From a virus, in the IMG/VR virus record IMGVR_UViG_3300009431_000431, positions 1 through 29,470 of that record: a stretch of DNA of 29,470 nucleotides, one strand, 5' to 3'. Made by a program: the position numbers and the translations under genes. Positions 1-29,470 of the stretch are shown here, in pieces. Numbering within the stretch: the first letter of the stretch is position 1; the number at the start of each line of letters is the position of its first letter. The notes beneath the pieces are model-generated. The model was not told the DNA's origin. It did no database searches and worked only from the letters and a program-made list of their open reading frames with translations.

Positions 1-867
1 GGGATCAACGTCACCACGGGCCCCGTCAACTCGAAGGCCTGGCCGCACCTACTCTTCGGAGTGAAGCGGGTCGAGCCCAGCTCGCACACCAGCTCGTCGG
101 CGTTCGGCTCGGCCGGGATCGTCGCCGTGGTGAGCCCCACCGGGCTCGCCAGCTCCAGCGCCTTCGGCTCGGCCGGGATCGTGGCGATCGTGAGCCCCAG
201 CTCCTACGCGAGCTCGAGCGCGTTCGGGTCCGCCGGGATCATCGCCGTCATCCAGCCCAGCTCGCTTGCCAGCAGCTCGGCCTTCGGGAGCGTGAGCTTC
301 CTCCTGGTGCTCTCTCCGAGCTCCCTGGCCTCGGCGTCGGCCTTCGGCTCCGCGGGCATCGTGGCCGTCGTGGCGCCGTCCTCGTTGACGAGCTCGTCCG
401 CCTTCGGATCCCCGAGCTTCCTCCTGGTCCTGAGCCCGTCCGGCTACGTCAGCGCCTCGGCCTTCGGGGCCGTGATCATCCCGGGGCCCCTGCAGCTCGG
501 CACGGTCCGGGGCCGGATCGTGTTCGCGGGCTCCGTTGCGGCCCGCTTCGCCCTGGGTGGCTCCGTCATGGCCAGACTCGTCGAGGCCGGGACCGTCGCC
601 GGCAGGCTGATCGAGGCCGAGCTGGGGGCACCTGGTCGGATCGCAGCCGCCGGCACCTCCGCGGGCAGGACCACGGTCTCAGGGGCGCGACGGGCTCTCC
701 TGGCGCTCGCTGGCTCGGTCGCCGGCCGGATCGTGGGGGCAGGGGTTCCCGCCGGCCGGATCACCGCTTCTGGCTCGAAGGCGGGGCGCGTGGTAGCGTC
801 CAACTCCGTCGCGGGCCGCATCGTGACCTCGGGGACAAAGGCGGGGAGAATCACCCATGCCGAGTGA
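1..867 (+). CDS. repeat-built structural protein, probable tail fibre or head fibre (5' end missing)
   Basis: The reading frame is open from base 1, so the gene starts upstream of the window. A GTG at 61 is an in-frame codon and need not be the start. From base 61 the visible protein consists almost wholly of repeats: seven 20-residue units centred on SAFGS, then twelve roughly 10-residue units of the type GSVAGRIVxA. The 20-residue units alternate between a GIVAVV ending and a FLLVLSP ending, which suggests stacked beta-strands. Phage fibre and appendage proteins often contain short repeats of this kind, so a virion surface role is inferred. No catalytic motif, signal peptide or membrane segment is visible. 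It overlaps the next gene by 11 bases and lies just upstream of the terminase gene. An alternative is a capsid-attached fibre. Being a real structural gene is fairly secure; the exact role is not. Confidence 0.6.
   Translation, partial: GINVTTGPVNSKAWPHLLFGVKRVEPSSHTSSSAFGSAGIVAVVSPTGLASSSAFGSAGIVAIVSPSSYASSSAFGSAGIIAVIQPSSLASSSAFGSVSFLLVLSPSSLASASAFGSAGIVAVVAPSSLTSSSAFGSPSFLLVLSPSGYVSASAFGAVIIPGPLQLGTVRGRIVFAGSVAARFALGGSVMARLVEAGTVAGRLIEAELGAPGRIAAAGTSAGRTTVSGARRALLALAGSVAGRIVGAGVPAGRITASGSKAGRVVASNSVAGRIVTSGTKAGRITHAE
79..498 (+). repeat. seven tandem 60-base repeats
   Basis: Seven in-frame 60-base units each encode 20 residues around the core SxSAFGS. The core occurs at exact 60-base spacing, first at base 97 and last at base 457. 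Units 1, 2, 3 and 5 continue with GI(V/I)A(V/I)(V/I), units 4 and 6 with SFLLVLSP, and unit 7 is divergent. The period is exact and there are no indels, which suggests either recent unit duplication or structural constraint on length. Confidence 0.9.
499..864 (+). repeat. twelve tandem 30-base repeats
   Basis: Directly after the 60-base array come about twelve units of 30 bases (10 residues, one unit of 11), with consensus G-(S/T)-x-A-G-R-(I/L/V)-x-x-(A/S). The Arg of the AGR core is the best-kept position. The nucleotide copies are diverged, so the array is old or under selection for the protein. Confidence 0.85.
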
Positions 868-1294
868 GATCATCGTCGTCAAGGGCCAGGCCCGGGAGGG
901 CTACCCGTACTGGAGCCTCCACCACGTCCAGTACCCGGACGGGACCGACCCCTTGGACGCCAACCTGGACGGTTCCGCCGGCGCGGAGATCACGTACACG
1001 GTCTTCGACCTGGGCGGGACGGATCCGGCCGGCACCTCGGTCGCCACCGGGACCCTCGACAAGTCCGAGGCCTGGTTCGACACGCTGCAGACCGATGACT
1101 GGTGGGACAGCGAGGACGCGGACGGCTACAACTTCCGCGGCAAGATCCCCGCGACCGCGTTCCCCAACGGGGCCGGCACCTACAAGATCGAGTACGAGGC
1201 CTCCACCGACAAGGCGGACGCCAACTCGGTCACCTACGACGAGCTCGCCTGGGAGGAGTTCGTGACGGTGGTCGAGCGCTACGACCAGACCTGA
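857..1294 (+). CDS. small beta-rich virion-associated protein, unknown
   Basis: This 145-residue acidic protein has no close family that I can name. It is rich in aromatic and beta-favouring residues (GYPYWSLHHVQYPDG, ITYTVFDLGG, YNFRGKIPATAFP, YKIEYEA), like an immunoglobulin-like or BppU-type small phage structural domain. The ATG at 857 lies inside the end of the upstream repeat gene (11-base overlap), and the stop overlaps the terminase start in a TGATG arrangement, so it is co-translated within one operon. It has no signal peptide, membrane helix or catalytic motif. A fibre-associated or head-completion role is plausible from its position, but this is inference only. Confidence 0.6.
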   Translation: MPSEIIVVKGQAREGYPYWSLHHVQYPDGTDPLDANLDGSAGAEITYTVFDLGGTDPAGTSVATGTLDKSEAWFDTLQTDDWWDSEDADGYNFRGKIPATAFPNGAGTYKIEYEASTDKADANSVTYDELAWEEFVTVVERYDQT

Positions 1295-2784
1295 TGGTCC
1301 AGTACATCGACCACGACGTAGATCTACGCGGCGCGGTCTTGGCCCTTTGGGACTGCTACGCGGACGAGGTCCTGGTGGAGGGGCCCGCCGGCACCGGCAA
1401 GACGCGAGGGCTCCTCGAGCGATCCCTCTGGGTGGCCGAGACCTTCCCCATGTCGCGCCAGCTCTGGGCTCGCCAGACGCTCAGATCGCTCAGACAGTCA
1501 GTGCTCGTCACCTGGGAGAGCGAGGTCATCTGGCCCGGACACCAGTGCCTCCACGGCCGGGCGCAGCGCGAGAACCGGGAGCTCTACCGCTGGCCCAACG
1601 GGAGCGAGATCATCCTCGCGGGCATGGACACCCCCGAAAAGATCTTCTCCAGCCAGTACGACATCATCTGGGTCTGGGAGGCCCGGGAGGTCAGCGCGGA
1701 TGCCTTCCAAACGCTCCTGCGCGCCAACCGCAACGGCGTGCTCCCCTGGCAGCAGATCGTCGCGGACACCAACCCCGGCCCCCGCACGCACCACCTGAAC
1801 CGCCGCTTCCCGCACGGACACCGCGAGCTGCCCGCGGACCATCCCGGGCGACAGATCCGACCGGGCGATTCCCAGAACCAGCAGGTCCGACTGATCTCGC
1901 GCCACGTCGACAATCCCGCCTTCTACAACGAGGACGGAAGCCTCACCGAGCGCGGCTCCGCCTACATGCGCAAGCTGGAGCGCCTCACCGGAGCTCGCCG
2001 GCGCAACCTGCTCGAAGGCGTCTGGGCCTCGGAGGAGGGCGTGGTCTGGGAGGAGTACGACGAGGAGGTCCACCGCATCGACCCGAGCGATGTCCCGCCG
2101 CTGAATTGGTACTTCTTCTCCTTCGACAAGGGCGTGCGCCACCCCGGCTGCCTCCAGGTCTGGGGCGTCGATGGCGACGACCGGATGTACCGCGTGGCAG
2201 AGGTCTACAAGGTCGGGATGGATCTCGACTGGTGGGCCAACGTGGTGGTCGAGCTCCAGACGGAGTTCCGCTGTAAGGCCGCGGTGTCCGACCACCACCC
2301 CGAGTGGATCTCCCGGTTCAACGACGTGCTCAATGACCACGGCGAGCGGCGCCTATTCCGCAACGCCAACAAGGACATCGAGACCGGGCTCCAGATGGTG
2401 CAGAAGGGCCTGTCGCTGCGGGAGAACGGGCCGCGCATCTTCCTGGTGCGCGGGGCGCTCCGCTACGGTAGGTGCCCGCTGCGCGCGGAGGAGCTCAAGC
2501 CGGTCTGCACCGAGGACGAGATCCTCGACTACGTCTGGGCCAAGTCGGAAGACGGCCAGATCAAGCGTGAGATCCCCGATCCCCTGTGCTCGGACCACGG
2601 CTGCGACGCGATGCGCTACGCCGCTATGTTCCGCTGGCGCAAGGACTTGAGCACGCGAGCAGATCGTCAGCGCTTCCCCGAAGGTACTCTCGGTCACCTC
2701 TTCGGCCACGACGAGATATTGGGGCCGGAAAGGCGCCGTCGAAAAAGGCTTGCGCGGTTCTACCGGCCTCCTGATACACCGTAG
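1294..2784 (+). CDS. terL: terminase large subunit (ATPase-nuclease)
   Basis: This 496-residue protein is the DNA packaging motor and headful nuclease. I chose the ATG at 1294 (TGATG overlap with the upstream stop); an in-frame ATG at 1102 would run through the previous gene and encodes a shadow N-terminus. Walker A is GPAGTGKT at residues 30-37. The likely Walker B is DIIWVWEA, with catalytic Glu129, where the residue before it is Trp128 rather than the usual acidic residue. The C-terminal RNase H-like nuclease shows the expected acids: Asp278 in SFDKGV, Asp333 in AVSDHHPEW and Asp438 in GCDAMRYAAM. The last 45 residues are strongly basic. Length is normal for the family. No small terminase was recognised in the window; it may lie upstream. 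Identification is by motifs and by the adjacent portal and capsid genes. Confidence 0.93.
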   Translation: MVQYIDHDVDLRGAVLALWDCYADEVLVEGPAGTGKTRGLLERSLWVAETFPMSRQLWARQTLRSLRQSVLVTWESEVIWPGHQCLHGRAQRENRELYRWPNGSEIILAGMDTPEKIFSSQYDIIWVWEAREVSADAFQTLLRANRNGVLPWQQIVADTNPGPRTHHLNRRFPHGHRELPADHPGRQIRPGDSQNQQVRLISRHVDNPAFYNEDGSLTERGSAYMRKLERLTGARRRNLLEGVWASEEGVVWEEYDEEVHRIDPSDVPPLNWYFFSFDKGVRHPGCLQVWGVDGDDRMYRVAEVYKVGMDLDWWANVVVELQTEFRCKAAVSDHHPEWISRFNDVLNDHGERRLFRNANKDIETGLQMVQKGLSLRENGPRIFLVRGALRYGRCPLRAEELKPVCTEDEILDYVWAKSEDGQIKREIPDPLCSDHGCDAMRYAAMFRWRKDLSTRADRQRFPEGTLGHLFGHDEILGPERRRRKRLARFYRPPDTP

Positions 2785-2826
2785 GGGCGACTTCCGGCTC
2801 GGGGGGGCTGAACAGGAGTAGGCCGG

Positions 2827-3039
2827 ATGAAGAAGCCGGCGCGGAACCGCTGCTGTGGGGGCATGGGCAAGAGGTCCAAGACCCGCGCCTCGGCGGCCAA
2901 GGTCATGGGTCGCGGGAAGGTCGTCTCGGGCGGCACCGCCTACCCTCCGAAGTCTCGCCGCGGCGCCACCAAGGGGACCCGCCACCTGGGTTCCAAGGGC
3001 GGCGGGAACGTCATGGGCTACGGCCCCAGGGGGCGGTGA
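2827..3039 (+). CDS. small basic Gly/Lys-rich protein, unknown
   Basis: This 70-residue protein is very rich in Lys, Arg and Gly, with a CCGGMGK segment near the N-terminus and no hydrophobic core long enough for a membrane helix. An AGGAG ribosome-binding site precedes the ATG by a short spacer, and its TGA overlaps the ATG of the next small gene (TGATG). The composition suggests nucleic acid binding or a disordered tail, but no family is recognised. Position between terminase and the head genes suggests a minor head protein, or a DNA-charge-neutralising protein packaged or used during packaging; this is inference. Tight coupling to both neighbours and a good ribosome-binding site support a real gene. 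Confidence 0.6.
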   Translation: MKKPARNRCCGGMGKRSKTRASAAKVMGRGKVVSGGTAYPPKSRRGATKGTRHLGSKGGGNVMGYGPRGR

Positions 3040-3209
3040 TGCCGAAGCGCACACGAGGCAAGGCTGCCGGCGTGGGCAAGATGGTCCGCGCTGCTGGAGC
3101 TGGTGGCAAGAAGAAGGGCCAAGGGCCCCGCTCGCGCATCGCGAAGCTGCGCGCGTCCGGCAACAAGAAGGGCGCGTACAGCGCCATCCGCAAGATGAGG
3201 AAACGGTGA
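3039..3209 (+). CDS. tiny highly basic protein, unknown
   Basis: A 56-residue reading frame starts at ATG 3039 and stops with TGA at 3207-3209. It overlaps the upstream stop (TGATG) and the downstream ATG at 3209 (TGATG again). The protein starts MPKRTRGKAAG and ends AIRKMRKR; roughly a third of its residues are Lys or Arg and it contains a KKKGQGPRSR patch. The composition resembles DNA- or RNA-binding tails and small protamine-like proteins, but no family is recognised. Because both junctions are perfect translational-coupling overlaps and the frame fills the gap exactly, I regard it as real. It is the second of two consecutive small basic genes. Confidence 0.6.
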   Translation: MPKRTRGKAAGVGKMVRAAGAGGKKKGQGPRSRIAKLRASGNKKGAYSAIRKMRKR

Positions 3210-4165
3210 TGCTGAGTTTCCAAGAGGCACTCATTCTGAGGCAAGGGTGGGCAGCGAACGCCAATCCCATCGCCTCCAACGGGCTCCAGCCGCAGAACCA
3301 GGACGTGAGCGTCATCGCGCGCACGACCATCTCGGCCGGCGAAGTCGTCATGTTCGACATGGCGCAGTCCGACGCGGCTGTCGCCAGCGCAACCCTCGCC
3401 GCCAGCGATAGCTGTTGGCGGAACGTGATCGCACCCACCGCGGCCGGCATGGCGGCGGGCTACCCGCTGGCTGTGGCTCCCGCAGCCATTACCGACAACG
3501 AGGAGGGGACCGTGCGCGTGCAGGGCATCGTCGATGCTCTCCTCGCTGGGACCAACGTGGTGGGCGACAAGCTCTCCGCGACGACCTCGGGCACTCTGGC
3601 GCGTGCGCTCTCGTACGTGAACGAGCGCGTCGTCGGCTGGGCTCTCGCCGCTGGTGCGACCTCGCAGTCCGTCTACTTCGACGGCCTCGCTGGTGGCTTC
3701 GGTGCGGTGCAGAACCCGCTCCCGACCGGGCTGCAGGTTCCGAACGTGGACATCCTCTGCACCAACCGCACCGGCTCCACGATGGTCGTGGGCGATGTCG
3801 TCATGCTGGACATGATCCAGACCGACGCCGGCACGACCAACGCGACCCTCGGTGACGCCGCCTCTTGCTGGGCCAACGTCCTCACGCCTACCACCGCCAC
3901 GATCGTCGCCGGCTTGCCGCTCTGCGTGGCTCTGGAGACGAACGCGAACGACGTGGTCGGTTCGTACCGCATCGAGGGCATCGTCGATGCCAAGATGGCG
4001 GGCACCAACGCCCTCGGTGACGACCTGGTCGGCGTCGATGCGGCGCTGACCCTGGACCAGGCCGTGGCGGCCACCGAGCACGTCTACGCCGTCGCGCTCG
4101 AGGCCGGTACGGGCGTCCTGTCCTGCTGGCTCCGCGGAGTCGGCGGCTTCGGCGGCGCTGCCTGA
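3209..4165 (+). CDS. duplicated-domain capsid decoration-like protein
   Basis: The ATG at 3209 gives 318 residues; upstream in-frame codons lie in the small basic genes. A GAGGAAA ribosome-binding site precedes the start. The protein consists of a 32-residue lead and two homologous domains, about residues 33-165 and 180-315. Matching blocks are AGEVVMFDMAQSDA / VGDVVMLDMIQTDA, SCWRNVIAPT / SCWANVLTPT and VQGIVDALLAGTNVVGD / IEGIVDAKMAGTNALGD. A related single domain occurs in the gene at 8742, next to the major capsid gene. The pattern of a short Thr/Gly-rich strand followed by G(D/E)VV(M/I) resembles small beta-barrel head-decoration proteins (DUF2190-like), so a capsid surface or stabilising role is inferred. 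It could instead be a minor head or neck component. No enzymatic motif is present. Confidence 0.6.
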   Translation: MLSFQEALILRQGWAANANPIASNGLQPQNQDVSVIARTTISAGEVVMFDMAQSDAAVASATLAASDSCWRNVIAPTAAGMAAGYPLAVAPAAITDNEEGTVRVQGIVDALLAGTNVVGDKLSATTSGTLARALSYVNERVVGWALAAGATSQSVYFDGLAGGFGAVQNPLPTGLQVPNVDILCTNRTGSTMVVGDVVMLDMIQTDAGTTNATLGDAASCWANVLTPTTATIVAGLPLCVALETNANDVVGSYRIEGIVDAKMAGTNALGDDLVGVDAALTLDQAVAATEHVYAVALEAGTGVLSCWLRGVGGFGGAA

Positions 4166-4168
4166 GCC

Positions 4169-6067
4169 ATGCTGGATCTTCGTCCTGCTAGCTGGTTCGA
4201 GGAGATGCAGGTCGCGGAGGACTACCGCGACCAGTTCCTCGATGGTTGGGAGGACATGATCCAGCGGTTCCACGGTCCGGGACACCGGGCCGGGCGTGCG
4301 GACTCGGAGACACACGATCCAGAGAACCACGCTTTCGAGTGGACCAGTCTCATGGTCCCTCAAATGACTGCGTCGAATCCCCGCTCGCGCGTCCGCACCG
4401 CGCGGGCGGGACCTGCCCGAAAGGGCGCCGTCGCCCAGCAGTACGCCCTGAACCGCTGGATCCGGCTGGTCGACATGATGCGTACGAACGAGAAGCTGGC
4501 GACCGACTTCGGCTTCAAGTACGCGATCGGAGCTGTCTTCCCGCGCCCCATGCCGGGGATGCTGGAGACCGGCGATCCCCCCCACTGGCCCTCCTTCAAG
4601 CGTATCTCCCCCCGTCGCTACCTTCAGGATCCCCTCGCGGTCGACTTTGAAGACCAGCGCTGGAGGGCTCACGTCGTCATCGAGGACAAGGAGGACCTGC
4701 TCAAGCGCGCTCGCGCCAAGCCGCGGGAGGGGTGGAACGTCAAGGAGATCGAGAACCTCCCCGCCGGTATCGGGGTGCGCGAGGCGCGCGGGCAGGACGA
4801 GAACCCCGATGGCGTGACCGACACCCTGGACCGCGGCGAGATCGCCTACGTCGTCTTCTGGGTGCCCGAGTACTTCCCCGAGAAGAACAAGAACCCGAAC
4901 AACGGCTACAACGGCGCGCTCCTCACCCTGGGGATCGGCTCGGCCTACAGCACCGCGACCAAGGACCAGGCGGTGTGGCTGCGCAAGCCGATCCCGTACT
5001 TCGGTCCCCGCTGGGGTCCCTACCAGTACGACGGCGCGTACATCGTCCCCGACGACGCGACACCCCTCTCCCCGATCGCCGCGACGACCGCCCAGGCCGA
5101 CCACCTGAACGCGATCGCCCGCGCGATCCAGCGCGCCATCGAGGACTACAAGCGCCTGGCGCTGGTCTCCAACGGGGACCCCGACCTGGAGACCATCGTC
5201 TCCGAGGGCCAACACGGCTTCGTCTACACGACCAACGTGGACGACCTCTCCCGGAACGTCGTGCAGCTCGAGCTCGGCGGGCTGACGCAGCAGTTCCTCG
5301 CTGCGGAGGAACGTGCGCGCCAGAGCCTCGACCGCAACACCGGGCTTCCCGACTCCATGCGGGGGAACGTGGAGGGGGGGGCTACCGCGACCGAGGTCAA
5401 CGCGGCCATGGCGGGTGGGGGCATTCGTGTCTCCCACCACATGAACAAGTTTCGCAAGCTCCTGGCCCGCAGCCTCACCACGGTCGCCTGGTATCTGGAG
5501 TACGACAACAACATCCCCCCCTTCGTCCTGGGCCCCGAGGCTGTGGCCGCCTGGCAGAGCGAGTTCGGTGAGGTCACGGAGGAGGTCTGGATGGCCCCCG
5601 GCCTCAACAAGAAGGGCGGGCAGACCTTCGACGACTTCGACGACCTGGACTTCGAGATCGAGCTCTACTCGATGGAGCGCACCAGCGAGCAGCAGCAGAT
5701 GGCGCTCGCTCAGGAGCTCGACTTCCTGGTGCTCCAGCTCGGGCCGATGATGAGCGACCCTCGGATGCTGCATGTCCGCTTCGAGGACTACCTGGCCCTG
5801 CGCGGCGAGCTGCGCGGGATCACCACCTACGGCCAACTCTTCGACATCGAGCTCGCGCGCAAGATCGCCAAGAAGATGCTGCAGATGGGCAACGTCCAGC
5901 CGAGCGGCACTTCCACGATCCCCCAGCCCAGGCTGGCGTCCGACGTGACTGGCTCGCGCCGCACCAACTCGGGGATCGCTGGCCTGAACCACGCGGAGCC
6001 GAAGCGCACGCTTCCCTCCCGTGAGCTCGCGCGTACCAACGGCTCCGCCCAGGAGGCCTCGTCGTGA
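4169..6067 (+). CDS. portal protein
   Basis: This 632-residue protein sits directly after the terminase cluster and before the scaffold and capsid genes, the normal portal position. It is mostly mixed alpha/beta with a long helical C-terminal half. Portal-like features include the N-terminal WFEEMQVAEDYRDQFLDGW helix; a central stretch (about residues 285-330) with PYQYDGAYIVPDD, then PLSPIAATTAQADHLNAI and a long helix; and a region around GGATATEVNAAMAGGG followed by helices, as in podovirus portals where SATE-type motifs precede the crown. The portal would form the dodecameric ring at one vertex for DNA entry and exit. The ATG at 4169 lies three bases after the previous stop. The last 40 residues are Ser/Thr/Arg-rich and probably disordered. 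No frameshift is seen. Identification rests on position, size and pattern; residue-level homology was not tested. Confidence 0.8.
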   Translation: MLDLRPASWFEEMQVAEDYRDQFLDGWEDMIQRFHGPGHRAGRADSETHDPENHAFEWTSLMVPQMTASNPRSRVRTARAGPARKGAVAQQYALNRWIRLVDMMRTNEKLATDFGFKYAIGAVFPRPMPGMLETGDPPHWPSFKRISPRRYLQDPLAVDFEDQRWRAHVVIEDKEDLLKRARAKPREGWNVKEIENLPAGIGVREARGQDENPDGVTDTLDRGEIAYVVFWVPEYFPEKNKNPNNGYNGALLTLGIGSAYSTATKDQAVWLRKPIPYFGPRWGPYQYDGAYIVPDDATPLSPIAATTAQADHLNAIARAIQRAIEDYKRLALVSNGDPDLETIVSEGQHGFVYTTNVDDLSRNVVQLELGGLTQQFLAAEERARQSLDRNTGLPDSMRGNVEGGATATEVNAAMAGGGIRVSHHMNKFRKLLARSLTTVAWYLEYDNNIPPFVLGPEAVAAWQSEFGEVTEEVWMAPGLNKKGGQTFDDFDDLDFEIELYSMERTSEQQQMALAQELDFLVLQLGPMMSDPRMLHVRFEDYLALRGELRGITTYGQLFDIELARKIAKKMLQMGNVQPSGTSTIPQPRLASDVTGSRRTNSGIAGLNHAEPKRTLPSRELARTNGSAQEASS

Positions 6068-6441
6068 GGTACGTCCTCGAAGACATCGACACCGGTGAGC
6101 GGTTCGAGATCGAGCTGCCGGTCGACCAGGCCCCCGAGGGGGTGGTCGAGATCGAGGGCCGCAAGCTGCGCCAGGTCCTAGCCATGCCCCAGGTCAGTGT
6201 GCCCCGCTACGACAACGGCGGCGAGACCTACGCGGATGGATCACCGATGGGCGACCGCGGCCTCGGCCGTGGGTGGCCTTTCGCAGAGCACTACGACAAG
6301 AAGAATCGCCCGCTCTTTGCCAACAAGGCCGAGCGCGCCGAGGCGCACGCCCGCGCCCAAGCGGCGGGAGACCTCCTCACCTCCGCGGATCTCTCACAAC
6401 CCGGCAACCCCGAAGACGGACGCATGTTCCTCGACCGATGA
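6064..6441 (+). CDS. small head-module protein resembling a cysteine-less FmdB zinc ribbon
   Basis: This 125-residue protein starts with GTG at 6064, overlapping the portal stop. The first 45 residues follow the spacing of FmdB-type zinc ribbons (Y, then G-x-x-FE, then a P-E turn, then G-x-x-x-R), but all four expected cysteines are replaced (for example by Asp and Thr in YVLEDIDTGERFEI), so it cannot bind zinc in that way. The remainder is polar, with a helix around NKAERAEAHARAQAAGD. FmdB-like small proteins do occur beside phage portal genes. The role is unknown; head assembly or portal association is inferred from the operon position. It overlaps the scaffold start by an ATGA. Confidence 0.5.
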   Translation: MRYVLEDIDTGERFEIELPVDQAPEGVVEIEGRKLRQVLAMPQVSVPRYDNGGETYADGSPMGDRGLGRGWPFAEHYDKKNRPLFANKAERAEAHARAQAAGDLLTSADLSQPGNPEDGRMFLDR

Positions 6442-7490
6442 CCACCACCCAAGAACGCGGGCAGGGCTTCGCCAGCCCCGCCGACATGAGCAGCGATAAC
6501 CGGTTGCAGGCGGACCGCGCCGTCTTCGATCGCATCAGAGCCAAGCACAGGGACGCGCCGCCGCGCGACGACTCGATCGCAAGCGACATCCGAAACCTTG
6601 CCTCTCAAGGAGCCGAAAGCGCCGAGGCGCGTCCCGAACCCGAACAAGCCGAGGAGCCCCAGCAGTCGCAGGCTCCGGCTCAAACCCCGGGCGAAACGAA
6701 GGAGCCCAGCCCCGAGCGGCAAGCCGCCGAGCAGTTCCTTCGGTTGAAGACCGGGTCGCCACAATCCGTGTTCGACTCGATGACCGAGGACGCCGTCCTG
6801 GCATGGGCGGAGGAGCGTCGGGGTCGAGAGGCCACGGTGGATGTGGCGTTTGCGAGTGCCGCCGAAACCAAGCGCGAGCTCGAACGTCTTAGGACCCTGA
6901 TCGACGAGAAGGTCGCGGAGCCCAAGGGGCCCACCGCGGACGAGCTCGCCGCCGAGGCCACCAAGGCGCTGAAGGACGAACTCTCGCTCACGGATGAGGG
7001 GCTCGCTGCCCTGGACAAAATCGTTGAAGCCCGTCTCGCGCCGCTCCAGGCCGAACTCAAGCAGCGCGATGACCGCGCCCAGCAAGAGCAGGCCCAGCGC
7101 ACGAAGCGCGCCATTGATGAAGCCCGGGGGGGGCTCGCCAAGCGGTTTGGCGGGCTCGCGGACGACACCACGTTCCTCAAGGTCTTCGACGACATGCAGA
7201 GGCTCGAAGACAGCCCTCGCTTCGGCGGTTCCGGCCGCCCGGTGGAGGACTGGATTCCCGAGCTGATGACCGCCGCCGCGCGGATGCACGGACTCGAGGA
7301 GCAGCAGAACGAGGTCGAGGCCGCACGTCAAGCAGCCGAGGAAGATCGCCGCGACCGCGCTGCCGGCACAGTGCAAACCGGGGGGCAGGGGAACACCCAA
7401 CGACGCGCCAAGACCAAGATGGAGCTTGACCGCGCCGTGTACGACGCCATCCGGAAGAAGCACCGCCAGGACAAGTGGGCCGTGGGGTGA
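6438..7490 (+). CDS. capsid scaffolding protein
   Basis: The ATG at 6438 overlaps the previous stop (ATGA) and gives 350 residues; an in-frame ATG at 6273 lies inside the previous gene and is rejected. The protein is highly charged, with a Pro/Glu/Gln-rich disordered segment (about residues 50-95) and long coiled-coil helices (about 130-250 and 285-320). It ends in a basic helical tail, as scaffolds directly upstream of a major capsid gene usually do. The helix core DRAVxDxIRxKHR occurs twice: at residues 26-38 near the N-terminus and at 331-343 near the C-terminus. In P22-type scaffolds the basic C-terminal helix binds coat protein, so both ends may bind capsid. No protease motif is seen. 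Confidence comes from position, composition and length. Confidence 0.8.
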   Translation: MTTTQERGQGFASPADMSSDNRLQADRAVFDRIRAKHRDAPPRDDSIASDIRNLASQGAESAEARPEPEQAEEPQQSQAPAQTPGETKEPSPERQAAEQFLRLKTGSPQSVFDSMTEDAVLAWAEERRGREATVDVAFASAAETKRELERLRTLIDEKVAEPKGPTADELAAEATKALKDELSLTDEGLAALDKIVEARLAPLQAELKQRDDRAQQEQAQRTKRAIDEARGGLAKRFGGLADDTTFLKVFDDMQRLEDSPRFGGSGRPVEDWIPELMTAAARMHGLEEQQNEVEAARQAAEEDRRDRAAGTVQTGGQGNTQRRAKTKMELDRAVYDAIRKKHRQDKWAVG

Positions 7491-7522
7491 CCCCCTAGCT
7501 GCGACCAGCAGCAACCCATTCG

Positions 7523-7530
7523 TAAGGAGG
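7523..7530 (+). promoter_or_regulatory. strong ribosome-binding site of the major capsid gene
   Basis: TAAGGAGG lies 7 bases before the GTG at 7538. It is a nearly complete anti-16S match and fixes the GTG start, as expected for the most highly expressed virion gene. A similar strong site, AGGAGGT at 8731-8737, precedes the decoration gene at 8742. Confidence 0.9.
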
Positions 7531-7537
7531 CCCCCTA

Positions 7538-8728
7538 GTGGCGGGCAACCCCCTGTCGGAGTTCAACGACTTCCAAGAGGGCACAGGACCGAACTACATC
7601 ACCGGTCCGAAGTCCCTCGTCAACGAGTCGCTCCGAAACACCAATCACTTTGGAGTCATGCTCCAGGGTGAGCACAACGGCGTGAAGATCATCCAAGGCG
7701 GCGCGGACATCCGTGAGTCGATCGTCTTCCAGCACAACCAGACTGGTGAGACGTATCAACCGGGACAGTCGCACGACTGGAAGAACCCCCAGCGCTTGCA
7801 GAAGATCGTCGCGAACTGGCGCTACACGATGGTCCATATGTCGTGGACCGAGCAGGAGATCCTGCTCAACGACAAAGTCCAGTACGGCGACGAAGACACG
7901 CGGTTCCAGCAGTTCGTGGACATCCGCAACGAGAAAGAGATGCTGATGTGGAGCGCCAAGTGGGAGCTCCTCGAAGATCTCCTCTGGGCGGAACCCGACA
8001 AGGACAAGATGGAGGGCGAGGGCGAGGGTTACACCGAGCCGTACTCGATCCCCGTCTTCATCAACGAGGACACCACCGGGCTCTTTGCCCGACAAGCGAG
8101 CGGCACCTGGACCGTCATCGAGGGCATCAACCCTTCGGCCAGCTACGCCAACTCGCGCTTCACCCCGCAGCAGCTCACTTACTCGAGCAAGGTGCAGGGC
8201 GCGGACGACAACATTCTGGGCATCTTCGACGAGATGATCGAGGACGTGAGGTTCCAGATCCCTCCGATGCACCAGCAGTACTTCGAGGATCCTCAGCTCA
8301 ACAAGCAGATGATCCTGACGACCAAGGTGGGCAAGAAGGCGTGCCGCGTCCTGCTGCGCGCTGGGCAGTCCCACTACGTCGTCGGCGGACAGGATGCTTC
8401 CTACCCGAGCCCCGCGTACGAGAAGATCCCGATCACTCGGGTCTCGACGCTGGAGACGGCGGAACTCTACGACGACGGCGGAGGCACTCGGGACAACACG
8501 ACCGAGTCCGCTGCCGACCTCAAGGGGCCCCGCTTCTATTGGGTGAACGGTAATTACCTGTTCCCCGTGCTGCACCGCGACAAGTACTTCACGAAGGGCG
8601 AGGTCACCAAGCACCACAACATCCCCGACACTTGGGTGTGTCCCGTGGCGACCTGGTACAACCTCGTCTGCACGTCGCGTCGTCGGCAGGGCATCGTTTC
8701 TCCGTCCGTGGACCTGTACTACGCCTGA
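7538..8728 (+). CDS. major capsid protein
   Basis: This 396-residue protein is most likely the HK97-fold shell subunit. It starts at GTG 7538 after a very strong ribosome-binding site. It lies directly after the scaffold and before a decoration-like gene. The N-terminal region carries long polar beta/helix stretches with conserved aromatics (YQPGQSHDWKNPQRLQKIV, WTEQEILLND), a negatively charged segment around EGEGEGYTEPYSIPVF, and a C-terminal segment ending in SPSVDLYYA, as in many podovirus coat proteins whose C-terminus is a beta-strand. No N-terminal protease-cleaved delta domain is apparent, consistent with a separate scaffold and no visible prohead protease. Identification is by position and expression signals, since motif recognition for coat proteins is weak. 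Confidence 0.8.
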   Translation: MAGNPLSEFNDFQEGTGPNYITGPKSLVNESLRNTNHFGVMLQGEHNGVKIIQGGADIRESIVFQHNQTGETYQPGQSHDWKNPQRLQKIVANWRYTMVHMSWTEQEILLNDKVQYGDEDTRFQQFVDIRNEKEMLMWSAKWELLEDLLWAEPDKDKMEGEGEGYTEPYSIPVFINEDTTGLFARQASGTWTVIEGINPSASYANSRFTPQQLTYSSKVQGADDNILGIFDEMIEDVRFQIPPMHQQYFEDPQLNKQMILTTKVGKKACRVLLRAGQSHYVVGGQDASYPSPAYEKIPITRVSTLETAELYDDGGGTRDNTTESAADLKGPRFYWVNGNYLFPVLHRDKYFTKGEVTKHHNIPDTWVCPVATWYNLVCTSRRRQGIVSPSVDLYYA

Positions 8729-8741
8729 TTAGGAGGTCAAC

Positions 8742-9296
8742 ATGGCATGGCTGTTTCATCCGACTGACGGGCCTGGTAACGGACTGTTCCCGGTCACTCA
8801 TCGCTGTAATGCGACCAACCGCACGGGCGATACGCTGCTCGTGGGCGAGGTCGTCATTTTCGACACCCTGCTCGGCACCGATGTCGATGACTTGACGCCG
8901 GGCTCTACCGATTCGACATCCGGCGACGACACTTCACAGTGGAACAACGTCGTCGCTCCGACGCAGGATTCCTCGACAGGCATCGACGCCTACACCATCT
9001 TCGGGTTCAACGGAGGTCGGTTGGGCACTGGCGGTATTCCCGCCGACAACGCCCTCGCCGACATCATCTACTTTGGATTCGGCGAGGGGCTGGTGCAGGA
9101 CGATACCGACAGCGTCGCGATCGGCGACTTCCTCGGTGTGGAGACGGACGGTTCCTTCCGTGCCGACCACGCCGCGGCGGATCTCCTGATCGCACAATGC
9201 CGCGAGGCCTTGACGACGCCGACTGCGGCTACGTTGGCCAAGGTCTTCCTCGCCGGCACGTTCCTGGGCATGTGGTACAACACCGCCGCGACCTAG
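8742..9296 (+). CDS. capsid decoration-like protein, single domain
   Basis: This 184-residue protein has a strong AGGAGGT ribosome-binding site (8731-8737) and starts at ATG 8742. Residues 23-75 match the domain found twice in the protein at 3209: NRTGDTLLVGEVVIFDT and then W-x-N-V-V-A-P-T correspond to NRTGSTMVVGDVVMLDM and WANVLTPT there. The rest diverges, with an acidic loop and a helical C-terminus. Location beside the major capsid gene and likely high expression suggest a capsid-decorating or stabilising subunit; this is inference. It is followed by a hairpin that may end the head transcript. Confidence 0.6.
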   Translation: MAWLFHPTDGPGNGLFPVTHRCNATNRTGDTLLVGEVVIFDTLLGTDVDDLTPGSTDSTSGDDTSQWNNVVAPTQDSSTGIDAYTIFGFNGGRLGTGGIPADNALADIIYFGFGEGLVQDDTDSVAIGDFLGVETDGSFRADHAAADLLIAQCREALTTPTAATLAKVFLAGTFLGMWYNTAAT

Positions 9297-9318
9297 GAGC
9301 TCCGACCTGACAACGAAC

Positions 9319-9342
9319 GAGGGGCCCCTTCGGGGGCTCCTC
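9319..9342 (+). terminator. UUCG hairpin after the head genes
   Basis: A 10-base-pair stem (GAGGGGCCCC with GGGGCTCCTC, one G-U pair) encloses a TTCG tetraloop, between the decoration and adaptor genes. This is one of the most stable RNA hairpins possible. The 3' flank is a C-run rather than a T-run, so it could be an atypical terminator, a partial attenuator or an mRNA-processing/stability element. It lies in the largest gap on the plus strand left of the replication module (72 bases). Confidence 0.65.
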
Positions 9343-9368
9343 CCCCCCACTCCCTCGCGAGGAAAGCC

Positions 9369-10334
9369 ATGGTCACGACCAGAAAGATCCCGGCCCAGAA
9401 GGCCATCGACCACTTCCTCCACGGGACGGGCCTGAAGGAGACCTCGCTCGACCCGCTCGACATCCTGAACACCGCCGGTGTGCACTTCTTCAACGCGCGG
9501 GCCTGGCGCTTCCTGAAGGGCGGTGAGGCCTTCCTGGACGCGCGGGGCAACATCTCGATCACTGACGGCACCTGGACCGAGGCCACCAAGACCCTCACCT
9601 CGACCGGGGCCTTCGAGGACTACACCTTCATCGACGAGGACTACCTGAACGTCACCGGCGGGACGGGCGTGATCCAGAAGCGGATCGAGATCGCCAGCCG
9701 GACCGACGACGACAACATCGTCCTTGTCGAATCGCTCTCCTCGGCCGCCGGCGACCTGGCCACCGGGGACATCGCCTGCGAGCTGTTCCTGCCCAAGATC
9801 GAGCTGCCCGACGACTACGCGCACTACAAGGGGCTCGCCGGCTCGACGACCATCGTCAACTCGGTGCGCCTGGTCGACCACCAGGTCGTCAACGAGCTGC
9901 GCGGCGAGTGGGACCGCAAGGACAACAGCGGGGCGTACCACGCGGCTCTCATCTACGTGGGCACCCCGCCGCGGCCGGTGCTCGACGTGCACCCCTACTT
10001 CAGCTCCAACACCTACGATGTCTTCCGGCTGGACTACCTGCGCACCTGGGTCGCGATCACCAAGGCCAACGAGACCCTTCCCATCCCGGCCTACTGCAAC
10101 GGGGCCTTCTTCCAGCTCTGCCGGCACTTCGCGCGGGGCTGGGAAGACGAGGAGGTCGAGGAGCTCGAGACGCGCTTGGAGCGCTGGGAGCTCGGCCCCG
10201 TGTTCAAGTCCGCCGCTCGCCAAGACGGGCGCACACAACAGAGCTGGGGCCGCATGGGAGGCGGGGCCGTCAGGAGAACCCCCCGCAACGTCTGGCCGAA
10301 CGCTCTCTCCTCTGAGGTAGCGGGGCCGTCCTGA
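9369..10334 (+). CDS. head-to-tail adaptor / tail tubular protein A-like
   Basis: This 321-residue protein begins at ATG 9369 after GAGGAAA. It has the look of podovirus adaptor proteins: an N-terminal helical stretch with HFFNARAWRFLKGG, a middle beta region (DYTFIDEDYLNV, then FLPKIELPDDY), and a C-terminal helical tail with ARGWEDEEVEELETR. It would form the ring between portal and nozzle. It lies just upstream of the nozzle-like gene and overlaps it by TGATG. The final 55 residues are Arg/Gln/Gly-rich and appear disordered. A less likely alternative is a head-closure protein; the class is assigned by pattern and gene order. Confidence 0.65.
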   Translation: MVTTRKIPAQKAIDHFLHGTGLKETSLDPLDILNTAGVHFFNARAWRFLKGGEAFLDARGNISITDGTWTEATKTLTSTGAFEDYTFIDEDYLNVTGGTGVIQKRIEIASRTDDDNIVLVESLSSAAGDLATGDIACELFLPKIELPDDYAHYKGLAGSTTIVNSVRLVDHQVVNELRGEWDRKDNSGAYHAALIYVGTPPRPVLDVHPYFSSNTYDVFRLDYLRTWVAITKANETLPIPAYCNGAFFQLCRHFARGWEDEEVEELETRLERWELGPVFKSAARQDGRTQQSWGRMGGGAVRRTPRNVWPNALSSEVAGPS

Positions 10335-13171
10335 TGGCACGCGCGAAGGTGCTCGACATCCCGCCGCCCATCCAGGGCGTGTCGGACGACTTCGCCTTCA
10401 TGGACCAGCCGCCGCTGACCTGCCGCAAGGCCTTCAACGCCCGCGGGCTCGACCCCAAGACCGGGCGCCGGCGGGTCGCGCAGCGCTCGGCGCTCGCGAA
10501 GTACGTCGTGCCAGACGCCACGATGAACGGGGCGAACAAGGTCGGGGACCTGGGGCAGATCACGAAAGACGAGGACCTGCTCGTCTACGCGGACGACGAC
10601 ACTTCGTCGAGCTCGGGGCCGTCCAACGTCTTCGCGAAAACGCTCCCGGGACCCACCGCTGGCGGGGCCGGCTCCGAACAGGAGGCCGACTGCGTCGACA
10701 TGCGCATGGACGACTTTGGGGACCTCTATGTCGCGCAACGGGTCTCGGGAGTCTTCAAGTACAACCAGGACGGTGAGCTCCTGGCTGAGATCCTGCTGCC
10801 CGACTCGGACACCGGGGGGCGGGTCGAGATCATCTGTATCGACCTGGACGAGTTCGGCAACTGCCTGGTCGGAACCGGGGGCGGCACGGCTGCGGTCGCG
10901 GACTGCCGGCTCTACTTCTTCGAGAACCAGACGGACGGAACCTACCGCCTGGCATGGACGCTCGACAGCGGGCACGCCTTCTACGACTGCGCGTTCTACC
11001 AGGGCACGATTTACACGCTCGAAGCCGAGGATGTGCCGGGGAGCATGGCCACCAAGACGGCCTACTTCAAGGTCTACCCCGACTACACCCTGATCGAAGC
11101 GCCCACCGAGAACACCGACAAGCAAGTCGACCTCACCACCGCAACAGGCCAGGTCAACACCTTCGGCACGCGCATGGCGGTGAGGGACGACGGGGTGGTC
11201 TACGTCACCGGCTGCGACACCAACACCACCGCCAGCGGTGGCGGCTCGATTATCACCTGGGTCGGGAAGATCAACCCGAATGGGGACGACCCGACCGACT
11301 TCGTCGGCGGCACCTGGGTCGCTGATTGCGTGACGGACGACAAGGGCGGGCTGGGCTACGGCGTTGCCATGGGGCCCAAGAACTCGCTCGGGCAGTACAC
11401 GATTTACACCTACGGTCCTTACGGGCGGGCCGCCACCAACCAGAAAGAGGTCCGGCGCATCGTCGACACCGGAACGGCTCCCAGCTTTGCTGGCACAAAC
11501 GCATGGGAGCAGGATCTCACGCTCCCAAGCGCCAACCCTCAGACCAAGAAGTTCATCCGGATGGCCACCGATGTCGACGGGCACCTCTACATCTGCCCGC
11601 CGACCACTTCCGGTAACGATGTCGAGGTCCTCAAGGCCTTGGACGGGACCGTGCTCAACAGCTTCACCGAGACTCTCGCGGACGCGCTCGCGGGCGGGAC
11701 CTCCGTCGCGGTGACGCAGGACGCGAAGCCGAAGGGTTCGAGCTCGGAGGAGGTCGAGTTCGTCTACTACGGCACGCGGGAGGCCCAAGGAGACAAGGAG
11801 GCCTTCTTCAAGCAGCGGATGCTGAAGGTCACCCAGGGCTCGGGCTCGATGCGTTCGCTGGTGGTCCTGGGCGTGAGCGGGGGCGACATCGTCAAGGTGT
11901 CGGACACCGGGTTCTCGGACCCGGTCGGCGCAACCGGAGTCGGCGCGCTGGATAGCGGCGCGCCCTACGTCCAGTCCACCAACCTGGGTCTCTACCGCTA
12001 CTTCACGGACGGGAAGCAGTACAAGAAGTACTCGGTCGACGACGACGCGGTCGAGGACTGGCTCTCGGAGACCTCGGGGCAGATCCCTCCTCGCTGCCGG
12101 CTGATCGAGACCTGGCGCGGGCGCCTGGTGCTCGGTCGCGACCCGGAAGACCCGCAGCTCTGGCACATGAGCGCGGTGGGGCTCGCGAACGATTGGGACA
12201 ACTTCCCCGCGGTGGCTTCCCTCACCCAGGCGATCTCGGGCATCAACGCCAAGGCCGGGCGCGTGCCGGACATCGTCAACACGATCATCCCCTGGGACGA
12301 CGACCTCTGCCTGTTCGGCGGGGACAAGTCCATCTGGAGGCTCACAGGCGATCCCCTGGCGGGCGGGCAGTTCGACCAGGTCTCCCTGGAAACCGGGATC
12401 GCGTTCGGCCGATGTTGGACGCTCGACCCGATCGGGGGTCGCCTGTTCTTCTTCGGGTCCCGGGGCGGGGTCTACATGATGGAGCGCAACTCGCTCCCCG
12501 TGCGGATCTCGAGGGACCGCATCGAGCGCCGGCTGCAGGACGTGGACCTCGACACGACCTACATCCGCATGGTGTGGAACTACCGGGACGAGGGCCTGCA
12601 CGTCTTCCAGCTCCCCTTTGGGGCGGGCGGGACGCAGCTCGAACACTGGTTCTGGGACGCGAAACAGGACGGGTGGTGGCCCGACAAGTACGGGACGACG
12701 AGCGCGACCGAGGTGCAGCCGACCGCGGTGCTGCTGATGGACGGGGACGCGCAGGCGGACCGGCGCATCCTCTTGGGAGGTGAGGACGGGCGGGTGCGCG
12801 TCTGGGACGAGGACCAGGTCGCGGACGAGGGCGCGTCGGAGGACCTGGCGGTGAACTTCGAGGTGGTCTACGGCCCCTTGATGCCCGGCAACCGGGAGCG
12901 GGAGTACTCCTTCTCCAAGCTCACGGCGGTCCTGGCTTCGGACCAGAGCGGTGCGGGCTACCGGGTCTACGCGAGCGACTTCGCGGACAAGCTCGGCTTG
13001 CCCGTGGCCCGCGGCAGCTTCCAGCCCGGCCGCAACAACGGCGAGGCCGCGCGCTGGCGCGGGCCCAACGCCTTCATCTCGATCTCGAACACCCGGTCCG
13101 GACAACGGTGCGCGATCGAGGATCTCCAGGTCACCGTCTCCGAGCGCGGCCGAGTCCGCAGGCGGGGCTGA
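10334..13171 (+). CDS. tail nozzle-like beta-propeller protein
   Basis: This 945-residue protein starts at ATG 10334 (TGATG overlap) and ends by overlapping the next ATG (TGATG). It is beta-rich throughout. The N-terminus PPLTCRKAFNARGLDPKTG resembles nozzle proteins such as T7 gp12 and P22 gp10. The C-terminal third contains WRGRLVLGRDPEDPQLW, TIIPWDDDLCLFGGDKSIW, GGRLFFFGSRGGVYMM and repeated WNYRDEGLHVFQLP-type blades, the hallmark of the propeller in these proteins. The middle holds a run of blade-like repeats, among them YYFGTREAQ-like edges. The protein likely seals the tail tip and mediates DNA release. It has no enzymatic motif. Confidence 0.75.
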   Translation: MARAKVLDIPPPIQGVSDDFAFMDQPPLTCRKAFNARGLDPKTGRRRVAQRSALAKYVVPDATMNGANKVGDLGQITKDEDLLVYADDDTSSSSGPSNVFAKTLPGPTAGGAGSEQEADCVDMRMDDFGDLYVAQRVSGVFKYNQDGELLAEILLPDSDTGGRVEIICIDLDEFGNCLVGTGGGTAAVADCRLYFFENQTDGTYRLAWTLDSGHAFYDCAFYQGTIYTLEAEDVPGSMATKTAYFKVYPDYTLIEAPTENTDKQVDLTTATGQVNTFGTRMAVRDDGVVYVTGCDTNTTASGGGSIITWVGKINPNGDDPTDFVGGTWVADCVTDDKGGLGYGVAMGPKNSLGQYTIYTYGPYGRAATNQKEVRRIVDTGTAPSFAGTNAWEQDLTLPSANPQTKKFIRMATDVDGHLYICPPTTSGNDVEVLKALDGTVLNSFTETLADALAGGTSVAVTQDAKPKGSSSEEVEFVYYGTREAQGDKEAFFKQRMLKVTQGSGSMRSLVVLGVSGGDIVKVSDTGFSDPVGATGVGALDSGAPYVQSTNLGLYRYFTDGKQYKKYSVDDDAVEDWLSETSGQIPPRCRLIETWRGRLVLGRDPEDPQLWHMSAVGLANDWDNFPAVASLTQAISGINAKAGRVPDIVNTIIPWDDDLCLFGGDKSIWRLTGDPLAGGQFDQVSLETGIAFGRCWTLDPIGGRLFFFGSRGGVYMMERNSLPVRISRDRIERRLQDVDLDTTYIRMVWNYRDEGLHVFQLPFGAGGTQLEHWFWDAKQDGWWPDKYGTTSATEVQPTAVLLMDGDAQADRRILLGGEDGRVRVWDEDQVADEGASEDLAVNFEVVYGPLMPGNREREYSFSKLTAVLASDQSGAGYRVYASDFADKLGLPVARGSFQPGRNNGEAARWRGPNAFISISNTRSGQRCAIEDLQVTVSERGRVRRRG

Positions 13172-13896
13172 TGAGCCAGACCTCAAGGCAAGACCGACTC
13201 AACCGGCTGCGCCAGGGCGGCATCGCCGGCTCGATGAGCCGGTCGCAGTCGGGGTCGGAGAACGCCCGAGCTCGTCGCGGGGCGCAGAGGGAAGCCGAGT
13301 TCGTCCAGCGCTTCGATCCCGCCATCTTCAAGCTCGACTCCGAGGGCCGGGTGACACTCAAGATCGCCACCAAGCCTCGCCTGATGGTCGTGGCGCCCTC
13401 CTTCGAGCAGGCGACCAACGCGACCGCGATCGCGATTCCGTCCTCTCCCTATTGGGGCTACGCCTTCGCCAACGCCGGGAGCTACAACGACACCTACGCG
13501 ATCATGGCCTGGTGGCCGGTTCCCGACGACTGCGACAAGACGCGCAAGATCACCCTGGAGTTCAGCCACTTCGTCGATGCCGCGCCCGCAGGGGACCGGG
13601 AGTACCAGTTCGCGTACTCGGCCACGGCCTACACCGGCGGAACGGACTGGAACCCCGCGGCTGTCGCATCAGGCTCGGTCACCGCGTCCATCACGGCCGC
13701 CGGCACCTCTGCCTGGGAGGAAGTGGGCCGCGTCGAGTGGGACATCATCCCGGCGGACGCCTTCCCCCAAGATGTCGAGGCGATTGCCTTCACGATCGAG
13801 CGGGAAGACCCCGGGGCGGCGGACCTCGGCAACGACATCTATGCCTCACAGCCGCACCTGACGTACGGTTTGCGCTACCACCACACACACGAGTAG
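13171..13896 (+). CDS. tail appendage/fibre-like beta-sandwich protein
   Basis: This 241-residue protein starts at ATG 13171 (TGATG overlap). The first 45 residues are polar and basic (SRQDRLNRLRQGG) and likely attach to the virion. The rest is beta-rich: KPRLMVVAPSFEQATN, then GYAFANAGSYNDTYAIMAWW, DKTRKITLEFSHFVD, EVGRVEWDIIPADAF and the end AIAFTIERE...DIYASQPHLTYGLRYHH. Jellyroll domains of this kind occur in fibre and receptor-binding proteins of podoviruses. Here it sits between the nozzle and internal virion genes, so a tail role is likely, but receptor binding is not proven. It has no catalytic motif. Confidence 0.6.
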   Translation: MSQTSRQDRLNRLRQGGIAGSMSRSQSGSENARARRGAQREAEFVQRFDPAIFKLDSEGRVTLKIATKPRLMVVAPSFEQATNATAIAIPSSPYWGYAFANAGSYNDTYAIMAWWPVPDDCDKTRKITLEFSHFVDAAPAGDREYQFAYSATAYTGGTDWNPAAVASGSVTASITAAGTSAWEEVGRVEWDIIPADAFPQDVEAIAFTIEREDPGAADLGNDIYASQPHLTYGLRYHHTHE

Positions 13897-13900
13897 AACC

Positions 13901-14500
13901 ATGGGACTTCTTAGTGCAGGCCTCTCACTGGCCGGCGGGATGATGGGCGGAGGCTCTGCGGCCCGCCAGGAAAAGCGGTTTATGAAGGCCGCGATGTCGG
14001 GGCAGAGACATGCCATCCGCGCAATGTTGAAGCTCCAGGGGCTCGGCATGGAGCAATCCGGCGAGTTCTTCGAGAAGGCCCTCGGACAATTGCAAGCCGT
14101 TGGGCCTCACATGCGCCAAGAGCTACTGGCGCAGGAGAAGCAGGGGCTCGACAAGGAGAAGGCTTCCGCGCTCGGTACGGGCCTCACTGGCACCACCGCT
14201 ATGAGCGGTGCGCTGCGCGGGGCTCGAGCGAGCACGCAGCGCGCGCTTGGCGGATTGCAAGAAAGCCTCGCAGGAGCGCAGGCTGCCCTGTACCAGGGCC
14301 GCGGAGCTCAGGTGTACCAGGAGTACATCGACCGCGCGAACATCCGGCAGCGCACCAAGTACGACCCCTTCCTGCAGAACTTCCAGATGGGACAGATGGG
14401 CGCCGCTGGCGCGAAGGCCGGCGCGGGTTTCGGGGGAATGCTCGGGGACATCTTCAGCATGGGCATCGAGGGCTGGAAAACCGGAGATTGGGACTGGTAA
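13901..14500 (+). CDS. internal virion protein A-like (Gly/Ala-rich)
   Basis: This 199-residue protein begins MGLLSAGLSLAGGMMGGG, a Gly-rich hydrophobic N-terminus of the type seen in podovirus internal or ejection proteins, and ends in another Gly/Ala-rich stretch (GAAGAKAGAGFGGMLGD). The centre is amphipathic helix rich in Gln, Lys and Ala. These features match small ejected proteins (T7 gp14-like role) that help form a channel in the envelope, though sequence similarity to gp14 is not claimed. It lies 4 bases after the previous stop and 9 bases before a larger helical internal protein, in the order internal A, B, C. Confidence 0.6.
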   Translation: MGLLSAGLSLAGGMMGGGSAARQEKRFMKAAMSGQRHAIRAMLKLQGLGMEQSGEFFEKALGQLQAVGPHMRQELLAQEKQGLDKEKASALGTGLTGTTAMSGALRGARASTQRALGGLQESLAGAQAALYQGRGAQVYQEYIDRANIRQRTKYDPFLQNFQMGQMGAAGAKAGAGFGGMLGDIFSMGIEGWKTGDWDW

Positions 14501-14509
14501 GGAACAGCC

Positions 14510-16006
14510 ATGGCGACGATCTACGACCATCGACCGAGAACAGCCGGCGCTGGCCCCGGGATGCCCGGCTGGATAGGCGCCGGGCTCGGGGCCGCTGAGG
14601 CTCGCGAGCAGACCCAGATCTCCGAGAAGCACGAGGCGATTCTCGCGGAGGCGCGGGCCAAGGAAGAGGCTTACCAGCACGAGTCCCAGCTCATGCAGCT
14701 TCGCCTGGAGGAAGCCAAACGCCTCTCGGGCCAGAAGCAAGCTCAGGAGGCCGCCGCGCGCGAAGGGCTCACCGCGGACATCATGGATCCGCAGGGCCGA
14801 TGGCACGAGATGGTCAAGGAGCGGCTGGGGCCCGAGCAGAAGGCCGCCCTGGAGCGATGGTCTGCCGATCCGAACCTCCCTGCAGGCTTCATCGAGGCCA
14901 AGCTCGACGAGTGGGGCGACCAGTTCCAGCTCAAGGATCTGCTCGACCAGGTCGACGAGCTCGAGCGCCGGGCGGAGTTGATCTCTGGCGGCGCCGGCGG
15001 CGAGGGAGCCAACCCGCTCTCGGACACCATCGAGGAGCTAATCGAGACTGCGAAGGCGGACCCCACGGACGAGAACATCCGCAAGGCCACCCTGGAGCTC
15101 CGCGAGATCGAGCGCCGCCAGCTCATCGATGCGCGGGCGCACAAGCGGTGGGAGCGCGCCCAGGTCGAGCAGGACGAGATCCTGGCTGACCCGGAGGCGA
15201 GGCTTCCCGACGCAGAGGAACCCAACTACGACGAGTTCATCGACCTGTTGACCGACATCGACTCGGCGGTCAAGACGATCCGCCACCCCGCCACCAAGGA
15301 GATCGTGCCCAAGGACTACGACAGCCTGATCCAGCAGCTCAGGTACTACGCCTACCCCAAGCTCCAGGAGGGCGCCGCCCAGGTCATCAACCGCAAGCGC
15401 GAGCAGCAGGACGAAATGATGCGCGAGAATCCGGAGGTGTACCGGCAGCTCTCGCATCAGTACGGTGGCGCGGTGCCGATGGGGGCGTACGTGGCGGCGG
15501 TGCGGGACCGCGAGTTCCAGGCTGGGATGATGGAGGATCTCCAGGCCCAGCGCGGGCAGTACGATCCCAGCCAGATGACGGGGGACCCGGGCTTCAGCCC
15601 CGGGGACTCGGACTACGAGCGCTACCAGCAGTCCCGAGCGCAGGAAGCCCGCGGCGGCCAGGGCTACTACCAGGGTCGCACGGGCTCCCCCGTGGACCCG
15701 CTCGCGCCCCCCGAGGAGCAGGCGCGTCAGAAGCTACGGGGTGAGCTTGAGGCCCTGAAGAAGATGGCTCCCCACGTCAGGCGCAGGAAGGCCGGCGCGG
15801 TCTTGAAGTGGGCGCGAGAGAACACCGAGGGCATGACTGACGCAGAGTTCATAGAGGCGGTGGAGAAGAAAGCCGCGGAGGAGGGCCTGCCGGCGAACTT
15901 CGACGTGATCGAGAGCCTTCTCGCGGAGCCCGAGCCCCCGAAGGGAAAGCCGGGGCCTCATGGCGTCATGGGCGGGCGGCGCCTCATACACCCCGGCAAG
16001 CTGTGA
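14510..16006 (+). CDS. internal virion protein B-like (helical, charged)
   Basis: This 498-residue protein is mainly helical and highly charged, with coiled-coil-like segments at about residues 40-100 (EILAEARAKEEAYQHES type), 120-250 and 400-450, and a polar low-complexity stretch around 355-400 (RYQQSRAQEARGGQGYYQG). No catalytic motif, membrane helix or known domain is seen. Position between the small Gly-rich protein and the giant protein supports a role as the second internal, ejected protein (gp15-like role). AGGAACAGCC precedes ATG 14510. It overlaps the start region of the following gene by 46 bases if that gene begins at 15960. Confidence 0.6.
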   Translation: MATIYDHRPRTAGAGPGMPGWIGAGLGAAEAREQTQISEKHEAILAEARAKEEAYQHESQLMQLRLEEAKRLSGQKQAQEAAAREGLTADIMDPQGRWHEMVKERLGPEQKAALERWSADPNLPAGFIEAKLDEWGDQFQLKDLLDQVDELERRAELISGGAGGEGANPLSDTIEELIETAKADPTDENIRKATLELREIERRQLIDARAHKRWERAQVEQDEILADPEARLPDAEEPNYDEFIDLLTDIDSAVKTIRHPATKEIVPKDYDSLIQQLRYYAYPKLQEGAAQVINRKREQQDEMMRENPEVYRQLSHQYGGAVPMGAYVAAVRDREFQAGMMEDLQAQRGQYDPSQMTGDPGFSPGDSDYERYQQSRAQEARGGQGYYQGRTGSPVDPLAPPEEQARQKLRGELEALKKMAPHVRRRKAGAVLKWARENTEGMTDAEFIEAVEKKAAEEGLPANFDVIESLLAEPEPPKGKPGPHGVMGGRRLIHPGKL

Positions 16007-19000
16007 AGTGACTCGCGATCCTCAGGACCCCCAGCAGTCGATTCGTGAGCGATTTCTCGCGCACACCGAGGTTGTCGACGATCCCACAGAATTGGACCCC
16101 GGGCCGGAGGAGGGGCGCTTCCGGGAGCGCTTCCTGCGCCGGCATGAGACGGTCGGGTTCGTAGAGGCCGCCACCACCACCGCCGCGGGCCGGCCCAAGC
16201 GGGCCTGGGACTGGATCCCGGTGGTCGCTACCGGCCGGGAGGGCGCGCGCTGGGTGGATTTGTACGGCGCGGCGGAAGCCTACGAGGGGGGTACGCAGAG
16301 CGCGGACCAGCGGCGGATGCTCGAGGACTTCGTCGACTGGCACGCCCGCGAGCGGGGCTTCTTGGGCGGGGTGGGGGAGATCGCGGGCGACCTTCCGGTC
16401 TTCGCCGTCGAGTTCGGGGCCGGCCTCGGTTTCGCCAAGATCCTCGGGTCCAAGGTCATGGCCACCGTGGCGGGCCAGCGGCTCCAGAGGGTTCTGACCA
16501 AGATCGCCTCGACGCGGGTCGCTGGGGCTCTCCAGGGGAGCGCCACCGCCCGCACGGTCGGGAAGCTGGCCTCGAAGGGGGCGGCCGGGACAGCGATCCT
16601 AGCCGTGAGCGAGCTCCCGAGGGCCCCTTGGGGCCGGGTCATGGCCAACGCCCGCCGGCTGCAGTTCCAGCGCCGGTTCGGACTCACCAACGACGAGGCC
16701 GGCCAGCTCGTCGTCGAGACGCTCGCGGACCCCCAGAGCCTGATCGACGTGCTGCCCACCGCCCTGCTCGACGAGCTGATCGAGTACGGCAGCGAGATGA
16801 CCGGGCCCGCGATCCCCTTCGTGGCCAAGATCGACGCCCTGCACGACGACATCCTGGCCTTCTTCTTCAGCAAGCGCGGGATCGAGGAGGGCAGGAAGTT
16901 CCTGGCGAAGTACGGGATCGGGGGGGTGTGGAGCGAGATCGGGGAGGAGTACATCGGCGCCGGCGTTCGAGAGACGATCGGGCAGCTCGGAGGCCCGCCC
17001 GAGTTCAAAGGCCAACTCCCCGAGACCTTCGGTAAGACCCTCGAAATGTACGTTGCCTTTGGTCTGCGCGGCGGGGTGGGGGCCGCGAAGGGGGCCTTTG
17101 GGGAGGGGGTCCGGGCCGCGGGGGAGCGCGCCATGGAGAAGCGGATGCGCCATGCGCTCACGGAGCACCACCGCGCCGAGTTCGATGAGGCGGGCGTCGA
17201 GTACACCGACGAGCAGCTAGAGCAGCAGGTCGAGGAGGACATGAAGGCTCTGCGCGAGGCCAGGGCGCCAGAGACGCTGGAGGAGCGCGAGGACATCACC
17301 GAGGAGGAGCTGGAGGCCCTGGAGGCGATGGAGCCCGAGGAGGCCGAGGAGATCCTGCGGGAGAAGGGCTACCGGCCGGTGGAGGAGGAAGAGGCCCCCA
17401 CGGAGGAGGTATCCCCCGAGGAGGCCGAACCGGAAGCAGAACCCGAGGAGATTGCCCCAGAAGAGGAAGTCGCCCCGCCGGCCGAGCCGGTCGTGGAACC
17501 CGAAGAACAGGAGCCCCTGGAGCCTAGGCCACCCGAAACTCCCCCCGAGGCAGGTCGCGGCCGTGCGGAGGCCGAGGGGGCTCCTACTTCCGAGGTTGAG
17601 GCGCGCGAAGGGCGCTGGGAGCAGGCCATCCGAGACGTGGCGGAGGTGCTCACGGCCAGGGAGGAGCTGGCCGAGACGCCGGACTCCTCCCTGGAGGAGA
17701 AGCGGGAGGACTTCCTCTCCGGGCTGGTGACCGACCTGCGGACGGCGATCCACGACTCTGGGCTCATGGAGGCCGACGCAGAGCCCAACCTGGAGGAGAT
17801 CCGGAAGGTCGCCGCCGGGGTCATCAAGGAGACGCGGGAGGGCCTCCAGGAGGAGGCCCCCGCAGAGGCGGAGGAGCCTGCGGCTGAGGAGGAGGCCCCC
17901 ACGACCCCGGAGGCGCAAGAGCCCGAGCACGGCACGGCGCCATGGCCGGAAAGCATCTTGGCCGATGCGGACGAGGAGGAGAGAGAGCGGGTCAACGCTC
18001 CTGATCGCTGGGTTGTTGAGCCCGGGAAGCCGGCGCGTCTGGTCGCGTGGCGTGGTTCTGGGCGTGAGGAACGCGGCGAAATCTATGCCCCTGGGACCGA
18101 GGGGCCCACTCTCGGCCCTGGACGCTATGGCGCGGCAACGGAGACCCGAGCGAGTGCGTATGGTCCGCAGGTCGAGCGGTATGAGGCGGAGATCGAGAAG
18201 GCGGCACTCATCGAGTCCGACGACGACCTGGTCGAGCTCCATCCGGACCATGCGCCGGTGCCCTACGACAATGCCGAGCGCATCCCGTACCTGCGCGCTG
18301 TGCGCGAGAACCTGGAGTCTCAGGGCTACACGGGCGTCGTGGTGAATGTCCCCCTCCGCGGGGATTTCTGGCCAGACGACGCCGAGGCGCGTCCTGCGAA
18401 GAGACTCCGCGAGATCTTCGGTGAGTCCCAGGTGATCGAATTCGGGCCGGCGAAGGTGGAGGCGCAAGCGATCGGCGCCCCGGAAGCCCCCGGCCAGATG
18501 CCCGAGGACGCGACCGACGAGATGGTCGCCTACGGGGACGAGTCCGCCCTGGGCGAGGAGCTCTACCTCGAGCTCCCCAACGGGAAGGCCCTGCCGGCGG
18601 TCTACACGCTCACCGACGCGACCTACCTCACCCCCACCCACGACCCCAACCAGGGCTTCAAGAAGAACCCCCAGGGGGACCTGAACGAGCGACCCTACGA
18701 GGACCCCACCGAGGGGAAGGCCAGCCGGGAGACGGTCCACAAGATCGCCAGCGACCTCAAGCCGGCGCTGCTGGTCACCGACACTCCCACGGCGGTCGAC
18801 GGCCCCCCCATCGTCACCCGCTGGGGGGTGGTCCTGGGGGGCAACGCCCGCGCGATGGCGCTCCAGCTCGCCCACGCGGAGGGCGGCAAGGCCTCCAAGG
18901 CGTACACCGCGGCGCTCAAGAAGGCCGCCAGGCGGTTCGGGCTCTCCCCGGAGGACGTGGACGAGTTCGAGCAGCCGGTCCTGGTGCGCGAGCTCGCCGC

Positions 19001-22000
19001 CGGGCAGGAGGGGAAGCCCGGGGAGCTGTCTCGGATCCTGAACCAGGCCCTCACGACCCCCAAGACCGCCATCGCGGAGGCTGTGTCCCGGGGGCGGGAG
19101 ATCGGGCCGGCGGACGCCCAGCGCATCGCGAAGATCGTGGGGGAGGAGACCCTCGGGAAGGTCCTCAGCCAGCCCGGCAAGGCTACTGACTTGCTGAACG
19201 CACTGATCCGGTCTGGGGCCTTCGTCGAGAAGGACCTGGACGAGCTGACGGACTCCTCTGGGAAGCTGACCAAGGCGGGCCGGGCCACCGTGGAGGAGAC
19301 CCTCCTGGGGGCTGTGGTGGCCGACGTGCGCGCCCTGGCGTCCCTGGCCCCCGGGCACCGCAACAAGCTGATCGCGGCCTTGCCGTCGCTGGTGCGCCTG
19401 CGCATCGCCTGGCCGGCGTTCACCGAGCACCTGGTCGAGACGGCGGACGCCCTGGCGTCGCTGCGGGCCTCGAAGCAGCGGATAGCCGACGCGCTGGTCC
19501 AGAGCGACATCGAGGCGGAGAGCTGGAAGCTCAACGAGGTGGCGGTCATGCTCGCCGGGGCCCTGCAGGAGCTCGGGCCCCGGCAGTTCGCCAGCAGGGC
19601 CCAGGACGCCGTCGAGGCGGTCCAGGAGGCCGCGAGCGGTCAGGCCGGGCTCTGGGAGGGTGCGGTCCCTGCGGAGCCCTGGGAGGCTCTCAGAGCGGCA
19701 TTCGGCCAGTGGGAGACGGACCTCCCCTCGGACTCGACCATCCTCTCGGCGCCGTCGAGCTCGAGGGAGCACATGCGAGGCGTCCGAGCGGCCAGGGCCC
19801 CCTCCCCCAGCGGGGTGCACGCGAGGCCCCACGGGACCGGGACGGTCACCCCGGCGCCGCCGGCGCGCAAGAAGGGCCGCAAGACCGAGCCGGTGGTCAC
19901 CAAGGGGGACGTGGCCCTGGACCCCAAGGACATGCGCGTCGAGCGCACTCACGCGGTCCTGCGCCGCTTCGGGATCATCGGCCGGGACGACCCCATCGCG
20001 ATCACCGAGTCGATGACGGAGGCCCGCCTGGCGGCCGAGGGGCTGGGGGAGGTCGATCTCCAGACCCGGGACAACATCTACCAGATCATCAACGACCTGG
20101 CCCGCCGCTTCGGGCTCGGCCTGCCTGGGACGGGCAAGTCCCGGCGCCTGAGACAGGCCGCCACCGGCTTCTACCGAACGGACAGCGAGGGGATCCGGCT
20201 GCGGAAGTCCTCCTACCTGGTGACCTTCTTCCATGAGCTCGGCCACCACGTCCACAAGGTCATGTTTCCCCGGCGCGGCAAGCGCAAGGACCCGGTCACC
20301 GGAAAGATGACCGTGCCGGCCAAGCCGGGCCAGCTCTCCAGCCGGGACTTCCCGGTCCAGTGGCGCGAGGAGCTCGTCGCGCTCGGCAAGGACCTCTACG
20401 GCGAGAAGAAGCCCAAGTCGGGCTACGCCGTGGAGGGCTGGGCTCAAGTGATGCAATTCCTCATCACTGACCCGGCCCACTTGCAGAACCGGGCGCCGGC
20501 GCTTTACGCCGAGGTGATCCGCGAGCTCCAGCACCACCACCCCGAGGTGTGGCTCGTCCTGCAGGATGCTCGCCAGCGCTTCCGCGCCTGGCTCCTGGGG
20601 TCCGAGGACAACCCCGTCGCCGGGTTCATTCAGCGCGGCAGGCCTCCGCGCGCCACCGGTAAGACCGCCCGCGACCGCTGGACGATGGAGGCCTTCGACC
20701 GGCGCGTCCGGGTGCGCACGGCGCTCGAACACATGGGGGTCATGGAGAAGATCCCCTTCCACAAGAACCCGTACTGGACGATGCGCCGTGTCCAGGATCT
20801 CCAGTCCGGCGACCTCCTCAAGATGCTGCGGCGCGGCCGGTGGGACGTGACGGACCCGACCCAGGAGCGCACGGGCAAGAGCCTTCAGGAGATCCTGGGG
20901 CCCTGCTTCCCCTGTCTGGAGCTCTGGGAGGAGTACGCCGTCGCGAAGCGGGTCCGCGAGAAGCGCGACCAGGGGTTCGACGTGCTCCCGGCCGACCCGG
21001 ACGCCGACGTGACCGCCCCCGATCGCGTGGACGAGTTCATCGCGCGGGTCGAGCAGAGCCACCCCGAGATCGTCCTCGCGCATGAGGAGTTCCAGGAGTT
21101 CAACCGCTGGGTGGTCGAGGAGTACGCGGTGCACCACGACCTCATCACCCCGGAGGTCGCTGCCAGGGTCCTCGCCGCGAACCAGGAGTACATCACCTTC
21201 CGATACGCGACCACGGACGACGCGCTGCGCAAGGCCGGCGGGAGCGTGGGCTCCTTCGTCAACCTCGGGTCGGGGATCCGCTGGTTCAAGAACAGCCAGG
21301 GCGACCCCCTGCTGCCGCCGCTGCCGGCCTACATCGCCTCCCTGGAGGGGGTCACCGGCCGCGCGCACCACAACGCCGGCGGCGCGCAGTTGTTCTCGCT
21401 CGAGGACGACCCCGAGCTGGGGCAGGGGACCGGGCGCTGGTGGCAGCGCATCCCCCGGCCGATGAAGGGAACCCGTGTCGACCCGACGCAGCTCTCGGCC
21501 GAGGTGAAGCGCCAGCTCGGGATCCGCGAGGGGCCGGACGGCCACCCGATCGTGCCTGGCGAGCTCGCGGGCATGGACGAGGGCGAGCTCGCGACTCTCG
21601 TCGAGATGATCGAGAACTTCGACGAGGCAACCTTCTGGAGCCCGAGCAACGACATCGACGAGGAGCACCAGGTCGTGCGCGTGCTCATCAAGGGCAAGCC
21701 GCGCTTCTACCAGGTCAACGCCGAGGGGGGGGACCTCCTGCTCTGGAAGGCGCTCAAGGGCTTCTACAACCCGGTGCAGCTCCAAGGGACGCTGCGGCTG
21801 ATGACGCTTCCGGCGAGGGTGCTGCGGGGCGGAGCAACGCAGTACAACATCAGCTTCGGCCTGATGAACGTCCTGCGGGATGTCTGGATGGCCCTCACGC
21901 TGACGACCACGATGCTGCGCCACCCCACCCAGATCCCCGATCGTTTGCGCGGCATCAAGGAGTCTTTCATCGCCGGCGATTGGGCGGCCCTCTACGAGGG

Positions 22001-23489
22001 GAGCGGGGCCCCGATGCAAGGCCTGTTCGGCGGCGAGATGTGGAACGAGCGCACCAAGACGCTCGACATCCGCAAGGCCTTCGAGGAGGAGGACATCCTC
22101 CACCCCGAGACCCGCAAGGCCTGGAACCAGAGGCGCCCCCTCAAGGCCCTCTGGGAGGGCCGCGTGATTCGCAACGTGCGCCGGGGGAAGGTCGTCAAGG
22201 CCGCGGCGGAGGCGAGTCTGCTGCCCCTCGCCGGCCGGCTGAATACCCGGCTGGAGCGCGCGACTCGCATGGGCGAGTTCATCGTCACCTACAAGCAGCT
22301 CAGGGAGGCCGGCGTCCCCGTGGCGGAGGCCCGCCGCAGGGCTGGGCACGCCGGGGCCAACGTGACGCTCGACTTCGCCAAGGGTGGCCGCAGCTCGAAG
22401 GTCGTCAACGAGTACTGGCCTTTCTTCAACGCGGCGATGCTCGGCATCGACCGGCTCCATGAGTACCTGAAGGAGGCCAACCACAAGGGTCCGGGGCATC
22501 TGCTCGCGGCATTCTTCCGGATCAGCGGGTTCATGGTCGTCCCGTCGGTGCTCCAGTTCCTCATGGTCTGGGACGACGAGGACTACTGGAACATCGACCA
22601 GCGCCGGCGCGACCGCTACTGGTACATGCCCACCGGCCGCAACGACCACGGCGCGAAGACGTACCTGCGCATCCCGAAGCCCTACGGCCTCGCGGCCTGG
22701 TCGATCCTGGCGGAGCGCAGCTTCGCGAGGGCCTTCGGCATCAACCCCCTCACGGGCGAGATCGAAGGAGACCCGGAGGCCTGGGAAGGGATGTGGGGTT
22801 CGATCCTGAGCGAGCTCTCTCCGACCTTCTCGATCGCGGGGATCATGCCCGTCTGGGAGGTCATGTCGGGCACGCAGGGCTACGACTTCTATTGGGACAA
22901 CGAGATCGTGCCGACCCGCGACCGGGACCTTCCGGTCGGGATGCGCGGCGCGGAGCAGAGCTCGCTGTTCGCCCGCGCCATGGGCGAGGCTCTTGGGTAC
23001 GCGCCGGCGAAGATCGACCACCTGATCTACGGGCTCACCGCCGGCGCCGGCAAGGACATGGTGCGCACGGTCGTCGACCCGATGGTGGGCTGGATCGTCC
23101 CCTCGACCAAGGACTACGGCGAGCCCTTCCGCCGAGAGGACCTGCCAATCATCCGGCGGTTCTTCGACGCGGCCGGGCGCGGCCGGACCGAGGCGGTCGA
23201 GCGCTTCTACGAGGAGTGGAAGGATGTCGACGAGGCCAAACGCGGGCTGAATCGGCTCAGGCAGATGCACGGGAAGAAGGACCGGCGGGTCGAGGCCTTT
23301 GAGGCCCGCCACCGCTACGACCTGGAGCGCTACGGCAAGATGAGTCGCGCCAGGACCAAGTTGTCCAAGCTGTTCAGCGAGCTGCGCCGGACCTACCGTG
23401 ACGTGGTCGACGTGGACGAGCTCGAGCGCGAGATCGTCCGGATTCAAGGCGAGATCAAGGAGGCGGCTCGCAAGCCGTTCAGCGAATGA
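15960..23489 (+). CDS. giant polyvalent-type internal virion protein (ART-like, ParB-like, metallopeptidase, LPD38-like)
   Basis: 2509 residues from ATG 15960 (weak GAAGGG site upstream); GTG 16008, just after the previous stop, is an equally possible start. Regions, numbered from 15960: helical N-terminus to about 430; Glu/Pro-rich linkers 436-530 and 630-660; ADP-ribosyltransferase-like region 690-830 (Arg in VAWRGS, then GPGRYGAATETRASAYG, ending VIEFGPAK); ParB-like DdrB-type region 865-1045 with GGNARAM (960-966); zinc peptidase with HELGHH at 1425-1430 (HExxH) and likely third ligand Glu1492 in VEGWAQ; a CxxC at 1649-1652; and a long C-terminal region (about 1940-2200) with FGLMNVLRDVWMALT and VNEYWPFFNAAM, resembling LPD38. 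Such combinations define phage polyvalent proteins, thought to be injected to protect incoming DNA and disable host defences. Position after two internal-virion genes supports ejection. The peptidase motif is seen directly; the ParB, ART and LPD38 calls are progressively less certain. Confidence 0.7.
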   Translation: MASWAGGASYTPASCEVTRDPQDPQQSIRERFLAHTEVVDDPTELDPGPEEGRFRERFLRRHETVGFVEAATTTAAGRPKRAWDWIPVVATGREGARWVDLYGAAEAYEGGTQSADQRRMLEDFVDWHARERGFLGGVGEIAGDLPVFAVEFGAGLGFAKILGSKVMATVAGQRLQRVLTKIASTRVAGALQGSATARTVGKLASKGAAGTAILAVSELPRAPWGRVMANARRLQFQRRFGLTNDEAGQLVVETLADPQSLIDVLPTALLDELIEYGSEMTGPAIPFVAKIDALHDDILAFFFSKRGIEEGRKFLAKYGIGGVWSEIGEEYIGAGVRETIGQLGGPPEFKGQLPETFGKTLEMYVAFGLRGGVGAAKGAFGEGVRAAGERAMEKRMRHALTEHHRAEFDEAGVEYTDEQLEQQVEEDMKALREARAPETLEEREDITEEELEALEAMEPEEAEEILREKGYRPVEEEEAPTEEVSPEEAEPEAEPEEIAPEEEVAPPAEPVVEPEEQEPLEPRPPETPPEAGRGRAEAEGAPTSEVEAREGRWEQAIRDVAEVLTAREELAETPDSSLEEKREDFLSGLVTDLRTAIHDSGLMEADAEPNLEEIRKVAAGVIKETREGLQEEAPAEAEEPAAEEEAPTTPEAQEPEHGTAPWPESILADADEEERERVNAPDRWVVEPGKPARLVAWRGSGREERGEIYAPGTEGPTLGPGRYGAATETRASAYGPQVERYEAEIEKAALIESDDDLVELHPDHAPVPYDNAERIPYLRAVRENLESQGYTGVVVNVPLRGDFWPDDAEARPAKRLREIFGESQVIEFGPAKVEAQAIGAPEAPGQMPEDATDEMVAYGDESALGEELYLELPNGKALPAVYTLTDATYLTPTHDPNQGFKKNPQGDLNERPYEDPTEGKASRETVHKIASDLKPALLVTDTPTAVDGPPIVTRWGVVLGGNARAMALQLAHAEGGKASKAYTAALKKAARRFGLSPEDVDEFEQPVLVRELAAGQEGKPGELSRILNQALTTPKTAIAEAVSRGREIGPADAQRIAKIVGEETLGKVLSQPGKATDLLNALIRSGAFVEKDLDELTDSSGKLTKAGRATVEETLLGAVVADVRALASLAPGHRNKLIAALPSLVRLRIAWPAFTEHLVETADALASLRASKQRIADALVQSDIEAESWKLNEVAVMLAGALQELGPRQFASRAQDAVEAVQEAASGQAGLWEGAVPAEPWEALRAAFGQWETDLPSDSTILSAPSSSREHMRGVRAARAPSPSGVHARPHGTGTVTPAPPARKKGRKTEPVVTKGDVALDPKDMRVERTHAVLRRFGIIGRDDPIAITESMTEARLAAEGLGEVDLQTRDNIYQIINDLARRFGLGLPGTGKSRRLRQAATGFYRTDSEGIRLRKSSYLVTFFHELGHHVHKVMFPRRGKRKDPVTGKMTVPAKPGQLSSRDFPVQWREELVALGKDLYGEKKPKSGYAVEGWAQVMQFLITDPAHLQNRAPALYAEVIRELQHHHPEVWLVLQDARQRFRAWLLGSEDNPVAGFIQRGRPPRATGKTARDRWTMEAFDRRVRVRTALEHMGVMEKIPFHKNPYWTMRRVQDLQSGDLLKMLRRGRWDVTDPTQERTGKSLQEILGPCFPCLELWEEYAVAKRVREKRDQGFDVLPADPDADVTAPDRVDEFIARVEQSHPEIVLAHEEFQEFNRWVVEEYAVHHDLITPEVAARVLAANQEYITFRYATTDDALRKAGGSVGSFVNLGSGIRWFKNSQGDPLLPPLPAYIASLEGVTGRAHHNAGGAQLFSLEDDPELGQGTGRWWQRIPRPMKGTRVDPTQLSAEVKRQLGIREGPDGHPIVPGELAGMDEGELATLVEMIENFDEATFWSPSNDIDEEHQVVRVLIKGKPRFYQVNAEGGDLLLWKALKGFYNPVQLQGTLRLMTLPARVLRGGATQYNISFGLMNVLRDVWMALTLTTTMLRHPTQIPDRLRGIKESFIAGDWAALYEGSGAPMQGLFGGEMWNERTKTLDIRKAFEEEDILHPETRKAWNQRRPLKALWEGRVIRNVRRGKVVKAAAEASLLPLAGRLNTRLERATRMGEFIVTYKQLREAGVPVAEARRRAGHAGANVTLDFAKGGRSSKVVNEYWPFFNAAMLGIDRLHEYLKEANHKGPGHLLAAFFRISGFMVVPSVLQFLMVWDDEDYWNIDQRRRDRYWYMPTGRNDHGAKTYLRIPKPYGLAAWSILAERSFARAFGINPLTGEIEGDPEAWEGMWGSILSELSPTFSIAGIMPVWEVMSGTQGYDFYWDNEIVPTRDRDLPVGMRGAEQSSLFARAMGEALGYAPAKIDHLIYGLTAGAGKDMVRTVVDPMVGWIVPSTKDYGEPFRREDLPIIRRFFDAAGRGRTEAVERFYEEWKDVDEAKRGLNRLRQMHGKKDRRVEAFEARHRYDLERYGKMSRARTKLSKLFSELRRTYRDVVDVDELEREIVRIQGEIKEAARKPFSE

Positions 23490-23776
23490 CGGACGACGTG
23501 AAAGTGATCCTCGCCCGCCTCGAAGGGAAATTCGACAAGTACGCCAGCGACTTCGAGCACCACCTCGACGAGAGTGGGGAGTGGAGGGGGCGCGTCTGGG
23601 CCAAGCTGAACACGCTGGATCAATCCCTACGCGGCAACGGTGGAGACGGGATCAACGTCCGAATCGACCGCATCGAGCAGCGGGAGAAGGCTCGCTCCCG
23701 GTTCAGTTGGATCGCGCTCTCGACCGCGCTCGCCGCGCTGGTCGCGGGGATCAGGAGTTGGCTGACTCGACCTTGA
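23486..23776 (+). CDS. XhlA/holin-like coiled-coil membrane protein
   Basis: This 96-residue protein has an N-terminal coiled coil (about residues 1-70: LARLEGKFDKYASDFEHH, then INVRIDRIEQREKARS) and one C-terminal hydrophobic segment, roughly residues 74-90 (WIALSTALAALVAGIRSW), so it is a tail-anchored membrane protein. This is the plan of XhlA-type haemolysin/holin-associated proteins. It starts at ATG 23486 overlapping the giant gene's stop (ATGA). A lysis role is inferred; no endolysin or spanin was recognised nearby. Its 3' end overlaps the opposite-strand gene by 26 bases. Confidence 0.6.
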   Translation: MTDDVKVILARLEGKFDKYASDFEHHLDESGEWRGRVWAKLNTLDQSLRGNGGDGINVRIDRIEQREKARSRFSWIALSTALAALVAGIRSWLTRP

Positions 23777-23975
23777 TCTCGCGCAGGGGGTGAGTCCCCC
23801 CGATCCCGTTCTGCATGTTCTCGATCCAGCGCAGCATCGAGGCGTAGGTGGCCTGGTGCATCTCCAGCTTGAGCTGGCGCGGCGCGCCCTGCGGGATCCG
23901 CTTCAGCACGCCGTCGAGGTAGGCCACCCGTCCAGCCAGGTAGTCCTTGATGTCGTCGACTGTCAGGTCCGGCAT
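23751..23975 (-). CDS. small helical protein, unknown (minus strand)
   Basis: This 74-residue protein begins MPDLTVDDIKDYLAGR at ATG 23973-23975 and overlaps the upstream gene's stop by one base (TGATG), so the two are translationally coupled. It looks all-helical, with MLRWIENMQNG near the end. No domain is recognised. It is the last gene of the recombination operon; its 3' end overlaps the convergent membrane-protein gene by 26 bases. A longer frame to 24338 lacks a coupled start and overlaps the 147-residue neighbour, so I prefer this start. Confidence 0.55.
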   Translation of the reverse strand: MPDLTVDDIKDYLAGRVAYLDGVLKRIPQGAPRQLKLEMHQATYASMLRWIENMQNGIGGTHPLREIKVESANS

Positions 23976-24418
23976 CAGTTGCCCATATGCGGGGTGAAGT
24001 GCTTGCTCCCGTCCTTGGGCGGATCTCGACGGGTGAAGCCGATCGACTCCTGGAAGCCCTCCTGCTGCTCGTAGCGCCGGGCGGCCACGGGGAAGTAGAC
24101 CCACTCCGGACCCCAGGCGGTGAAGTGCGCCCCGACCTTCTCGCCCTTGTCGGCGTCGAATTCGAGGCTCGGCTTGTCCCCGTCGATGTGCAGGACGAGG
24201 TCTTCCAGGTTCTCGCCCGTCTCCTTCAGGGCGGCGTGCAGCATCTCCATCCAGGAGATCATGTTGATGTCCTCCGGTGTGGGGCCCAGCCCGATCGCCA
24301 GGCCCGTGAGCTTGTCGTCCTTCCCCTCGGAGTCCCAATCGCGTGCCTCCGAGGCCTCCTCGCGTAGCGCTTCGTACTCGCCCCCGCGGTCGTCGTGTCC
24401 GGGTCGGTTATTCGCCAA
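23975..24418 (-). CDS. unknown acidic early protein (minus strand)
   Basis: This 147-residue acidic protein starts MANNRPGHDDRGGEYEAL from TTG at 24416-24418, preceded by GAGGAG seven bases upstream. It overlaps the annealing-protein gene by 11 bases. No recognised domain; the middle (DINMISWMEMLHAALKE) is helical and the C-terminal half is beta-like with several aromatics (FTAWGPEWVYFPVAARRY). The operon context (exonuclease, annealing protein, this gene) suggests an accessory role in recombination or replication, such as an SSB-like or regulatory partner, but this is a guess. Its stop overlaps the next gene by TGATG. Confidence 0.55.
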   Translation of the reverse strand: MANNRPGHDDRGGEYEALREEASEARDWDSEGKDDKLTGLAIGLGPTPEDINMISWMEMLHAALKETGENLEDLVLHIDGDKPSLEFDADKGEKVGAHFTAWGPEWVYFPVAARRYEQQEGFQESIGFTRRDPPKDGSKHFTPHMGN

Positions 24419-25322
24419 GGGGGAGCTCCTCGCCGGGCTCCTCGGCGGCGTCGACCTCCTCCTGGAGCTCCTCGGCGCGGGTCGACTCCGCCGGCGCCAC
24501 GGTGAAGTGGTCCTCGCGCGTGGTGTTGCCGTCCTTCATCGACATGAACCACTCGCGCAGGTCCGTCAGCTCGCGGGCGTCGATGTCCGCGACCGGGTGC
24601 CCGAGCTTGTCCTCGAGCATCGCCTGGGTTACGGCGAAGTCCTTGTCGTAGGCAAGGAGGAGCTTCTTGACGGTGTCCTTGCGGCTCTTCTGCAGGTCCC
24701 TTCGGGCGTGCGCCGTCGCGGTCTCCTCGCACTTCTCCTCGGCGTCCTCGATCAGGTCGAAGGGGAGGAGTTGCAGGAGGCAGTTCCGCACGGCGAGCGA
24801 TGCGCGGCGGTTGACGAGCTCGCGGCGGTCGCGCTCCGTCTCGGGCTTGAGCTCGACCGTGGTGGGCCTCCCGTCCTCCCAGACCTTGCGCTGGATCTTG
24901 TTCGGGAAGCGGTCGCTCGCGTACTTCCAGGTGTTCGTCTCCGCGTCGTGGGCCCAGGCTTCGAGCTGGATCCACTCCTCGTTGTCCTCGGTGGGGATGA
25001 TCGTGAAGCCCGAGCGGATGTTCCCCCAGGCCTGCGCCGCGGCGTGCGCCAGGTGGATCGAGGCGCCGGTGACTTGCTTGCTGCCGCGGGGAAACTTGTA
25101 GCGGGCCTTCTCCGCGAACGTGGCTCGCTCGCAGGCGCCCATGAGGCGCTGGAAGGCGGCCATCTCATCCCGCGGGAACTTCTTGGCGACGATGATCGCG
25201 CTCTGGATCTCCGTCATGGCGCGGGTCGCCAGGGCGCCCTCGACGCCACCTTCGATTTGCGCGGTGACGGCTTGGCCGAGGTCGAGCTCGTCAGCGAGAG
25301 CGGGTTGGGTCTCTTCGGTCAT
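24408..25322 (-). CDS. probable single-strand annealing protein (RecT-class partner)
   Basis: This 304-residue protein starts at ATG 25320-25322 (MTEETQPALADELDL), overlapping the exonuclease stop by ATGA; an in-frame extension to 25718 lies inside that gene and is rejected. The core (about residues 35-200) matches a phage annealing-protein pattern that I recognise: IQSAIIVAKKFPRDEMAAF, ARYKFPRGSKQVTGASIHLA, AWGNIRSGF, then basic NRRASLAVRNCLLQLLPF. The last 60 residues are acidic. In RecE/RecT-type systems an exonuclease makes 3' overhangs and the annealing protein pairs them with complementary strands. I am confident in the pairing with the exonuclease, less so in the exact family (RecT, Erf or a separate class). 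The seven N-terminal residues are shared with the coiled-coil gene at 27400. Confidence 0.65.
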   Translation of the reverse strand: MTEETQPALADELDLGQAVTAQIEGGVEGALATRAMTEIQSAIIVAKKFPRDEMAAFQRLMGACERATFAEKARYKFPRGSKQVTGASIHLAHAAAQAWGNIRSGFTIIPTEDNEEWIQLEAWAHDAETNTWKYASDRFPNKIQRKVWEDGRPTTVELKPETERDRRELVNRRASLAVRNCLLQLLPFDLIEDAEEKCEETATAHARRDLQKSRKDTVKKLLLAYDKDFAVTQAMLEDKLGHPVADIDARELTDLREWFMSMKDGNTTREDHFTVAPAESTRAEELQEEVDAAEEPGEELPLGE

Positions 25323-26275
25323 CGTTGGGGTTCTCCTGCGTCGAGTTGATTCCTGGCCCACCGCGGCAGGCCGATTGGGGAGATCCGGGCACCGTACCCG
25401 GGCCATTGATCCTTCTCGTAGCACCAGGCCAGCTTCTTGAGGGCGAGCTCGTTCTCCCTGCGGCCCCGCTCGATGTCGCGCCGATCCAGCACGTAGACCC
25501 CCACCCCGTAGGGCGGGTACTTCTCGACCACGACGAAGACGAAGTCCGTCACGGTCCCCTCCCCGAGCACGGCGTTGACGCCGTCCAAGTACCACGGCGC
25601 CTGTCGGTAGTAGCCGAAGGCGGCCATGGCGCGGGAGAAGGCCTCGGGCCGGGCATCGCGGGAGCTCTTGAGATCGACGAGAAGGTTGCGTGACTCGCCG
25701 CTCACGTCGGGCCGACACCGGCAGAGGAGTCCGGTGGTTGGATCGACCCAGACGTAGGAGCTTTCCTTGAGGCCCAGCCCGAGGACATGGCGTGCGGCCG
25801 GCGTGCGTTCGATTGCTTGGCGGATGGGGTCGAGCGAGTCGAGCTGGTGCCTGGGGAGCCGGATCTTGCCCTCGTTCTCATCGAGCCAGGGCTGCAGGAC
25901 TGCGGCCTTCCACTTCGCGGTGTTGACCTTGCCCTCCTTGTAGCGGGCGTTGAAGGTCTTACCCTTGGGCTTCTCGGGGGGCTCCCCGCAGTAGCGGGCC
26001 TCGTACTCGTCGGGCTGCAGGACTGCGTAGTGGATGGCCTCGCCCCAGAGCATGTCGGGGGTGGGTTGCTCGGGGAAGTCGAGGGAGGCCTTCAGGTGCG
26101 CCGGGGAGCGCAGGATGAGACCGATCTTGGAGGAGTTCAGGGCGTCCCAGGAGTGGTAGACCTCGGAGGGCACGTCCTCGTAGCGGCCGGGGGGCGGCTT
26201 GTGCCAGGGGAACTCCTCCTCCTCCTCGGCGTAGTCGCGGATCTCGTAGCCCAGGGCGTCCGTCTCGGCCTCCAT
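25319..26275 (-). CDS. RecE-type PD-(D/E)XK exonuclease
   Basis: This 318-residue protein resembles the RecE (exonuclease VIII, DUF3799) nuclease domain along its length. Visible signatures: YHSWDALNSSKIGLILRSP near the N-terminus, LWGEAIHYAVLQPDEY, CRCRPDV, LLVDLKSSRDA (the D...E/K active-site segment), FGYYRQAPWYLDGV, FVVVEKYPPYGVGVYVLDR and a C-terminal DQWPGYG. These correspond to the nuclease motifs of the family. It would degrade dsDNA 5'-to-3' to make single-stranded ends for the annealing protein, whose start it overlaps by ATGA. The ATG at 26273-26275 has no clear ribosome-binding site. It is transcribed divergently from the helix-turn-helix gene at 26350. Confidence 0.85.
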   Translation of the reverse strand: MEAETDALGYEIRDYAEEEEEFPWHKPPPGRYEDVPSEVYHSWDALNSSKIGLILRSPAHLKASLDFPEQPTPDMLWGEAIHYAVLQPDEYEARYCGEPPEKPKGKTFNARYKEGKVNTAKWKAAVLQPWLDENEGKIRLPRHQLDSLDPIRQAIERTPAARHVLGLGLKESSYVWVDPTTGLLCRCRPDVSGESRNLLVDLKSSRDARPEAFSRAMAAFGYYRQAPWYLDGVNAVLGEGTVTDFVFVVVEKYPPYGVGVYVLDRRDIERGRRENELALKKLAWCYEKDQWPGYGARISPIGLPRWARNQLDAGEPQR

Positions 26276-26313
26276 AGGGCCCAGAATGCCGCGGATTGCA
26301 TCCGATTTCCAGC

Positions 26314-26343
26314 TTGAAGTCCCGGGGATCGCCCCGGTACAGT
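26314..26343 (+). promoter_or_regulatory. candidate promoter with a palindromic operator
   Basis: TTGAAG (26314-26319) and TACAGT (26338-26343) are separated by 18 bases and make a plausible sigma70-type promoter reading right. The spacer holds the inverted repeat CCGGGG-ATCG-CCCCGG (26322-26337), which a dimeric regulator could bind. The predicted start would fall at or next to the ATG of the helix-turn-helix gene. The region lies in the 74-base gap between the divergent exonuclease and regulator genes. No comparable clear promoter was found toward the minus-strand operon. Confidence 0.5.
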
Positions 26344-26349
26344 CGGGCC

Positions 26350-26586
26350 ATGGTCAAGACCAGAAAGCAGCGCGCGGGAAGGGCCATACTCGAGCGCGCG
26401 GTCACCTGGGCGGGCTCGAAGCCTGCCCTGGCCGCTGAGTTGAGGGTTTCCGAGACCACGATTCGGGAGTGGATCGTCATGGGGAGGGCGCCGGGGCCGG
26501 CGGCGCGGCTCCTGGCGAAGCTCCTGGTCGGGGAGGACGGGTTCAGCGACGACGAGCGCGAGCTGGAGCGGGCTCTGAGGGCCTGA
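26350..26586 (+). CDS. Cro/CI-like helix-turn-helix regulator
   Basis: This 78-residue protein (from ATG 26350) has a lambda-repressor-like helix-turn-helix: GSKPALAAELRVSETTIREW, followed by a glycine/proline turn and another helix. An in-frame ATG at 26296 would include MHPISSLKSRG and cross the operator; I prefer 26350 because the helix-turn-helix needs no extra N-terminus. No ribosome-binding site is visible before 26350, but the predicted transcript may begin at the ATG, as in lambda cI from PRM. It is small, so either a Cro-type repressor or an activator. It is likely to regulate the divergent recombination operon and itself. Confidence 0.7.
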   Translation: MVKTRKQRAGRAILERAVTWAGSKPALAAELRVSETTIREWIVMGRAPGPAARLLAKLLVGEDGFSDDERELERALRA

Positions 26587-26607
26587 CGGGGGGCCCATGA
26601 CCCCCCG
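26587..26607 (+). promoter_or_regulatory. hairpin holding the initiator start codon
   Basis: CGGGGGG (26587-26593) can pair with CCCCCCG (26601-26607) around a 7-base loop CCCATGA that contains the first possible ATG of the next gene (26597-26599). The hairpin could limit initiation there and favour the in-frame ATG at 26609, or couple initiation to translation of the upstream regulator that ends at 26586. Confidence 0.4.
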
Positions 26608-27403
26608 GATGTCTACCCGCTGGCAGGGCGTCCTGGCTAGCTATCCGGAGAGCTCCCGGGTCAACCGGCTCTCCATCGGCGCGGAGGCGCTGTACCTGCG
26701 TCTGCTCGTCCTCTCGGACGACTACGGGCGCTATCACGGTGCTGCGCACGAGGTCCTTGGGAGGGCTCTCACGCGGCGCTGGATGGCGGGGGAGGTGCGT
26801 CTTGACGATGTCGAGGACTGGCTCTGCCAGCTTGAGACGGTCGGCCTGGCGCGGCGCTACGAGATCGGGGACGAGGCGTTCCTGGAGCTGGTGGACTTCG
26901 TCACGGCGACGGATCCGAAGCGCAAGCGGGCCCGGTTCCCGGACCCTGGGGACCAGACGGGGACCAGACGGGGACCAGACGGGGACGAAACTGCCCCCGC
27001 AGACAGAAGACAGAAGACCGAAGACCGAAGACCAAAGACAGAACAGGGCCCGGGGACATCCCCAGATGGGGAGATTGTGGAGAACTCTGTGGATAACTTT
27101 CCCACAACCGGGACAAGGCCCTTTGACCCTGACCAGAGGGCCGAAGTCGTCCGGCGCCTGGTCGTCGAGGGCTTGGTCCCTGCTGGACTGGCTCTCAACA
27201 CGGCCCCAGAGGCCATGACGCTGCTCGACCGGGGCAACTGGCTGGGAGGCTTCGACCTGGACCAAGTGACCGCTCGGCTGGCTCAGATCGTCGAGGTGGC
27301 CCCAGGGGCCTCGAACCCTGGAGGCTTCCTCCTGCACATGCTCCGCGAGGACTCCGCGGGCAAGACCGGACCCATCACCCTGAAACAGAGGCAAGGACCA
27401 TGA
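26597..27403 (+). CDS. phage replication initiator-like protein (O/DnaD-type)
   Basis: 268 residues from ATG 26597, or 264 from ATG 26609. The N-terminal 110 residues look like the winged-helix domain of phage replication organisers: RVNRLSIGAEALYLRLLVL, DDYGRYHGAAHEVLGRAL and a gLxxxYEIGDEAFLELVDF-type end. Residues 118-170 are low-complexity, charged linker (QTGTRRGPDGDETA, then RRQKTEDRRPKTEQ) encoded by the origin repeats. The C-terminal 95 residues are helical (FDPDQRAEVVRRLVVEGL). Like lambda O, this gene appears to carry its own origin. It would bind origin repeats and load host DnaB, but helicase-loading motifs were not identified. The stop overlaps the next start (ATGA). Confidence 0.6.
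   Translation: MTPRMSTRWQGVLASYPESSRVNRLSIGAEALYLRLLVLSDDYGRYHGAAHEVLGRALTRRWMAGEVRLDDVEDWLCQLETVGLARRYEIGDEAFLELVDFVTATDPKRKRARFPDPGDQTGTRRGPDGDETAPADRRQKTEDRRPKTEQGPGTSPDGEIVENSVDNFPTTGTRPFDPDQRAEVVRRLVVEGLVPAGLALNTAPEAMTLLDRGNWLGGFDLDQVTARLAQIVEVAPGASNPGGFLLHMLREDSAGKTGPITLKQRQGP
26948..26986 (+). repeat. iteron-like 11-base tandem repeats
   Basis: GGGGACCAGAC repeats three times exactly (26948-26980), with a fourth partial copy (GGGGAC) to 26986. The 11-base unit is not a multiple of three, so it shifts frame and was not built by codon duplication. It lies inside the initiator gene, upstream of a second array and a DnaA box. Initiator-binding iterons are usually of this size. Confidence 0.75.
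27001..27042 (+). repeat. six 7-base tandem repeats
   Basis: Six copies of AGACMRA-type units (AGACAGA, AGACAGA, AGACCGA, AGACCGA, AGACCAA, AGACAGA) run without gaps. They encode a 7-residue repeat (RRQKTED, RRPKTEQ). They lie 14 bases after the 11-base array and 33 bases before the DnaA-box cluster, and are purine-rich on the plus strand. Confidence 0.75.
27076..27106 (+). other. probable replication origin element with DnaA boxes
   Basis: TGTGGATAA at 27088-27096 is the exact complement of the DnaA box TTATCCACA. TGTGGAGAA at 27076-27084 differs by one base and TTTCCCACA at 27098-27106 by two, so three boxes fall within 31 bases at spacings of 10-12. This stretch is much richer in A/T than its surroundings. 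With the two upstream repeat arrays it forms a candidate origin (26948-27106) inside the initiator gene. Host DnaA dependence is inferred. Confidence 0.6.
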
Positions 27404-28413
27404 CGGAAGAAACCCAGCCTGTAGAGGCTACGAGCTTCGACGAGGCCGTGACGCAGGCCCTCGAACGCTACTCCCCCACCGACGCTGCGATCGGGCAGCT
27501 CGCGGCCGACTACGGCGAGCTCGACGTGGAGGGCATCGACGACAAGAAAGGCCTGGCCCTGGTGCACACCGCGCGGATCGACGTGCGGGACAAGCGCGTG
27601 GGGGTCGAGAAGACCAGGAAGGCGCTCAAGAAGGACGCCCTCGAGTTCGGCCGGCGGGTCGACGCGGAGGCGAAGAGGCTCACGGGGCTGCTCACGCCGA
27701 TCGAGACCCGGCTGCACCGGATCGAGAAGGCGGTCGAGAACGAGAAGCAGCGGATCCGCGAGGAGGAGGAGCGCGCCGAGCGCGCCCGGCAGCAGGCGCG
27801 GCTCGACAAGCTGGCGGCGCTGGGAGACTCGACCCCGGCGATCGAGGTGCTGGCGATGGACGAGGAGGCCTTTGGGGTCCGGCTGGCGAACGCCCAGCAC
27901 GCCTACGACCGGCGGAAGGCCCGGGAGGAGGAGGAGCGCCTGGCGCACGAGAAGGCCGAGGCGGAGCGGAAGGCCAAGGAGGCGGCCGAGCGGAAGGAGC
28001 TGGAGGAGGAGCTCGCCCGGGAGCGGGAGGAGCGGCGCAAGGCTGAGGAGGCCGCGGCGCTGGCGAAGGCCCGCGAGCAGCAGGAGCGCGAGGCTGCGGA
28101 GGCCCAGCTCGCCAAGGAGCGGGAGGAGCTCCGGGCGGAGCGGGAGCGGGTGGCTGCAGAGAAGCGCCAGGTGGAGATCGCCCAGGCGAAGGAGCGTGCG
28201 GCCCAGGAGGAGCGGGAGCGCATCGCGCGCCAGGAGCGTGCGGAGGCGGAGCACAAGCGCGAGCTCGAGCGTCTGGCTCCCCAGCGTGAGAAGATCCAGG
28301 TGTTCGTGGAGCGGCTCCGTGCGCTGCCGATCCCGGTGGTGGACGTGGAGGACGAGATCCTCGCGATCGTCGAGTCCGCGGCGAAGGAGATCGAGGAGCT
28401 GCTCGGTGGCTGA
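27400..28413 (+). CDS. long coiled-coil early protein (DUF1351-like)
   Basis: This 337-residue protein is highly charged; about residues 95-290 are nearly continuous Glu/Lys/Arg/Ala coiled coil (REEEERAERARQQARL, ERKAKEAAERKELEEELARE). The N-terminal 90 residues are a separate domain (YGELDVEGIDDKKGLALVHT, VEKTRKALKKDALEFG) like the DUF1351-type phage proteins that accompany RecE/RecT-type recombination genes. It starts at ATG 27400, overlapping the initiator stop (ATGA). Its first seven residues, MTEETQP, equal those of the annealing protein on the opposite strand. The C-terminus ends FVERLRALPIPVVDVEDEIL. A link to recombination is suggested by that shared start and by family context; no enzymatic motif is seen. 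Confidence 0.6.
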   Translation: MTEETQPVEATSFDEAVTQALERYSPTDAAIGQLAADYGELDVEGIDDKKGLALVHTARIDVRDKRVGVEKTRKALKKDALEFGRRVDAEAKRLTGLLTPIETRLHRIEKAVENEKQRIREEEERAERARQQARLDKLAALGDSTPAIEVLAMDEEAFGVRLANAQHAYDRRKAREEEERLAHEKAEAERKAKEAAERKELEEELAREREERRKAEEAAALAKAREQQEREAAEAQLAKEREELRAERERVAAEKRQVEIAQAKERAAQEERERIARQERAEAEHKRELERLAPQREKIQVFVERLRALPIPVVDVEDEILAIVESAAKEIEELLGG

Positions 28414-28756
28414 CGCCCACCCCGTCCTCTGCCCGACGTGCCAGAAGCGTGGTCGAGTGATCGACTCGCGTCTGTCGGGGAACACGATCCGTCGCCGGCG
28501 GAAGTGCTGCGACGAGAGGTGGACTACCTACGAGATCCTGGCTGGGAAGTTGCCCGGGGTCCGTGCGCCGCTGGATCGGATCGCACTCCTGGAGCAGCAG
28601 GTGGAGGCGCTGGAGCACGCGCTGGCTGCGGTGGGGGAGTTTTCGACGACGGTGCTGCGGCGAGTGGTGAAGAAGAGGCCGGTTCGTAAGCCGGTGGAGC
28701 CGAACGGTGCGATCGGGAGGCTGTGGGAGCGCGGCAAGGGGGTGAGGGATGACTGA
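28406..28756 (+). CDS. NrdR-like zinc-ribbon protein without ATP cone
   Basis: From GTG 28406 (8-base overlap with the previous gene) this gives 116 residues: CPTCQKRGRVIDSRL, then GNTIRRRRKCCDERWTTYEI. This is the N-terminal zinc ribbon of NrdR (CPxC ... VIDSRL ... RRRxC ... ERxTTxE). Unlike NrdR, the second pair is CC with two residues missing, so zinc binding may be altered, and there is no ATP-cone domain. A following coiled coil (IALLEQQVEALEHALAAVG) and a basic C-terminus (RRVVKKRPVRKPVEP) suggest dimerisation and nucleic acid binding. Possible roles are phage transcription control, including ribonucleotide reductase regulation, but the function is not shown. Confidence 0.6.
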   Translation: MADAHPVLCPTCQKRGRVIDSRLSGNTIRRRRKCCDERWTTYEILAGKLPGVRAPLDRIALLEQQVEALEHALAAVGEFSTTVLRRVVKKRPVRKPVEPNGAIGRLWERGKGVRDD

Positions 28757-29084
28757 CGCGATGCCCATCTGGGTTGTGTACCAAAACACTGACCTCACCG
28801 AAGGGCGCGGGTCTCGCGTTCCGATCGGCTGGTACGCCTGTCGGGCCACGGCAAAGCGCAAGGCGAAGGGCCAAGATGTCCAGGGGTGCGACGCCGAAGT
28901 CCGCGAGATGCAGGCGTGGCGTCGAGGGAATGACTGGTACGGGCCGATCGACATCAAGGAGCCCACGAAAGCGGACCTCGCCGTCCAGGCGGCTGTGGAC
29001 GCTAGAGAGGCGGCAAGAGTGAAGGCGCAGGAGGCGGGTTTGACTCCGGCCGAAATCGCCGCACTGAGGTACTCCGATGCCTGA
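28749..29084 (+). CDS. conserved phage hypothetical protein
   Basis: This 111-residue protein has MPIWVVYQNTDLTEGRGSRVPIGWYACRATAKRKAKGQDVQG-type N-terminal structure (a YxNTDLTEGRG(S/R)xVP pattern that I recognise from small phage proteins of unknown function) and a helical, Ala-rich C-terminus (VQAAVDAREAARVKAQEAG). ATG 28749 overlaps the previous stop by 8 bases and the 3' end overlaps the next gene by 8 bases. No cofactor or catalytic motif can be assigned. Confidence 0.6.
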   Translation: MTDAMPIWVVYQNTDLTEGRGSRVPIGWYACRATAKRKAKGQDVQGCDAEVREMQAWRRGNDWYGPIDIKEPTKADLAVQAAVDAREAARVKAQEAGLTPAEIAALRYSDA

Positions 29085-29331
29085 CGCCCCGAAGTGCCCG
29101 GAGTGCGGGCGGCGGCCGAGTGAGCGTGTGGGGGAAGTCTGGGGCGAACACACCGGAACGTGCCCCCACCCCATCCACGACGAAGCCGACGCCGGGCCCG
29201 AGGCGGTGGCGCTGTTGTGGAAACTGAAAGCACGGGGGCTCGCTGTTGACCACTCCGGGATTTGGCAGTTGGTGGGTGAGGTGGACGAGTTCCTAGCCCG
29301 CCTCCCCGAGCGCGAGGAGGGGGCGGGATGA
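29077..29331 (+). CDS. small CPxC-containing protein, unknown
   Basis: This 84-residue protein starts MPDAPKCPECGRRPSE and has a further Cys-Pro-His in TGTCPHPIHDEAD, so a single zinc-binding knuckle (CxxC ... CxxxxH) is likely. The C-terminal half is helical (AVALLWKLKARGLAV, LVGEVDEFLARLPE). It overlaps the neighbours by 8 bases (upstream) and 4 bases (ATGA, downstream). The family is not recognised. Confidence 0.5.
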   Translation: MPDAPKCPECGRRPSERVGEVWGEHTGTCPHPIHDEADAGPEAVALLWKLKARGLAVDHSGIWQLVGEVDEFLARLPEREEGAG

Positions 29332-29462
29332 GCGAGCGAGGCATCTACCGCCTCTCGACCGAACAGACTGGACGCGCAGAGCCCTTCTCGGGAAGGACCG
29401 CCCCTTCGAGGCTCTGTGCGTCGATGCCTACGTGCAGGGATTCACAGACGCCGTGCAGGTGA
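29328..29462 (+). CDS. start of an unknown early gene, possibly frameshifted
   Basis: ATG 29328 overlaps the previous stop (ATGA) and begins MSERGIYRLSTEQ, a natural-looking start, but this frame then becomes Arg/Pro/Ser/Cys-rich and ends at 29460-29462. In the minus-one frame the same bases give WTRRALLGKDRPFEALC and VDAYVQGFTDAVQVMEG, which look like a real protein and stay open to the window end. Either an indel or a frameshift lies near base 29365-29375, or the short frame is not the real gene. The window ends before this can be settled. Confidence 0.35.
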   Translation: MSERGIYRLSTEQTGRAEPFSGRTAPSRLCASMPTCRDSQTPCR

Positions 29463-29470
29463 TGGAGGGT

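Follow-up and report, generated by a model that had tools for sequence, protein, structure and literature searches.

The stretch of DNA analysed, referred to below as the window, is a 29,470 bp virus record; its left part carries structural genes, its right end genes for recombination and replication. The features that surround and lie within the gene for a putative replication initiator are listed in Table 1. A small gene at 28406-28756, shortly after the initiator operon, codes for an NrdR-like zinc ribbon (PF22811, E 3e-11). None of the genes examined in the fragment could be recognised as coding for a helicase or a helicase loader.

Table 1. Features of the initiator region, in window coordinates (L003 is a viral contig with a related C-terminal domain)
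Feature	Position	Strand	Basis
PDDEXK exonuclease VIII-like gene	25319-26275	-	
Small HTH gene upstream of the initiator gene, YdaS-like	26296..26586	+	Below Pfam cut-off; L003 has a comparable small gene in this position
Initiator gene, 268 aa	26597..27403	+	ORF; PHROG 1408/5810; AF2; structural similarity to viral proteins
Putative iteron-binding winged-helix domain, residues 7-102	26615..26902	+	AF2
Array 1, GGGGACCAGAC x3.5, 11-bp period, putative iterons	26948..26986	+	TRF, 100% match
Array 2, AGACAGA/AGACCGA x6.1, 7-bp period, putative unwinding or second binding array	27001..27043	+	TRF, 88%
Lowest-GC 100-mer of the window, candidate unwinding element	27001..27100	.	52% GC vs mean 67.7%
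DnaA-like box 1, TTCTCCACA	27076..27084	-	Pattern match, 1 mismatch
DnaA box 2, TTATCCACA, the sole perfect box of the window	27088..27096	-	Pattern match
DnaA-like box 3, TTTCCCACA, weakest	27098..27106	+	1 mismatch to TTTTCCACA, 2 to TTATCCACA
Helical C-terminal domain, residues 178-253	27128..27355	+	AF2; 54-63% identity with L003
Coiled-coil gene downstream of the initiator gene	27400..28413	+	Kept in L003 (46%)

AF2 modelling of the initiator protein predicted a winged-helix N-terminal domain, a disordered linker and a helical C-terminal domain. The N-terminal domain matched PHROG 1408 (E 2e-7) and PHROG 5810 (E 1e-5), both annotated as 'replication initiation protein'; these matches are weak but consistent. 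Among viral proteins, structure comparison retrieved replisome organizers, an HTH protein of Gordonia phage Horus, the replication protein of Ralstonia phage RSK1 and Mx8 p19. The PHROG assignments and the similarity to viral replisome organizers both point to a replication initiator. A structure search of the PDB with the whole protein returned a list filled by the winged helix, the top alignments being winged-helix DNA-binding proteins with Z of about 7-8, which do not discriminate among functions. A sequence search against solved structures gave nothing meaningful, the C-terminal domain had no match in a PHROG search, and a Pfam search of the protein found no family at E ≤ 1, hence neither Phage_rep_O (PF04492) nor DnaD. 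The initial annotation had called the gene an 'O/DnaD-like' initiator; the word initiator holds, while the O/DnaD label is loose, and this protein may share a distant winged-helix fold with DnaD. The bases of the repeats and boxes described below encode residues ∼118-170 of the protein. As pLDDT was below 50 for nearly all of residues 123-172, this segment does encode only a disordered linker, as had been proposed.

The linker DNA contains two tandem arrays. TRF recovered both sets of repeats reported in the initial annotation: three and a half 11-base repeats, as 3.5 exact copies, and six 7-base repeats, as 6.1 copies at 88%. The 11 bp period of array 1 is about one helical turn, and no further copies of its unit with up to one mismatch were found elsewhere in the window. 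Array 2 sits in a T-free run of 66 nt (26993-27058), longer than any other in the window. Each of the three full 11-mer copies is in a different reading frame, and successive 7-mers likewise shift from frame to frame, which indicates that these are repeats of the DNA and not of the peptide. When the protein was kept fixed and its synonymous codons were redrawn according to the codon usage of the phage, none of 3000 trials reached the lag-11 and lag-7 arrays. The patterns thus stem from selection or mutation at the DNA level and not from the peptide. Direct repeats inside the gene therefore exceed chance according to TRF, the reading frames and resampling, and they recur at the matching place in relatives (see below).

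Downstream of the arrays lies a cluster of three DnaA boxes (defined as having at most one mismatch to TTWTCCACA), one of them perfect, as the initial annotation had it. The cluster spans 31 bp (27076-27106), 90 bp downstream of the iterons, and just two more matches exist in the 29.5 kb of the window (at 8857 and 29216). Second-order Markov simulations of the window yielded three boxes so close together in 0/400 cases, and two boxes within 12 bp also in 0/400. Given the fixed protein, synonymous resampling produced a perfect box with P about 0.003-0.005, so that the boxes, like the arrays, are not accounted for by the protein sequence. The boxes are less than 35 bp from array 2 and fall within the segment 27001-27100, which is the lowest in GC of the whole 29.5 kb, though it is only 48% A+T. 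A hairpin or cruciform was also considered in GGGGACATCCCC and the box segment, but the predicted single-strand fold was no better than that of shuffled sequence. The proposed check by GC skew did not bear the site out, no local switch being present there on the linear fragment.

Searches for close relatives of the whole gene, or of the repeats, found none in phages, plasmids or GTDB genomes. Phage isolates gave only weak matches to the N-terminal domain, and tblastn showed no plasmid encoding a relative of the protein. Relatives of the N-terminal domain were collected first from 15 viral contigs and then from 144 usable loci in viral and GTDB genome collections; they are mostly phages or prophages of Clostridia, with about 22-32% identity to the window domain. 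The 144 loci were reduced to 113 non-redundant genes for counting arrays. At a strict threshold (at least 20/24 self-match at a lag of 3-20), the linkers of 65 of the 113 genes contained an array. Only 3/107 C-terminal coding regions did so, together with 0/113 N-terminal coding regions and 0/565 shuffles. A looser threshold gave a 10/11-bp array in 56/113 linkers (some of the '11' counts stem from the second array, since mixed 5+6-bp units create an 11-bp lag), a 5-7-bp array in 77/113 and both in 48; where both were present, the 10/11-bp array came first in 39 of the 48. The arrays start directly past the DNA coding for the winged-helix domain. Units of the first array include CAATTGCAAT, TCGCCGCAAY and GCAAGCAGAT, and those of the second AATCCG, AATCC and CGAGAAT. 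The repeat sequences of the window are entirely different, while their order, 11-mer and then 7-mer, matches this layout. The comparison with related phages that had been suggested as a check thus revealed two arrays at the matching place and in the matching order.

Several kinds of C-terminal part are found among these relatives, and one of them stands behind another HTH domain in Vibrio phages. An initiator-like HTH protein of Vibrio phage VaK (L343:372-1364) carries this C-terminal domain of the Clostridia family behind such a different head, and its linker has in-frame ENGTLNRP repeats. Among cultured phages, the linker of phiRgIBDN1 gp42 has an 11-bp array and that of Mycobacterium phage Panchino gp57 (L341:586-1464) an 8-bp array of GGAACAGG. 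Panchino gp57 also has an 11-bp CGAGACCCTCG array within the part coding for the winged helix; being a cultured phage, Panchino would be suited to origin testing.

A sole relative of the C-terminal domain was found, on the IMG/VR contig L003; none was found in GTDB genomes. L003 is a partial relative that has in common with the window the C-terminal half of the initiator (54-63%) and the downstream gene (46%); it also has a similar small gene upstream. Its initiator (7254-8330) has a different head, a DUF1376 domain into which an HNH domain is inserted (Pfam match), and a linker with a 6-bp CAGGTT repeat. Its only DnaA box with up to one mismatch in 10 kb is a perfect one (8024-8032), located as in the window at the border between the linker and the C-terminal domain; given the L003 protein, P for this box is about 0.005 (synonymous resampling). 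Both genes also contain the left half-box GTGGAGAAC, in different frames (V-E-N vs R-G-E-P) and with a spacing that differs by 1 bp. The GTGGAGAAC(N)TGTGGATAA pair was considered as a DnaA signature, but its dependability is weakened by its presence in terminase and other unrelated genes; for this reason only the perfect box was relied on in L003. Conservation of a DnaA box at this exact place rests on this one related contig. A segment of ∼130 aa, nuclease-like by eye, lies between the N-terminal domain and the repeats of another initiator (L137:2965-4047). Considering the nuclease-like insertions of L003 and L137, both in the linker region, the initiator linker may be a hot spot for insertions.

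These observations make it likely that the bases at about 26948-27106 are the replication origin of the phage, located inside the part of the initiator gene that codes for the linker. As judged from sequence features, the best reading of its type is an initiator-gene origin like those of lambda O and SPP1 gene 38, with DnaA boxes as in iteron plasmids. The origin embedded in the initiator gene that the initial annotation had put forward is thus supported in part, by the arrays present in relatives, the lowest GC, the sites selected at the DNA level and the recurrence of DnaA boxes inside initiator genes of unrelated phages; DnaA boxes do not belong to the layout of the N-terminal family. The best-supported model would combine an iteron placement of the lambda/SPP1 type with a division of labour of the RK2 type. 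We infer all the binding, opening and loading steps of this model as follows. The winged-helix domain of the initiator would bind the 11-bp iterons, which are spaced by one helical turn, and wrap or bend the DNA. Host DnaA would bind the boxes, which lie about 90-160 bp further downstream. Initiator and DnaA would then jointly open the lowest-GC stretch between them, made up of array 2 and the box segment, and one or the other may keep the strand-biased 7-mers single-stranded. The host helicase would be brought in by the C-terminal domain, by DnaA or by both; its recruitment from the host is proposed because neither a helicase nor a loader was identified among the genes examined. Origin firing would thus be under the dual control of the phage initiator and of host DnaA.

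It might be instead that the phage initiator alone opens the origin and that the DnaA boxes serve to titrate host DnaA or to control transcription. Linkers of the N-terminal family do work without boxes: the idea that DnaA boxes characterise this family was rejected, since the linkers are at background level, with 0 perfect boxes in 27 kb. Further, DnaA acts in lambda via transcription from pR and not via boxes in ori (PMC7466680). Against this stand the position of the window boxes, close to array 2 and inside the lowest-GC stretch, and the independent appearance of boxes beside iteron-like repeats in other initiator genes. The latter emerged from a protein-blind pattern scan for two DnaA boxes 12 bp apart, which found at least 80 loci; among the matches listed, most doublets were intergenic. 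Also among the matches listed, 8/34 doublet-bearing ORFs (dubious ORFs included) matched initiator PHROGs, compared with at most 2/34 of the size-matched control ORFs from the same loci, and the initiator genes with boxes belonged to about five unrelated lineages. They include L013, which matches Pfam Phage_rep_O, the HTH_36/DnaD-like L071, L076 and L077, L079, L084, and the phrog_4707 members L045, L052 and L062. Iteron-like repeats were seen near the boxes by eye, without statistics, in L013, L079 and L084 (GGTAACTAATCAGTTACC, GGGTGCAACCTC and CAACCCAATNAGGTTGTA, respectively). The presence of boxes in initiator genes of other lineages means that the combination of iterons and boxes is not unique to the window phage. 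Opening by the initiator alone is regarded as unlikely. In L045, L052 and L062, the initiator-like HTH protein is only 114-115 aa long, and its last residues before the stop are encoded by two DnaA boxes (PVDNPVDNSLAGA / SLTGA). The ORF L072:1-594, made up of NIVDN/NIRAN repeats, contains DnaA-box-like 12-mers many times in a coding repeat.

The arrays could also be neutral products of replication slippage tolerated by a disordered linker, the boxes a coincidence of codon use, and no origin present. Tandem arrays of the heptamer GAAGACN were found in 15 viral contigs (L144-L158), most of them outside initiators: they lie in portal genes (L145, L146/L149), prohead protease genes (L152/L158) and intergenic DNA as well as in initiators (L150, L151, L154, L155). 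Many of these arrays lie within segments of disordered look. Heptameric repeats are over-represented in bacterial genomes, for which slippage has been proposed (PMC4692102), and a heptamer stays open in all three forward frames. The idea that the 7-mers are specific iterons is weakened by the arrays in portal, protease and intergenic DNA, and the occurrence of the same heptamers in non-initiator phage genes makes the 7-mers the weakest part of the origin reading. Array 2 may therefore be a generic or tolerated slippage repeat, although it may have a role in the window. It resembles the generic heptameric repeats (STRR/SSR) in having 7-bp units such as GAAGACN (PMC4692102), but differs in its setting, an initiator linker in which it directly follows an 11-bp array, much as 5-7-bp arrays come second in the relatives. 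Neutral slippage would not readily account for arrays being far commoner in linkers than in the remaining parts of the same genes, or for their holding a preferred order and period in relatives (10/11, then 5-7). In addition, the initiator linkers that make up 4 of the 15 heptamer contigs each have iteron-like or palindromic repeats just upstream (by eye), an arrangement like that of the window, and the boxes are improbable given the protein in the window and in L003 separately. An explanation of the whole segment by slippage and coincidence thus appears quite improbable.

The initiator might bind its own gene at an autoregulatory or copy-control site, acting through handcuffing or incompatibility, with the origin elsewhere on a missing part of the genome. 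Iterons of plasmids serve control too, the window record may be a genome fragment, and the count of iteron copies covers the window alone. The iterons are nevertheless adjoined by the lowest-GC segment and by DnaA boxes, a combination expected of an origin. The sites lie 350-510 bp into the gene, which is unusual for an operator, and no sigma-70-like promoter was found near the linker sites (a weak test). Only a slim chance is left to this alternative. That the boxes reflect selection on the linker at the protein level is barely credible. This reading appeals to VDN, a conserved peptide that the initiators of the window and of L003 both have at the edge of the C-terminal domain. Against it, GAT accounts for 13% of the Asp codons and T for 6% of third positions, and P is about 0.003-0.005 per gene even with VDN fixed. 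The half-box GTGGAGAAC, too, is read in one frame in the window and in another in L003, an argument tempered by GAGAAC-type pairs in unrelated genes.

An origin in this position can be compared with known systems. The lambda iterons are longer (18-19 bp) and the lambda ori is not known to have a DnaA-box cluster, whereas the window has 11-bp and 7-bp arrays and its initiator no Pfam Phage_rep_O match. Lambda gene O resembles the window in being an initiator gene that holds iterons, with an AT-rich tract in its middle; the lambdoid ori lies mid-gene, where iteron number alters protein length (PMC7466680). In SPP1, the direct repeats of oriL lie within gene 38 and are bound by the replisome organizer gp38; the layout is like that of the window, with direct repeats and an unwinding element inside the initiator gene, although the account of SPP1 makes no mention of DnaA (PMC6316719). 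SPP1 also supplies its own helicase and loader, none being recognised in the window fragment. The iteron plasmids (RK2, P1, F, pSC101) share with the window iterons for a winged-helix Rep, DnaA boxes and a low-GC DUE with short repeats; in RK2-type origins, DnaA boxes and iterons accompany a DUE whose repeats Rep binds as a single strand (PMC4980987). Plasmid origins are, however, described as separate DNA, while the elements of the window are all inside coding sequence. The PHROG 1408-5810 or RepA-like phage initiators (Gordonia Leroy/Horus, phiRgIBDN1 gp42, Panchino gp57) have a homologous or structurally similar winged-helix domain, and some have linker repeat arrays, but the repeat sequences and C-terminal parts are different and the genes are without DnaA boxes. 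A mycobacteriophage origin in or beside repA has been suggested (PMC7157519).

We would propose, tentatively, that the linker is an exchange joint at which recombination swaps the head together with its iterons, while the C-terminal domain and the DnaA boxes, which would face the host, stay. Phage initiators might then often consist of a DNA-binding head and a helicase-recruiting tail, with the linker DNA as the origin. The window and L003 could be one such case, with the same tail and boxes but different heads and repeats, the relatives of the head carrying several unrelated tails.

Origins inside initiator genes are already known, as are origins that combine iterons with DnaA. In the open-access literature, which is what the search covered, no description was found of iterons and DnaA boxes in one coding linker, or of the two-array layout of this large prophage family; the claim to novelty is modest for that reason. 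Since the proposed origin is coding DNA, synonymous recoding can cleanly separate its function from that of the protein. If the origin reading is true, a rule would follow by which an array of ∼10-11 bp and then one of 5-7 bp in the linker of winged-helix initiators predicts origins, and it would apply to a great number of phages and prophages, for the most part uncultured, whose origins are unmapped. DnaA boxes in initiator genes would have arisen in several unrelated lineages, and dependence on host DnaA could be a module that phages gain or lose.
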